Shown here one piece after another: positions 1 to 64,000 of a stretch of 64,000 bases of DNA (the first letter of the stretch is position 1; each line of letters begins with the position of its first letter). Origin of the DNA: Fluviicola sp. Lineage in GTDB: Bacteria; Bacteroidota; Bacteroidia; Flavobacteriales_D; Crocinitomicaceae. The DNA is taken from NCBI GenBank assembly GCA_002734065.2, contig NVXU02000015.1, positions 1 to 64,000 of the forward strand. Direction: 5' to 3'. A program made the position numbers and the translations under genes. The notes under the pieces are model-generated. The model was not told the DNA's origin. It made no database searches and was given only the letters and a program-made list of their open reading frames with translations.

Positions 1-110
1 GTTGAGTGTTGAGTGTTGAGTGTTGAGTGTTGAGTGTTGAGTGTTGAGTGTTGAGTGTTGAGTGTTGAGTGTTGAGTGTTGAGTGTTGAGTGTTGAGTGT
101 TGAGTGTTGA
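1..110. repeat. 7-bp tandem repeat (GTTGAGT)n, about 15-16 copies, may extend beyond window start
   Basis: Uninterrupted gttgagt iteration from base 1 to about 110. Confidence 0.97.
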
Positions 111-167
111 AATATAACTCCATAAATAGAATAATAAATTAATAACAAATAATAAAGAAAAACAATT

Positions 168-548
168 ATGTTCAAATTAACAGGAACGATTAAAATCATC
201 AAAGAGACCGTTCAAATTACGGAGAAGTTTGCAAAAAGAGAATTTGTAGTAACAGAAAGCTCAAGCATGTATCCACAAGATATTATGTTTCAAGCGGCGC
301 AAGACAAATGTTCTATGCTAGACGGTTTCAACGAGAATGATCAAGTAGAGGTTTCATTCAACCTAAGAGGTAGAGAATGGACAAGTCCACAAGGGGAAGT
401 GAAATACTTCAACACTTTGGATGCGTGGAGAATTGAAAAAGTTGGACAAGGAATGCCACAAGGAGGACCTTCTGACATGAATTTAGACCCAATTCCAGCA
501 GCGCCTGATGCAAGTAAAGAAAGTGCTGATGACGATTTACCGTTTTAA
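168..548 (+). CDS. DUF3127 domain protein (small OB/SSB-like Bacteroidota family)
   Basis: ORF MFKLTGTIKIIKETVQITEKFAKREFVVTES...; acidic DDDLPF tail resembling SSB tails. Confidence 0.8.
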   Translation: MFKLTGTIKIIKETVQITEKFAKREFVVTESSSMYPQDIMFQAAQDKCSMLDGFNENDQVEVSFNLRGREWTSPQGEVKYFNTLDAWRIEKVGQGMPQGGPSDMNLDPIPAAPDASKESADDDLPF

Positions 549-565
549 TCATTGAAACACCTTAA

Positions 566-602
566 AAAAGAGTCCTGTTTAATAAATAGGGCTTTTTTTT
601 AT
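566..602 (+). terminator. Rho-independent terminator after DUF3127 gene
   Basis: agtcct...agggct stem followed by T8. Confidence 0.6.
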
Positions 603-694
603 GCATGTTTAACCAATATTTAACAGTGAGAATAAATCAACCAAGCGATATATAGCTTAAATTTATGCACCACAAAAGAACCAATTGACTTAGG

Positions 695-1507
695 ATGAAA
701 CATTCCAGAAATAATAAGAAATTCGATTTTCAAACGGCAAGAACATTGTCCCTGTATGTTTTGATTGGCATTACCATTTTCTATTTGTTTCTGCATCCAA
801 TCATTATGACAATGCATTGGTTCGATATGAATAATGTTGAACTAAGTTTCGGAAGAGCTTTTAGCAAATTCTTTGAGAACTTTTCTCGGGCTTTCAGTTC
901 TGAAATGCTTGGGATGTCAATGACTTTTGTGATAATGGGAACTTTCACAGGTTTAGGCTTTGGTCTGTATTCATTAACGATTAAAAATCAACAAAAAGAG
1001 CTTAAAACACATAGATCTAGAGTTAAAGACGACTTAATTGCTAAAATTAAAAACGGTGAAGATGCTAAAACAGAATTCAAATCATCGTTGCGCTACGATT
1101 ATTACACAAAATCTCCAAATACTGATCTAGAATCGGTGGTTACAAAAACAATTGCGGGATTTTTAAACGCATCGGGTGGACAACTAATCATCGGAGTGGA
1201 TGACGACGGAAAAATTCTCGGGATAGAAAAAGATTACATCTCATTGAAGAAAAAAAACAAGGACGGTTTTGAACTTAGGATATTTCAATTAATTTCTCAA
1301 GAAATTGGACAAGAATTCTGCCACTTAGTACATCTTAACATTCAAAACATAGAAGGCAAAGATGTGTGCATGTTGGATGTCAAAAAATCGGCATCTCCCG
1401 TCTATGTGACGAAAAAAAACGACACTACTTTTTTCTTAAGAATTGGCAACGCAACAAAACCTCTCTCTGTTAAAGAAACGGTCGATTATTTACAGTCGAA
1501 TGCTTAA
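695..1507 (+). CDS. Membrane-anchored AlbA_2 (Schlafen-like) putative DNA-binding domain protein
   Basis: Two N-terminal hydrophobic segments, then TEFKSSL...GFLNASGGQLIIGVDDDGKILGIEKD...FFLRIGNATKPL. Confidence 0.8.
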   Translation: MKHSRNNKKFDFQTARTLSLYVLIGITIFYLFLHPIIMTMHWFDMNNVELSFGRAFSKFFENFSRAFSSEMLGMSMTFVIMGTFTGLGFGLYSLTIKNQQKELKTHRSRVKDDLIAKIKNGEDAKTEFKSSLRYDYYTKSPNTDLESVVTKTIAGFLNASGGQLIIGVDDDGKILGIEKDYISLKKKNKDGFELRIFQLISQEIGQEFCHLVHLNIQNIEGKDVCMLDVKKSASPVYVTKKNDTTFFLRIGNATKPLSVKETVDYLQSNA

Positions 1508-1521
1508 TTATGATTAATATT

Positions 1522-1635
1522 CTTCCACTTCGGTTTGTACCAAAATAGTAAACTCAGAATAATCAAGTTTAGACCCAATTCCAGCTGCACCTGATGCGAG
1601 TAAAGAAAGTACAGATGACGATTTGCCGTTTTAAT
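1522..1635. pseudogene. Chimeric scar: diverged 3' end of the GT2 gene joined to diverged 3' end of the DUF3127 gene
   Basis: 1522-1567 matches 2185-2230 at about 40/46; 1568-1635 matches 482-549 with only a few mismatches; reading frames conserved. Confidence 0.9.
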
Positions 1636-1721
1636 TAAACACACTTAAAAAAGGTTCTGTCGTGACATAGGTTTTTTTTTTGCTGCAATTTTTTACCTAC
1701 CTTTATTAAAAAATAAGATCT

Positions 1722-2159
1722 ATGAAAATTTTCTCACCATTCTTCATTGTTCTAACTTTGTTTCTACTATTTTCAAGTTGCAAAAAAAACAAATCTATTA
1801 CTTATCCTATTGCTGGCGAATTCGGTGAAAATATAATGGTTAAAACAACCGGAGACTCTTTGAGCTCAATTAATACATATTCACTTACTGCAGAATTAGG
1901 AAAAAAAGCAGATCTAAAAGTGGTGATTACTAATCAGTCTTTGAGCAATGAAATTTGGTTTTACACTTCAGCAAATGGGTGGTCCATTAGTGAATATAGC
2001 TCGTCAAAAACTCAAATTTTCACATCATCATCTAGCGGTACTATCGATTTATACATGGAGTTTGTTCCAGGGCCAGGAACTTACCTCGGAGGCAAATGTC
2101 AAGTTGACATCTATGAAAATTCGGATGACGTCACTAAAAGCCTTTTCTTAAAATGGTAG
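1722..2159 (+). CDS. Hypothetical lipoprotein
   Basis: Signal peptide with lipobox LLFSSCKK; PPC-like/beta-rich remainder. Confidence 0.6.
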   Translation: MKIFSPFFIVLTLFLLFSSCKKNKSITYPIAGEFGENIMVKTTGDSLSSINTYSLTAELGKKADLKVVITNQSLSNEIWFYTSANGWSISEYSSSKTQIFTSSSSGTIDLYMEFVPGPGTYLGGKCQVDIYENSDDVTKSLFLKW

Positions 2160-2160
2160 C

Positions 2161-3294
2161 TTACTTATGACTTATCCTTCTCCCCTTCCACTTCGGTTTG
2201 TACCAAAGCATCAAGCTGAGAATAATCAAGGTGTAAACGGGAAATAAAACTTCGTAAAGAGGAATGAATAACCATGTCGAAAGTCGTTTTATTCTCCAGA
2301 AATAAGGCAGAAAGACCAAAAAATCAATGCCTGACTTGAGAATCAATAGAATCACAGCGCCTCTCCAATCACCTACTGTCATTGAGTATAAAAGCATTGC
2401 AAAGAATAAAAAAGTCAAAACCGACTGAACAATTGCCAATCCTGTGCTGAGGTGATCTTTCAAATCTGAAGTTTTTCCCAACCAACGCAATCGCTGATCA
2501 ATGAACTCTCGAAAAGACTGCGGAGTTTCGGTAATTATCGCATGTTCTCTCCCCGAAACCAATCGAACATCCTTTTTGTTCTCCCGATAATCTTTGAGCA
2601 AATACATGTCATCACCACTTGCCACTTTTCCGTGTTCGGCAATGGAATCTACCTCATTGAAAACCGAGCGCTCATACAATAAATTTGCACCACTCGCCAT
2701 GAGCGGACGTTTCAAGCCCGCCATGCCGACATTTACCGCATTAATCAATGCCAAATCTATCTCAAAAAGATGCTCCCAAAAATTTTCTGCTTTCATTATC
2801 GCAGGTTGCAAATACATTTCGTTCTCTTGTAATGTTGCCAAATTCTCAAAATAATCTGGAGAGAATGAAACGTCTGCATCAAAGGTCAAAATATACTTAG
2901 AAGACGACTGTTCCATGCCAAAACGCAAAGCCATTTTCTTGCCTTGTTGAGCTTCTGGAGAATGAACAAGCGCAACGGGAAAATTCTTTGCAAACCTCTC
3001 TACCTTAGACGCAGCAATATCTGTGGAGTGGTCATTGATAAATAAAAACTGCTTTGGAAAGCTCTTCAATCGCTCAATGCTCTTCAAAATAACGTCTATT
3101 CTTTGTTCTTCATTTCTAAAGGGAACCAACACAACAATATCTTGCAAATCGAAGGTCTTATTAGTCCGGTATCTCTTCTCTTTTTGGAGTTGCAGAAAAA
3201 AGCCAATGAAGACAATGCTGCCAATTAGCAAGGTATAAACAGCGAAATAATAAACGATTAGTTCACTCATCTTGGAAGTCGTTTTTGCAAACAA
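2161..3294 (-). CDS. Glycosyltransferase family 2, membrane
   Basis: VVLVPFRNEEQRIDVILKS, FDADVSFSPDYF, QRLRWLGK motifs, C-terminal TM helices. Confidence 0.85.
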   Translation of the reverse strand: MFAKTTSKMSELIVYYFAVYTLLIGSIVFIGFFLQLQKEKRYRTNKTFDLQDIVVLVPFRNEEQRIDVILKSIERLKSFPKQFLFINDHSTDIAASKVERFAKNFPVALVHSPEAQQGKKMALRFGMEQSSSKYILTFDADVSFSPDYFENLATLQENEMYLQPAIMKAENFWEHLFEIDLALINAVNVGMAGLKRPLMASGANLLYERSVFNEVDSIAEHGKVASGDDMYLLKDYRENKKDVRLVSGREHAIITETPQSFREFIDQRLRWLGKTSDLKDHLSTGLAIVQSVLTFLFFAMLLYSMTVGDWRGAVILLILKSGIDFLVFLPYFWRIKRLSTWLFIPLYEVLFPVYTLIILSLMLWYKPKWKGRRISHK

Positions 3295-4192
3295 TTACAC
3301 CAACAATTGCTGGCAGAAAAGAGTTAATTGTCCAGATGATTAATGAGGTAAACAGAATGGAAAATTCATTGAGACCTATTGCACTTAAAACAAACAAGGC
3401 AATGGATTCTTTGACGCCAATTTTTCCCAAGAAAAGTGATGGAGCAATCATTGTTAACAGATATACTTGCCAAATTGCGGTGATTAATTCTGCATTGATT
3501 TCTTCGCCAAAAGCATAGAGTAATAAAGAAAATTGTGATGTAAAAATGAGAAAACGAGTAAAACTCAGCCCCAACAGCTTAAAACGATAGTTTTTATTCT
3601 TTTGGAGGATAGATTTCAATTCTTTAGCGTATTTTTTCTTTCTCAGTTTGACTAAAAAATTCTCAAAGAAAAAATAAACGAGGTAGGAAGCAATCATAAT
3701 GAGTCCGACCCAGACAATGAATTGATTTTCGTTTTTAACCACTAATAATCCACCGAGAATAAGTATTGAAATCCAGCCAAAAGTGATGCTTGCAATGAAT
3801 TGTGCAAAGTTGGAAAGCAAGGTGAAAAGTATAATCTGTATCCTGTGTTTTCTCTCGAAATAGTAAAAACGACCGATAAAATTGCCCAACATGTTAGGCG
3901 TGAGCATTCCAGTTACGACTCCTGCAAAGAAAGACTGAACTCGTTGCGTTTTTTGAGCATCGACTCCGATTGTTTTTAAGGTCAACTTCCATTTCAGAAA
4001 AGCGACGCCAATGTTAGGAATTACGAGCAAAAGAACGAGCACAAAAACCATCGGTCGCTCTATGTGAAAAGCGTCCCATTGGTCTTTATCAATCTTGCTT
4101 ATTTGTGTATATAGCAAAAATAAAACCGCTGCAAATAAAAACAGTTTGATAAAAACAAATAAAGTCTTCCGATTTTTTATAGTTTTAAGCAA
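3263..4192 (-). CDS. Flippase-like / lysylphosphatidylglycerol synthase TM-region family protein
   Basis: Multi-TM, GMLTPNMLGNFIGRFYYF motif typical of the UPF0104/LPG synthase TM family. Confidence 0.75.
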   Translation of the reverse strand: MLKTIKNRKTLFVFIKLFLFAAVLFLLYTQISKIDKDQWDAFHIERPMVFVLVLLLVIPNIGVAFLKWKLTLKTIGVDAQKTQRVQSFFAGVVTGMLTPNMLGNFIGRFYYFERKHRIQIILFTLLSNFAQFIASITFGWISILILGGLLVVKNENQFIVWVGLIMIASYLVYFFFENFLVKLRKKKYAKELKSILQKNKNYRFKLLGLSFTRFLIFTSQFSLLLYAFGEEINAELITAIWQVYLLTMIAPSLFLGKIGVKESIALFVLSAIGLNEFSILFTSLIIWTINSFLPAIVGVIVCKNDFQDE

Positions 4193-4205
4193 TGAAGTCG
4201 TTTTA

Positions 4206-4769
4206 ATGGTTGAAGATAAAATAATTTTGGGAATTGACCCCGGTACAACCGTAATGGGTTATGGAATTATTCATGTAAAGGGTAAAAAACTGGTCATGTT
4301 GAATTTCGGCGTGATTCATTTAAAGAAATTAGCAACGCACCCAGACAAGTTAAAACGCATCTTTGAGCGTTTAGACGGCTTGATAAAAGAGTACCGACCT
4401 GATGAAATGGCCATTGAAGCTCCTTTTTTTGGTAAGAATGTTCAATCCATGTTAAAATTAGGTCGAGCGCAAGGAGTTGCTATTGCAGCATCGCTTTCTC
4501 ACAATGTTCCTTTTGAAGAATATTCTCCGAGAAGAATAAAGCAGGCAATCACAGGTTCTGGAAAAGCATCGAAAGAACAGGTTGCGATAATGTTGCAACA
4601 AATGTTTGACTTTGGAGAAATTCCAAAACTTTTAGATGCAACAGACGGCTTGGCGGTTGCTGTTTGCCATCATTACTCGAAGGGAATCGGGGAACATAAT
4701 AAAAGTAAATCGAGCAGTTGGGGTAGTTTTGTGAAGAATAATCCTGGGAGGAGTAAGAAGGAGTTGTGA
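4206..4769 (+). CDS. ruvC: Crossover junction endodeoxyribonuclease RuvC
   Basis: ILGIDPGTTVMGYGII, AIEAPFFGKNVQSMLKLGRAQGVAIAA; start chosen at MVEDKII rather than ORF start 4095. Confidence 0.93.
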   Translation: MVEDKIILGIDPGTTVMGYGIIHVKGKKLVMLNFGVIHLKKLATHPDKLKRIFERLDGLIKEYRPDEMAIEAPFFGKNVQSMLKLGRAQGVAIAASLSHNVPFEEYSPRRIKQAITGSGKASKEQVAIMLQQMFDFGEIPKLLDATDGLAVAVCHHYSKGIGEHNKSKSSSWGSFVKNNPGRSKKEL

Positions 4770-4805
4770 AGTGTGCCTCGACAAGCTCGGCAACCAGTGA
4801 GGAGT

Positions 4806-4846
4806 TGGGAATTAGGAATTAGGAATTAGGAATTAGGAATTAGGAA
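4806..4846. repeat. 7-bp tandem repeat (GGAATTA)x5
   Basis: gggaattaggaattaggaattaggaattaggaattagg. Confidence 0.9.
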
Positions 4847-4883
4847 AAATAACTTTGTCGGGTATTTCATAACAAAAAAACAC

Positions 4884-7800
4884 TCAATAAAGAATTACCA
4901 TTCTTTTAATACTCTTCTTTCCGTCAATTGATAATTCAATAAAATAAGTTCCCTCGGACAATCCCATCTCTTTCGTATTGTATGAAATAGAGTTCATAAC
5001 ATTCGTTGACATTTTTACCAGCTTCCCAGAAGTAGTGAGGATTCGTATGTCAAATTTTTCTGAAGAATCCACAAAAACAGTGAACTTCTCATTCGTTGGG
5101 TTTGGAAAAACGCTCCAAACTAATTGAATTAACTCATCTAATCCTGTAACGTCTTGAATAATCTCGCAAGTTGTAGATGCGGAACAACTATTCTCATCTG
5201 AAGCATACAGTAAATATTCTCCAGGACAAAGGTTTATAATACTTGGGCTTGTTGATATCACTACATTTGTATTACAGTCAACCCAGCTGTATACAATTAC
5301 ACCAACTGCTCCTGATACATTTGATGTAATTTCTCCAATGCAATCTGTCGTTGATGCAGTTGGGGAGTTTGAATTTGATATTGTCGCCAACAAAGTGTCG
5401 GGACTTGTTATTATGACTGTATCAGACAAACTACACACAATTGGCTGTAACAAAGAGTCCACTGCAGAATAACTAACCGAAACAATGTATTCTCCTGCAG
5501 GTAGATTAGAAATAGAGTCAGTTGATAGTCCATTGCTCCATAAAACACCTTGCAGACTAGTGGTGTCATTAAATATAGATGAAACAGATGCTTCCCCATC
5601 ACTCATCGTTGCACAAGAAGCTCCAAAACCATTGTAATCTGAAAGAACTGACGTTGAAATAGACGGAGTTATAATTGTCACTGTATCAACCTCCACCATA
5701 CCTGAATTATCCGAAACAGTTATTATATATGTTCCGCTACACAATGATGGGAACAACCATGATGTATCTGTATAAATAGTACTGCTTGTGGGTCCCGGAA
5801 TAGTGATGTCTTCAATTGTTGCAACATATGGACCTATTCCTCCTGAACCTTCAATTTTTACCGATGAATTACAAGAGTCATCACAGCCGTCTGTAATTTC
5901 GGCGACCCTAGTACTTAAAAGTTGTAGAATCTCAACACTATCACAAGTAGAACACCCTAAGTTATCACTCACGCATACCTGATATTCTCCCGGTGTTAAT
6001 CCACATACCGGTATCGATGGCACAGAAACTCCATCAACAGTATAAGAATATGCTCCTGTTCCTCCAGAGGCTATTATCGATGTAATACAACCATCATTTG
6101 AGTTTGCTGATGTCGCTGGAGAAGATGTAACTGATGATATTGTCGGTGATTGACCTGGCGCTATAAAAACATTTTCAATAAAAATATTGCTACACCCTGA
6201 CTCCCCTGGATTTGCAAAAACGATGTAATTTCCAGGGCATAAATTTGTGAAAATACCTGTTGAGGATGATGCGATAACACTACCGCTAGCATCTAGCAAT
6301 TCATACATAAATCCGAAGCTTCCCCCTATTACATTAATGCTCCCATCACATGAGTTTAAACAGGTCTCATTCGCAGATGTAACAGTAGGAAAGAGAGAAT
6401 AACCAATGTAAGGTTGAATGGTTATAGAAGTTGAGCGTGTGTTTCCTAACGTATCTGCAACTGTTGCAGTATAAGTCCCCGGGCACAAGTAAAAACTCCC
6501 TGTGCTATTTGTTTGCCCATCAACTGAATAGGTATAATTTGACATAGCTCCAGCAGAAAGCTGAACAAATCCTGACCCATAATCTACACCAGCAGGTGGT
6601 CCAGCAGTCAAACAAGAGAAAGGGCAGAACTCGTTAATCAGGGTGTCAACTACTATTGACAAGGAAGCGTCAATAAAAATTGAATCACAACCCGAACAAC
6701 TATTCACATCTAACACACACACTTGATATGTCCCAGTAAGAAACCCACACGCCGGTATTGATGGCACAGAAACTCCATCAACAGTATAAGAATATGCTCC
6801 CGAGCCTCCGGTTGCAACAACACTTGTTATGCAACCATCTGACATACTAGGTGCAGATGATGGTGAGGAGGTTATTGAAGAAATTGTTGGGCTTTGTCCT
6901 GGAGTAATGAGAACTTCACCTATATAAAATGTCCCACAAAAAGTTGAATATTGACCAAAGACTAAATAGAGCCCCGCCTCAGGGCAAAGGTTAGAAAAAA
7001 CAGTTTCTGGATAAGTTATTATTTCAACACCTCCAGGACCTAACAAATGATATTCCATTCCTACAGCAGCAATAGGATTGTTAATTGTTATTGTTCCATC
7101 GCAAGAATTCTCACATGATTCATTTGTTGAACTTAAGGTAGGAAAACCAAAATATGGTAAAAATTCATACATAATAAATGTTGTATAGGCTGTATTTCCA
7201 TTAGAATCGGTTACAGAAGCAGTATAGGTCCCTGGACACAGGATAAAAAAACCACTGTTATTCGTTTGCCCATCAATAGAAAACGTGTAAGATCCAGTAC
7301 CATCAGAAGCCGATAATTGAACTGAACCTGTACCAGAACCTGGTCCATATGCGGAAGGTCCCGCAGTCAAGCAAGAGAATGGGCAACTTTCTTGAGTAAT
7401 ATTATCAATTTGAATACTCAACCCTCCACCAATACCAAAAGCTTGCAAACCACTTGAGTTTCCAATACCAGTACCTGCAGAGCATGTATCACAACAACCT
7501 GGAGATGCATCTGTTATAGAATAATAATAGTTCCCTGCACATAAGGAATCAATATAACTATCATTTTCTCCTAAAATAGGAGCTGTTGGGCTAGAAGTAA
7601 ACCAAGTTATGTTATATGGTGAAACACCTCCAGAAATTGTTAAAGTTGCATCCCCATCACAAACACCTGCCACAGACTCGTCAGAAGTTACTAATGAGAA
7701 ATTTATAAGCTGCAAAGTATCCACAGAAAAGTAACTTGTACAAGAAACACCTGTGACTAAATCATTAGCTATACAAGTAAATGCATCAGGACAAAGGCTG

Positions 7801-8042
7801 TCCTCAAGCATATTCATTGATGAAAACCCTAGGCTTCCTGTCACCTGATAAGAATAGCTTCCTGAGCCAATTAAAACTTGAATGGAATAGGAACCATCAC
7901 AAGAGTCCGTGCACTGCTGTTGATTATAAGAAACTGTATAAGACAAGGTATCAAGTCCAACAAAACAAGTCGTTGTGTCTGAATACTGAGACATAACGTT
8001 ACTCATAAAAATTAAGAAAAAGATTGTTACTATAAATTTCAT
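4884..8042 (-). CDS. Large secreted protein with SprB-like repeats and T9SS type A C-terminal sorting domain
   Basis: Signal peptide; repeated CPFSCLTAGP.../LCPGTYTATV blocks; C-terminus VFPNPTNEKFTVFV...GTYFIELSIDGKKSIKRMVIL. Confidence 0.85.
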   Translation of the reverse strand: MKFIVTIFFLIFMSNVMSQYSDTTTCFVGLDTLSYTVSYNQQQCTDSCDGSYSIQVLIGSGSYSYQVTGSLGFSSMNMLEDSLCPDAFTCIANDLVTGVSCTSYFSVDTLQLINFSLVTSDESVAGVCDGDATLTISGGVSPYNITWFTSSPTAPILGENDSYIDSLCAGNYYYSITDASPGCCDTCSAGTGIGNSSGLQAFGIGGGLSIQIDNITQESCPFSCLTAGPSAYGPGSGTGSVQLSASDGTGSYTFSIDGQTNNSGFFILCPGTYTASVTDSNGNTAYTTFIMYEFLPYFGFPTLSSTNESCENSCDGTITINNPIAAVGMEYHLLGPGGVEIITYPETVFSNLCPEAGLYLVFGQYSTFCGTFYIGEVLITPGQSPTISSITSSPSSAPSMSDGCITSVVATGGSGAYSYTVDGVSVPSIPACGFLTGTYQVCVLDVNSCSGCDSIFIDASLSIVVDTLINEFCPFSCLTAGPPAGVDYGSGFVQLSAGAMSNYTYSVDGQTNSTGSFYLCPGTYTATVADTLGNTRSTSITIQPYIGYSLFPTVTSANETCLNSCDGSINVIGGSFGFMYELLDASGSVIASSSTGIFTNLCPGNYIVFANPGESGCSNIFIENVFIAPGQSPTISSVTSSPATSANSNDGCITSIIASGGTGAYSYTVDGVSVPSIPVCGLTPGEYQVCVSDNLGCSTCDSVEILQLLSTRVAEITDGCDDSCNSSVKIEGSGGIGPYVATIEDITIPGPTSSTIYTDTSWLFPSLCSGTYIITVSDNSGMVEVDTVTIITPSISTSVLSDYNGFGASCATMSDGEASVSSIFNDTTSLQGVLWSNGLSTDSISNLPAGEYIVSVSYSAVDSLLQPIVCSLSDTVIITSPDTLLATISNSNSPTASTTDCIGEITSNVSGAVGVIVYSWVDCNTNVVISTSPSIINLCPGEYLLYASDENSCSASTTCEIIQDVTGLDELIQLVWSVFPNPTNEKFTVFVDSSEKFDIRILTTSGKLVKMSTNVMNSISYNTKEMGLSEGTYFIELSIDGKKSIKRMVILY

Positions 8043-8159
8043 AAAAAAATTAAATATTACAATTGTATAAATGTAGTCATAAATCCATTCAGCGAAATGT
8101 CAAATGAACAACACTCTATACTCTGTTATCAAATCCTTGATTTTAACGAACAATTCCCC

Positions 8160-8519
8160 TCACTCGCTCTCCAATTCCCCCAATTCCTCATTCAATTCAT
8201 CCAACACATCATCGTAAATAGATTGCATCAATTCTTGTCTAGAACCGTAATAATCCATTGAGGATTCAAAAACCGCCTTGTCAATCTTAAAATTGGACAA
8301 CAAAGAATCGCCTGAATTAATCATCATTTTGTGATATTTGGTGGCAGAAGCATATTTTTGCTCAATATGACCTTCCAATTTGGCCATTTCTGTTAGAATT
8401 TCGGTGAATTTCTCTTGAGAAAGAAGGTTTTTAGGTTCAGGAACCCGCACAACAACCTCTGAGGAGTCCGTGCAAGAACTAAATAGGGTGAGCAATATCG
8501 CAAGAGCAACTAACCTCAT
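8160..8519 (-). CDS. DUF4296-type lipoprotein
   Basis: LFSSCTDSSEVVVRVPEPKNLLSQEKFTEILTEMAKLEG. Confidence 0.7.
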   Translation of the reverse strand: MRLVALAILLTLFSSCTDSSEVVVRVPEPKNLLSQEKFTEILTEMAKLEGHIEQKYASATKYHKMMINSGDSLLSNFKIDKAVFESSMDYYGSRQELMQSIYDDVLDELNEELGELESE

Positions 8520-9850
8520 CTTGTAAATAATAAACGCGAACCTCTCGATACATCAATGATGTTGTTCTTTGCATAAACCAAGTTGCCGTTAACGTAAGTG
8601 GAGTCAATGGCATTGCTGAATTGATGTCCCTCGAACGGAGACCATCCGCATTTGTAGAGCAATGATTCTTTGGTCACTAAATGACTGGCATTCGGATCGA
8701 CCACCACTATATCTGCATGGTAACCTTCGCGAAGATAACCTCTCTCTTCTACTTCAAAAAGTATTGCCGGAGCATGTGCCATTTTTTCGACCACTCGCTC
8801 TATGGTGATTTTTCCTTCTTGCACCTTGTCGAGCATTGCTAATAATCCATGTTGCACCAAAGGACCTCCAGAAGGCGCTTTGAAATAACTATTTTGCTTT
8901 TCTTCCAAGGTATGAGGAGCATGATCTGTCGCAATTACATCAATTTTATTGTCTAAAACCGCTTGAAAAATAGCATCTCTATCATTGGCGCTCTTTACCG
9001 CAGGATTCCATTTAATAAATGCTCCTTTTTCTGCATATTGTTCGTCAGAAAACCAAAGATGATGAATGCAGGCCTCTGCCGTAATTTTTTTCTGCTCTAA
9101 AGGAATAGAATTGTCGAACAACTCAATTTCTTTCGCCGTAGAAATGTGCAGAATGTGCAAGCGAGAACCATGTTTCTTTGCCAAACGAACCGCCATGGAA
9201 GAAGATAAATAACATGCTTCTTCGTCTCTAATGATTGGATGTTGTGACATAGGCACCTCCTCACCATAGACTGCTCTTGCCTTTGCGGAGTTTGCAACAA
9301 TTGTCGCTTCATCCTCACAATGCGTCGCAATGAGCATGGGAACTTTTGAAAATAGATTATTCAAGGTCGCTTCATTGTCCACCAGCATGTTGCCGGTAGA
9401 AGAACCCATAAATATTTTAAGTCCACAAACATTGCGCTCGTTTGTTTTCAAAACTTCTTCTACATTGTCGTTAGATGCCCCCATGAAGAATGAGTAATTC
9501 GCAATAGAATCTTTCGCTGCAATGTCGTATTTATCTTGCAATAATTCTTGCGTCAATGCATTGGGAACAGTGTTGGGCATTTCCATAAAAGAAGTGACTC
9601 CTCCAGCAACTGCCGCTCTTGATTCTGTGAATAAATTTGCTTTGTGTGTCAAACCTGGTTCTCTAAAATGAACCTGATCATCAATGCAACCTGGCAAGAC
9701 TAGTTTTCCGCTTAAATCAACAAGCTCGTGAAAACCTTCTACCGAAATTGACGGCGCAATTTTTTCTATTCTTCCATTCTTAATCAGAATGTCCAATACC
9801 TCTTTCTTGCCTTCATTGACAAGCGTTCCTGACTTTAATAATGTGGTCAT
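8516..9850 (-). CDS. Dihydroorotase (amidohydrolase superfamily)
   Basis: CIDDQVHFREPGLTHKANLFTESRAAVAGGVTSFMEMPNT, DVIATDHAPHTLEEK. Confidence 0.9.
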   Translation of the reverse strand: MTTLLKSGTLVNEGKKEVLDILIKNGRIEKIAPSISVEGFHELVDLSGKLVLPGCIDDQVHFREPGLTHKANLFTESRAAVAGGVTSFMEMPNTVPNALTQELLQDKYDIAAKDSIANYSFFMGASNDNVEEVLKTNERNVCGLKIFMGSSTGNMLVDNEATLNNLFSKVPMLIATHCEDEATIVANSAKARAVYGEEVPMSQHPIIRDEEACYLSSSMAVRLAKKHGSRLHILHISTAKEIELFDNSIPLEQKKITAEACIHHLWFSDEQYAEKGAFIKWNPAVKSANDRDAIFQAVLDNKIDVIATDHAPHTLEEKQNSYFKAPSGGPLVQHGLLAMLDKVQEGKITIERVVEKMAHAPAILFEVEERGYLREGYHADIVVVDPNASHLVTKESLLYKCGWSPFEGHQFSNAIDSTYVNGNLVYAKNNIIDVSRGSRLLFTR

Positions 9851-9951
9851 TGTTGCTATTAATTTATTATTCTTTATAAGGAGTTAAGAATAGAAGAAGT
9901 TATGTTTCGACAAGCTCAACAACCTTTAGTTAAGAAGGACGTAGGATTTAA

Positions 9952-10030
9952 CTACTCTTGCTCTTAACTCTTGCTCCTCACTCAACACTCAACACTCCTC
10001 ACTCTTGCTCTCAACTCTTGCTCTCAACTC
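9952..10030. repeat. Low-complexity intergenic repeat of ACTC(A/T)ACAC/CTCTTGCT words
   Basis: ctcttaactcttgctcctcactcaacactcaacactcctcactcttgctctcaactcttgctctcaactcc. Confidence 0.85.
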
Positions 10031-10041
10031 CTTAATTTAAT

Positions 10042-10752
10042 TCATAAATCCATTCCTCGCATTTTCCAGACTCCGAAAAATGCTTCTTTAAAAATTCCTG
10101 TACTCATTTTTGAAACTCCCAATTCTCTATCAATAAACGTAATTGGAATTTCTTTTATTTTAAATCCATGCTTCTTGGCGGCGAATTTTAAGCATATTTG
10201 AAAAGCATAACCTTTAAAAGTTACACCGTCGAGGTTGATTTTCTCCAAGACTTTTCTTTTGTAACATTTGAATCCTGCTGTCGTGTCTTTTATTCCTACC
10301 CAAAGAATCATTCGAACATAGACACTTGCAAAATAAGACATCAAAATGCGTTTCATGGGCCAATTTTTCACTTTACCACCTCTCACATAGCGAGAACCGA
10401 TACTTAAATCAGCTCCGTCAACACAGGCTTGGTAAAGCCGAATTAAATCGTCTGGATTGTGTGAAAAATCGCAATCCATTTCAAAAATATAATCGTATTT
10501 CTTGTCAATTGCCCATTTGAAACCGTGAATGTATGCCGTTCCAAGCCCTTGCTTTCCTTTTCTAACTTCTAAATGAATTCTTCCTTGAAATTCTTTTTGC
10601 AATTCTCTAATAATATCTGCCGTACCGTCTGGAGAAGAGTCATCAACGAACAGCACATGAAAATCTTTTTCCAAAGACATCATTGTTCTCGCCATTTTTT
10701 CGACGTTCTCCTTCTCATTGAAGGTTGGTATAATTACTATTGAATCAGACAC
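10042..10752 (-). CDS. Polyprenol monophosphomannose synthase-like glycosyltransferase family 2
   Basis: IIPTFNEKENVEKMAR, FVDDSSPDGTADII, MDCDFSHNPDDL, TTAGFKCYKR. Confidence 0.9.
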   Translation of the reverse strand: MSDSIVIIPTFNEKENVEKMARTMMSLEKDFHVLFVDDSSPDGTADIIRELQKEFQGRIHLEVRKGKQGLGTAYIHGFKWAIDKKYDYIFEMDCDFSHNPDDLIRLYQACVDGADLSIGSRYVRGGKVKNWPMKRILMSYFASVYVRMILWVGIKDTTAGFKCYKRKVLEKINLDGVTFKGYAFQICLKFAAKKHGFKIKEIPITFIDRELGVSKMSTGIFKEAFFGVWKMRGMDL

Positions 10753-10864
10753 TCATTTTTTTTTGTGTTGCTAAAATAATTAAAAAAGATAAGATTCGTT
10801 ATAGCTTTAGGTACCATTTCATTATTTTAGCCTTACATTAACATATTTTAGAATACTTATTTAT

Positions 10865-12241
10865 TTGAAATTCATCTTCTTTATACTCGTTTTCACTGCT
10901 ACCACTCATTCTTATGGGCAAAACTCTCTAAACATTACTTTATTGGATAATTGGCAAGATAATTCTCTAATTGCAAATTCTTCAGAAAATAGATACAGTG
11001 ATTGTGTCGGATATAAAATAAATGGCAAAGAATATGCCTCTATTGGCTCAACAGAAGGCATTCACTTTTTTGAAATATCGAATGAAAATAAGCTAAACGA
11101 AATTGATTTTATTCAAGGAGGGTTGTCTGCAACTTCTGTTTACACACGAGATTTAAAAGTTTATGGCAATTACCTTTACGCGGTTTGTGATGAAGGTGGC
11201 GGGATGCAAATAATTGACCTTAGTTATCTTCCCGATTCTGCAAATTTAATCTCAACCAATGATTCCACTTTTGCGCAAGTGCATAACCTTTTTTTTGACA
11301 CAGACAACGCGCTAATGTACGCCTGCGATGTCACACAAACCTTTGCAAGTAGTACGCAAACTTATCCGATGCAAGTTTATTCCGTTGCAAATCCGCTGAG
11401 CCCTACCCTACTTTATTCAGGTCCTACTGGAATAAGTGATGTGCATGACGCTTTTGTTAAAAACAATATTGCTTATTTAAATTGCGGGTTTGACGGAGTT
11501 AGAGTCTATGATTTTAGCAATCCTTCTTCACCTGTTTTGTTGCAGAATATAAATATTTATCCAAATCAAGGATTTAATCATCAAGGTTGGCTAACTCCCA
11601 ATGGTCAGACTTATATTTTCACGGATGAGACTCCTGGTTCACGAATTGTAAAATGTGAAGTTGCAAACGACAATACAATAACAATAAGAACGCGTTTCGG
11701 GACCAATATAGAGAACAATAGCGTGGCTCACAATGTGCATTTAACCAACGAATTCGCATTTGTATCTTACTACAACGAAGGGTTAAGAATCTTTGATATT
11801 CGTTACTCACAACCTCAAGAGATTGCTTTTTATGACACTTATTTACAAGAATCCAACTTCAAATTAAATGGTGTATGGGGTGTTTATGCGGGATTTTCTT
11901 CAGAAAGAATAATTATTTCTGACAGAATAAGCGGGTTATATTTAATGGACTTTGACAGATCTATTTTTGCAGGAAACAACAGCAAACCATTTATTGTTTA
12001 CCCTAATCCTGCTCTTACTGGAGAAAACATCACCATTAAGCTGAATGATGATGAAATCAACTCATTTACCGCAACTATTTATAATTCTATCGGTCAAAAG
12101 ATACACAGCGAATCATTTAGCGAGCAGAATTACGGTCAATTAAAAATCGATGTCAGTGCCGGACTCTATTCCGTCCAAATTATATACACCGACAAATGGG
12201 AAGAAGAAATAAAGGTGGTCAAAAAACTGATCATTCTTTAG
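10865..12241 (+). CDS. LVIVD-repeat / choice-of-anchor B-like secreted protein with T9SS type A CTD
   Basis: Repeated DLKVYGNYLYAV...MQIIDLSYLP blades; C-terminal YPNPALTGENITIKL...KLIIL; TTG start. Confidence 0.75.
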   Translation: MKFIFFILVFTATTHSYGQNSLNITLLDNWQDNSLIANSSENRYSDCVGYKINGKEYASIGSTEGIHFFEISNENKLNEIDFIQGGLSATSVYTRDLKVYGNYLYAVCDEGGGMQIIDLSYLPDSANLISTNDSTFAQVHNLFFDTDNALMYACDVTQTFASSTQTYPMQVYSVANPLSPTLLYSGPTGISDVHDAFVKNNIAYLNCGFDGVRVYDFSNPSSPVLLQNINIYPNQGFNHQGWLTPNGQTYIFTDETPGSRIVKCEVANDNTITIRTRFGTNIENNSVAHNVHLTNEFAFVSYYNEGLRIFDIRYSQPQEIAFYDTYLQESNFKLNGVWGVYAGFSSERIIISDRISGLYLMDFDRSIFAGNNSKPFIVYPNPALTGENITIKLNDDEINSFTATIYNSIGQKIHSESFSEQNYGQLKIDVSAGLYSVQIIYTDKWEEEIKVVKKLIIL

Positions 12242-12722
12242 AATTTTTATTCGAAATCTCATCCACACACTCTCTTAATAAGTCCGTTTCATATCCTTTC
12301 GATGCCAGAAATCGGTAAACCTTCACCTTCTTTTTGTAAGAATCCCGTTCTTTTGATAAGGATTCCCATTTTTTCTCTGCTAAACCTTGTAAATTAGCGG
12401 TGTAAGTATCTTCATCGATGGATGTAAGTGCTTTTTTTATAGAATAATCAGAAATTCTTTTTTGCTTTAGATGCTGCCGAATTTTAATTCTCCCCCACTT
12501 TTTGATGTTCACCTTCCCAGAGCCGAATGCCTCTGCAAAACGCTCTTCATTGAGGTAGTTGTTAGAAATTAAGTGAGATAATAAACGTGCTCTATCCTCT
12601 TGATTAATTCCCCAATCGTAGAGTTTTTTCTCCAGTTCAGAAGAACATCGTTCTTGGTAGGCACATAGAAATTCAAGCTTTGATTTAGCTTCCAAAAAAG
12701 AGTATTTACACTCTGACTGCAT
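12231..12722 (-). CDS. recX: Regulatory protein RecX
   Basis: CSSELEKKLYDWG...LLSHLISNNYLNEERFAEAFGSGKVNIKKWGRIKIRQHLKQK. Confidence 0.88.
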   Translation of the reverse strand: MQSECKYSFLEAKSKLEFLCAYQERCSSELEKKLYDWGINQEDRARLLSHLISNNYLNEERFAEAFGSGKVNIKKWGRIKIRQHLKQKRISDYSIKKALTSIDEDTYTANLQGLAEKKWESLSKERDSYKKKVKVYRFLASKGYETDLLRECVDEISNKNSKE

Positions 12723-12723
12723 G

Positions 12724-14271
12724 TCAGAGTGTAATCTCTTCGTTATTTTTATCTACAAAAGAATATTGTAGTAAATGATGTGATGATAAAGATCGAACAG
12801 ATATCCATTTTTTGTACTTAAGATACCACTTCATTTGCAATGACATAGGACCTTTTGTAAAGAATGCCGCGAGGTAAGGATGTGCCAATAAAGTCACATC
12901 TTTTTCTTTTCTCTGCATTAAAAAATCTAAATTATTTGCAATTTCCTCTGCCAATAAAATCGATGCTTGAACTTCTCCCGTACCATTGCAGGTAGGACAA
13001 GTTTCCGCAGTAACAATATCTGTCTGAGGACGTACACGCTGACGAGTAATCTCAACAACTCCGAATTTCGATGGAGGCAAAATATTGTGCTTTGCTCTAT
13101 CGGTCTTCATGGCATCCTTCAAAGTTTGAAAGAGCGCTTTGTTATTTGCACGGACATGCATATCGATAAAATCGATACAAATAATCCCTCCCATATCGCG
13201 CAACTGAAGAACTCTCGCCATTTCTGTCGCTGCTTCAAGGTTGGTTGATAGTGCATTGTTTTCTTGACCATCAGCGCCTTTTCTGTTGCCACTATTGACA
13301 TCAACAACGTGCATTGCCTCGGTGTGTTCTATAATAAGGTAACCGCCACTTGGCAAAGGCACTTTTCTTCCAAAAAGTGCTTTTATTTGACGGTTTACAC
13401 CAAATTTCTCGAAAATATCGAGTTTTCCTGAATACTTTTTGACAATTTTCTCTCTGCCTGGAGCAATATCTGCCACATAAGCCTTAAGAGTATCGTACAT
13501 TTCTTCATCATTGACATGAATATTGGTGAAATCGGCATTCAGCATATCACGAAGGATACCTGAAGTCTTGTCAATTTCTCCCAAAACTCTGGTTGGTGGT
13601 TTTGCACCTTTCAGATTGTCATGAATGGTCTTCCATTTGTCAACCAAGCCTTTCAAGTCTTGATCCAACTGTTCCAATTTTTTACCAATGGCAACAGTTC
13701 GAATAATCACCCCGAAATTTTTCGGTTTGATTTGTTTCATTACCTCTTTCAGTCTGTCTCTTTCTGCAGAATCTTTAATTTTCTGGGAAATAGACACTTT
13801 ATTTGAAAAAGGAACGAGCACTAGGAAACGACCTGCAAGGGTAATTTCGGCTGTTAAACGAGGACCTTTTGAAGATATAGGTTCTTTTGCCACCTGAACC
13901 AATATAGGTGCCGAAGCTGAGATGGTATCTTTTATTTTACCATCCTTCGGAATATCTTTCTCCAGTTTTACATACTGAAGATCGGCAACATTCTGCTTGC
14001 CACGCAATGTTTCTCTAGAGAACTTATTAAGTGAAGTGTATTGTGGACCTAAGTCAAGGTAATGCAAAAACGCATCCTTTTCATATCCAACATCTACAAA
14101 TGAGGCATTCAAGCTAGGTACAACTTTTCTTACTTTTCCGAGATAAACATCTCCTACTGAGAAAGCGTTGTCACCTTTGTCTTCTTGATGCAACTCAATA
14201 AGCTTTCCGTCATCGAGTAGAGCAAGCCATGTACCTTTTTTTCTGGTATCGACTACTAATTCTAAACCCAC
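12724..14271 (-). CDS. rng: Ribonuclease E/G family protein
   Basis: S1-like VGDVYLGKVRKVVPSLNASFVDVGYEKDAFLH; GGIICIDFIDM; TCPTCNGTGEV. Confidence 0.92.
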   Translation of the reverse strand: MGLELVVDTRKKGTWLALLDDGKLIELHQEDKGDNAFSVGDVYLGKVRKVVPSLNASFVDVGYEKDAFLHYLDLGPQYTSLNKFSRETLRGKQNVADLQYVKLEKDIPKDGKIKDTISASAPILVQVAKEPISSKGPRLTAEITLAGRFLVLVPFSNKVSISQKIKDSAERDRLKEVMKQIKPKNFGVIIRTVAIGKKLEQLDQDLKGLVDKWKTIHDNLKGAKPPTRVLGEIDKTSGILRDMLNADFTNIHVNDEEMYDTLKAYVADIAPGREKIVKKYSGKLDIFEKFGVNRQIKALFGRKVPLPSGGYLIIEHTEAMHVVDVNSGNRKGADGQENNALSTNLEAATEMARVLQLRDMGGIICIDFIDMHVRANNKALFQTLKDAMKTDRAKHNILPPSKFGVVEITRQRVRPQTDIVTAETCPTCNGTGEVQASILLAEEIANNLDFLMQRKEKDVTLLAHPYLAAFFTKGPMSLQMKWYLKYKKWISVRSLSSHHLLQYSFVDKNNEEITL

Positions 14272-14365
14272 GAAAGCTAAATTTAAGTGAAACTAATTAT
14301 ATAGAAAAACTTAGTGGACACTATCCACTAAGTTTTATCTATTCAAAATCTATTGATAAAGAAGA

Positions 14366-14458
14366 TTATTTCTTCTTCTTGTGACGATTTTTTCTTAGTC
14401 TCTTCTTACGCTTGTGAGTAGACATCTTATGTCTTTTTCTTTTTTTACCACTTGGCAT
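14366..14458 (-). CDS. AURKAIP1/COX24-domain mini-protein (30 aa, ribosome-associated type)
   Basis: Translated from minus strand: MPSGKKRKRHKMSTHKRKKRLRKNRHKKKK*; absent from ORF track because of length. Confidence 0.85.
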   Translation of the reverse strand: MPSGKKRKRHKMSTHKRKKRLRKNRHKKKK

Positions 14459-14507
14459 AATTGTATATATTTAATTTGTTATAATTCTAATTCTACTTTC
14501 TTTTCCT

Positions 14508-14546
14508 TAACAGAAAAAAAACTCTCACTATAATAGCGAGAGTGCA
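14508..14546 (-). terminator. Rho-independent terminator downstream of HU gene
   Basis: actctcgct-attata-gtgagagt stem then T-run on minus strand. Confidence 0.7.
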
Positions 14547-14592
14547 AAAGTAACAAAACCAAATGAATTATATCCATTTGGAGATTGAAAAT

Positions 14593-14883
14593 TTACTTCA
14601 CTTTAACATTTGTCTTCACATCTTGCACAAAAGTCTTCGCTGGCTTGAACGATGGAATGTTGTGTGCAGGAATAATAATCGCTGTGTTTTTAGAGATATT
14701 ACGACCTGTTTTTTCTGCTCTTTCTTTCACGATAAAGCTTCCAAAGCCTCTCAAATAAACATTTTGCCCGTCAGACAATGATGTTTTAATTGTTGTCATG
14801 AATGATTCAATTGCTTTTAGTGCTTCCACTCTTTCTAAACCTGTTTCTTCTACTATACTTGAAACGATGTCTGCTTTAGTCAT
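14593..14883 (-). CDS. HU/IHF family DNA-binding protein
   Basis: MTKADIVSSIVEETGLERVEALKAIESFM...VYLRGFGSFIVKERAEKTGRN. Confidence 0.93.
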   Translation of the reverse strand: MTKADIVSSIVEETGLERVEALKAIESFMTTIKTSLSDGQNVYLRGFGSFIVKERAEKTGRNISKNTAIIIPAHNIPSFKPAKTFVQDVKTNVKVK

Positions 14884-14996
14884 ATCTATTTGATTTTATG
14901 CTGTTTAAAATTTATTTTCGATTTGTGAGTGCAAAAATAGACTTCTATTTTGATTAGATGAGTTACTTTTGCAATAATTATTAATATTTTCCCTCA

Positions 14997-16019
14997 ATGA
15001 GTGATTTTTCACTATCAATTCGCAATTGGTATAGACAAAATAAAAGAGATTTACCTTGGAGAAACACATCTGATGCGTATTTCATTTGGTTGTCAGAAAT
15101 AATCATGCAACAAACTCGGGTAGAACAAGGTACGAAATACTATTTAAAATTTATTGCGCATTATCCGACGGTTACCGACTTAGCAAATGCGGATGAAAAA
15201 GACATCCTCAACGATTGGCAAGGATTGGGCTACTACAGTCGCGCGAGAAATTTGCATCATTCTGCAAAAATAATACGGGATGAATTCAAGGGTGTTTTTC
15301 CGAATAACTACAAAGATATTCTGCAATTAAAAGGAGTTGGAAAGTACACCGCTGCTGCCATTAGTTCTTTCGCTTTTAATGAAGTTTACGCCGTTGTTGA
15401 TGGCAATGTGTACCGATTATTAAGTCGTGTTTTTGACATTGACTTGCCCATTGATTCTTCTCAAGGTCAAAAATATTTCCAAGAATTAGCCGACGAACTG
15501 ATAATCACAGCGAATCCTGCAGAGCACAACCAGTCTATCATGGAGCTCGGAGCAAAGGTTTGTAAGCCCGTAAATCCATTGTGCTCTCAATGCCCACTAA
15601 GCACCCAATGTCTTGCTTTGCAAAAGAAAACGATAGAAGATAGACCTGTGAAATCAAAAAAAGTGAAAATTCGCAATCGCTACTTCCATTTTTTAGTTTT
15701 TACGGAGAAAAAGCAGATTCTTATCGAGCAAAGAACGGAAAAAGACATTTGGCAGAACATGTATCAGTTTCCGCTCGTCGAGACTGCTGAAAAGGCAAGT
15801 CAACAAGAGTCCGAAATATGGAAGAGTCAGTTTTCTGAATCAGAACCGATCAAACACATTCTCAGTCATCAAAAAATAACTGCCGTCTTTCACCACATCA
15901 ATAAAATACCTAAAAACAAGTCGAATAATTGGAATTTAATCAATATTCATCAAATTCAAGACTACCCATTGCCACGAATTATTGATAAATATTTGGAAGA
16001 ATTCTCCGATTTATTCTAA
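14997..16019 (+). CDS. mutY: A/G-specific adenine glycosylase
   Basis: WYRQNKRDLPWRNTSDAYFIWLSEIIMQQTRVEQG; HhH GVGKYTAAAI; CxnC Fe-S cluster. Confidence 0.95.
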   Translation: MSDFSLSIRNWYRQNKRDLPWRNTSDAYFIWLSEIIMQQTRVEQGTKYYLKFIAHYPTVTDLANADEKDILNDWQGLGYYSRARNLHHSAKIIRDEFKGVFPNNYKDILQLKGVGKYTAAAISSFAFNEVYAVVDGNVYRLLSRVFDIDLPIDSSQGQKYFQELADELIITANPAEHNQSIMELGAKVCKPVNPLCSQCPLSTQCLALQKKTIEDRPVKSKKVKIRNRYFHFLVFTEKKQILIEQRTEKDIWQNMYQFPLVETAEKASQQESEIWKSQFSESEPIKHILSHQKITAVFHHINKIPKNKSNNWNLINIHQIQDYPLPRIIDKYLEEFSDLF

Positions 16020-16042
16020 ATATTCGTACATTTAATTAAAAT

Positions 16043-16501
16043 TTGAATGCAATTATGGCGGGAACAGTTAATAAAGTTATTTTAATCGGGAATTTGGGCA
16101 AAGATCCCGAAGTTAGACATCTAGAGAATGGTGCTGTAGTTGCTAGTTTTCCTATTGCTACATCAGAATCGTACACGGACAAAAATACGGGACAGAAGAT
16201 CGAGAACACTGACTGGCACAACATTGTTGTTTGGAGAGGACTCGCTGGAATTGTAGAGAAATATGTGCGCAAAGGGCAGAAAATATACGTTGAAGGAAAG
16301 TTAAAAACACGTTCTTGGCAAGACAAAGATGGCAACACTAAATACACCACTGAAGTTATTGCAGACGAATTGACGATTCTTTCTCGACCAGAAGGTCAGG
16401 CAAATCAAAGTCAAGCGCCTTATTCAAAGGAAGGAACACCGGAACAACCTTCAAAAGTGGACGATATCGTGAAAAACGATAAAGACGACTTACCTTTTTA
16501 G
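16043..16501 (+). CDS. ssb: Single-stranded DNA-binding protein
   Basis: MAGTVNKVILIGNLGKDPEVRHLENGAVVASFPIATSESY...DDLPF tail; start probably at 16055. Confidence 0.95.
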   Translation: MNAIMAGTVNKVILIGNLGKDPEVRHLENGAVVASFPIATSESYTDKNTGQKIENTDWHNIVVWRGLAGIVEKYVRKGQKIYVEGKLKTRSWQDKDGNTKYTTEVIADELTILSRPEGQANQSQAPYSKEGTPEQPSKVDDIVKNDKDDLPF

Positions 16502-16509
16502 TCATTTCA

Positions 16510-17844
16510 ATGGATCTAATGGAACCTCCAAGTTTTAAGTCAATGGACTTTATCGTCAGTGCTGGGTTTGACCAAACTGACCTCATTTTTATTCTCGTCT
16601 TAGGCGCTTTATTGTTATTGTCAGCATTAATTTCTGGTTCTGAAGCAGCATTTTTCTCTTTAAGTCCCATCGATAAAGAAAATCTCAAGCAAGATGACAG
16701 CAAAAAAGCCAATTACACCTCTAAACTTCTTGAAAAACCAAAAGAACTTTTAGCAACCATTCTAATTACAAATAACTTTGTAAATGTTGCCATCGTCATC
16801 ATTTCAAGTGCATTGCTCGGTAGATTGATGGGCTCTACTGAACTCAATGAAGCCTTGCGTTTTCTATTTGAAGCAGTCCTTATTACCTTCGTTTTGTTGA
16901 TTTTAGGCGAAGTTATTCCTAAAATTTACGCCACCAAAAACGCTCTTGGATTCAGTAAAATGATGGGACGTTTCTTGTTCTTTCTCAACAAAACCCCTCC
17001 AATATCTTGGATAAGAAAAGGACTTGTAGCCAGTTCCGGATTTATTCAACGAAGGTTCAAAAAACGAATGGTTGACATTTCTTCAGATGAATTGGAAGCT
17101 GCTTTAGCATTGACCAAAGAAACGGACGACGAAGACGAAGATCATAAAATTTTGGAAGGCATCGTCAACTTTGGAAAAACGGAGGTTAGACAAATAATGA
17201 AACCTCGTTTAGACGTGCATGCCATCGAGCAAAGCACCCCATTTAAAGAGGTAATGTCGAAAATACTGGAGTGTGGTCACTCAAGAATCCCCATTTACGA
17301 AGAAACATTTGATACAATAAAAGGTATTCTATTTATTAAGGATTTGCTTCCTTTTTTAGGAAACAATGAACCTGTTGACTGGTTGCGCTTGATTCGAGAG
17401 CCGTTTTTCGTTCCAGAGAACAAGAAAATCGACGACCTTTTGAAAGAATTTCAAGAGAAAAAGGTGCACATCGCACTTGTTGTTGATGAATATGGGGGTA
17501 CGAACGGAATCATTACCCTCGAGGACATTTTAGAGGAAATTGTAGGCGAAATTACCGACGAATTTGACAACGACAAGGTCATTTACACGAAAATCGATGA
17601 AAATTCCTACTTATTTGAAGGGAAAACGGCACTCATTGATTTTATTAAAGTTTTGCACATCGATGAAGAAGAATTTGACAGCAAGAATGCCGAAACACTT
17701 GGAGGTTTCATCATTGAAGAAGCAGGCAGAATCCCAATGAACAACGAATTCATTGAAGTTGGCAACTTGAAACTAATCGTAGAATCAAGCGATAAGCGAA
17801 AAATTAACATGGTTAAAGTCATTCGAAAAGAGAATATTTCATGA
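16510..17844 (+). CDS. gldE: Gliding motility-associated protein GldE (CNNM/CBS, CorC-HlyC domains)
   Basis: CNNM domain plus CBS pair plus CorC_HlyC; located next to gldD and ssb. Confidence 0.88.
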   Translation: MDLMEPPSFKSMDFIVSAGFDQTDLIFILVLGALLLLSALISGSEAAFFSLSPIDKENLKQDDSKKANYTSKLLEKPKELLATILITNNFVNVAIVIISSALLGRLMGSTELNEALRFLFEAVLITFVLLILGEVIPKIYATKNALGFSKMMGRFLFFLNKTPPISWIRKGLVASSGFIQRRFKKRMVDISSDELEAALALTKETDDEDEDHKILEGIVNFGKTEVRQIMKPRLDVHAIEQSTPFKEVMSKILECGHSRIPIYEETFDTIKGILFIKDLLPFLGNNEPVDWLRLIREPFFVPENKKIDDLLKEFQEKKVHIALVVDEYGGTNGIITLEDILEEIVGEITDEFDNDKVIYTKIDENSYLFEGKTALIDFIKVLHIDEEEFDSKNAETLGGFIIEEAGRIPMNNEFIEVGNLKLIVESSDKRKINMVKVIRKENIS

Positions 17845-18407
17845 AAATAAGCATCCTATTAATAGTATTCCTCACATTTCTTTCTTGCAAAGAAAACATC
17901 ACAATACCCAAACCTCCCACCTACCTAAGGTTAGAGTTGCCAGAACATCAATATATCGATTATTCTGACGACTGTCCTTATATTCTACCTGTTTCAAAAA
18001 TGTTTGAAGTCAAGAAAGTAACGCGAGGCGAAGAGTTAACTTGCCATAAGGACATTGATTTAGGTCCATTAAACGGAATCATTAACTTCACTTACATCGA
18101 CATGGAAGAACCTTTATCGACTTATGTGAATTACGTAAATGATAAAATTGACGAGCACAAAGTAAAAGCAACGGCGATTAACGATTACAAAGTAATTCGA
18201 CCAGAAGACGACTTTTACTGTACTTTTTTCGCGTTAGAAGGCAATGTTGCATCTCCTTTTCAATTCTACATGACCGATTCTGTTGATAAATTTGCTTATG
18301 GCGTTGTTTATTTCAACTCAACTCCCAATTATGATTCTATCAGACCATCATTGGATTATTTGAAATTAGACCTGGATTACTTCATAGAGAATTTCCAATG
18401 GAAGTAA
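17841..18407 (+). CDS. gldD: Gliding motility lipoprotein GldD
   Basis: SCKENITIPKPPTYLRLELPEHQYIDY; adjacent to gldE. Confidence 0.9.
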   Translation: MKISILLIVFLTFLSCKENITIPKPPTYLRLELPEHQYIDYSDDCPYILPVSKMFEVKKVTRGEELTCHKDIDLGPLNGIINFTYIDMEEPLSTYVNYVNDKIDEHKVKATAINDYKVIRPEDDFYCTFFALEGNVASPFQFYMTDSVDKFAYGVVYFNSTPNYDSIRPSLDYLKLDLDYFIENFQWK

Positions 18408-18916
18408 ACACCATCATTTTAAGTTTAGGGTCCGATTTAGGGGATAAAATCGCACATTTAGAGCAAGCCATCACTAAAATTCGAGAGAATATTGGAGAAA
18501 TCGTTTCCATTTCTTCCGTTTATGAGTCTGAGCCAGTTGGTTTTGTCTCTGACACCACTTTTTTCAATCTGTGCCTGATTGTTGACTCAACTTTAACAAA
18601 AGAAGAAATTCTTCCAGAATTGCAACGAATTGAGAAGGAAATAGGACGTAAAAAGAAAGAAAATCAACCGAATTACGAATCAAGAATCATTGATCTTGAT
18701 ATTATTTTCTTCAATGCAGAAATTATAAGAACTAAAGAATTATCCGTTCCGCATCTTCACTTTAGAGAACGTAAATTTGTGCTAATTCCACTTGTAGAAA
18801 TCGTTCCAGATTTTATAGACCCCATTTCTCACCTCAATTGTACTCAACTGCTCAAAAACTGCTCTGACAACTCCAAAGTGAGTAAAATAGAGTCTGATTT
18901 TCAGTTGAAAGAGTAA
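18398..18916 (+). CDS. folK: 2-amino-4-hydroxy-6-hydroxymethyldihydropteridine diphosphokinase
   Basis: ILSLGSDLGDKIAHLEQAI...YESEPVGF...SRIIDLDIIFF...VPHLHFRERKFVLIPL. Confidence 0.93.
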   Translation: MEVNTIILSLGSDLGDKIAHLEQAITKIRENIGEIVSISSVYESEPVGFVSDTTFFNLCLIVDSTLTKEEILPELQRIEKEIGRKKKENQPNYESRIIDLDIIFFNAEIIRTKELSVPHLHFRERKFVLIPLVEIVPDFIDPISHLNCTQLLKNCSDNSKVSKIESDFQLKE

Positions 18917-19000
18917 TTGCCTCACAAAATCCTCAATTAAATGACTTTTTTTACTTATAATTGCATTTGAAAATTGAAATAGATTATTATTTAACTTATT

Positions 19001-20698
19001 ATGAAAAAGCAAACCATTAAAGTTTTATCCCTTTTAGTAGTTTCAGGAGCATTGGCTACAGGATGTAAACTATTGAAAGATGTTGACTATGTAGCAACAC
19101 CAGACCCATTAGAAATGCACGGTGATTCAGTTCGCGTAAAAGTAGATATTACTTTTGGTGAAAAAGGAATTCACAAGAAAGCCGCAGCGGAGATTACTCC
19201 AATGTTAGGTTCTCACGCATTGAAACCAATCAGAGTTCAAGGAGAGAAAGCTACTGGTAACGGAGACGTTATTCAATATAAAGCTGGAGGTACAGTAACT
19301 TACACTGATGTTATCGCTTATTCTCCAGATATGGAGGTTGCTGATTTAAACGTCACTGGTAAAATCTTTAAAGGAACAAAAGAGAAAGGTGAAATTCCAG
19401 AAACGAAAATTGCTGATGCAACGATCATCACTCCTTTATTAGTAAATAAAGATTTCAAAGTAATTCTTGCAAAAGATGCTTTTGAAAGAGTAACAGAAGA
19501 AACTTTTTCTGCGACTATCAATTATGCAAAAGGAAAGTCTGATGTTAAGTCTTCTGAATTGAAAGAAGATGATATCAAAGCATACGAGGCATTCTTAAAC
19601 AATGCACAAACTGATGCAAAGGTAGCAATCAAGTCTATCAACATTACAGGTTTTGCATCTCCAGAGGGTGAAGAAGATAAAAACAACACTTTATCTACGG
19701 ACAGAGCAAACTCAAGCAAGGAAGCATCTGTAAAAGTTGCTAAGAAAGCAGAAAACGAAGGAGCTCAAGGTGAGATTTACACGGCAACAGGTTCTGGTGA
19801 AGATTATGCTGGTTTTAAAGTAGCTTTGTCTGCTGATACTGAAATGAACGAAGACGATAAGAGTTTAGTTCTTAGAGTTTTGGAAACTATCACTAACTCT
19901 GCAGAGCGCGAGCAAGCAATGAGAGATATGGGTAAAACTTTTAGTTACTTAGATAAGAACATCTTCCCAGCATTGAGAAGAGCAGAAATGGTTATCGTTT
20001 ATGACCAAACTGGTTTCTCTGATGAAGAGTTAGTTGCACTTTCTACTTCTAACCCTGATACATTAACTGTTGAAGAGTTATTATTCACAGCTGCATTATC
20101 TACTGATTTGAACGAGCAATTAAGAGTTTACATGATTGCTGAAGAAAAATTCCCTGAGGATTACAGAACAGCAAACAATGTTGGAGCTGTATTGTACAAG
20201 CAAAACAAAACTGCTGAAGCAAAAGCGAAATTTGAAAAAGCAAATGGAATCCAAGACAATCCTATTTCTAAGAACAACTTAGGAGCAATTGCAGGATTAG
20301 ATGGTGACAGAACAAAAGCAATGGAGTTATTTGACCAAGCAAACGGTGAAGGGCCAGAAGTTAATTACAACAAAGGTATTTTGAATATCCTAGATGGTGA
20401 TTATGCTGATGCTGTTTCTAACTTAGGTTCTGATGCTTCTTTTAACAAAGCATTGGCTGAGTTATTAAACGGTTCTGCTTCTTCTGTTGCTGGAACGATT
20501 GACGGTTCTGATGATGCAGAGACTGCACAAGGATACTACTTAAAAGCTGTTGCTGCGGCAAACCAAGATGATTTACAAGGAATTGTAAGTAACTTGAAAA
20601 GCTGTTTTGCAAAAGATGGTTCTTACAAAGCGAAAGCGAAGAAAGACAGAGAGTTTATCAAATACATGGAAAACGCTTCTTTTACAGCATTGATGTAA
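19001..20698 (+). CDS. Lipoprotein with OmpA-like segment and TPR repeats, probably highly expressed
   Basis: Lipobox ATGCKLL; SINITGFASPEGEEDKNNTLSTDRA OmpA-like signature; TPR-like C-terminal half. Confidence 0.65.
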   Translation: MKKQTIKVLSLLVVSGALATGCKLLKDVDYVATPDPLEMHGDSVRVKVDITFGEKGIHKKAAAEITPMLGSHALKPIRVQGEKATGNGDVIQYKAGGTVTYTDVIAYSPDMEVADLNVTGKIFKGTKEKGEIPETKIADATIITPLLVNKDFKVILAKDAFERVTEETFSATINYAKGKSDVKSSELKEDDIKAYEAFLNNAQTDAKVAIKSINITGFASPEGEEDKNNTLSTDRANSSKEASVKVAKKAENEGAQGEIYTATGSGEDYAGFKVALSADTEMNEDDKSLVLRVLETITNSAEREQAMRDMGKTFSYLDKNIFPALRRAEMVIVYDQTGFSDEELVALSTSNPDTLTVEELLFTAALSTDLNEQLRVYMIAEEKFPEDYRTANNVGAVLYKQNKTAEAKAKFEKANGIQDNPISKNNLGAIAGLDGDRTKAMELFDQANGEGPEVNYNKGILNILDGDYADAVSNLGSDASFNKALAELLNGSASSVAGTIDGSDDAETAQGYYLKAVAAANQDDLQGIVSNLKSCFAKDGSYKAKAKKDREFIKYMENASFTALM

Positions 20699-20713
20699 TA
20701 TCAATAATAAATC

Positions 20714-20754
20714 TATTAAAAAAAGCTCGACCTTATGGTCGGGCTTTTTTTATG
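20714..20754 (+). terminator. Rho-independent terminator
   Basis: aaaaagctcgaccttatggtcgggctttttt. Confidence 0.85.
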
Positions 20755-21002
20755 AACAAATTTGACGATTATCATTCAGTCACCCTCAATAAAACTTAAA
20801 CGTTTTAGTATTAACCTTAACTGATTTAGTAAGTTTCAATAAGTAGGTTTTTGTCCTCAATTGTGTATAAAACAGGCATTAACTATTTGGTAAACAGCAA
20901 GGAAATGCCTATTTTTAGTAAAATTAATAATAAAGGACAGGCTACTATTGTATTTTTTGCCCGTCTTTTAATAAACTTAGTTAAACTAAACTACAAAGTA
21001 CC

Positions 21003-23432
21003 ATGTTTAAATTTTACAGAATAATTGCAATTCTTTTGTTCCTAGGAACCAATTTTATGGTTCAGGCTCAGCCATGGATAAACGAAATACATTATGACAA
21101 CAATGGTGGTGATGTTGGAGAAGGTATAGAAATCGCTGGAGCAGCAGGTACAGACCTTAGTTGTCTTTCTATTGTTTTATACAATGGGAACACAGGTAAT
21201 TCTTACAGTACAACTGCACTTTCAGGAATCATTCCAGATGAAGGCTGTGGATACGGTGCCATTTGGTTTGCAATAGCTAATATGCAAAATGGAGGTTCTG
21301 ATGGTCTTGCTTTAGTATATATCAATAATGGCTTTGCATGTCCATTAGCGACAACAGTCATACAATTTTTGTCCTATGAAGGAACACTGACGGCAGCTAA
21401 TGGTCCTGCAGCAGGACAGCTATCAGTAGATATTGGTGTTGCTGAAACTGGTTCAACACCTATTGGTCAATCATTACAACTTACAGGCGCAGGAAATAAT
21501 TATGCTGCGTTTACTTGGTCAACCCCAAGTGCTGCTTCAACGGGTTCTTTAAACACAGCAGCTGGACAATCAATTACTCCATGCGGAGGAAACTCTGTAA
21601 CAACAGGAGCTTTAACTGGTGCGCCTTTTACTGCAGATTGCGGTACTGGAACAGGAACAAATGGTTCTGTAGCTTTTACATCTACTGGTACTTTTAATGC
21701 TCCTAACATTTATGTTGTTCAATTGTCAGATGCTACTGGTAGTTTTGCTTCACCAGTCGTTATTGGAAATCTAGCCTCAACTGCTAACGCTGGTAATATC
21801 CCATTTACTATTCCATCAGCGACTGTAAGTGGTGCAGGCTATTTAATAAGAATAGTTGCTACTGACCCTGCTGTAGTAGGTTCTTCAACAGCACCTTTCA
21901 CAATAACGCAAACAAATCCTTGTTCTATCACAACAGGAGCTGTTGCAACGACGCCTTTTGCTGTTAACTGTACAACAAGTACAACTGCTGCCGGAACTGT
22001 CGCATTCACTTCTACAGGTGTTTTTAACCCAGGAAATGTTTATACAGTTGAACTGTCGGACGAAACAGGAAGTTTCATTGCACCTACAGTTATAGGAACA
22101 TTAGCATCTACTGCAAATGCAGGAAGTATTAATATTACCATTCCGTTCACCGTAAATACGGGAGCGGCTTATGTTGTTCGTGTTATTTCTTCTGACCCAG
22201 CAATTACTGGCTCAACAAGTGCAGCATTTACAATAACACAGATGGCGCAATGTTTACCATCCATACCTAATACAAGCGGGCTGATTATTAATGAGTTTTC
22301 CAATGGGTCTACTGGGGCTCAAGAATATTATGAGTTTGTCGTCGCTGGAGAATGTGGCGCATTGGTCGATATTAGAGGTTTTATTTTGGATGATAATAAT
22401 GGAACGTTTTCTACAAACTTCCCTCTAACAGGATCAGGTGTAGCATCTGGACATTTTAGATTTTCAGCTGCTGCTCAATGGGCCGCTATACCTGTTGGTT
22501 CGTTAATTGTTGTTTACAACGCATGCGATAGAAATCCATCTCTTCCTGCAGATGACCCATCAGATTTAATTATTGTTGATTCATTATACGTAGTTCCACA
22601 CACAAGCCCTCTTTTTGAATCTTGTGGAACAAGACCAGCTGCTCCTACGGATTCTACGTATGCTCCTTGTACCTACGCAACTGCCGCAGCTTGCCCTGCT
22701 TTTAGTTGGGGGCCTTTAGGTTTGCGAAATGCAGGTGATGCCATTCAGGTGCGTTCTCCAAATGGAGCTTACTTTCATGGAATTTCTTATGGCAATGCAA
22801 CAATATCAGGTGGACCAGATAATACAAAGTTATTTACAACTAACGGAAGTGGCTTAGTCGGTTGGTTTACAACTGGAGATTTTAGAAATATCGCACAATG
22901 GCAAAGCGGTCCTGCTCCTGCTAACGAGACACCTGGTCTCCCAAATGATGCAGCAAATCTTCTTTGGTTAAGAGCAATGAGAGATACAGTCTCTGCCAAT
23001 TGCCCTATTGTTGTGTTACCCGTAGAACTCTCATCATTCTCAGGCAGAAACACCAAAAAAGGTAACCTAATTATGTGGTCAACAGATTCTGAGCGTGATG
23101 CTTCTCACTTTATCATTGAAAGAAGTACAGATGCTAAGAATTGGGAAAACATTCATTATGAGAATGCTGTTGGAAATAGTACGAATACAATGAATTATTC
23201 ATTTGTAGATGATTCTTACGATAGAAGTATTAATTACTACAGATTGAACCAATTCGATATCGACGGTGCCAACACTTTGTATAATAGATACATCTATATC
23301 GATAATTCTAAATTAAGTAATAACAATGTTGTTAGAATTGTGAACGTACTCGGTCAAGATATCAGTGCTGACACTCCAGGGATTCAAATACATGTATTTG
23401 AAGACGGATCAAGTAAGAAATTCTACAAGTAG
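21003..23432 (+). CDS. Secreted multidomain protein (lamin-tail-like domains, two ~105-aa Ig-like repeats, T9SS CTD)
   Basis: PWINEIHYDNNGGDVGEGIEIAG; repeated ...VAFTSTG.F....V.LSD.TGSF..P.VIG.LASTANAG; C-terminal LPVELSSFSGR... Confidence 0.75.
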   Translation: MFKFYRIIAILLFLGTNFMVQAQPWINEIHYDNNGGDVGEGIEIAGAAGTDLSCLSIVLYNGNTGNSYSTTALSGIIPDEGCGYGAIWFAIANMQNGGSDGLALVYINNGFACPLATTVIQFLSYEGTLTAANGPAAGQLSVDIGVAETGSTPIGQSLQLTGAGNNYAAFTWSTPSAASTGSLNTAAGQSITPCGGNSVTTGALTGAPFTADCGTGTGTNGSVAFTSTGTFNAPNIYVVQLSDATGSFASPVVIGNLASTANAGNIPFTIPSATVSGAGYLIRIVATDPAVVGSSTAPFTITQTNPCSITTGAVATTPFAVNCTTSTTAAGTVAFTSTGVFNPGNVYTVELSDETGSFIAPTVIGTLASTANAGSINITIPFTVNTGAAYVVRVISSDPAITGSTSAAFTITQMAQCLPSIPNTSGLIINEFSNGSTGAQEYYEFVVAGECGALVDIRGFILDDNNGTFSTNFPLTGSGVASGHFRFSAAAQWAAIPVGSLIVVYNACDRNPSLPADDPSDLIIVDSLYVVPHTSPLFESCGTRPAAPTDSTYAPCTYATAAACPAFSWGPLGLRNAGDAIQVRSPNGAYFHGISYGNATISGGPDNTKLFTTNGSGLVGWFTTGDFRNIAQWQSGPAPANETPGLPNDAANLLWLRAMRDTVSANCPIVVLPVELSSFSGRNTKKGNLIMWSTDSERDASHFIIERSTDAKNWENIHYENAVGNSTNTMNYSFVDDSYDRSINYYRLNQFDIDGANTLYNRYIYIDNSKLSNNNVVRIVNVLGQDISADTPGIQIHVFEDGSSKKFYK

Positions 23433-23448
23433 TAGAAAACAAATTACA

Positions 23449-23485
23449 CGCTAAAAAAGACCTTGTTTTTCAAGGTCTTTTTTTA
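23449..23485. terminator. Bidirectional terminator between convergent genes
   Basis: aaaaaagaccttgtttttcaaggtctttttt. Confidence 0.85.
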
Positions 23486-24384
23486 TGCAAACTACTCAAG
23501 TAAATTTGCTCAAGCTGACCCTTAGTTGGGGTTAATTCAGAATCGCACTTCAAAAAATGGAGGTCCATAATAGTAGAATAACCCGAGCGTGATATGATTT
23601 TTTTTGCTTTCAATAATTCTGAATCCTGTGTTTTCCAATTGCTTGCAATTCTCTCTACACCAACAGGAATAGACACTCCAGAAGGTGCTATTACTTTCGT
23701 TTTCTCCGATTGCTCATCCAGAAACTGCTCATTTACAAACTGTTGCGCATAAATTAATGGGCCTGAAGCAACAATAATAGTACCTCCAGTTTTTTCTACA
23801 GAATCACAACTCATAAACCGAGAATAAGGACCGATGTATTCGCAATCCAATCCTTTAATATTCTTCGATAACTTCCCTGCAAGTCGATTGTCTTCAAAAT
23901 CCAAAATCCAAATTTCAGAAAATTTTCGTAGCAAGTTCACGTGTAATTTTTGTGCAGCAAATTGATACCATTTTACGGGTAGATTGAGCTGATGCGTTAT
24001 AAAAACAGAATCAACGACAGTACTTATAAATCCATAACGATGATCCGAAAGAACAAGGTCAATTTGATGTTCAATGATGTATTTCTCCACCTCTTTCTGT
24101 TCTTTTCGCATTCTAGCGGAAAGATTTTTAGAAGATTTTAATAAATCAGTTGCGAAATTTCCTCTTCCTTTAAATAGAAAAGGGTAGCCATCATGTGCAA
24201 TGAATTGAATTTCTGAGAAATACTGACTGAAAATGTCCTTTTGAACCTCATCGCACGCAATAACCACTGTATTCTCTTGCTCAATTAATTGTTGAATCAA
24301 CCCAATACTACGTGAAACATGCCCGATGCCCCAGTTGAGGACGGAGATTAGAATTCGTTTATTTTTTATTTCTTGAGGCAACAT
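23470..24384 (-). CDS. Glycosyltransferase-like protein (MurG/TIGR00661-like)
   Basis: RILISVLNWGIGHVSRSIGLIQQL; start at 24384 preferred because upstream ORF portion is dispersed-repeat sequence. Confidence 0.65.
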   Translation of the reverse strand: MLPQEIKNKRILISVLNWGIGHVSRSIGLIQQLIEQENTVVIACDEVQKDIFSQYFSEIQFIAHDGYPFLFKGRGNFATDLLKSSKNLSARMRKEQKEVEKYIIEHQIDLVLSDHRYGFISTVVDSVFITHQLNLPVKWYQFAAQKLHVNLLRKFSEIWILDFEDNRLAGKLSKNIKGLDCEYIGPYSRFMSCDSVEKTGGTIIVASGPLIYAQQFVNEQFLDEQSEKTKVIAPSGVSIPVGVERIASNWKTQDSELLKAKKIISRSGYSTIMDLHFLKCDSELTPTKGQLEQIYLSSLHKKRP

Positions 24385-24532
24385 TCTTGGTAAAGATAGT
24401 AATGGAGAATGAAAAAATGAACATTTCGACAAGCTCAATACAAGAATGAAAGATGAAAAATGAAAAAAAATGATTCTCAATCCCAACTTTACTTCTATCT
24501 TTAACGTTATATAAGAACGAATACATTATTTT

Positions 24533-25201
24533 ATGTTTGACAACAACGAATTTAAGAAATACGCTACAAAGCATTTGGGCATAAGTAGTATGCACATGGA
24601 GCATTACATCGATTCTTCATTGACTCCTTATATCATTGAGGAACGTCAGATGAACATGACGCAAATGGATGTTTTTTCTCGATTAATGATGGATAGAATC
24701 ATCTTTTTAGGGACTGGAATCAATGATCAAGTAGCGAATATTATCAATGCGCAGTTATTATTTTTAGAATCTGTAGATGCAAAAAAAGACATTCAGATTT
24801 ATTTGAATTCTCCTGGAGGGTCTGTTTATGCAGGACTAGGGATTTATGATACGATGCAATACATCGCGCCAGACGTAGCAACAATTTGCACAGGAATGGC
24901 CGCTTCAATGGGAGCTGTTTTATTGTGTGCGGGAGCTGAAGGAAAACGTTCTGCATTGAAGCATGCTCGAGTGATGATTCACCAACCAATGGGCGGAGCA
25001 CAAGGTCAAGCATCTGATATTGAAATTACGGCAAGAGAAATTCAAAAATTAAAGAAGGAGTTGTACGATATTATTGCAACTCATTCTAAACAAGATTACG
25101 ATAAAGTATGGGCAGATTCTGATAGAGATTATTGGATGACATCTAGTGAAGCAAAGGAGTACGGAATGGTTGACGAAGTTTTACTTCGCAACAAAAAGTA
25201 A
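24533..25201 (+). CDS. clpP: ATP-dependent Clp protease proteolytic subunit
   Basis: NSPGGSVYAGLGIYDTMQYI, GMAASMGAVLLCAG, HARVMIHQPMGG. Confidence 0.96.
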   Translation: MFDNNEFKKYATKHLGISSMHMEHYIDSSLTPYIIEERQMNMTQMDVFSRLMMDRIIFLGTGINDQVANIINAQLLFLESVDAKKDIQIYLNSPGGSVYAGLGIYDTMQYIAPDVATICTGMAASMGAVLLCAGAEGKRSALKHARVMIHQPMGGAQGQASDIEITAREIQKLKKELYDIIATHSKQDYDKVWADSDRDYWMTSSEAKEYGMVDEVLLRNKK

Positions 25202-25273
25202 GTTACCTTTGCAAATAAGAATTTAGCCCTTTATCTGAAGTAATTCGGGTAAGGGCTTTTTTATCAAACGATT

Positions 25274-26497
25274 ATGGCAAATAAGGAAGAAACAGGTTGT
25301 TCATTTTGTGGCAAACCAAGAGAGGAAGTAGGAATGTTGATTGCAGGTGTCTCAGGACATATCTGTGAAAGTTGCGTTTCTCAAGCGCATACGATAGTTG
25401 CAGAAGAAGAAATTCAAGACACAAAAGAAGAGCAAGAGTTAACGGTTCTCAAACCAGCGGAAATAAAAAGTCGCTTGGATGAATACGTTATTGGGCAAGA
25501 TGATGCCAAAAAGGTACTTTCTGTCGCAGTTTACAACCATTACAAGCGACTGAATCACAAGGTTCAGAAAGACGAGGTGGAAATCGAGAAATCGAATGTC
25601 ATCATGGTCGGGCGAACAGGTACGGGAAAAACATTGCTGGCAAAAACCATTGCGAAGATGCTCAATGTTCCGTTTTGCATTGCCGATGCTACCGTTTTAA
25701 CTGAAGCTGGTTATGTGGGCGAAGATGTAGAAAGTATTCTTTCTCGTTTATTACAAGCCGCTGATTTTAACACGAATGCTGCACAAAAAGGCATCGTTTT
25801 CGTTGATGAAATTGATAAAATTGCTCGAAAAAGTGACAATCCTTCTATTACACGAGATGTTTCTGGAGAAGGAGTTCAACAAGCTTTACTAAAATTATTG
25901 GAAGGTGCCGTTGTTTCTGTTCCACCACAAGGAGGTCGCAAGCACCCTGAGCAAAAAATGATTCAGATTGACACGAAGGATATTCTCTTTATTTGCGGAG
26001 GTGCCTTTGATGGTATCGAGAGAATCATTGCGAATCGTGTAAGTCGCCAGACAATTGGTTTTTCGAGCAACGATGAAGAGGCAATTGACAAAGAAACTTT
26101 GCTAAAATACATCAACCCGACGGACATTAAGACTTTTGGATTAATTCCAGAATTAATTGGTCGTTTTCCTGTGTTGACTTACTTAGAACCGTTGAGCAAT
26201 GATGCTTTGCGAAGAATTCTGACAGAACCTAAAAACGCTTTGATTAAGCAATATGTTCGTTTATTCGAATTAGACGGTGTTGACCTTAAATTTGACGCTG
26301 ATGTTCTTGATTTTATTGTTGAAAAAGCAGTAGATTTCAAACTCGGCGCAAGAGGCTTACGTTCAATTTGCGAAGCGATTCTCAACGATGCCATGTTTGA
26401 GATTCCATCTTCTGACGAGAAAAAATTTAGAGTAAGTCTAGATTATGCACAAGCGAAATTCTCAAAGAGTAAAATGGCGAAGTTAAGAGTGGCGTAA
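25274..26497 (+). CDS. clpX: ATP-dependent Clp protease ATP-binding subunit ClpX
   Basis: N-terminal zinc finger [12 protein letters not shown]; Walker [26 protein letters not shown]. Confidence 0.96.
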
Positions 26498-26595
26498 TAA
26501 TTATTAATTGGCAATTATCAATTACTAATTTTTTTCACCTTCACTCTTCGTAATCTTTTTGCGCCGAGAACGATTACAACTACTCTGAGATTGCC

Positions 26596-27735
26596 TCACT
26601 TACTCTGCAGCCAGCGCATTAAAAATTTGTCATAAACTTCATAATAGGGTTTTTCTACGTTAGAATTGTACAACACGATTTCTTTTTTGACCAGCGCGTC
26701 TAAAGATCTTGTCACAATCGACGGAGAACCTAAGTTATGTTCAAAAATAAAGTCTTTAGAATTGGGATGCTTCAATCTCCCTTCTTTTCCAATGGCTTTC
26801 AATAAATTCCATTGAGTTCTTGTGAGAAGACTTCTGTATTGATAAAATTTTCCTTCTTGAAGAAGCAGAATATCATAGGCTACTTTTCTAACAGTGTCTA
26901 TCGATATATGTTCTCCCGACTTTACAAACAACTGGTTGCACAAGTACTGTGTATAAAATGTGTGGCGCTTAGTCCAATCCAAAATGAACGAAACAGACTC
27001 ACTGTCTATTTTTTTGTGATACTTTTTAAATAACTTAACGATAAATTTCTTGTATTTATCTTTTTCGATGTACGTTAAGCTTAAAGAACTACAACTTGCA
27101 AAAAAGGGACGTTTGGCGCTATTAAAAATTTCGTGCATTTGCTTTTGATTGCTTCCGCAGAAAATAAATGAGGTGTTTTTCAGCTTCTGAACTTGCGTTC
27201 TCAATACTGCTTCCATATTTTTTTCTGGGTAAGATAGTATTTGCTGAAACTCATCAATTGCGAACACTACTTGAATGTGTTGCTGATCTAAAAAAGTGAA
27301 TAAGCCTTCAATGGTCTTGTTTTGCTGTTCTGGAAGAGTGGCAGATATTGAAACGCTCGGTGCGCCTGTCAATTCATCAAAAGAAATAACGGGCCGAAAC
27401 ATGCGAAACGCTGATAGTATCTTCTTGCCAATAGAATGTCTTTTTGGAAAGGCATTGTAAATTGCGGTGGCTAATTTGTTGATGAATTCTGCCTTGTTGT
27501 TCGTGTCAAAAATATCGACATAGATGCAGACAAGGTTTTTTTCTTTCTGCAACTTGTAGAACACGTGCTTTATTAATCCCGTTTTTCCGAGTCGGCGAAA
27601 AGCAAATAAGGTAATGTTGGATTTATTAAGAATGAAGTCGGTTAAAATTTTGGTTTCATTCTCTCTGTCACAGAAGTAAAAAGGACTCCTGTAGTCTTTG
27701 TCTAAGAAAGGATTGAATTCATCTGCTTTTTTCAT
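26596..27735 (-). CDS. Orphan AAA ATPase (PF01637/archaeal ATPase-like) with C-terminal winged-helix-like region
   Basis: FNPFLDKDYRSPFYFCDRENETKILTDFIL, FRRLGKTGLIKHVF, VVFAIDEFQQI; start moved from 27798 to MKKADEF because the upstream part overlaps promoter/repeats. Confidence 0.75.
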   Translation of the reverse strand: MKKADEFNPFLDKDYRSPFYFCDRENETKILTDFILNKSNITLFAFRRLGKTGLIKHVFYKLQKEKNLVCIYVDIFDTNNKAEFINKLATAIYNAFPKRHSIGKKILSAFRMFRPVISFDELTGAPSVSISATLPEQQNKTIEGLFTFLDQQHIQVVFAIDEFQQILSYPEKNMEAVLRTQVQKLKNTSFIFCGSNQKQMHEIFNSAKRPFFASCSSLSLTYIEKDKYKKFIVKLFKKYHKKIDSESVSFILDWTKRHTFYTQYLCNQLFVKSGEHISIDTVRKVAYDILLLQEGKFYQYRSLLTRTQWNLLKAIGKEGRLKHPNSKDFIFEHNLGSPSIVTRSLDALVKKEIVLYNSNVEKPYYEVYDKFLMRWLQSK

Positions 27736-27754
27736 CGTTAAACCATCTATGTCA

Positions 27755-27786
27755 CAAAGGTAACGATTTGTCATTGTATTACAAAA
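27755..27786 (-). promoter_or_regulatory. Bacteroidota-type promoter TTTTG-N19-TACCTTTG
   Basis: -33 element (rc of 27782-27786) and -7 element TACCTTTG (rc of 27755-27762), 19-bp spacer. Confidence 0.65.
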
Positions 27787-27836
27787 CATATCACACAAAA
27801 TATATTACACAAAATGTATCATACAAAATGTGTAAT
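27781..27836. repeat. Four tandem 14-bp repeats ACAAAAYRTRTNAY upstream of the AAA ATPase
   Basis: ACAAAACATATCAC / ACAAAATATATTAC / ACAAAATGTATCAT / ACAAAATGTGTAAT. Confidence 0.9.
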
Positions 27837-27878
27837 TATAATTTAATGATAACTAGAACAGAAAAGCAGGCTGTTCTT

Positions 27879-28544
27879 CTAAATTTTAAATTTACAATAC
27901 TTAATTACGCTTCCTCTCGAGGTGAATAATCTCTCGTAGTGCGTCTTGATGTGAAAGATGTCTTTCGTTACAGGGTCAATGTTCTCGGGTAATTCGCCGT
28001 ATAAATCCCACGTTAATTCGAGTAGCTCGTAGTTGTGTTCTTTGATTTGTTCTTCCGTGTATTCGAACAATAAATCGCTGTCCGTTTTCATGTGAACGAC
28101 TCCTCCAGGTTTTAAAATTTTGCGATACCGTTCAATAAACGGAGGTGAAGACAAACGCTTATTCACTTTTTTAGGTTGCGGATCGGAGAAAGTTAACCAA
28201 ATTTCATCAACCTCATTTTCTCCAAAATAGTCATCGATAAAATCAATTTTCATTCGTAAAAAAGCCACATTGTTTAACTTGTCGTTGATTGCTTCTTCTG
28301 CACCGATAAACATTCTTGCTCCTTTGATGTCCACACCAATGAAATTTTTATTCGGGAAGTGTTTTGCCAAACCGACGGAGTATTCTCCCTTGCCGCAACC
28401 CAGTTCCAAAACAATTGGATTCTCATTCTTAAAATGTTCTTCTCTCCACTTCCCTTTCATCGGAAAAGGTTCTCTAATCACAGGCTCATAAAAGTTGTCA
28501 AACTCCTTTACTGCTGCAAACCTTCTTATTTTATCTTTCCCCAT
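27879..28544 (-). CDS. trmB: tRNA (guanine-N7-)-methyltransferase
   Basis: VLELGCGKGEYSVGLAKHFPNKNFIGVDIKGARM; WLTFSDPQPKK.NKRLSSPPFIERY. Confidence 0.93.
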   Translation of the reverse strand: MGKDKIRRFAAVKEFDNFYEPVIREPFPMKGKWREEHFKNENPIVLELGCGKGEYSVGLAKHFPNKNFIGVDIKGARMFIGAEEAINDKLNNVAFLRMKIDFIDDYFGENEVDEIWLTFSDPQPKKVNKRLSSPPFIERYRKILKPGGVVHMKTDSDLLFEYTEEQIKEHNYELLELTWDLYGELPENIDPVTKDIFHIKTHYERLFTSRGSVIKYCKFKI

Positions 28545-29812
28545 TACAACTTAATTCTAATGGAGCGTCCTCCTTGAATAAAAATATAAACACCTGACTT
28601 ACAGTCAACTCTATTGATTATGAAATTATTTGCCTCTTTGAATTTTTGGACAACTCGACCAGATGTATCAGTTAACTGGGCCTCTAAATCAGATGCTGAT
28701 GTTATTTCAATTCTATCTTCGAAGGACTTAACGGTAAAATTAACAGCCTCATTTTCTGACAAATAAACGCTTTGATTTTCTAATAAAAAGGTTCTGTTCG
28801 AAACTGTTTGAGTACTGTCCATTCCTCCGCAAATTATCCAACGATTATTTGATAATTTTGCGATTCCTCTCAAATCCATTACTCCATAAGTTTGCGAATT
28901 ATCATCGGTAAATTGTAAATTAGATTGGTTAAAATCAAGAATTCTTGCAGAAGGTGCAACGCCTCCACTCCCGTTGTAAGCAATCCCGTTATAGTTATAA
29001 GAAACCGAAGAGCCTCCAACCCAAAACATAGCATTTGCAGTTCCAGAACAGGCTGCTCTATAACTTGCTAGTCCAGGAGCATCCGCCATTTGCGACCATG
29101 TCAAATTTGTTGGATCATTTGGGTCAATAAATGCCTTTCTCATGTATTTTCTTGCAGCAAAAGAACCTCCTCCTGCTCCTCCATAGTAATACAACGTGTC
29201 TCCAAGAATATAGCCCGAAGCGCCAAAAGATGTAAACCAAGCGTTGTTCGGTGTAAAAGTCCCTAATTGCCAAGAATTAGCAGTCGGGTCATAAATCTGC
29301 ACATTCGGCTTATTGGCTGTATTGCTCCATCCCGTTACCACGAAAATCAAACTGTCTTTGTAAACACACTGAACGTGGTCATCAATGGCTAAAGGGATTG
29401 GCGCTCCATCTACCTCAAACAAATCGGTTGTTGGGTTGTAAATGTGTACTTTATTAGAACTAATTTCTGAAGAACTTGAAAGCACATGATAACCTCCAAG
29501 AATATAAATTTTATTCTTCACAAAAGATGCGGCAGAGGCAATTTTACCAGTGGCATCGGGCAAAGAATCAATCTCAATCCATGAATCCGTCGCGACTGTA
29601 TATTTAAAAGAACGTTGGTGGATGCCCGAATAAATTTTAGTCGTGTCAATTCCCCCAAAAGAATAAACAAACTCATTGCCGTTAATAATCGCTTCACAAA
29701 CTGCATTATTTGAAGTGGGGAAAGGCATAGGGCTCAATTCAGTCCATTGCCACTGGGCATTTGCAAAGTTTGCAAAGAATATAAACGCGATAATTTTAGC
29801 AAAATTCAACAT
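28544..29812 (-). CDS. Kelch-repeat secreted protein
   Basis: Repeated YSFGGIDT / IYILGGYHV / YYYGGAGG; SGVYIFIQGGRSIRIKL end. Confidence 0.75.
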   Translation of the reverse strand: MLNFAKIIAFIFFANFANAQWQWTELSPMPFPTSNNAVCEAIINGNEFVYSFGGIDTTKIYSGIHQRSFKYTVATDSWIEIDSLPDATGKIASAASFVKNKIYILGGYHVLSSSSEISSNKVHIYNPTTDLFEVDGAPIPLAIDDHVQCVYKDSLIFVVTGWSNTANKPNVQIYDPTANSWQLGTFTPNNAWFTSFGASGYILGDTLYYYGGAGGGSFAARKYMRKAFIDPNDPTNLTWSQMADAPGLASYRAACSGTANAMFWVGGSSVSYNYNGIAYNGSGGVAPSARILDFNQSNLQFTDDNSQTYGVMDLRGIAKLSNNRWIICGGMDSTQTVSNRTFLLENQSVYLSENEAVNFTVKSFEDRIEITSASDLEAQLTDTSGRVVQKFKEANNFIINRVDCKSGVYIFIQGGRSIRIKL

Positions 29813-30584
29813 AATAACTGGTGTGTTTTCTCATATTAAAAACTTCTCCGTTTTCAAAAAGAAGGTATTGTCCTTTAATTCCCATCAGTTTTCCTTCGAT
29901 GATTGGAGTCTTATCAAACGATAGACTTTTCACTTTCTCGGGAAACTCTAAAACAGGGTAATTGATTTCTATAATTTCGTCATTTTCGGAGAATAATTCC
30001 ATAATATCTGCTGGTAGATGCTCCTCTAACGCCCATTTCTCTTCTTCCAAATCGATGGTCTCATCCACTTCATTTTGCAGCATCTTTCGCCAATTGGTTT
30101 TGTCCGTAAAGAATTCTTTCAGAGCAACCTCTACTCTACCCGCTTCGTAACGGTTTGGGGTTTCTGCCAATCGAATAGCGGCAGATGCACCTTGATCAAT
30201 CCACCTGGTTGGGATTTGGTCTCCTCGTGTGATTCCAACTTTCACAGCACTCGATTTTGCCAAATAAACGATGTGTGGTCGATTGTGATGCTTTTCTTCC
30301 CATTCCGGATCACGTCCTTCTCCCAAATGTGCACGACACAATTCCGGTCGAAGGATGCATTCTGCAGATTCTGGCGCATTCATAAAACAGGGGTAGCAAA
30401 AACCTTGTCCGTAAGATTTCTTGATTACTTTTTTGCAGGCAGAACAATTGATAACACCGTTCCATTCCAATCGAATTTCTTTGCCGATGTAGTCATTCAT
30501 ACAGATATCTGAGGACAAATTGAGTGTGTATCTCACTTCGTCTTCCAACTGAACGGTCATTTTTCGAATATTCCCTGCAATCAT
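29796..30584 (-). CDS. DUF2797 family protein
   Basis: CSACKKVIKKSYGQGFCYPCFMNAPESAECILRPELCRAHLGEGRDPEWEEKHHNRPHIVYLAKSSAVKVGITR. Confidence 0.85.
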   Translation of the reverse strand: MIAGNIRKMTVQLEDEVRYTLNLSSDICMNDYIGKEIRLEWNGVINCSACKKVIKKSYGQGFCYPCFMNAPESAECILRPELCRAHLGEGRDPEWEEKHHNRPHIVYLAKSSAVKVGITRGDQIPTRWIDQGASAAIRLAETPNRYEAGRVEVALKEFFTDKTNWRKMLQNEVDETIDLEEEKWALEEHLPADIMELFSENDEIIEINYPVLEFPEKVKSLSFDKTPIIEGKLMGIKGQYLLFENGEVFNMRKHTSYYVEFC

Positions 30585-30585
30585 G

Positions 30586-30933
30586 TTAATCTTCTGGTAA
30601 AATGTTCATTTTATCGGCAAAATGATGGCAATAATCACGTAAATCTTCACAAATATTACTTTCTCCCGTTGCTTTTTCAAAAGAATCAGAAAGCGTCAAT
30701 AAAGTCTGATGAAAAAACTGTTTCATCTCTTCAACCGACATGTCTTTGGTCCACAAATCAATTTTCATGGTGTTATTTGCTTTTGGATCCCAAAGAGAAA
30801 GAAGCATTGCTTTTGCGTTTGCATTCTCCACTCCGCCATCATCCGCGCTCCATTTCATCGCAATAGGCAAGTTGTTCTCGTTCAAACCTACGTTGATTTC
30901 TATTTTTGATGTCTTTGTTATTTTTTCTTCCAT
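30586..30933 (-). CDS. gldC: Gliding motility protein GldC
   Basis: Matches GldC family pattern; neighbour of gldB. Confidence 0.88.
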   Translation of the reverse strand: MEEKITKTSKIEINVGLNENNLPIAMKWSADDGGVENANAKAMLLSLWDPKANNTMKIDLWTKDMSVEEMKQFFHQTLLTLSDSFEKATGESNICEDLRDYCHHFADKMNILPED

Positions 30934-31010
30934 TTTTCAAGGATTCAATGTTTTAATGTTTTAATGATATAAGGTCTTAAGTAGATTCTTGTTATAATGA
31001 TTTAATGATT
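30930..31010. repeat. Imperfect direct repeat, left copy flanking the four-helix-bundle gene
   Basis: tttttcaaggattcaatgttttaatg...aagtagattcttgttataatga compared with 31455-31520. Confidence 0.75.
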
Positions 31011-31033
31011 GCAAAAATACGGGTTTAAATGAT

Positions 31034-31405
31034 TTATCTATTCTTTGCTACAACATTCTTTGCTTTGGTGGTTATTTTAGCTAATTCAGTCGCTTCTTTT
31101 GTTAGGCGTTCTAATTCTGCAAGATTATTAGATAGTTTGGTATCCTTTATCACTTCCAACCAATATTCAGATTCATCAACCTCTTCGACAACGATGCACA
31201 TCTTACTGAAAAACTCATTTCTTGACCTTGCTGTACAAGCAGAACGGTAATTTGCTCCTGTTGAGGTTGCTGACTTCACTAATTGATAGGTTATAACGGC
31301 AGATGCTTTGCTTGTTTTTAATGAATCACAGAATTTGATAGTGTCCACTGCAAACTTCTTTGTGCGTCTTTTCATATTCTCTATGAATAGATTTTTTTCA
31401 GTCAT
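31034..31405 (-). CDS. Four helix bundle protein (S23 / 23S rRNA intervening-sequence protein family)
   Basis: IENMKRRTKKFAVDTIKFCDSL..SKASAVITYQLVKSATSTGANYRSACTARSRNEFFSKMCIVVEEVDESEYWLEVI. Confidence 0.92.
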   Translation of the reverse strand: MTEKNLFIENMKRRTKKFAVDTIKFCDSLKTSKASAVITYQLVKSATSTGANYRSACTARSRNEFFSKMCIVVEEVDESEYWLEVIKDTKLSNNLAELERLTKEATELAKITTKAKNVVAKNR

Positions 31406-31454
31406 TTTAAATAGTGCTTTTTTGTTGCTCCATTCAAGTTAAGAAAAAATATGC

Positions 31455-31520
31455 AATTTTCAAGGGTTTAATGATTTAATGTTTTAATGTTGAAGTAAAC
31501 TCTTGTTAAAATAATTGAAA
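31455..31520. repeat. Imperfect direct repeat, right copy flanking the four-helix-bundle gene
   Basis: ttttcaagggtttaatgatttaatgttttaatgttgaagtaaactcttgttaaaataattga. Confidence 0.75.
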
Positions 31521-31552
31521 AGGGATTGAGAATATAAGGAGTTTAAAAAAAT

Positions 31553-31665
31553 CTAACCTACAATAAGCATCCATTAAATCATTAAAACATTGATTCCACT
31601 CTAACCTACAATGGGCATCCACTGAAACATTAGAACATTAGAACATTAAAACATTGAATCACTGC
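31553..31665. repeat. Internally duplicated, inverted members of the same repeat family
   Basis: ctaacctacaataagcatccattaaatcattaaaacattgatt / ctaacctacaatgggcatccactgaaacattagaacattag...acattgaatca. Confidence 0.8.
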
Positions 31666-31666
31666 C

Positions 31667-32677
31667 TCACTCCACCTCATACTCCGGCATAATCTCATTG
31701 TAACTAGCTTCTACCATCTCAGCTACAGAAACATCATTTTTCTTCATATACTGATGTATCATTCTCCAGCCTAAAAACTGTCCGTATCTATCCGGCGCTT
31801 CTTGGTTGGGTAATCCAGGAGTAAACGGCCCTTCTGAAATCATATTTCGCGTTGTCTGCTCACTCGTTTTGAACAATAACTTCTCATCCACTAAATATTT
31901 CCAGAAAGCTCCTTCGTTTTTTATTGCCCAATCATAATTTTCTTGAGAATAACGAAGAATAACACTCGATTCCATTTCTGGGAATGCAGCTTCTGTCAAA
32001 TATAAAATTTTGCCCCATCGAATCATGTTCTCGGCTAAATTTCCTTCTACTGGGTCAACGTAATGCGTCGCTATCCAACCAGTTAAAATGTCTCTTTCAT
32101 AATAGCGTTCATCCATCGCAATTTTCATCCAATCGTAATAATATTGAGGATTTAATTGCTTCACAACATCGGTTGTATCTCCCAAATACCACTCCATTCC
32201 GATTCCGATTTCGTTCTCCGTACAAAAAACGGCCGTGGTAAAAAGAGCGTTTAAATAAGCAATTGTTTGAGGTTGTTTTCCTTCAGGGAAATGGTATTTA
32301 AGATGTGAAAAACCATTGTTTATTGCTTTTTCTTTCTCTTGCAGAAAAGGAAACAAGGTCGCAATTCTTCTTTCTAAAGTCTGAATGGATGTGTCCGCTC
32401 TAAACATCTTGATACTGTTGTAGAATGCAGAGTCTTCAACAAGTCCAATTCTCAGTACATGACCAATCTCATAATCATAAATATCTTTCAACTCATTTTT
32501 ATAGAAATGATGCTTAGAAATAAGCTCAATTGAGTCAGAGCTATAGATGGTTTCGTCAACGTTTACAAAATTAATCTCCACTTGAGAGTTGCTTGCATCG
32601 ATTAACAATGGGTTCGTATCACAGCTGCTAATTGTAAATATTAGCAGAACAATTACAAATGAGAGTCTATAAGTCAT
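31667..32677 (-). CDS. gldB: Gliding motility lipoprotein GldB
   Basis: ISSCDTNPLLIDASNSQVEINFVNVDETIY...; GldB family pattern. Confidence 0.9.
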   Translation of the reverse strand: MTYRLSFVIVLLIFTISSCDTNPLLIDASNSQVEINFVNVDETIYSSDSIELISKHHFYKNELKDIYDYEIGHVLRIGLVEDSAFYNSIKMFRADTSIQTLERRIATLFPFLQEKEKAINNGFSHLKYHFPEGKQPQTIAYLNALFTTAVFCTENEIGIGMEWYLGDTTDVVKQLNPQYYYDWMKIAMDERYYERDILTGWIATHYVDPVEGNLAENMIRWGKILYLTEAAFPEMESSVILRYSQENYDWAIKNEGAFWKYLVDEKLLFKTSEQTTRNMISEGPFTPGLPNQEAPDRYGQFLGWRMIHQYMKKNDVSVAEMVEASYNEIMPEYEVE

Positions 32678-32754
32678 TAAAATTCTTTAATTTCGTACTC
32701 AAAAGTACTCAAAACAAATAATTTGAGTAAGAATTTAAGCACAAAATAAGCAAG

Positions 32755-33573
32755 ATGAAAAAAGTAATAATAGCAATTGCATTTTTAGGAATAATTAGTT
32801 CTGCAAATGCGCAAGAAGCAGCAGACAAGAAAGTACAAGCAGGCTTGGTGTTTGGAGCAGGAATGAATATCCAAAAAATGGGTACTAAAAAATTAGCCGC
32901 TGATGGAATTGGTTCTTTGATGACAATTGGGGCAAACCTCAATTATACTTTTAACGAAACTGTTGGAATCACTTTTGGTGTTGAATTTGATTTTGAAACG
33001 CTAAAATACAAGCAAGGACCAAGTCCAGTTTACTATTATTATAACGATAATACCATCTTATCTAAGACAGAAGCTTCAAGTGATCCAAATGCTGAACTTT
33101 ACCAGTTAACAGCTAGAAAACAGAAGCCTATTTATTTAACTATTCCAATTATGGCTCTTTTCAGAACCAAATTCATCGGTTATTTTCGTTATTTCGGGAA
33201 GTTTGGTTTAAGAAATAGCTTTCTTTTATCCAATAAAACCTTCGATCAAGGGACTAACTATCCACTGGACTTAAATCCAATTGCTGAACTAGCAACAATT
33301 GGCGCGAACGATAATATGCAATACAGCAAGTCGGATATGGACTTTTTTAAATCATCTGTAGGACTAGCGGGTGGTGCAGAATGGAATTTTACAGGTTCGA
33401 CTTCTTTGGTTTTAGAAGTTGGATACTACTATGGATTTGTTGATATTTATTGGGATAGAAATGAAGATAATAGTTCCCTTTTTACAACGGACGCTACCGG
33501 TTTAAATCCAGCTTTCTTCAACAACTCTGTCAACCAAAGCCAGATTCAATTCAAGCTTTCTATCTTATTCTAA
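32755..33573 (+). CDS. Outer membrane beta-barrel protein (PorT-like family)
   Basis: Signal peptide, alternating beta strands, terminal QIQFKLSILF. Confidence 0.7.
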   Translation: MKKVIIAIAFLGIISSANAQEAADKKVQAGLVFGAGMNIQKMGTKKLAADGIGSLMTIGANLNYTFNETVGITFGVEFDFETLKYKQGPSPVYYYYNDNTILSKTEASSDPNAELYQLTARKQKPIYLTIPIMALFRTKFIGYFRYFGKFGLRNSFLLSNKTFDQGTNYPLDLNPIAELATIGANDNMQYSKSDMDFFKSSVGLAGGAEWNFTGSTSLVLEVGYYYGFVDIYWDRNEDNSSLFTTDATGLNPAFFNNSVNQSQIQFKLSILF

Positions 33574-33579
33574 ATTCCC

Positions 33580-34365
33580 GTGCAAGCAAAAAAAGTCGCT
33601 CAATACATTGTCTCATGGTTAGACAACTATTGTTCTGAAGCGAAAGCAGAAGGTTTTATTATCGGTATTTCTGGAGGAGTCGATTCTGCACTAACATCTA
33701 TGTTATGCGCAATGACTGGCCAAAAAGTCATCCTTTTAAGTATGCCTATTCGGCAAACAAGTGCAGAATATTCTCGCGCAAAGAATCACATTGAAGACAT
33801 GACGGATAAGTATGAGAATGTAAGTTCTTACGACATCAACCTAACAGATACTTTTGCTTCTTTTGAGAAAGACATGCCTTTTGACATTGAAGAACAGCAT
33901 CTCGCAATGGCAAATTCTCGTGCACGACTAAGAATGGCGACCTTATATGCCATCGGTCAGGCAAACTTGTGCTTAGTCGCAGGAACTGGAAACAAAGTCG
34001 AGGATTTTGGTGTCGGATTCTACACCAAATACGGCGATGGCGGTGTTGATTTAAGTCCAATTGCGGATTTAACAAAAACGCAAGTCTGGGAATTGGCGGA
34101 AGAAGTAGGAGTCATCAACGAGATTGTTGTTGCCAAACCGACAGACGGTCTGTGGGAAGATGGTCGAAGCGACGAGGATCAAATTGGCGCAAGCTATCCT
34201 GAGTTAGAGTGGGCAATGGAATATTCGGAAGATGAAAACGATATTTCAGAGCGTCAGAAAGAGGTCTTGGCGATTTATAGAAAATTTAACCGAGCGAATA
34301 AGCATAAAATGGTTGCGATACCAGTTTGTGAGATTCCTGCGCGAATAAAATTAATAATGTACTGA
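33580..34365 (+). CDS. nadE: NAD(+) synthase
   Basis: GFIIGISGGVDSALTSML, VAGTGNKVEDFGVGFYTKYGDGGVDLSPIADLTKTQVWELA; GTG start. Confidence 0.93.
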   Translation: MQAKKVAQYIVSWLDNYCSEAKAEGFIIGISGGVDSALTSMLCAMTGQKVILLSMPIRQTSAEYSRAKNHIEDMTDKYENVSSYDINLTDTFASFEKDMPFDIEEQHLAMANSRARLRMATLYAIGQANLCLVAGTGNKVEDFGVGFYTKYGDGGVDLSPIADLTKTQVWELAEEVGVINEIVVAKPTDGLWEDGRSDEDQIGASYPELEWAMEYSEDENDISERQKEVLAIYRKFNRANKHKMVAIPVCEIPARIKLIMY

Positions 34366-34392
34366 TGGGTCGCGACCCACCCGTACATTATT
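34353..34392. repeat. REP-like palindrome overlapping nadE stop codon
   Basis: aataatgtactgatgggtcg|cgacccacccgtacattatt, 18/20 paired. Confidence 0.85.
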
Positions 34393-34396
34393 TATT

Positions 34397-34714
34397 TTAT
34401 TCCGGTGCTAAACGCAGTATAATTCCATCAATTTCATCCGAAATCTGAATTTGGCAACCTAAACGGCTATTATCTTCAACATGAAATGCTTGATCGAGCA
34501 TGTCTAACTCATCATCACTTTGTTCTGGAAGTTTGGTGTCTGATTCGAGGTAACACTGACAAGTTGCGCACATTGCCATTCCTCCACATTCTCCGATAAC
34601 AGGTAACTCATAAGCCTTACAAAGCTCCATGATGTTCATATTCATGTCTGTGGGACCTTGCAAATCATGCGATTCTCCTTCTCTATCAATGATTGTTACT
34701 TTGACGTCTTGCAT
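34397..34714 (-). CDS. 2Fe-2S ferredoxin
   Basis: GECGGMAMCATCQCYLE...RLGCQIQISDEIDGIILRL. Confidence 0.92.
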   Translation of the reverse strand: MQDVKVTIIDREGESHDLQGPTDMNMNIMELCKAYELPVIGECGGMAMCATCQCYLESDTKLPEQSDDELDMLDQAFHVEDNSRLGCQIQISDEIDGIILRLAPE

Positions 34715-34744
34715 TCTCTTAATTTATTGCACAAAGATAGTGAA

Positions 34745-35170
34745 TCAATTAAAAATACGAAGCGATTCACCTCCATTCCATTGCGTTTGGTATTGACGCA
34801 ATCCAAAATCTGACCCCGACATTGGTGAACCGTCATAGAGTGAGAATGTTGCAGAATTGCAATCATCATTGAGTTGTAAATAGTTATTGGTATCAGGATA
34901 AAGTGGAGTGCCACAATCTCCATTTACATCAGCTGGAGAATGTCTATCAAAAGCAATGAAATCTTCCACACCCCTTCTATACACTATGATTCCTTTAGAA
35001 CCTCCATTCACATACGCCCAACCACTAACACCAATTAAACTTGAATAACTCGGCAAAGTAATATTGATAGTAATATCAAAAGGGATATTAGGTACAGGGT
35101 TCTGGTTATTCTTTTTACAAGAAGAAAAAAGCAATCCTATTAAGAGTAGAAAAATAAATTGTACTTTCAT
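34745..35170 (-). CDS. Rieske-like-fold lipoprotein, hypothetical
   Basis: LLFSSCKKN lipobox; GIIVYRRGVEDFIAFDRHSPAD, QTQWNGGESLRIFN. Confidence 0.5.
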   Translation of the reverse strand: MKVQFIFLLLIGLLFSSCKKNNQNPVPNIPFDITINITLPSYSSLIGVSGWAYVNGGSKGIIVYRRGVEDFIAFDRHSPADVNGDCGTPLYPDTNNYLQLNDDCNSATFSLYDGSPMSGSDFGLRQYQTQWNGGESLRIFN

Positions 35171-35194
35171 TGCGTTTATAAGATAAGCAAAGTT

Positions 35195-35467
35195 ATGAAG
35201 ATTAAAACGATTATTCACATCTTTTTATTGTTGTTCGCACTGAATATTTCAAGTTGCGGCAGTTCTCGCCCTGACAAAAACCCTGAATCAGTGGCAGAAG
35301 CAGAGAAATTAATGGCTAAAAAAGCGAAGAAATCGAATCGTGAAGCAAGGAAAGCGAAGAAAAAAGCTTACAAAATTTACTGGAAAGCACAATCAAAGGA
35401 AGCGCGAAAATCAATTAAGAAAAATAAACGGAGAAATAAGAGAATCGCTCGCAAGCGAGCTTCTTAG
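35195..35467 (+). CDS. Small, extremely basic lipoprotein
   Basis: LNISSCGSS lipobox followed by Lys/Arg-rich KKAKKSNREARKAKKKAYKIYWKAQSKEARKSIKKNKRRNKRIARKRAS. Confidence 0.55.
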   Translation: MKIKTIIHIFLLLFALNISSCGSSRPDKNPESVAEAEKLMAKKAKKSNREARKAKKKAYKIYWKAQSKEARKSIKKNKRRNKRIARKRAS

Positions 35468-35675
35468 ACTCATTCGCTGCGCTCATTGTTAGACCGCTGC
35501 GCTTTTAGATACGAAAGCAAGCTTCCTTTAGATACGCTCCTTCGTCGCTCTTAGACTTAATTTCGATAAAAAATTTGCTCTTACTTTTGTTGTTAGTCAT
35601 TTTCAAGCAAGTAATCATCTTAAAAGTAGATTTAAGTCTAAGAGCGAGCGGTCTAAAAGTTCGCTTGCGAACGAA
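35447..35675. repeat. Complex palindromic intergenic repeat region
   Basis: gctcgcaagcgagc, gttcgcttgcgaac and 16-bp inverted repeat tcgctcttagacttaa / ttaagtctaagagcga. Confidence 0.8.
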
Positions 35676-35676
35676 T

Positions 35677-37614
35677 CTAACTCTCTAACCCTTCCGTCGC
35701 TTCTTCCCAAAGTTTCATTTGCTCATCAAGATTACTCTTTAATTCGCCGTATTCTTTGAGCACACGAGACGCTTTTGCCTCATTGGAATAATCTAATGTT
35801 GTCATAACGACATCCATTTCTGCAATTTTCGCTTCGAGTTCTTCAATGTTTTTTTCTGAAGAATTGACTTGATTTCGCCACTTATTTTTCTGGCGTTTCA
35901 GCTCTTTTTTATCGTTGTAAGAAAGTTGATTCTCCGACGCCTCTTTGTCGACCTTTGCTTTTTTTGGTGCCTCAATCGTCTTTTTTTTGGCAGAAAGAGG
36001 TTGCAAAAGCTCCATTTTCCTTTTTAAGAACTCTTTTACCCCAAAATGGTGAATTTTCAGTTGTTGATTCTCAATGTCCCAAATTCTGTTTGTTAAACCT
36101 TCTAAAAATTCTCTATCGTGAGAAACGACAATGAAAGTTCCTCCATAATTCTTCAATGCACTTTTCAGCACCTCTTTACTTTGAATGTCTAAATGATTGG
36201 TCGGCTCATCGAGAATTAAAAAGTTAGAAGGACTCAATAACAACTGGCACAGAGCCAAACGCGTTCTTTCTCCACCAGATAAAATAGCAACCTTCTTGTC
36301 CACATCTTCTCCTCGGAACAAGAATGCACCCAAAATTTTACGTAAATCTTTTCGTAAATCTCCTTTTGCGATATCATCTACGGTATCGTAAACGGTTTTA
36401 CTGACATCCAGTGATTCTGCTTGATCTTGCGCAAAATAAGTGATGTTGGCATTGTGACCGTATTCAACGATGCCTTCTCCATCAATTTCGCTCATTATTT
36501 GCTTCAAAAGTGTTGATTTACCCGTCCCATTTGCGCCTAATAAAGCAATTTTCTCTCCACGACCGACCGTTAAATTCACTCCTTTGTAAAGCATTTTGTC
36601 GCCGTAGGTTTTACCCATATTCTTCATGTCCAAAACCCATTTTCCGGGTTGCACGCTCAATGGAAAACTAATTTTCATACCGACAACAGAATCGTTGTCC
36701 ACTTCAATTATTTCGGTTTTCTCTAACTTTTTAATCAGAGATTGTGCAAATGCAGCTTTATTTTTCTTCGCACGGAATTTATTGATTAGTTCTTCCGTAT
36801 GCTTAATATCTTTGACCTGTTGCTTTGCTGCACCTGCTAAACGTTCTAATTCTTCTGCTCTGGCCTCTTTGTATTTCGAGTAAGAATATGCAAAATCTAG
36901 CACCTTTTTCTGGGAAATTTCTAGCGTTCTTTTAGTGACATTGTCTAAGAATAAACGATCGTGAGAAATGACAATGACTGCCCCTTCAAAGGTTCTAAGG
37001 TAATTTTCTAACCAACTGATGGAAATGATGTCCAAGTGATTGGTCGGCTCATCCAAAAGAACGATGTCGGGGTTGTTTACTAGTATTCTTGCTAATTCTG
37101 CACGCATTTTCCAACCTCCAGAAAATGTTTGCAAACTCATGGAGAGCTCTTTATCATTGAACCCTAGCCCCTTCAGTGTGTTTGTAATCTTCTCTTCCCA
37201 GAGAAAACCCTCGTGAACAGTGAACTCGTGATTTAACTCTGCTAACTCATCGAGCATTTCTAAATAGCTGTCCGATTCGTAGTCCGTTCTCTCGACAAGT
37301 TCTGTATTAATTTCTTCAAGGCGATGATTAATTTTCGTCAACAATTTGTTCGACGTATTCAAAAATTCGAACACAGTTTGCGTCGTGTCAATTTTGATAT
37401 CTTGCGAAAGATAACCGATTGTTGTTCCTGATGGTTGATGAATTTTTCCTTCCGTCGGAGAATCAACTCGGGCAATTAACTTCAATAAAGTCGATTTTCC
37501 GGCACCGTTCTTTCCCACTAATCCAATCTTGTCTCCCTTGTTAATTTGCAAGCTAATATCCTTGAAAAGGTAGCCTTGCGGAAGATGTACACCGAGTTGT
37601 TCTAAATTAATCAT
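35677..37614 (-). CDS. ABC-F family ATP-binding protein
   Basis: Two ABC cassettes [15 protein letters not shown] / [24 protein letters not shown] twice, C-terminal coiled coil. Confidence 0.93.
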
Positions 37615-37684
37615 TCCGCAAAGATAGGCTTTTTTTAATGATAGTCATCGAGTAACTTTGAGTCACCTGATGGCTATCAAAAAG

Positions 37685-39448
37685 TTAAAGTTTGAACGAA
37701 ACATTCACTTTACCAATTCTGTTTCCTGGATATTTCACGACACAACGAAAAGTAACAGTTGTTCCTGATCTCGCTGTTTGAATTAGAGGAAGCGCAGAAG
37801 TAATGTTATTGCCATTTCCACTGGGTTTTCTCCCTGGTGCTCCACCAACTTCACAAACCCATGAAACAATAGAGAAATCAGCATTTAACGGGATTTCTGG
37901 TGGATATTTTACGAATAAACGAGGAGATCTTCTATTTACGCGCGAATTTTCATCAGCTCCTCCCCAGTAAATGGAAGGCTTTGGCAAATTTCTCACTTTA
38001 TACGTGATTGTCTTCAATACTCTTCTTTCTCCCGTGGCAGAATTGATACCGACAACTTGCAACGATGCTGTATTAGAACGACCCTGTGGGGTAACGTCCC
38101 AACCGTCAGAAGTTCTTGTTTTTGAAACACCATTCGATTGCAAATCAGTCTTATCATAGCCAGAAGCTGTCGCTCTCACTTTATTCTTAAAACCTCTGTA
38201 CAAAGTATTCATATCTGGTAATTCAATAGAGCCAGAAGGTTGCATTATCACCACTTCATGTGACCACTTTTCTTCTTTCCATTGCCCTGACTTTTTCTGC
38301 ACAGCAACGGTTCCAGAAAGCGACATCGTACTTCCTCCTGCTTTTAATTTAATGACGCCTTGTCCATCTTTGATGTCAATCACTGCTCCTTCTTGATTTA
38401 TGGTTACGCGAGGTTGTTTATCACTGTCATAGGCCGCCATCATCACTTTTAAGGTAATTTCATCGCCTGTATTTGCGACAACAGGTCCATACGCCAAAGG
38501 AATAACCTTATTAAAGGAATATTCTCCGCCTGTAACTCGATTTCGTATCAAAGTAACGGCTTGTGAGCGTGCTGCCAAAATATCATTCTGCAAAGACGTC
38601 AAGGATGCAATTGCTGCAACAGAAGGAGAATGATCAAAGGTTTTGCCAAGCCAATGCACATTGTCCGTTCCATTCACATTGGAGAATTCATTCTTAGTAA
38701 GCATACTGTAGATCTCAATGATGTCTTCCACATCGTCTGGATGAACATTATTTTTCTCAATTTCTTTTCGCAAGAATGCTTTCAGCTCTCTTTGATTTTT
38801 AAATTTATTAATGTTCTTCGTTTTAAAATTATACTTTTCATCGTATTCTGCCACATCATTCTTGCCATAGACAACTTGGGTTGAGGCAATTTTCTGAGTC
38901 AACTCTAAGCGAAAATCATTCATCGATTTCCATAGGTCTAGTCCTTTGCCTTCAGGGTTCTTGATGTCCGTGTTTTTTCCTAATAATATGCGCATGGGAT
39001 CATCAAAAGAATCTTTGTTATCGACAAAAGCGAGGTTCATGCGAATTGGTTGAATTGAATTCTTCTTGTTTAAGTCAATAATAATGGACGCATCTTTACC
39101 GATACTTGTAACATCTTCTCCAAGGTCCTTTAAAATTTGCATTTTCAAATCGTCAATTGCTTTGATACGTTTTGCAGTCATTTCATCGATGTCTTTGACC
39201 GCAAGCACTAACAATTTTGCTTTTTCGGCGCGTTGCTTGTTAGAATTGTCCGTTGCAACTTCAGATAATTCTCCTTTTTTCTCATCTCCCCGAAAGAGTT
39301 GCGTTAAGTTTGATGTTTGCATGTTCTCTTCAATGGATACAAATGCATCTAAAATCGACTTGGATACATTTAGTGCGAGCAATGCTGTTAAAACGAGATA
39401 CATCATCCCGATCATTTTCTGTCTTGGTGTTTCTTTTCCTCCTGCCAT
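37685..39448 (-). CDS. Second GldM/PorM paralogue
   Basis: MAGGKETPRQKMIGMMYLVLTALLALNVSKSILDAFVSIEEN nearly identical to GldM N-terminus; colinear homology to C-terminus with divergence. Confidence 0.9.
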   Translation of the reverse strand: MAGGKETPRQKMIGMMYLVLTALLALNVSKSILDAFVSIEENMQTSNLTQLFRGDEKKGELSEVATDNSNKQRAEKAKLLVLAVKDIDEMTAKRIKAIDDLKMQILKDLGEDVTSIGKDASIIIDLNKKNSIQPIRMNLAFVDNKDSFDDPMRILLGKNTDIKNPEGKGLDLWKSMNDFRLELTQKIASTQVVYGKNDVAEYDEKYNFKTKNINKFKNQRELKAFLRKEIEKNNVHPDDVEDIIEIYSMLTKNEFSNVNGTDNVHWLGKTFDHSPSVAAIASLTSLQNDILAARSQAVTLIRNRVTGGEYSFNKVIPLAYGPVVANTGDEITLKVMMAAYDSDKQPRVTINQEGAVIDIKDGQGVIKLKAGGSTMSLSGTVAVQKKSGQWKEEKWSHEVVIMQPSGSIELPDMNTLYRGFKNKVRATASGYDKTDLQSNGVSKTRTSDGWDVTPQGRSNTASLQVVGINSATGERRVLKTITYKVRNLPKPSIYWGGADENSRVNRRSPRLFVKYPPEIPLNADFSIVSWVCEVGGAPGRKPSGNGNNITSALPLIQTARSGTTVTFRCVVKYPGNRIGKVNVSFKL

Positions 39449-39545
39449 AACTTAATATTTAATTGGTTTATAGTAGGGTAATGCGGTTTTTTCGAGAAGT
39501 AACTATTTTAGTGAGGAGTAGTTGGAGTGTTGGAGTGTTGGAGCA

Positions 39546-39586
39546 AAAAAAAAGCTCCTCACATTTCTGCGAAGAGCTTTTTTTAA
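39546..39586 (-). terminator. Rho-independent terminator after gldN
   Basis: aaaaaagctcttcgcagaaatgtgaggagctttttt on minus strand. Confidence 0.75.
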
Positions 39587-39601
39587 AAATTATAACTTCA
39601 A

Positions 39602-40627
39602 TTAGAAAGACCAAACATCGTGTTCGATATTTCTAATTTCATTTCTAATTGCTTGTGATTCGAATAATGCATCCGCACCTGCTTGATACGTTTCAATCTT
39701 TCTATCGTAAACATTACTCTCTTTGTAAATAACAGAGTTGAATCTACGTTTCCAGAATAAATCATCAAAAGACATCCATTGCGCATCGTTTGAAGGATTG
39801 TAAACAAAATAGTTATTGAATACAAAACGACAATGCGGGAAGTACAACCAAAACAATTCCATCATTCCTGAAATACTTTTGTTTCCTTGTGCATCTTCAT
39901 CGTATTTATAAACCACTGGTGCCAACGCTAAAATACGAACATCTAACACTGATCTCTCTTTGTCGAAAAACCAATCTTCTTTGATTCTGTATTGAACGAT
40001 GTCTTTAGACGTGTACCAAAGTGTATCCGGTGCCGTGTATTTAAAAGAAGTAGAACCATCTGGTAATGTGATAATAATTTCATAACCATCATCATCCACC
40101 TCTGGAACATCACTCTGTGGACCTAATTTCCCTAAGAAATAAACCATTTCTTCTCTGTAAACAGAATCCGTATCGTAAGTCAATCCTGGCTCTGGATCTA
40201 CAGGGTATTTTAATTGATACCCATCCCATTCACCAAAAACATTGATAGGATTGTAAGGAGAGAATACACGTAAATCACCATTTATGATATGCTGTCTGAT
40301 GACAGTCCAAAGACTCCATCTGTTAGCATTCTTTACCCAATCACCCGCTGCAGTTATTTCATCCAATGGATAATAAAGTGAGTGATTAATTTTCTCGCGT
40401 AAGTCAATGTATTCAAATACTCTTCTACTCCAAATCGCATCTGCCTCTCTCACGTATTCATAGGGAATCATACGTTTGGTAGGAATATGTTCTTGAATGA
40501 ACACCCCATCAATAATTCCTTCTGTAGGAACATTAACCGGCCCACCATTGATTCCTTCTGGTTGAGCAATCACTGTTGACATTCCAAAGAATGTAACTGT
40601 AATAAATGAATAAATTAAACTTCTCAT
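39602..40627 (-). CDS. gldN: Gliding motility/T9SS protein GldN
   Basis: DAIWSRRVFEYIDLREKINHSLYYPL...; immediately downstream of gldM. Confidence 0.9.
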   Translation of the reverse strand: MRSLIYSFITVTFFGMSTVIAQPEGINGGPVNVPTEGIIDGVFIQEHIPTKRMIPYEYVREADAIWSRRVFEYIDLREKINHSLYYPLDEITAAGDWVKNANRWSLWTVIRQHIINGDLRVFSPYNPINVFGEWDGYQLKYPVDPEPGLTYDTDSVYREEMVYFLGKLGPQSDVPEVDDDGYEIIITLPDGSTSFKYTAPDTLWYTSKDIVQYRIKEDWFFDKERSVLDVRILALAPVVYKYDEDAQGNKSISGMMELFWLYFPHCRFVFNNYFVYNPSNDAQWMSFDDLFWKRRFNSVIYKESNVYDRKIETYQAGADALFESQAIRNEIRNIEHDVWSF

Positions 40628-40639
40628 AATCCTTAAATT

Positions 40640-42397
40640 TTAAATTTTGAAAGCACCTGCTTTCTTTCTACGAATACCGTCGGGACCAATTACCGTAGCA
40701 ATAAAACTTACTGTCATTCCAGGTCTTGCCTGCAATATTAACGAAGAAGCACTAGAAATGTTACTGCCTGAACCAGTAGGTGGTCTACCAGGGGCTCCTG
40801 GAATAGTACACTCCCATGATACAACCTTAAATGTTGCATTCAATGGAATTTCTGGTGGGTACTTAGCAAACAACTTCGTACTTCTTTTATTAGCTTTTGT
40901 TCCTGACTTAGCACCACCCCAGTATAATTCTGGATCAGGCAAGTTAGAAACTCTATACTTCACTTTTTTCAATGTAACAGATTTACCAGTAGCTGAATTT
41001 GTACCAGAAACCGTTAAATATGCTTCTCTTGAACGTCCTGTTGGTTTTGCAATCCAACCAGTTCCAGATTTAGTTAAACTAGCTCCAGAAGCTGTCAATC
41101 TTGTCTGATCATAACCAGAAGCAGTTGCCTCTACTTTATTTGCATATCCTCTGTAAAGCATGTTCATTTCTGGTAGCTCAATCGAACCTTGTGGTTTCAT
41201 GATAACAATTTCATGTGACCAATCTGCTGTCTTTGGAACACCTGACTTATTTTTTATAGAAACAGTACCTTTCAAAGACATAGCAGATCCTCCTGCTTTC
41301 AATCTGATAATACCTTGTCCATTTCCTGGATAAACTATTTCAGCACCTTCCATCTCTTCAATTGTTACCTTTGGTTGATTCTCTGAATCAAATGCAGCCA
41401 TCATGACTTGCAATTCAATTGAGTCACCCCCATTTGCAATAAGTGGACCATAAGCCAATGGCATAATCTTGTTAAAGCTGTACTCCCCTGTTGAAACTTT
41501 AGATTTCCAGTGAGCCAAAGCCAAAGCTCTAGCAGCTAAAACATCCTGCTCCATAGAAGACAAAGATGCAATTGCGGCAACTAATGGAGAACCATTGAAA
41601 GTTTTACCAATCCAATGAACATCAGAAGTACCACGATCTTCACTTTTCTCTCTTTTGGTCATTCCTATGTATAAGTCGATCAATACTTGACGATCTTCTT
41701 TAAGGTTTCCTTTAGAAGCATCAATCATCTTAGCAACTTGCTTTGCTAAATCCTTATTGTCTTCAAATTCCGGAATGTTCTTTGGTTTTACTGAGAATGT
41801 TTTACCACCCCATTCGTAAGAACCAGTCAACTCAACAATTCTATTTCTATACTTGTTAAAGTTTTCCCATAGTTTCATTCCATCTCCTTCGGGTCTCTTG
41901 ATGTCCTGACCAATCATAATTCGCATCGCGTCATTGTACGCATCTTTTGCTTGTACAGCCATTAGATTCATACGAATAGGCAAAGCTCCCATTTCTAGAT
42001 CTGTTTTTGTCCAAATAATAGAAGCTTCATTCTTGTCTTCGACTACTATAGATTCACCACTTTCATCAATGATTTTCAATTTTAATTTATCAATTTCTTG
42101 AATCATCTTAGCGGCTTCCTGGTCAATAAGGTCCATTTGGTTTAAAACATAAGTCAACTTTTCCAATTTTGCTTTGTTCTCAGCATCATCTTTTGTTGAA
42201 CTCTTTTCTGAAGAAACATCCATTATAAAACCAGTACCTCTATCGTACTGGACAATGTTTGCTTTTTGTGTATTCTCCTCAATTGCAACGAATGCATCAA
42301 GGATAGATTTAGATACGTTCAAGGCCAAAAGTGCGGTCAGTACTAAGTACATCATTCCGATCATCTTTTGCCTTGGGGTTTCTTTTCCTCCTGACAT
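40640..42397 (-). CDS. gldM: Gliding motility/T9SS motor protein GldM
   Basis: MSGGKETPRQKMIGMMYLVLTALLALNVSKSILDAFVAIEEN; operon position between gldL and gldN. Confidence 0.95.
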   Translation of the reverse strand: MSGGKETPRQKMIGMMYLVLTALLALNVSKSILDAFVAIEENTQKANIVQYDRGTGFIMDVSSEKSSTKDDAENKAKLEKLTYVLNQMDLIDQEAAKMIQEIDKLKLKIIDESGESIVVEDKNEASIIWTKTDLEMGALPIRMNLMAVQAKDAYNDAMRIMIGQDIKRPEGDGMKLWENFNKYRNRIVELTGSYEWGGKTFSVKPKNIPEFEDNKDLAKQVAKMIDASKGNLKEDRQVLIDLYIGMTKREKSEDRGTSDVHWIGKTFNGSPLVAAIASLSSMEQDVLAARALALAHWKSKVSTGEYSFNKIMPLAYGPLIANGGDSIELQVMMAAFDSENQPKVTIEEMEGAEIVYPGNGQGIIRLKAGGSAMSLKGTVSIKNKSGVPKTADWSHEIVIMKPQGSIELPEMNMLYRGYANKVEATASGYDQTRLTASGASLTKSGTGWIAKPTGRSREAYLTVSGTNSATGKSVTLKKVKYRVSNLPDPELYWGGAKSGTKANKRSTKLFAKYPPEIPLNATFKVVSWECTIPGAPGRPPTGSGSNISSASSLILQARPGMTVSFIATVIGPDGIRRKKAGAFKI

Positions 42398-42456
42398 GAT
42401 TTAAATGTTTTTTATTTATAAATAATTAATTTCAATAATTCTGTAGGGATTGCTCC

Positions 42457-43263
42457 TTACTTCGTTATTGTCATCGCTTTTAACATATTTCCATAAACAG
42501 CATTCAAGTCAGTTAAGTTCTTAGACAACATAGACATGTTCTCTTTGTACAGACGTGTATCTTCTACAGAATCAGAAAGATTTTGCATCATATCTGTAAC
42601 TTGACCTTGGAATTTCTCAGTTGCTTCTAAATGAGCTGAAGAACCTTTCAATTGCAATTCATATACGTTATTCAATGCTGATAAATTCTTAGAAACCTTT
42701 TGCATTTGCTCTCCAAATGAAGTTCCTTCTTCTTGCGATGAAGTCATTCCTGAAATAGCCACTGATGCTTGTTCGTAAGACTCAGACAATTTAGATACTT
42801 TCTCAGATGCAGCTTGCAGGCTATCTACATAAGAATCCGTTGCTGCCACAGCTGTTGTAATACCTTTTAATTGAGAGGCATTATCACCCAAGGTTCTCAT
42901 TCCATCACCTAAGCGGGTTAATAATTCTCCATCAATTTTAGCTTCTTCAAGCATTTTATCCAATTGATCAGTAATCCCTGTTCCTTTTCCACCTCTACCG
43001 GCAGCAAGAGCTTCGTTGTCAAGATCATCAGAATGACCTAACGCCAACTCTGGGTAAACAAGTTCCCAATTTGGATCTTCGTGGATTGGCTCGAATGCCG
43101 ACATGAAGAAAATAAATGCTTCTGTACCCAAACCTGCAACAAGCATTGGAGATGCTCCTGGCCAGTGTTGAATTTTAAATAATGCACCGATAATTACTAC
43201 AGCTGCACCCCATCCATAGAGTTTCGCCATAAATTTTTTCCATCCTTTACTTCCTGGTTTCAT
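42457..43263 (-). CDS. gldL: Gliding motility/T9SS motor protein GldL
   Basis: KLYGWGAAVVIIGALFKIQHWPGASPMLVAGLGTEAFIFFMSAFEP. Confidence 0.95.
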   Translation of the reverse strand: MKPGSKGWKKFMAKLYGWGAAVVIIGALFKIQHWPGASPMLVAGLGTEAFIFFMSAFEPIHEDPNWELVYPELALGHSDDLDNEALAAGRGGKGTGITDQLDKMLEEAKIDGELLTRLGDGMRTLGDNASQLKGITTAVAATDSYVDSLQAASEKVSKLSESYEQASVAISGMTSSQEEGTSFGEQMQKVSKNLSALNNVYELQLKGSSAHLEATEKFQGQVTDMMQNLSDSVEDTRLYKENMSMLSKNLTDLNAVYGNMLKAMTITK

Positions 43264-43329
43264 AATTTTTCTAGTTTTTTGGTTTAATAAATATTACTAC
43301 TGTTTGTTGTTGTATTCTAAGCGTTTCAA

Positions 43330-44877
43330 TTACCTTAATTGAATGTCACTTCGAATTTCTTCGCCACCCTCTTTTGTGAAGTCTCTTCCTCCACGTCCAA
43401 GGTGTGTCATTACGTTTCTATAACCTACGTACGACTTGGCACTATCTTGATACTCGAATGTACGAGTTCCGTTTCTTAAATAATATCCGATGTCTTTCCA
43501 AGAACCTCCACGTAACACTTTACGTTTCATTGATGGCGGATCCCAATCCATTGCATCGTATCTATATTCTGTATTCAAATCATGTGAAAATTCATACATC
43601 GATTCATCATAAGCAGTCTCGCACCATTCTGACACGTTACCAGCCATACAATATAATCCCCAACCATTTGGGTTGTATGAGAATACTTTCACTGTATGGA
43701 AACCTCCATCTTCAAAGTAACGACCTCTCATTGGCTTAAAGTTACCAAGGAAACAACCCGACTCATTTCTGATGTAAGGACCACCCCAAGGATATTGCGA
43801 CAATTGCAAATCACCTCTTGATGCTCTTTCCCATTCTGCCTCAGTTGGCAAACGGAAATCATTCACAAATAAATCACCCATGGCTACTAACCAACCGTTC
43901 ATTAATTGTGTTCTCCAAACAGAGAATGCTTTTGCTTGAACCCATGTAACTCCAACTATTGGATAGTTATCATAAGCAGGGTGCCAAAAATACATATTGG
44001 TCATTGGATCATGAAAAGAATACGTAAAGTCCCGCACCCAACATAAAGTATCAGGATACACATTGATTATCTCATCGATAATAAAACGTTGACGATTTGC
44101 ATGTCCTCTAATTGCATTCGACTGTCCTTTCTTATTGATACCATTGCTCAAGTCTAAATCTTGACCTTGCGGCTCTTCTGAAAAAGGATGTGGAGGTGTG
44201 TCTAACTCTCTGTGCTCTTCAACCAATTTATTTCCTTGATTGTCGTAAGCATTAGGTGTTATATTAATACGACCTCTTTTTGCTGCTTCCACTAAATCAA
44301 TCCAGTAGTATCTGAACATTAGTTTACGTACATCAAATTCTCTTCGTTTATAATAACGTTGTGGTTGAGGATAATACATATCCGCCAAAATTGGAACTAA
44401 ATCTGGATCATCATAAGAGAATGCTCTGTCCCAATTTAAAGAGAAAACATCTCTGTTCAATTCTCTATCAGACTCGTCGTATTCAACATACTCTAGTGCA
44501 CCTTCATCGAAGTACATATCATTATAGTTGATAAAACGACTAGCATAGTCATCTTCTTCTAAACCATAATAGATTTTATCTCTAGCGATAGAATCACGCA
44601 CCCATTCTACGAATTGGCGATACTCATTGTTAGAGATTTCCGTTTGATCAATGTAAAAAGCTTGGACTGAAACAGTCTTTGCTCTCGTTTGATGTAAAAA
44701 CGGCATATCACCATCATTCTCACCCATCTGATAGGAGCCAGCCGGAATATAGACCATTCCTAAGGGAATTTGTGGATGATAAATTGGACGTCCAATCGCC
44801 CCAGTTAACTCGCCTGTTCGTGTACTACACGATGCGAGCATAACGCCAATAATAGCAAATAACAAAAGTTTTTTCAT
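43330..44877 (-). CDS. gldK: Gliding motility/T9SS lipoprotein GldK (FGE-sulfatase fold)
   Basis: GMVYIPAGSYQMGENDGDMPFLHQ...FYIDQTEISNNEYRQF; RGGSWKDIGYYLRNGTR. Confidence 0.95.
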   Translation of the reverse strand: MKKLLLFAIIGVMLASCSTRTGELTGAIGRPIYHPQIPLGMVYIPAGSYQMGENDGDMPFLHQTRAKTVSVQAFYIDQTEISNNEYRQFVEWVRDSIARDKIYYGLEEDDYASRFINYNDMYFDEGALEYVEYDESDRELNRDVFSLNWDRAFSYDDPDLVPILADMYYPQPQRYYKRREFDVRKLMFRYYWIDLVEAAKRGRINITPNAYDNQGNKLVEEHRELDTPPHPFSEEPQGQDLDLSNGINKKGQSNAIRGHANRQRFIIDEIINVYPDTLCWVRDFTYSFHDPMTNMYFWHPAYDNYPIVGVTWVQAKAFSVWRTQLMNGWLVAMGDLFVNDFRLPTEAEWERASRGDLQLSQYPWGGPYIRNESGCFLGNFKPMRGRYFEDGGFHTVKVFSYNPNGWGLYCMAGNVSEWCETAYDESMYEFSHDLNTEYRYDAMDWDPPSMKRKVLRGGSWKDIGYYLRNGTRTFEYQDSAKSYVGYRNVMTHLGRGGRDFTKEGGEEIRSDIQLR

Positions 44878-44994
44878 TCTACCTCTTTTTTATCTTACCG
44901 GATATCTAAATTAACTTACTTACAGGTTCTAATTACTTCGATATAACGGGTCTTTCTACCTAAAGGTTACAAATATTACAAAAATAATTGACAA

Positions 44995-45933
44995 TTACAA
45001 CCATCTAGGGTGTTTAGATTTCTGAATTGGCACAGGCGGCAAGTAGTAACAATACTTAACCAAAATCTCGTGCGACCCTCTAGAAATGCTAGACAACCTA
45101 TTAATAGACATGTCATAAGAATAACCAACAGTTAAATTTTGAATTGGTGTATATCCAACCATAAATGCAATTGCATCAGACAAACGGTAAGTCAAACCAC
45201 CGTAAGCAATGTTATTCCACAAATACCTTGCATTTACATCGAAAGATGTTTTTACAAGATCCGTTCTTACTAACAAATTGGTTTCAATGTCTCCATTACT
45301 ATTAGCAATTCCTCTAAATGTTTTACCCCCCATTAGGTAATAATGTCTATTTGTGTTGTAAGTTGTTGTAATTGTCCCTACCCCACCTGTAAACAAGGAC
45401 TGAGAAATTTGTGTAGAAGATAGTCCGACATAATAATCGTTGTTTCCTTTTAAATAAACCCCAAAATTAAAATCTAAATTATTTGCTGAGTATCCTGCTG
45501 GCAATGTATTATCATTAAGTGTTGTTGGTGGCACCCATTCAGGACTTACAGAGAAATTCATTAAACCAAGTCCAACTCCTATACCCAAAGTTCCTAGTCC
45601 ATTAATTTGCAAAGGGTAAGAATAATTTAGCATGACATTGTTTTGCCTATTAAAACCAATTTGGTCATGAAAAACATTGATTCCTATTCCTCCAGGAAAC
45701 CATCGATTCATATTTGCTTCAATATTTAAAAGCATAGAATTTGGTGCTCCGTTAACTTTGTCCCATTGATTTCTGTACAACATTACACCACAAATGCCTT
45801 CGTCGATTCCTGTTTCACCAGGATTCAAACTCATTTTATCGTACATAAAATTGGTGATTATCTTTTGTTGCTGCGCATAAGCACTCGACCCTAAAACCAC
45901 TAAAAACAACACTACTAGAGAATTTCTTTTCAT
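44995..45933 (-). CDS. PorP/SprF family type IX secretion membrane protein
   Basis: NFMYDKMSLNPGETGIDEGICGVMLYRNQW...; HEILVKYCYYL end; upstream of gldK. Confidence 0.9.
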   Translation of the reverse strand: MKRNSLVVLFLVVLGSSAYAQQQKIITNFMYDKMSLNPGETGIDEGICGVMLYRNQWDKVNGAPNSMLLNIEANMNRWFPGGIGINVFHDQIGFNRQNNVMLNYSYPLQINGLGTLGIGVGLGLMNFSVSPEWVPPTTLNDNTLPAGYSANNLDFNFGVYLKGNNDYYVGLSSTQISQSLFTGGVGTITTTYNTNRHYYLMGGKTFRGIANSNGDIETNLLVRTDLVKTSFDVNARYLWNNIAYGGLTYRLSDAIAFMVGYTPIQNLTVGYSYDMSINRLSSISRGSHEILVKYCYYLPPVPIQKSKHPRWL

Positions 45934-46020
45934 AAATTTGCTAACATTTTAACGATGTATAATCTTAATTACACATCTGAACATACCTATTAGGCGACTA
46001 AAATAGATAAAATAATTCTA

Positions 46021-46225
46021 TTATCTCAATGTTTTAATGATTTAATATTTCAACAGGCTCAATACAAGTATTTCGACATGCTTCGACAGGCTCAGCAGAG
46101 TCAGCTCAATACAAGTGATTTAATGACTCAATGTTCTAAGTGAAACTTCGACATTACTACCCCTTATAGCAAGGAAAACCTACTATGAGCATTATTGAAA
46201 CATTAAATCATTGAAACATTAGCTC
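46021..46225. repeat. Cluster of dispersed repeats (TCGACA(A/T)GCTC(A/G) and ATTAAAACATTGAATCA-type words)
   Basis: tttcaacaggctcaatacaag, ttcgacaggctcagcagag, tgaaacattaaatcattgaaacatta. Confidence 0.8.
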
Positions 46226-46244
46226 CTTGCCCCCCTTGTCCTCT

Positions 46245-47387
46245 CTAACTTATCTTCTTCAATGTTTTCCACCACAAATCTGGGATGTGATTTTTTAGAG
46301 CATTTTCATAATCATCTTTTGTACACGGCACCATCTTATGTCTGTCGTATTTGCTTCCAGATTCTGCATTGTATCTAACCTCCAACCACCAACGGTTAGA
46401 TTTGTCGCTTTTATAGAAAACCAAGTCGTCTTCAAAATCGTCGAGGTGGACGTAGAATTTTTTGTATGTTTTCTTACTGCCGATTGGGAAATCTCCCATT
46501 CTCATGGAATAACCATCAATAAAATACCAAATTATTTGCGCCAATAAATTAGAGGATGCGCTGTTTTGGCTTGGCAATACATCAAAAATACCGACGCACG
46601 ACATTTTATCACTAATTCCCGCATATTTTGCCATTTGGCAAATTTGCAAAGGATTTAAACCGTTGGTATTTTCGTATTTATTGTCATTGTGAGAATGAAT
46701 GCTCGAAAAATCAATGGAAAGTAGGTCAGAATTGCGCAAATAAGGCTCTGCTACTTTAAAATCGTCATTGACTTCTCCCAAACGACAAACATCAAAGTAA
46801 AGTTTGTCAAATAAATCCAAATCTTTTTTTGCGGTGAATGGTCGCTGAACGCCAATTGTGGTGTAATTAAATAAATAACACGGGCGTTGCATTAATAAAT
46901 GACTGATAAATCCATCTGCGGAAATGGGTGCATTCGGGTCGCCTATATCTAAAGAAGAATCAATGGAGCAAATATTGATCATCTGTTCTTGTGATTCAAA
47001 GCCTTTATATAAGGACATGGTTAAATCTTGACCACCTCCAATTACAATTGGGAGGACATCAATTTTCAGTAATTCTGAAACAACTTGACCCAATGCGAAA
47101 TGTGTGTCTTCGACTTTCTCGCCTGGTTCTATGGTTCCCAAATCGTAAATGGAGAAATTCCAATTGTCACCAGTAGCTAATTGATAGAGTTGTTCTCTGA
47201 ATTCTTCGTTGTTCCCTGTATCAATTGTTGAATTTCGATATTCTGGAACATAAATTAGTGCAATTCCCTTCTTTTCTATTTCTGGAAAACCAGCAGCATC
47301 GTGTATGATTATAGAAGAATGAAGTTCTCCGAGAGAGCTTGGAATTTCTGGTGAAACAGGTTTGAAATAGATGGAAATGTCTTTCAT
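46245..47387 (-). CDS. Arginase/agmatinase/formimidoylglutamase (ureohydrolase) family protein
   Basis: VLPIVIGGGQDLTMSLY, DLLSIDFSSIHSHND, GIFDVLPSQN. Confidence 0.75.
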   Translation of the reverse strand: MKDISIYFKPVSPEIPSSLGELHSSIIIHDAAGFPEIEKKGIALIYVPEYRNSTIDTGNNEEFREQLYQLATGDNWNFSIYDLGTIEPGEKVEDTHFALGQVVSELLKIDVLPIVIGGGQDLTMSLYKGFESQEQMINICSIDSSLDIGDPNAPISADGFISHLLMQRPCYLFNYTTIGVQRPFTAKKDLDLFDKLYFDVCRLGEVNDDFKVAEPYLRNSDLLSIDFSSIHSHNDNKYENTNGLNPLQICQMAKYAGISDKMSCVGIFDVLPSQNSASSNLLAQIIWYFIDGYSMRMGDFPIGSKKTYKKFYVHLDDFEDDLVFYKSDKSNRWWLEVRYNAESGSKYDRHKMVPCTKDDYENALKNHIPDLWWKTLKKIS

Positions 47388-47491
47388 GACGAACAATTTC
47401 CTCAAAGTTACGCTAAAATTGAAGGCTTTTCTGAAGAATTAAAAAAGGTTTACAGAATTCATCGTTGAAAACTTCATTCTTCATTTTTAAT

Positions 47492-47816
47492 GGCTCTATG
47501 TTGATTTAGGTGGGTGAAAGGTTTCGCTCCTGCGGAGCTCAGTTATGCAGGTTTGTTTTCTTCTTACAAAGATGCAACTCCTACGGAGCTTAGTTTGTTG
47601 GTTACAAAGGTAACACCCCTACGGGGTTTCGTTACATTGGGTCTTTGTCTTTTTACAAAGGTGCAACTCCTACGGAGTCAGAGTTGGCTACTTTCTCTTT
47701 CTGTAGTTGTAATACAAAAATAAATACGAATTGTGTGGTTCCAATTTTATATGCAGCCCCATCGGGGCAATACCTTTGTAAAGACAAACGCAATGAAATA
47801 AAAGCTCCGTAGGAGT
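47492..47816. repeat. Palindrome cluster with CTCCTACGGAG core (6 units), preceded by 24-mer GGCTCTATGTTGATTTAGGTGGGT
   Basis: Palindromes at 47526, 47577, 47615, 47666, 47756, 47804; four associated with TTACAAAGGT. Confidence 0.85.
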
Positions 47817-48019
47817 GAAACAAAAAACAAAAGTAAACGATGAAAAATAAAACCTTAAATCCGCAAAGGTAAAATACAAAAAAGAGCAAGAGGATATAGA
47901 AATACTCAAAATTTTATCAATATGATCTGCTTTATTTGTGGTAAACTAAAATTTAGTAATGCCAATTTAACTACCCCCTCTATTTAACCTTAAATCATTT
48001 TTAATTCTTCCTTCTTAAT

Positions 48020-50509
48020 TTACTTCTTTTTCTTCTTCTTCGCTGCCTTCTTTTTCTTCTTCGGTTTTTTCGCTTCAATCATTTTTTGCACTTCTTCTAA
48101 AGTTAATTTTTCCACTTTAAAAGTTTTGGGCAATTCGATTTTTAACTTCCCTTTTACAATGTTAAAACGTCCCCAACGTGCTTTCTGAACAGAAATCCCT
48201 TCCTCTTCCCAGTTGTGAATCATTTTATCAATCTCTTTTTGCTTCTTCGCTTCGATTAGTTCAACAATGTCGTCTTTGCTCAGGTTGTCAAAATCATATT
48301 TGCGATTGACGTTGATGAACAAATCGTTCCATTTAATAAAAGGACCAAATCGACCAGAACCTTTTTGCACCGGCAAACCTTCGTATTCTGCAACAGGCGC
48401 ATCTGCTTTTTGCTTCTCAATGATTAATTCTGTTGCTCGTTCTAAATCAACGCCACCCATGTCTTCATCCTTTGGGATGGAAACAAAAATATCGTTGTGT
48501 TTCACATAAGGTCCAAAACGACCTTGCGCTACAATTACCTCTTTTCCTTCAAATTCTCCCAAAGTTTTTGGAAATTTGAACAATTCCAGTGCTTCTTCCA
48601 ATGTAATTGAGCCGATTGACTGTCCTGTTCGTAAAGAAGCAAATTTTGGTTTCTCACCATCCGCTTCTTCATTTCCGATTTGAATCATCGGTCCAAAACG
48701 GCCAATTCTTGCAATCATTCTACGTCCAGACTCTGGGTCCGTTCCGATTTCTCTTTCTCCAGATGCTCTTTCAGAATTCTCTAGAGTATCCTCTACTCTT
48801 TCGTGAAAAGGAGTGTAGAAAGATTCAATCATTTGCGTCCATTCTTTCAATCCTTTTGCAATTTCATCAAATTCTTGCTCCACTTTTGCCGTGAAGTTGT
48901 ATTCCATGATTTGCCCAAAATGTTCTACCAAGAAGTCTGTAACAACAATTCCGATATCAGTTGGACACAATTTATTTCTTTCCTTTCCAGTGATTTCTGA
49001 AAGTTCATTCTTTACATAATCACCGTTTGAAAGCACAAACTGCGTATAATTTCTTTTCGTACCGTCTTTTTCTGGTTTTTCAACGTAACCTCTTTTTTGG
49101 ATGGTAGAAATAGTTGGTGCGTACGTAGATGGACGACCAATTCCAAGTTCCTCTAATTTTTTCACCAAAGACGCCTCCACGTATCTTGCTGGTGGACGGC
49201 TAAATCGTTGCGTTACAGAAATATTATCAACCTGTACAGAATCGCCAGTTGCAACGGCAGGCAATAATCCAGATGCGAATTCATTCTCACTGTCATCTAC
49301 CGAAGTTTCCAAATAAACTTTTAAGAAACCTTCAAATTTGATTACTTCTCCTTTTGCAGAGAATGTTTCCTCCACTCCATTCGCATTGATTTTAATGGTT
49401 GTTCTTTCCAACTTTGCATCTGACATTTGCGAAGAAATTGCTCTCTTCCAAATTAAATCGTACAATTTTTCTTGGTCGCTTTCTGCGTTGATAGAATGCG
49501 TAGAAAAATCAGTTGGTCGTATCGCCTCGTGAGCTTCTTGTGCTCCTGAATTTTTGGTTTTATATTTCTGCTCATTGGAGAATTCTGAACCATACGCACG
49601 AGTAATTTCTGTTTTTGCTGCATCCAATGCTGTCTTAGAAAGATTCAAAGAATCCGTTCTCATATAGGTTATTCTCCCTGACTCATACAAACGTTGTGCA
49701 ACAGACATTGTTCTCGAAACGGAGAATCCTAACTTAATACTTGCCTGTTGCTGCAAGGTTGAGGTTGTAAACGGAGCCACTGGTTTTTTAGTCGCTGGTT
49801 TCTTAGTAACATCTGATATATTAAAGGATGCATTTTTGCAAGAATCGAGAAAGCGAACAACATCCTCTTCTGATGTTAATTGCTTTGCAACCGTCGCATT
49901 GATGCGCCCCTTCTCGGTTTGGAAGATGGCAGTGATTTTGAAAAAAGTCTCAGAATTAAAATTATTGATTTCTTTTTCTTTCTCTACAATCAAACGAACT
50001 GCCACTGATTGCACACGTCCTGCTGACAAACTTGGTCTCACTTTTCTCCACAAAACTGGAGACAATTCGAACCCAACTAATCGATCTAATATTCGACGTG
50101 CTTGTTGTGCATCGACTAATTCTTTATTTATTTCTCTTGGAGATTCAATCGCTTTGAGAATTGCTCCTTTTGTAATTTCGTTGAACGTTATTCTTCGCGT
50201 TTCTTTCTTGTCTAAACCTAATGTTTCGTAAAGGTGCCAAGATATAGCTTCTCCTTCACGATCCTCATCCGTTGCGAGCCATACAACCTCTGCGGCCTTT
50301 GCTAACTTTCTTAATTCAGCAACAATTTGCTTCTTGTCTGGAGAGACTTCATATTTAGGTTTAAAATTATTTTCAATGTCAATCGCTTCTTTCTTGGCTA
50401 AATCTCTAACGTGGCCAAAACTGGACTTAACAACAAAATCTTTTCCTAAATACCCTTCTATGGTACTTGCTTTTGCTGGTGACTCGACAATTACTAAATT
50501 TTTAGCCAT
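48020..50509 (-). CDS. topA: DNA topoisomerase I with Lys-rich tail
   Basis: MAKNLVIVESPAKASTIEGYLGKDFVVKSSFGHVRDL; TDEDREGEAISWHL; RTDSLNLS; start moved from 50578. Confidence 0.95.
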   Translation of the reverse strand: MAKNLVIVESPAKASTIEGYLGKDFVVKSSFGHVRDLAKKEAIDIENNFKPKYEVSPDKKQIVAELRKLAKAAEVVWLATDEDREGEAISWHLYETLGLDKKETRRITFNEITKGAILKAIESPREINKELVDAQQARRILDRLVGFELSPVLWRKVRPSLSAGRVQSVAVRLIVEKEKEINNFNSETFFKITAIFQTEKGRINATVAKQLTSEEDVVRFLDSCKNASFNISDVTKKPATKKPVAPFTTSTLQQQASIKLGFSVSRTMSVAQRLYESGRITYMRTDSLNLSKTALDAAKTEITRAYGSEFSNEQKYKTKNSGAQEAHEAIRPTDFSTHSINAESDQEKLYDLIWKRAISSQMSDAKLERTTIKINANGVEETFSAKGEVIKFEGFLKVYLETSVDDSENEFASGLLPAVATGDSVQVDNISVTQRFSRPPARYVEASLVKKLEELGIGRPSTYAPTISTIQKRGYVEKPEKDGTKRNYTQFVLSNGDYVKNELSEITGKERNKLCPTDIGIVVTDFLVEHFGQIMEYNFTAKVEQEFDEIAKGLKEWTQMIESFYTPFHERVEDTLENSERASGEREIGTDPESGRRMIARIGRFGPMIQIGNEEADGEKPKFASLRTGQSIGSITLEEALELFKFPKTLGEFEGKEVIVAQGRFGPYVKHNDIFVSIPKDEDMGGVDLERATELIIEKQKADAPVAEYEGLPVQKGSGRFGPFIKWNDLFINVNRKYDFDNLSKDDIVELIEAKKQKEIDKMIHNWEEEGISVQKARWGRFNIVKGKLKIELPKTFKVEKLTLEEVQKMIEAKKPKKKKKAAKKKKKK

Positions 50510-50612
50510 ACTATTATCTATTGTTTGAAACGCAATCTTTATCGGTGCAAAATAAGAGGTTTTAAATTCAATAAGCAATGATTTAGGGGAAGTATTTTTT
50601 TTAGACCTTAGT

Positions 50613-50773
50613 TTAAGAAGGAAGAAGTTAAGAAGTTAAGAAGTTAAGAAGAAAGAAATCAAGTCGTCAATTTAAGCGGTTTTGAATACGGTTATCTCTT
50701 GAATTTATTGGAGAACGTCCCTTTTCAAAGAAAAACTTTCGTATTCTTAACTTCTTAACTTCTTCCTTCTTAA
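50613..50773. repeat. Inverted repeat (30-bp perfect arms) built of GTTAAGAA 8-bp tandem units
   Basis: ttaagaaggaagaagttaagaagttaagaa at 50613-50642 and its reverse complement at 50744-50773. Confidence 0.92.
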
Positions 50774-50876
50774 CTCCTATATTTAAAACCACACATAAAT
50801 CTAATCTTTTTTTAATGACTGCCATTTTGACACCCTCTACTTTTTCACTATCTTCGCAGACTGAATTTAAGAATTA

Positions 50877-52331
50877 ATGAGCGAAAAGATAGATTTGCAT
50901 CAACAATTAGACGAATCGAGGCAAGGAGAAGCAATTACATTGCAAAAAAATTCTACTGCGAACGGAAAGAAACTTTTCTTGGAGAGTTACGGGTGCGCTA
51001 TGAATTTTTCTGACAGCGAAGTTGTTGCGTCTATATTAATAGGACAAGGTTATTCTACCACAACGGACGAACACGAAGCCGATATTATCCTAATTAATAC
51101 CTGTTCTATTCGTGAGAATGCAGAAACTCGGGTTAGAAAACGCTTGGAGAATTTCAAAAACCGAAAAAAAAGACAACCTGGATTAATTGTCGGAGTGTTA
51201 GGATGCATGGCGGAGCGCTTGAAAAAAAACTTGCTCGAAGAAGAAAAATTGGTTGACATTGTTGCCGGTCCAGATTCTTACAGAGACTTGCCCAACTTGA
51301 TTATTGAGGTTGAAGGCGGACAAAAAGCAGTAAATGTTTTGCTTTCTCGCGATGAGACCTATGCAGACATTTCTCCCGTTCGTTTGGACCAAAAAGGAGT
51401 AACTTCATTTGTGTCAATCACCAGAGGTTGCGACAACATGTGCTCATTCTGCGTGGTTCCTTTTACAAGAGGGAGAGAACGTTCGAGAGACCCAAAAACG
51501 ATTTACAAAGAATGCGAAGAATTATTCAGCAACGGCTATAGAGAGGTTACTTTATTGGGTCAGAATGTTGATTCTTACCGTTGGAACATGACCTCGAAGG
51601 GTGAAATTAAAAATGAGAAAGAAGAAACCGTTAATTTTGCTCAATTAATGCAAATGGTAGCGAAAATCTCTCCTGATATGAGAATTCGATTTTCGACTTC
51701 GCACCCCAAAGATATGTCCGATGAAGTGCTCGAAGTGATTGCTGCAAACGATAATATTTGCAACTACATTCACTTGCCCATTCAGTCAGGAAATTCTGAT
51801 GTTCTGAAAAGAATGAACCGAGGTTATACCAGAGAATGGTATTTGGAAAGAATTAAAAAAATTCGTGAAATTATTCCGAATTGTGCTATTACAACTGATA
51901 TTATCACTGGATTCTGCAATGAAACGGATGAAGAACACGCAGACACAATTTCAATCATGAAAGAAGTGCAGTGGGATTTTGCCTACATGTATAAATATTC
52001 TGAGCGACCAAAAACCTTAGCAGAAAGACGTTTTGAGGACGATGTTCCAGAGAAAGTGAAAGGAAGTCGACTGACAGAGGTCATTGATTTGCAACAAGCC
52101 AATGCCTTGGTGATTAACAAGCGCAAAATTGGCGAAATTTACAAAGTCTTGGTCGAAGGTAGGTCCAAACGTTCTGAAGATTTCATGGATGGAAGAAATG
52201 AGCACAACACCAAGGTTGTTTTTCCGAAAGGAGATTTTGGGAAATGTGATTACGTAATGGTAAAAATTAATGATTGCACAACAGCAACGCTTTTAGGAGA
52301 GGTTGTTGAGGTTTGCAAGGCATCAAAATAA
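50877..52331 (+). CDS. miaB: tRNA-2-methylthio-N6-dimethylallyladenosine synthase MiaB
   Basis: [55 protein letters not shown]. Confidence 0.95.
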
Positions 52332-52337
52332 TTAAAA

Positions 52338-53570
52338 ATGGAATTACAACAAATAAAACAACGTTTTGGCATCATTGGAAATGCTCCCATGCTTAATCGA
52401 GCATTAGAGGTTGCTGCGCAGGTTGCACCGACTGATATTTCTGTTTTGGTCACTGGAGAAAGTGGAACAGGGAAGGAAATCATTCCGCAAGTGATTCATC
52501 AATTGAGTCCAAGAAAGCACAATGAATACATTGCTGTCAATTGCGGTGCTATTCCGGAAGGAACGATTGATTCTGAGCTCTTCGGACACGAAAAAGGCTC
52601 GTTTACGGGTGCAAGTGGCAGTCGAAAAGGTTATTTTGAGGTTGCCGACGGCGGAACTATCTTCTTGGATGAAGTTGCAGAATTGCCTTTGCAAACCCAA
52701 GTTCGCTTGTTGCGAGTGTTGGAAACAGGCGAATTTATAAAAGTCGGTTCTTCAAGACCGATTAAGACTGATGTTCGAATTATTGCTGCCACCAACGAAA
52801 ATATTCAGCAAGCAATTGCCAATGGAAAATTCAGAGAAGACCTTTATTATCGATTGAGCACCGTTCCGATTGCTTTGCCTCCATTGAGAAAGCGAAAAGA
52901 GGACATTCATTTATTGTTTAGGAAATTTGCGAATGATTTTGGAGAAAAATACAGGATGCCAGCCGTTCGTTTGACGGAAGATGCTATTCAGTTACTCAAT
53001 AATTACACCTGGCCGGGGAATATTCGCCAATTGAAAAATTTAGTGGAGCAAACTTCTGTTATTGGAACCTCTAGAGAAATAAGTGCCGCAGAATTGATAG
53101 AATATTTGCCTAAAAAAATGGATTTAAGTCCTGCGTTGATTAGTGACAGCAAAGAAGGTATCAACGAAAGAGAATTGATGTACAAATTTCTTTTCGATAT
53201 GAAAAAAGATCTCAATGACTTGAAAAAATTAGTTTTAGAGGTTGCCAACAACGCAAATGTGAATCTCAGTCAAGACCAAGCGAGCATGGTCAATCGCTTT
53301 TCCAGTGATATTCAACCTGAAAGCACGACTAAGATGCTTCCGGCAGCATCTTCGGAGGAGACTTTCTCCCATTCTTCCAATGCACCAGTAGATAATTTTC
53401 AAGTGCACGAGGAAGTTGAAGAATCACTGTCTTTGGAGGATAGAGAAAAAGAATTGATTCAAAAAGCGTTGATTAAGCACAAAAGCAAGCGAAAATATGC
53501 CGCTGCAGAGCTAGGAATAAGCGAGAGAACGTTGTATAGAAAGATAAAAGAATATAACTTAGCCGAATAA
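52338..53570 (+). CDS. Sigma-54-dependent AAA+ regulator without receiver domain, Fis-type HTH
   Basis: VTGESGTGKEIIPQVIHQLSPRK, ELFGHEKGSFTGASG, C-terminal KYAAAELGISERTLYRKIKEY. Confidence 0.92.
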   Translation: MELQQIKQRFGIIGNAPMLNRALEVAAQVAPTDISVLVTGESGTGKEIIPQVIHQLSPRKHNEYIAVNCGAIPEGTIDSELFGHEKGSFTGASGSRKGYFEVADGGTIFLDEVAELPLQTQVRLLRVLETGEFIKVGSSRPIKTDVRIIAATNENIQQAIANGKFREDLYYRLSTVPIALPPLRKRKEDIHLLFRKFANDFGEKYRMPAVRLTEDAIQLLNNYTWPGNIRQLKNLVEQTSVIGTSREISAAELIEYLPKKMDLSPALISDSKEGINERELMYKFLFDMKKDLNDLKKLVLEVANNANVNLSQDQASMVNRFSSDIQPESTTKMLPAASSEETFSHSSNAPVDNFQVHEEVEESLSLEDREKELIQKALIKHKSKRKYAAAELGISERTLYRKIKEYNLAE

Positions 53571-54076
53571 TGAAATTAGTTGTTGCCATCCTATCTGTCA
53601 TTTTGCTTTCGAGTTGCTGGCCAAAGAGCGTCTCGTTTGTGGATGGCTCTATGCCCGAAGATTGGGAAATATTCTTCGTAAACAACCTCACAAACAATGC
53701 TCCTAACACGCCAGTTAGTTATGCGGCAACACTTTCTGAAGACATAAGAGATGGCGTTCAAAACAGAACTAGATTAAAAATTGGGACAAGTGTTGAGGAT
53801 GCACAAGTTGAAATTGACGGTACGATTAACAGTTACTCCATTACGCCAATTGCTTTGCAAGACGGAGACAATGCCGATCAGAATAGATTGACCGTCTCTG
53901 TTAAGTTTGATATTTTCATCAATGCGGCAGAAGAAGACCAAATGACTTTGTTGAGCACTCGTTTCATTGATTATGATGCCAATACTGACTTAGCAACCGT
54001 AGAATCTCAATTTTTAACAGAAGTTAATGAGCAAATTATTCAAGATTTAATCAATAAATTGCTTTCTAACTGGTAA
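53570..54076 (+). CDS. LptE-like lipoprotein (LPS assembly)
   Basis: [60 protein letters not shown]; position downstream of the sigma-54 regulator. Confidence 0.8.
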
Positions 54077-55083
54077 TGGTAGGTTTGGCAGACATAGCAA
54101 CTAAAATTACGATTCCTTCAAAGGTGGCGGTCACTGATTTTGAAAGTTTGGCAGAATACGCCAATAAATATCCTTATTCGCAACTGTTTTCAATTCTGTA
54201 TTTGAAGGGATTAAAAGGAGCATCTGATGTTCGTTTTGAAGAAGAATTGGAAAAGCATTCTTATCGAATTTCGGATAGGGCGAGATTGTATGAGTTGATT
54301 AGTGAGGAGGGAGAAAGAGAGAAGAGCAAGAGTTTAGAGCAAGAGTCTGGAGTGGAGAGCAAGTTGATTAGTGAGGAGGAGGAGATTGATAATTTGGAAG
54401 AAAGTACGGGCATTTTGGAAGAAAGTACGGGCAAGTCGCGACTTGCCCGTACTGAAATTCCAAAAGAGGAAATTCCAAAAGAAGAAGAGAATTCTCAAAT
54501 AGTTGAAGAAAATAGAAGCATTCTTCCCGAGATTGAAATTGAGCAAGAAAAAACGCAAGATTTGGTGGATGAAACCATTCTTCAGCATGCAATTTCTGCT
54601 AATTATCAGCTTTCTGAGCTAAATAGTGAAGAAAAAAGGGCTTTGGAAGAAAAAAATATTTCTAAAGAAATTATAGCCGAAGAAATCCCTGAAATTAAGC
54701 CTATAGAAATCGCAATTGATACCAAGCAATCGTTTAATTCTTGGTTGGACACCAACAGTAATTATACGAAAAGTGATAATCACTCCAAACTCGCAATAAT
54801 AGACCTAGTAAGTGACTCAGAGGCGAGCAAAGAAAAAGAAGCCCTGTTTGGAGAGGTGAAAAAAGAAAAGACAGCCTTCTTCTCCCCTACTCAAAAAGCC
54901 AAAGAAAGCTTGGATGAAAACACCTTGCCGGTGAGTGAAACTTTGGCTAAAATTTATGCTTTACAAGGCAATTTTCCGAAGGCAATTTCAGCTTATCATC
55001 AATTAAGTTTGAATAATCCAGAAAAAAAGATTTTCTTTGCAATCCGAATTAAAGAATTAGAAAAAAAATTAAACAATAAATAA
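54076..55083 (+). CDS. Hypothetical protein, charged linker plus C-terminal TPR-like motif
   Basis: N-terminal [21 protein letters not shown]-terminal [32 protein letters not shown]. Confidence 0.7.
54424..54453. repeat. Perfect 30-bp REP-like palindrome inside CDS
   Basis: agtacgggcaagtcg|cgacttgcccgtact. Confidence 0.95.
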
Positions 55084-55413
55084 ATGGTAGGATTATTTTC
55101 AGTTATCATCATTATCGCAAGTATCTTATTGATTTTTGTGGTCTTCGTTCAAAATCCAAAAGGTGGCGGATTAAGTTCTGACTTTGGTGCAGCATCTCAA
55201 TTGGGAGGCGTGCAAAAAACGAATGAGTTTATTGACAAAGCAACGTGGTCGTTGGCAGGAATTATTGCTGTTTTGAGTATTGTCATGACGTTAAAAATGA
55301 AAAGCCCTGAACGCGTAGTGAAAGATAAAACGCAAGACACGACAGAGCAAGCACCTGACGGAGGACAAGCACCTGACAACGGTGGACAAAAAACTCCTGC
55401 AAATGGAGGTTAA
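55084..55413 (+). CDS. secG: Preprotein translocase subunit SecG
   Basis: VVFVQNPKGGGLSSDFGAASQLGGVQKTNEFIDKATWSLA. Confidence 0.92.
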   Translation: MVGLFSVIIIIASILLIFVVFVQNPKGGGLSSDFGAASQLGGVQKTNEFIDKATWSLAGIIAVLSIVMTLKMKSPERVVKDKTQDTTEQAPDGGQAPDNGGQKTPANGG

Positions 55414-55581
55414 TTGTTCGTAATCCATCCTAGATGGAATTCAACAACTTATTCAAAATGTCAGTATGTCATTCATACTGACATTTTTTTTGCCCTAAAC
55501 TGTTATTCTGTCGGGAAAAATGAATTGGCACAGATTTCGTGCACTTAATTAAAATTAATAATCACAAAAAAGTAAAGATAT

Positions 55582-55857
55582 ATGGCAATCACATTCAAAC
55601 CATTAGCGGATAGAGTTTTGATAGAACCTGCTCCAGCAGAAATGAAAACTGCAAGCGGAATTATCATTCCTGATTCTGCAAAAGAAAAACCATTGCAAGG
55701 CAAAATTGTTGCCGTTGGTAATGGGAAAGTAGATGAACCAATGACTGTTAAAGTTGGAGATGCTGTTCTTTATGGACAATATTCAGGTACAGAAATAAAA
55801 TTAGACGGTTCTGATTATTTGATTATGAGAGAAGCGGATATTTATGGAGTGTTTTAG
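55582..55857 (+). CDS. groES: Co-chaperonin GroES
   Basis: [33 protein letters not shown]. Confidence 0.97.
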
Positions 55858-55873
55858 GAGTAAAAAGAATATT

Positions 55874-55928
55874 AGAAGTTAGAGAAGTTAGAGAAGTTAG
55901 AGAAGTTAGAGAAGTTAGAGAAGTTAAG
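55874..55928. repeat. 9-bp tandem repeat (GTTAGAGAA)n in groES-groEL spacer
   Basis: agaagttagagaagttagagaagttagagaagttagagaagttagagaagtta. Confidence 0.95.
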
Positions 55929-55940
55929 AAATAAAAAAAA

Positions 55941-57578
55941 ATGGGAAAAGAAATATTATTTGACGTAGAAGCAAGAGACAAACTGAAAGCAGGTGTCGAT
56001 GCGTTAGCAAATGCGGTGAAAGTTACATTGGGACCAAAAGGTCGTAACGTCATTATTGGACGAAAATTCGGAGCACCTCAAATTACAAAAGATGGTGTAT
56101 CCGTAGCCAAAGAAATTGAATTGAAAGACCCTATCGAAGACATGGGAGCACAAATGGTGAAGGAAGTTGCATCGAAAACAGCAGATATTGCTGGAGACGG
56201 AACAACGACTGCAACTGTTCTTGCACAGGCAATTATTGGTGCAGGTTTAAAGAATGTTGCAGCTGGAGCTAATCCAATGGATTTAAAACGAGGAATTGAT
56301 AAAGCAGTTACTGACATCGTTAAGAACTTGAAAAAACTTTCTAAAGAAGTTGGTTCTGACAATGCTAAAATCAAGCAAATTGCCTCTATTTCTGCCAATA
56401 ATGACGAAACAATAGGTGCGTTGATTGCTGAAGCGATGAAAGTCGTTGGAAATGACGGTGTAATTACTGTTGAAGAAGCGAAAGGAACTGAAACTGAGGT
56501 TAGAACGGTTGAGGGAATGCAATTCGATAGAGGTTATCTTTCTCCATACTTTGTTACTAATACGGAGAAAATGATTTCAGAAATGGAGAACCCAATGATT
56601 CTTATTTATGATAAGAAAATCTCCAGTATGAAAGAATTACTTCCTGTTTTGGAGCCCGTTGCTCAAACAGGAAAACCATTTTTAATCATAGCAGAAGACA
56701 TTGATGGTGAAGCGCTCGCAACCTTGGTTGTGAACAGAATTAGAGGTTCACTGAAAATTGCGGCTGTTAAAGCTCCAGGATTCGGTGATAGAAGAAAGGC
56801 AATGTTGGAAGATTTGGCTATTCTTACTGGAGGTCAAGTTATTTCTGAAGAAAGAGGTTTGACGTTGGAGAATACGACATTAGACATGCTAGGTACCGCT
56901 GAAAAAGTTGAAATTGATAAAGACAACACAACTATTATCAATGGAGCTGGTCGCAAAGATGACATCAAAGCAAGAGTAGGACAAATTAGAGCTCAAATTG
57001 AAGCTTCAACGTCAGACTACGACAAAGAAAAAATGCAAGAACGCTTGGCTAAATTAGCTGGGGGAGTTGCCGTTCTCTATGTTGGAGCACCAACAGAGGT
57101 TGAAATGAAGGAGAAGAAAGACAGAGTTGATGATGCACTTGCTGCAACAAGAGCTGCTGTTGAGGAAGGAATTGTACCTGGTGGTGGAATAGCATTGATT
57201 CGTGCTTTGAAGACTATCGATAAAGTAAAAGGAGAAAACGAAGACGAAATGACCGGTATTGCTATCGTAAAGAGAGCCGTTGAAGAACCATTGCGCCAGA
57301 TTATAGAGAATTGTGGTGGTGAAGGAGCTGTGATTGTACAAAAAGTGAAAGAAGGCAAAGATGACTTCGGTTACAACGCAAGAACGGAAACGTATGACAA
57401 TCTTTATTCGGCTGGAGTTGTTGATCCAACAAAGGTCACAAGAATTGCCATTGAGAATGCGGCATCTATTGCTTCTATGTTACTGACAACAGAATGCGTA
57501 ATTGCAGATGAGCCAATTGATGAGTCGGCAGCGGCAATGGGCGGAGGAATGCCAGGTGGAATGCCAGGGATGATGTAG
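55941..57578 (+). CDS. groEL: Chaperonin GroEL
   Basis: [45 protein letters not shown] tail. Confidence 0.98.
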
Positions 57579-57580
57579 GT

Positions 57581-57694
57581 TTCGACATTTCGAGTACCTC
57601 AATGTTCCTTACCTACATTCGAGAGCCTCAGTGTACTCAACCTACAATTAAGTGTTTTAAGATATTAATTGTTATGAGCATTGAGGCTCTCGAA
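57581..57694. repeat. Dispersed/inverted repeat (CATT(TC)GAGAGCCTCARTG)
   Basis: cattcgagagcctcagtg and rc of gagcattgaggctctcgaaatg. Confidence 0.7.
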
Positions 57695-57787
57695 ATGCGA
57701 TTAAAAGAGTATAAAGGGCCGTTTACGGACGGTTCTTTTTCCGTTTCTATTTTCCCGACTTGTTCGGATAAATAGAACGACTATATA

Positions 57788-57824
57788 GAAGGAAACTTCT
57801 CGAGAAATCGGGGAGTTTTTTTTG
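57788..57824 (+). terminator. Possible hairpin terminator
   Basis: aaacttctcgagaaatcggggagttttttttg. Confidence 0.5.
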
Positions 57825-57854
57825 TTCTCAAATTTTATCACTACATTTAATCAA

Positions 57855-59084
57855 ATGAAACTACTTTCACCACCTAAAACTGAATACGTTGATTTCTATG
57901 ATCAATCCAAGTTCAAGTTAGTTTGGAACTTTGCTGTCGCAGTCATGTTCTTAATGGCGATCGTTTCTGTTTCCAATTTTTCCAACGAAAATTACTCACA
58001 CATTCCTAATGTAATTGCCATTGGTATTTGCCTTGCGGTGTTATTCACCTTGTATAAAACGAAAAAATACAGAATTATAAGCATTTTAGGAACATTGAGT
58101 ATTTTTCTACTTATTTCCATTACTTTTTTCTTACAAAAGAATGTCATCCACTACACTACTCCATTGTGGATGTTGCTCAATATTATTCTTGCTTTCTTTA
58201 TTCTCGGTAAAAAATGGGGCATACCAATGCTTTTAGCACATTTTACCGTCATGTTTTTCTATTTTTCGTTCAATTTAAAGTCAAACATCGAAGGTTTACC
58301 GCCTTTTGATCAATTAGACATCCTAAATTACATCATTGAAACTGCAATTATAGGAGCAGGGCTTCTGTACATTCTTTTGCAATACATTAAGACAACAGAT
58401 TATGCCGAGAATCAAATAAAGCGATCTAATGAAGCGTTGCAAGAGCAAAATGACTTAATTTCTACACAAAATAGAGAGAAAGAAATGATGCTGAAAGAAA
58501 TTCATCATCGGGTAAAGAACAACTTGCAAATTATCACAAGTATTCTTCGTTTACAGTCCTACGAAATCGAAGATAAATCGCACTTAGAGACCTTCAACGA
58601 AGCTATTAATAGAGTGAGTTCTATTTCCTTAATTCATGAAAAGATGTATCAATCTGACATGTTGACTAATTTTGATATGGAAGATTATTTCAAATCTTTG
58701 GCCATGAATATTATTGCCAGTTATTCTTCAGAAAAAGAAATCATTATTGTTGCAAAATCTACCCTGAAAAGTGTGCAAGACAAATCGATTGTTCCGATTG
58801 CCTTAATTTATAACGAATTAATAACGAATTCTGTGAAGCATGCCTTTAAAGAGGTAGAATTTCCTAAAATTTCGGTAGAATTCAGCTATATTGATGCTGA
58901 CACCTACAAAATGACCTATTCAGACAATGGTAGATGGAAAGAGGAGTCAGAAGATTCTTTCGGAACAGAAATGATTTCAATAATGACGGAACAATTAGAA
59001 GGAGAATACGAGGTCGTTAAGAATGATTCTGGAACAACTTATCAGTTTGTGTTCAAGAATATTGATTTGACGTCTAGCCGTTAA
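57855..59084 (+). CDS. Membrane sensor histidine kinase (HisKA_2 type)
   Basis: Multi-TM N-terminus; EIHHRVKNNLQIITSILRLQS; IALIYNELITNSVKHAF; YSDNGRW. Confidence 0.9.
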   Translation: MKLLSPPKTEYVDFYDQSKFKLVWNFAVAVMFLMAIVSVSNFSNENYSHIPNVIAIGICLAVLFTLYKTKKYRIISILGTLSIFLLISITFFLQKNVIHYTTPLWMLLNIILAFFILGKKWGIPMLLAHFTVMFFYFSFNLKSNIEGLPPFDQLDILNYIIETAIIGAGLLYILLQYIKTTDYAENQIKRSNEALQEQNDLISTQNREKEMMLKEIHHRVKNNLQIITSILRLQSYEIEDKSHLETFNEAINRVSSISLIHEKMYQSDMLTNFDMEDYFKSLAMNIIASYSSEKEIIIVAKSTLKSVQDKSIVPIALIYNELITNSVKHAFKEVEFPKISVEFSYIDADTYKMTYSDNGRWKEESEDSFGTEMISIMTEQLEGEYEVVKNDSGTTYQFVFKNIDLTSSR

Positions 59085-59871
59085 TCATTTCTTTTCCGCA
59101 TTGATTGCAATAAACAGAACCGAAGGGATTGTCGTGTTGACAATTCTCACAAAGGTTATCATCTTCATGATTGTCCTTAAACCTTGCCATTTCGACGGAA
59201 ATTAGCCCTGTTGGCACTGCAATGATAGCATAACCGAGAATCATCATTACCGAGGACAGCATTTTCCCAAAAACAGTGTACGGAACGACGTCGCCATAAC
59301 CTACCGTTGTTGTTGTTACAATTGCCCAATAAATACTTGCTGGAATGCTGTCAAAACCGTGTTCTCCCCCTTCGATAACGTACATTACTGTTCCTGCCAT
59401 GACCATCATCAGTACAACGAAGAATAAAAACACCATGATTTTATAGTAACTTGCTTTGAGAGAATGGGCGAGCAATTGAGATTCTGAAGTGAACCTACTC
59501 AGTTTTAATATTCTGAAAATTCTCAATAATCTTGCCGCTCTTACAACTCGTAATGAGGCATAACCAGAAATAAATGGACTGATAAATGTAGGAACAATAG
59601 AAATTAAGTCAATGATTCCCCACCAACTGAAGATGTATTTTAACGGTCTTGGAGAAATGATTATTCTCAGCAGGTATTCTATCGTAAAGAGAATAGTGAA
59701 TCCCCATTCGATGTAAAACAGTTCTTCTTGAAAGGATTCACGCCAAGCTGGAACGCTTTCAAACATAATTACTAAGACGGAGATCAGAATTAGAAACAAT
59801 AAAGTAATGTCAAAGGTCTTTCCTGATTTGGAGGTTGTTCCGAAGATTATGTTGTAGAGTTTTTGCTTCAC
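59074..59871 (-). CDS. Voltage-gated-type potassium/ion channel with C-terminal zinc ribbon
   Basis: S4-like LRVVRAARLLRIFRILKLSRF; filter TTTTVGYGDVVP; CENCQHDNPFGSVYCNQCGKE. Confidence 0.9.
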   Translation of the reverse strand: MKQKLYNIIFGTTSKSGKTFDITLLFLILISVLVIMFESVPAWRESFQEELFYIEWGFTILFTIEYLLRIIISPRPLKYIFSWWGIIDLISIVPTFISPFISGYASLRVVRAARLLRIFRILKLSRFTSESQLLAHSLKASYYKIMVFLFFVVLMMVMAGTVMYVIEGGEHGFDSIPASIYWAIVTTTTVGYGDVVPYTVFGKMLSSVMMILGYAIIAVPTGLISVEMARFKDNHEDDNLCENCQHDNPFGSVYCNQCGKEMING

Positions 59872-59938
59872 CAGATAAAGGTAATAAAAAAGAAGATATG
59901 ATTGTTGATCGTAGTTAACATCATTATCGATAAAAATT

Positions 59939-60078
59939 GGTTCTATGTTGATTTAGATGGGTGCTTAGTTTCTCGCGCAGATTACGCAGATTAACGCAGA
60001 CAGGGCTGTGTCTCATTGTATGTCGAATGTTATTTAAGAGTTCTTAATTTAACTACCCTCCTAAATCAACATAGAGCC
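59939..60078. mobile_element. Small (~140 bp) TIR-bounded intergenic element (MITE-like)
   Basis: 24-bp ends ggttctatgttgatttagatgggt and accctcctaaatcaacatagagcc (21/24 as inverted repeats); interior cgcagattacgcagattaacgcag. Confidence 0.6.
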
Positions 60079-60189
60079 TAAAAATTAAGCTTTACTATTT
60101 CCATTTTTTGGAACTAATTTCGCGTTAGGGATAGAAGCGACATCCTTTTTTGGAAAAAAAGATATAGCGAATAGCCCGCCCGAACGCCC

Positions 60190-60232
60190 AAAACAAAAAA
60201 AAGGGACATCATCCGACATCCCTTTCTCTTAC
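60190..60232 (-). terminator. Rho-independent terminator downstream of ahcY remnant
   Basis: gggatgtcggatgatgtccctttttttt on minus strand. Confidence 0.75.
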
Positions 60233-60247
60233 AATAGAATTCTCTAT

Positions 60248-60322
60248 TAATATCTGTAGTGATCCACCTTGTAGGGTCCTTCAATTTTCACATCGATATA
60301 ATCAGCTTGTTCTTGTGTCAAG
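60248..60322 (-). pseudogene. ahcY: C-terminal remnant of adenosylhomocysteinase
   Basis: Minus-strand translation FLTQEQADYIDVKIEGPYKVDHYRY*, characteristic SAHH C-terminus; upstream in-frame stop. Confidence 0.85.
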
Positions 60323-60355
60323 AATAAACTATTTTTATTATTCCTAAATTATGCT

Positions 60356-62179
60356 TTAAATTTTAATAATCTTGAATTCTGTCCTTCGGTTCTCTTGATG
60401 TTCTTTTTCAGAACAGCGAACACCATTCTTACATCGGTTAATTAATTGAGACTCACCAAAACCTTTTCCAGTAATCCTATTAGGATTTGAAATTTTACCT
60501 TTAATATAGTCTGCTGATGCTTTCGCACGCTTATCCGATAATGATAAATTAGTTGCATCGCTGCCTCTACTGTCTGTATGTGACCCTAATTCAACTTCCA
60601 TTGAAGGGTTTTCGTTCATCACCTTAACAATCTTATCAAGTTCTAAAGCAGCGTCAGGTCTAATTATATATTTACCCAAATCAAAGTAAATGGGTCGTAC
60701 ATCGATGAGGTCCTCTAAGTTCGTTTCCCCTTCAGTAATTAGCTCCATAGATAAATCAACTTCGTCTGATATTTTATATTGACCTGGCGTGTTAATAATC
60801 TTGTCGTATTTACTAGATTTAGATAAATAACCTTCCGCTACTATTTTTATCATATAATTTAATTTATCATTCAATTTTGCTCCTTCAAGTTTCTTTAAAA
60901 AACTACCTGCAGAGGTTGTTGTATACTCCTCCTCTTCTCCTGTAGATAAATCTACCAAAAATATTTTTGCATTGCCTATTGGCTGGTTCGTTTTACTATC
61001 AGTAATTATTCCCAAAATCGAAATGCCAAAATCTTTATTTAATGTTATATTCCTAGTATATTCTTGGGACGCTTCTATAGTTGGGATTTTCTCAATTGAT
61101 GAATAGTAGCTTTCTAAATCTGTTGCAACTTGATAAGTAGTATTCGGATCAACGTTAAATTGATATTCTCCTTTAGAATTTGTCAAGACTTTGGATATCT
61201 CCTGTCCATTACTACCTAAAACTCGTACTTCAGCATCTGAAAGAGGCGTACCATTCACATCAGTGACAACTCCTTGTAAAAAGCTAACATTTGCAAATTT
61301 TTCACTATTAATGAAATAATAGAGATCGTCACTCCCTTTACCTCCTTCTCGGTTGGAAGAAAAATAACCAGAGTATTGATCACTCGATATAATGAAAGAA
61401 AAATCATCTGCAGGAGAATTTATAGGTGCTTCAAGAGCTTTGACATCACTTACGCCTCCATAAGTTTGAGCAGCATAAATATCCAAGCCCCCCATTCCAT
61501 TATGTCCATCAGAAGAGAAAAATAATATCCCTTCTTTATGTATGAAAGGAAACATTTCATTTCCGGCTGTATTTATCTTTGATCCCATATTCAAAGGTCT
61601 CCCCCATGTTCCGTCTTCATTTCGATTAACTGAATAGATATCAGTCCCGCCGTATCCTCCTGGCATATTAGATGTGAAATACAATGTCATTCCATCACCA
61701 GATAATGAAGGCTGGCCAACACTATAATCTGGATGGTTGAATGGAACATTTTGTGGCTTAGACCACTTTCCAGCAATTAACCTAGATGTCACTATCTTTA
61801 ATGTTAAAACTTCTTTGTTATCGTATTGGTTTTGGGTATATACCATAAAGTCAGAAGCATTATTAAATGAAGCTGGACCTTCATTGTACTTCTTATTTCT
61901 CTTTTTATTGAAATATTTTACATTTTGTAATTCTCCAGCTCCGCCTGGATCCGTGATAAACAAATCATAATATTCCAAATTATTACCGTCCCATTTTCTT
62001 TTTACCACAGTGTTTACATCCCTTGATGATGCAAAAACAATTTGTCCATTAAAAAATGTTGGTCCAAAGTCAGATTCCTCGGAGTTAATTTCCAAATTTC
62101 TAATTTTAAAACGCTCATCCTCTCCTGCGAGAGCATTCAAACTAGACAATACAAGTAATCCTAATATAATTTTTTTCAT
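60356..62179 (-). CDS. OmpA family protein with PD40/WD40-like repeats and carboxypeptidase-regulatory-like domains (PorE-like)
   Basis: SGDGMTLYFTSNMPGGYGGTDIY; VELGSHTDSRGSDATNLSLSDKRAKASADYI. Confidence 0.88.
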   Translation of the reverse strand: MKKIILGLLVLSSLNALAGEDERFKIRNLEINSEESDFGPTFFNGQIVFASSRDVNTVVKRKWDGNNLEYYDLFITDPGGAGELQNVKYFNKKRNKKYNEGPASFNNASDFMVYTQNQYDNKEVLTLKIVTSRLIAGKWSKPQNVPFNHPDYSVGQPSLSGDGMTLYFTSNMPGGYGGTDIYSVNRNEDGTWGRPLNMGSKINTAGNEMFPFIHKEGILFFSSDGHNGMGGLDIYAAQTYGGVSDVKALEAPINSPADDFSFIISSDQYSGYFSSNREGGKGSDDLYYFINSEKFANVSFLQGVVTDVNGTPLSDAEVRVLGSNGQEISKVLTNSKGEYQFNVDPNTTYQVATDLESYYSSIEKIPTIEASQEYTRNITLNKDFGISILGIITDSKTNQPIGNAKIFLVDLSTGEEEEYTTTSAGSFLKKLEGAKLNDKLNYMIKIVAEGYLSKSSKYDKIINTPGQYKISDEVDLSMELITEGETNLEDLIDVRPIYFDLGKYIIRPDAALELDKIVKVMNENPSMEVELGSHTDSRGSDATNLSLSDKRAKASADYIKGKISNPNRITGKGFGESQLINRCKNGVRCSEKEHQENRRTEFKIIKI

Positions 62180-62187
62180 AATTCTAA

Positions 62188-63120
62188 TTAAAAATAACGT
62201 GGTGAAGTAATCTTAGATTTACTCCCTCTATAGAATAAATCATATCTAAGCATCACTTCGTGTGACCCTTGATTATAGGTGATTGTTCTAAAGTTATAAG
62301 AGAAATCATACGAATAACCTATACGCAGGCTTTCTTTGAAAGTATAACCAATTAGAATTCCTACTGCATCATTCCACCTCCACATTGCTCCAATTTCAAA
62401 CTTCTTATTAAAAATAAGCATATTTGTTAAGTCTGCAGTTATAGGTGCACCGTATGTTGCCCTAACGAAGGTTGCTGGTTTCCATTCTATTTTTTTAGAA
62501 AGATTGAAAATACCTCCTGCTGTAAAATAAAAATTCTGAACCTCTTTTGCTCCTAAAGGATCCACATTGTTAATTGAATTTCGATAATTACTCAATAATA
62601 TTTTAGGTGTACTTAATCCGATATAGAAATGCTCATTTGTATAAAGTAAACCAAAACCAAAATCATAAGTAAGGTCATTTCTCGAAGAATTGGCTATTGC
62701 GATATCTCCTGTAGATGTTGATGTTAACGATGACAAATTTCTATCGAATTGCGTTATCCCTCCTTTAATTCCGAATGCTAATCTATTTTTACTATTTAGT
62801 TTAAGCATATAAGCGATATCAACATTTGCAGAGAAGGTGTTTACAGGTCCAATTCTATCATTCATAACAGAAAGCCCCATTGCCAACGTATTTTTATAAA
62901 TTGGTGAGTTAATCGTTAATGTTTGAGTTGTAGGAGCTCCCTCAACACCAATCCATTGACTTCTGTGCAATAAAGTGGCCGAAAACATTCCTCTATTACC
63001 TGCATAGGCAGGATTCACCGCCATTGTATTAAATGCGTAATGAGTAAACATTGGATCTGATTGTGCGCTTACATTAAAAGTAGACACAAAAATTATTAAA
63101 AGCGTAATTATATTTTTCAT
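62188..63120 (-). CDS. PorP/SprF family type IX secretion membrane protein
   Basis: DPMFTHYAFNTMAVNPAYAGNRGMFSATLLHRSQWIGVEGAPTTQTLTINSP. Confidence 0.92.
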   Translation of the reverse strand: MKNIITLLIIFVSTFNVSAQSDPMFTHYAFNTMAVNPAYAGNRGMFSATLLHRSQWIGVEGAPTTQTLTINSPIYKNTLAMGLSVMNDRIGPVNTFSANVDIAYMLKLNSKNRLAFGIKGGITQFDRNLSSLTSTSTGDIAIANSSRNDLTYDFGFGLLYTNEHFYIGLSTPKILLSNYRNSINNVDPLGAKEVQNFYFTAGGIFNLSKKIEWKPATFVRATYGAPITADLTNMLIFNKKFEIGAMWRWNDAVGILIGYTFKESLRIGYSYDFSYNFRTITYNQGSHEVMLRYDLFYRGSKSKITSPRYF

Positions 63121-63149
63121 AATGATTCTATTTAAATCTTGTTATTTAA

Positions 63150-64000
63150 TTATCTGGTTAAATAAATATATCCTGTCATTGGTTTTCTTCCGTCACTTAA
63201 TTCAAAAACATAGAAATAAGAACCAACTGGTAATTCGTCATTGTTTACAAAGTTGGGAGCCTCTGATCTTCCATTCCAGTTGTTCTGATAGTTATCCGAA
63301 GAGTACACCAAATTGCCCCATCTATTAAATATTTGCAATTTAGAGTTAGGGTAGTCATAGATGCCTTGAATTTCAAAAACATCATTCACCTCATCAAAAT
63401 TTGGTGAAAAAACTTGTGGAATAATAATTTCGCAAGGATCTGAATCTAGGTAGTTAAAAGAGTCATCGTTATCGCAATTGTCAATTATTCCATCTTCATT
63501 CTCATCATATTCATCAATAGTTAGAATACCATCACCGTCATCATCTGGATCTTGAAAATCAAGTCTCCCATCACCGTCAGTATCATTTGAAGGGAACCAG
63601 TTCATTTCCCAGAAATCATCCCAACCATTATTATTCACATCTGTAAAATTGTCAAGAACTCCATTTTTATCAGCATCATTTTGCCAAGGAGCTGATTCAG
63701 CAATATCAAAAATTCCATCATTATCCGAATCTAAATCTAAATTATCTGGAATACCATCAGAATCTGTATCACCATTATTCGATGAAGTAATTAATTCATC
63801 ATAATCTGATGTTCCATCGTTATCATCATCCAAATCATAATAGTTTACAACTCCATCCATATCTGAATCAGTTGAAACCACAAATACAACTATATCAGTA
63901 ACACAACCAGGTACAGGAAGATTGTCATCACAAACTACATACTCCAGAGTATCTAATCCTTCAAAATCAGTCATGGGAGAATAATTAATAGTTCCATCTG
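63150..64000 (-). CDS. Type B CTD (gliding motility-associated C-terminal domain) secreted protein with thrombospondin type 3-like Asp repeats; partial, continues beyond window
   Basis: DSDMDGVVNYYDLDDDNDG repeats; IPQVFSPNFDEVNDVFEIQGI...LQIFNRWGNLVYSSDNY...GSYFYVFELSDGRKPMTGYIYLTR; frame open to window end. Confidence 0.9.
   Translation of the reverse strand, partial: DGTINYSPMTDFEGLDTLEYVVCDDNLPVPGCVTDIVVFVVSTDSDMDGVVNYYDLDDDNDGTSDYDELITSSNNGDTDSDGIPDNLDLDSDNDGIFDIAESAPWQNDADKNGVLDNFTDVNNNGWDDFWEMNWFPSNDTDGDGRLDFQDPDDDGDGILTIDEYDENEDGIIDNCDNDDSFNYLDSDPCEIIIPQVFSPNFDEVNDVFEIQGIYDYPNSKLQIFNRWGNLVYSSDNYQNNWNGRSEAPNFVNNDELPVGSYFYVFELSDGRKPMTGYIYLTR

Follow-up and report, generated by a model that had tools for sequence, protein, structure and literature searches.

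Why does a gene for an S23-family protein lie between gldC and gldB in this Fluviicola genome, and how did it come to be there? Structures of S23 proteins have been solved but no function is known, and the spread of their free-standing copies and of the intervening sequences (IVSs) of 23S rRNA is an old question. IVSs with an S23 ORF occur in the 23S rRNA of Coxiella and others, and have long been thought possibly mobile (PMC4990558). The locus lies within the window (the whole 64,000-nucleotide stretch of DNA analysed), and is laid out as follows:

30586..30933, minus strand: gldC, the host gene on one flank of the insert (PF19937)
30934..31666, no strand: the whole insert, 733 bp, from the gldC start codon to the gldB stop codon, absent in 16/16 same-genus genomes
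31034..31405, minus strand: S23 / 23S_rRNA_IVP four-helix-bundle gene, 123 aa (PF05635, TIGR02436, AF2 model)
31667..32677, minus strand: gldB, the host gene on the other flank (PF25594)

In profile searches the S23 protein matches PF05635 (E=4e-12, 46.7 bits against a cut-off of 33.8) and TIGR02436 (E=2.9e-21, 75.7 bits against a cut-off of 24), and on these matches we regard its membership of the S23 / 23S_rRNA_IVP family as firm. The AlphaFold (AF2) model is a confident four-helix bundle (pLDDT 96.4) with the S23-family structure 2RLD as its best solved match and 2GSC also close (TM 0.73-0.80 for the 2GSC/2RLD-like bundle, normalised to the query), while the Avd structures 4DWL and 8UB7 rank lower. 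In all 16 same-genus genomes that have gldC, it abuts gldB with a spacing of -1 to about 10 bp, and neither an S23 gene nor octamers are found between the two genes in these 16 genomes, so the insert amounts to 733 bp including its repeat arrays; judged by its relatives, the cassette is an insertion. We group it with the S23/IVS elements. No recombinase or transposase is encoded within the 733 bp, where the only ORFs of at least 60 aa lying wholly inside are the S23 gene and one 73-aa ORF antisense to it.

The repeats inside the insert are tandem octamers (TTTAATGW and variants thereof), accompanied by two short modules, M1 and M2:

30936..30975, plus strand: octamer array, 5 units (TTTAATGW)n
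30978..30998, plus strand: module M2 (GAAGTNGACTCTTGTTANAAT), copy 1
30993..31008, plus strand: octamer array, 2 units
31467..31490, plus strand: octamer array, 3 perfect units
31492..31512, plus strand: module M2 (GAAGTNGACTCTTGTTANAAT), copy 2
31552..31570, minus strand: module M1 (ATGCCCATTGTAGGTTAGA), copy 1
31571..31594, minus strand: inverted octamer array, 3 units
31600..31618, minus strand: module M1 (ATGCCCATTGTAGGTTAGA), copy 2
31627..31658, minus strand: inverted octamer array, 4 units, outer partner of 30942-30975

The outermost pair (30942-30975 with 31627-31660) is inverted and 88% complementary, and the inverted block contains two direct copies (31552-31591 and 31600-31639) that are 85% identical. 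The direct repeat, imperfect and some 62 bp long (30944-31005 aligned with 31459-31519), scores 35, compared with at most 26 in mononucleotide shuffles and at most 18 in random window pairs, and is composed of octamers plus module M2. The octamer pair TTTAATGWTTTAATG has 17 matches with up to two mismatches in the window (in shuffles 2.05 on average and at most 5). Matches to M2 adjoin a period-7/8 array in 25 of 44 cases in 1.2 Mb of this genome (background 2.1%), and 9 of 16 matches to M1 are no more than 100 nt away from an octamer pair, where zones of this kind make up 1.3% of the DNA searched, although both patterns were picked after being seen at these sites and the enrichments are therefore descriptive. 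The arrays that M2 adjoins differ in their unit, which would fit a core common to several array families. An initial annotation made from the sequence alone had described an inserted S23 cassette between gldB and gldC with flanking direct repeats and an inverted, internally duplicated block. The genes (matches to PF05635 and TIGR02436 for S23, PF19937 for gldC and PF25594 for gldB), the insertion (empty site in 16/16 genomes) and the inverted block all stand; the direct repeats are real as well, but tandem octamers make up most of the words they share, and the outermost pair is inverted, not direct.

Inverted arrays are not peculiar to this locus: in Bacteroidota, in cyanobacteria and in a third set of genomes, period-7/8 arrays in inverted orientation flank S23 genes. 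The Fluviicola genome has eight S23 loci, one of them split over two frames, and seven of the eight (all but L007) carry inverted short-period arrays, with a different unit at each. At L007 (G000:C62:141221-144505) the S23 gene lies between direct repeats that are longer (about 47-80 nt) and not between short inverted arrays, while the split gene (L006/L009, G000:C6:234130-234436) still has flanking arrays and looks decayed. At 64 loci from this genome, its relatives and Bacteroidota at large, we scored the upstream flank of each S23 gene against its own downstream flank in reverse complement, and obtained a median inversion score of 20, compared with 13 when the flank of another S23 gene was used, 12 for flanks 500-800 nt out at the same loci, and 14 for 295 comparison ORFs from own-genome loci, a set which includes a few S23 genes and is thus slightly conservative. 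Autocorrelation within the S23 flanks peaks at lags 7/14/21 and 8/16/24. The match between own flanks recurs at 14 S23 loci of two cyanobacterial genomes and at 28 loci of the third genome set, which was reached via the phylum of a MAG labelled Pseudomonadota (p<=5e-5 for both). These and the later p-values come from permutation of flanks among loci, with no phylogenetic model, and the flank window was 200, 250 or 300 nt wide depending on the step, with the same direction in all. Read by eye, the 12 cyanobacterial plasmid S23 loci all have arrays, most of them on both sides and the others on one. Chance and AT-rich composition as sources of the arrays were ruled out by the shuffle, random-pair, mismatched-flank and other-gene controls. 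Clear arrays are missing at some S23 genes, including L007 and many in Acidobacteria, and at a substantial share of S23 loci an array cannot be seen; in the A3 clade this applies to about half of the loci when the strict pattern is used.

A second empty site was found in Picosynechococcus: in PCC 7003 an S23 gene lies between inverted GGAGATAA-type arrays in the cas10-cmr3 spacer, and in PCC 7002, which is 90.5% identical to PCC 7003, this spacer is 12 bp long and free of arrays. A target-site duplication is not evident in this pair, and no clean one was found at gldB-gldC, where the relatives are too diverged for exact junctions. Among the cyanobacterial S23 genes, L154, L156 and L158 lie inside the cas6-cas4, cas10-cmr3 and nrdB-nrdA pairs, respectively. 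For the nrdB-S23-nrdA locus of Nostoc edaphicum, a search around the locus for near relatives matched only itself.

The sequence of the array unit follows the S23 clade. In single genomes with 15 and 14 S23 genes, the two flanks of each gene match each other and not the flanks of the other S23 genes (p<=5e-5 each). In the A3 clade, fetched from many phyla, tandem AGNAGNN is present upstream in 53% of loci in one orientation and in 1% in the other, and downstream in 38% versus 3%, while at Bacteroidota S23 loci of other clades it is found in 0-3%. This unit is kept in the A3 clade from cyanobacteria to planctomycetes, and an inversion score of 18 is reached by 41% of the A3 S23 genes, whereas only 5% of the remaining genes of these contigs reach it. 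The orientation of the arrays relative to the S23 gene is fixed on both sides. Locus pairs with an array similarity of at least 20 increase from 1-3% below 50% S23 identity to 32% above 80%. With regard to the window S23 protein, five homologues from other genomes of the phylum (L248-L252, 42-46% identical) have period-8 arrays with related octamers and the next homologues mostly have heptamers, while the very nearest one (L247) has a heptamer-like inverted match and not an octamer. When the period label is mapped onto a tree of 105 S23 proteins, 12 changes are needed, versus 17.8 for shuffled labels.

Our reading, to which we give a probability of a little under 0.6, is that the insert represents a small element, present here in one copy, in which an S23 gene lies between inverted arrays of its own 7-/8-nt repeat. 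Each S23 clade would be paired with one unit family, TTTAATGW being the unit in the window, and the S23 protein would recognise its cognate arrays as DNA or RNA. From the fixed orientation and the clade specificity we infer that S23 proteins recognise and bind these arrays, and that such binding may be what drives their spread. Arrays and S23 gene would enter a site together, mostly an intergenic one, and arrays lacking the gene would be dispersed as non-autonomous copies.

Gene-free arrays are indeed common. The window octamer has 60 matches over the genome, mostly away from S23 genes, versus four for the reversed control, and one further pair lies in the window itself:

46025..46220, no strand: solo octamer inverted pair without an S23 gene, in a 311-bp spacer

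In 11 same-genus genomes this spacer is 110-175 bp long and free of octamer arrays, so that it is at least 136 bp longer here. The sequence TTCGACAGGCTCAATACAAGTG is present beside octamer arrays at 46049-46070 of the window, L049:5978 and L060:13067, and is possibly another dispersed repeat. In an 800-kb sample of the genome, strict tandem arrays were found at period 7 (n=14) and period 8 (n=5), plus the harmonic 14, and none at periods 4-6, 9-13 or 15; several of these correspond to units that flank S23 genes of this genome. The unit of L004 has 55 matches versus two for its control and that of L005 14 versus three, while the units of L002 and L003 are dispersed no more than their reversed controls. 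With a looser threshold the sample contains 37 arrays, only three of which have an inverted partner nearby. The scarcity of such partners and the undispersed units of L002 and L003 weigh against our reading, as do the S23 genes lacking clear arrays and the lack of a clean target-site duplication and of a recombinase. The initial annotation had suggested a search for other S23 genes with the same flanks, and had taken repeats at unrelated sites without one as counting against its reading. Array flanks do recur at other S23 genes and the repeats are dispersed, but the S23 genes of this genome carry other units; and repeats do occur at S23-less sites, yet the solo arrays, as in the spacer at 46025-46220, look like part of the same system and are probably non-autonomous copies of the S23 cassette.

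The abundance of solo arrays would also be expected if the arrays were the target, arising and spreading by themselves, with S23 genes homing into pre-existing arrays matching their clade, as such target choice would also give clade-specific units. We consider this unlikely, although it is the strongest of the alternatives: the S23-less relatives have no arrays at gldB-gldC or cas10-cmr3, so that no array was waiting there in the genomes compared, and the two-sided arrays have a fixed orientation to the S23 gene. Next in rank, and also unlikely, is a regulatory role for S23, in which the arrays would be binding sites maintained by selection and would spread by ordinary recombination and gene transfer rather than driven by S23. 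This would fit the intergenic placement of the arrays (33/37 lie outside ORFs, although ORFs cover 88% of the sample), as well as the annotation of Geobacter heptamer pairs as putative global regulator sites (PMC2700814). The many private S23-unit pairs within one genome, however, look like elements and not like a conserved regulon, as do the patchy presence of S23 loci between relatives, the S23 copies with stops or frame breaks, and the placement of S23 genes in unrelated operons.

A small S23 element would still have to be inserted by some enzyme. As the insert carries no recombinase and no reverse transcriptase (PF00078, RVT_1) was matched in this 99.98% complete genome, strand transfer would need host enzymes; the only Y1_Tnp match in the genome is a single weak one on another contig than the insert. 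S23 might instead act like Avd of the diversity-generating retroelements, with a reverse transcriptase in trans and the hairpin of the cassette RNA being copied and inserted. Avd has the same fold, and some S23 proteins have distant sequence similarity to it: L001 and L156 score 30.7 and 36.8 bits with the Avd-specific profile NF033474, which is weak against its cut-off of 80, while the window protein has no match. The cassette RNA can also fold end to end, recalling the IVS stem (PMC4990558), albeit only moderately better than shuffles (z=-2.1). We consider this route improbable, since the element is present in a genome that differs from those with such retroelements in having no RVT_1 match, even though a reverse transcriptase could have been lost since. 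Movement of the cassette by a conventional transposase via the direct repeats, as the initial annotation read the locus, is very improbable: the direct repeat of about 62 bp is there, but it is itself made of octamers and M2, other S23 loci largely lack such repeats, and inverted arrays are the general rule.

Viewed as a small S23 element, the insert has features in common with several known systems. Like the IVSs of 23S rRNA it has an S23-family ORF between terminal inverted repeats, but it is located outside rRNA, between gldC and gldB, and it is bounded by tandem arrays of a 7/8-nt unit that is specific to the clade, with solo copies dispersed. In REPIN/RAYT systems, too, a small repeat flanks a gene in inverted copies and is dispersed without it, but here there is no Y1 transposase in the insert, and the repeats are tandem 7/8-mers and not palindromic REPs. 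An insertion sequence would have a transposase between its ends. MITEs are likewise short dispersed elements with inverted ends, whereas the array ends of the window element vary in length, and neither a parent transposase nor a clean target-site duplication was found.

Tandem heptamers dispersed in the genome are known from cyanobacteria as STRR, and a number of reports describe dispersed heptamer repeats but no protein that goes with them. The pairing of S23 clades with repeat units across phyla connects these repeats with S23 function and IVS spread, and the matched arrays, present in many bacterial phyla, suggest that a family of small elements able to spread has been overlooked. Tentatively, and at somewhat less than even odds, S23 proteins may pair with short tandem arrays in a sequence-specific manner and thereby provide the specificity of widespread, recombinase-less minimal mobile elements, with many bacterial heptamer and octamer repeats being solo copies and the 23S rRNA IVSs being members that landed in rRNA. 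If true, such elements would form a category of their own, one that is new, and several private S23-unit pairs inside one genome would constitute a natural recognition code. The two solved S23 relatives have five chains in each structure entry, and the arms of the arrays have medians of 5.3 and 5.4 units, although the score threshold itself favours 4-5 units; that five units per arm fit an S23 pentamer is only suggestive. One of these structures, 2GSC, is that of XCC0516, from a Xanthomonas species for which 186 GGGAATC arrays have been published. A link between S23 and GGGAATC arrays in Xanthomonas is a prediction; the best S23 matches in the 395-genome sample searched for it have at most 59% identity.

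In the open-access literature we found no paper linking S23 to period-7/8 arrays, although an earlier description elsewhere is possible, and a search of three published texts on heptamer repeats gave no mention of S23 or a four-helix bundle (PMC4679880, PMC4692102, PMC2700814). These describe dispersed tandem heptamers in Xanthomonas (GGGAATC), Nostoc (GGGGA(C/T)T), Beggiatoaceae (TAACTGA) and Geobacter (MTYCTGA), and those of Xanthomonas and Geobacter are often inverted pairs (PMC4692102, PMC4679880, PMC2700814). In Geobacter metallireducens there are five tandem MTYCTGA heptamers per element, in a hairpin layout (PMC2700814), and this unit matches that of the A3 S23 clade: in reverse complement MTYCTGA reads TCAGRAK, the A3 unit shifted in phase.
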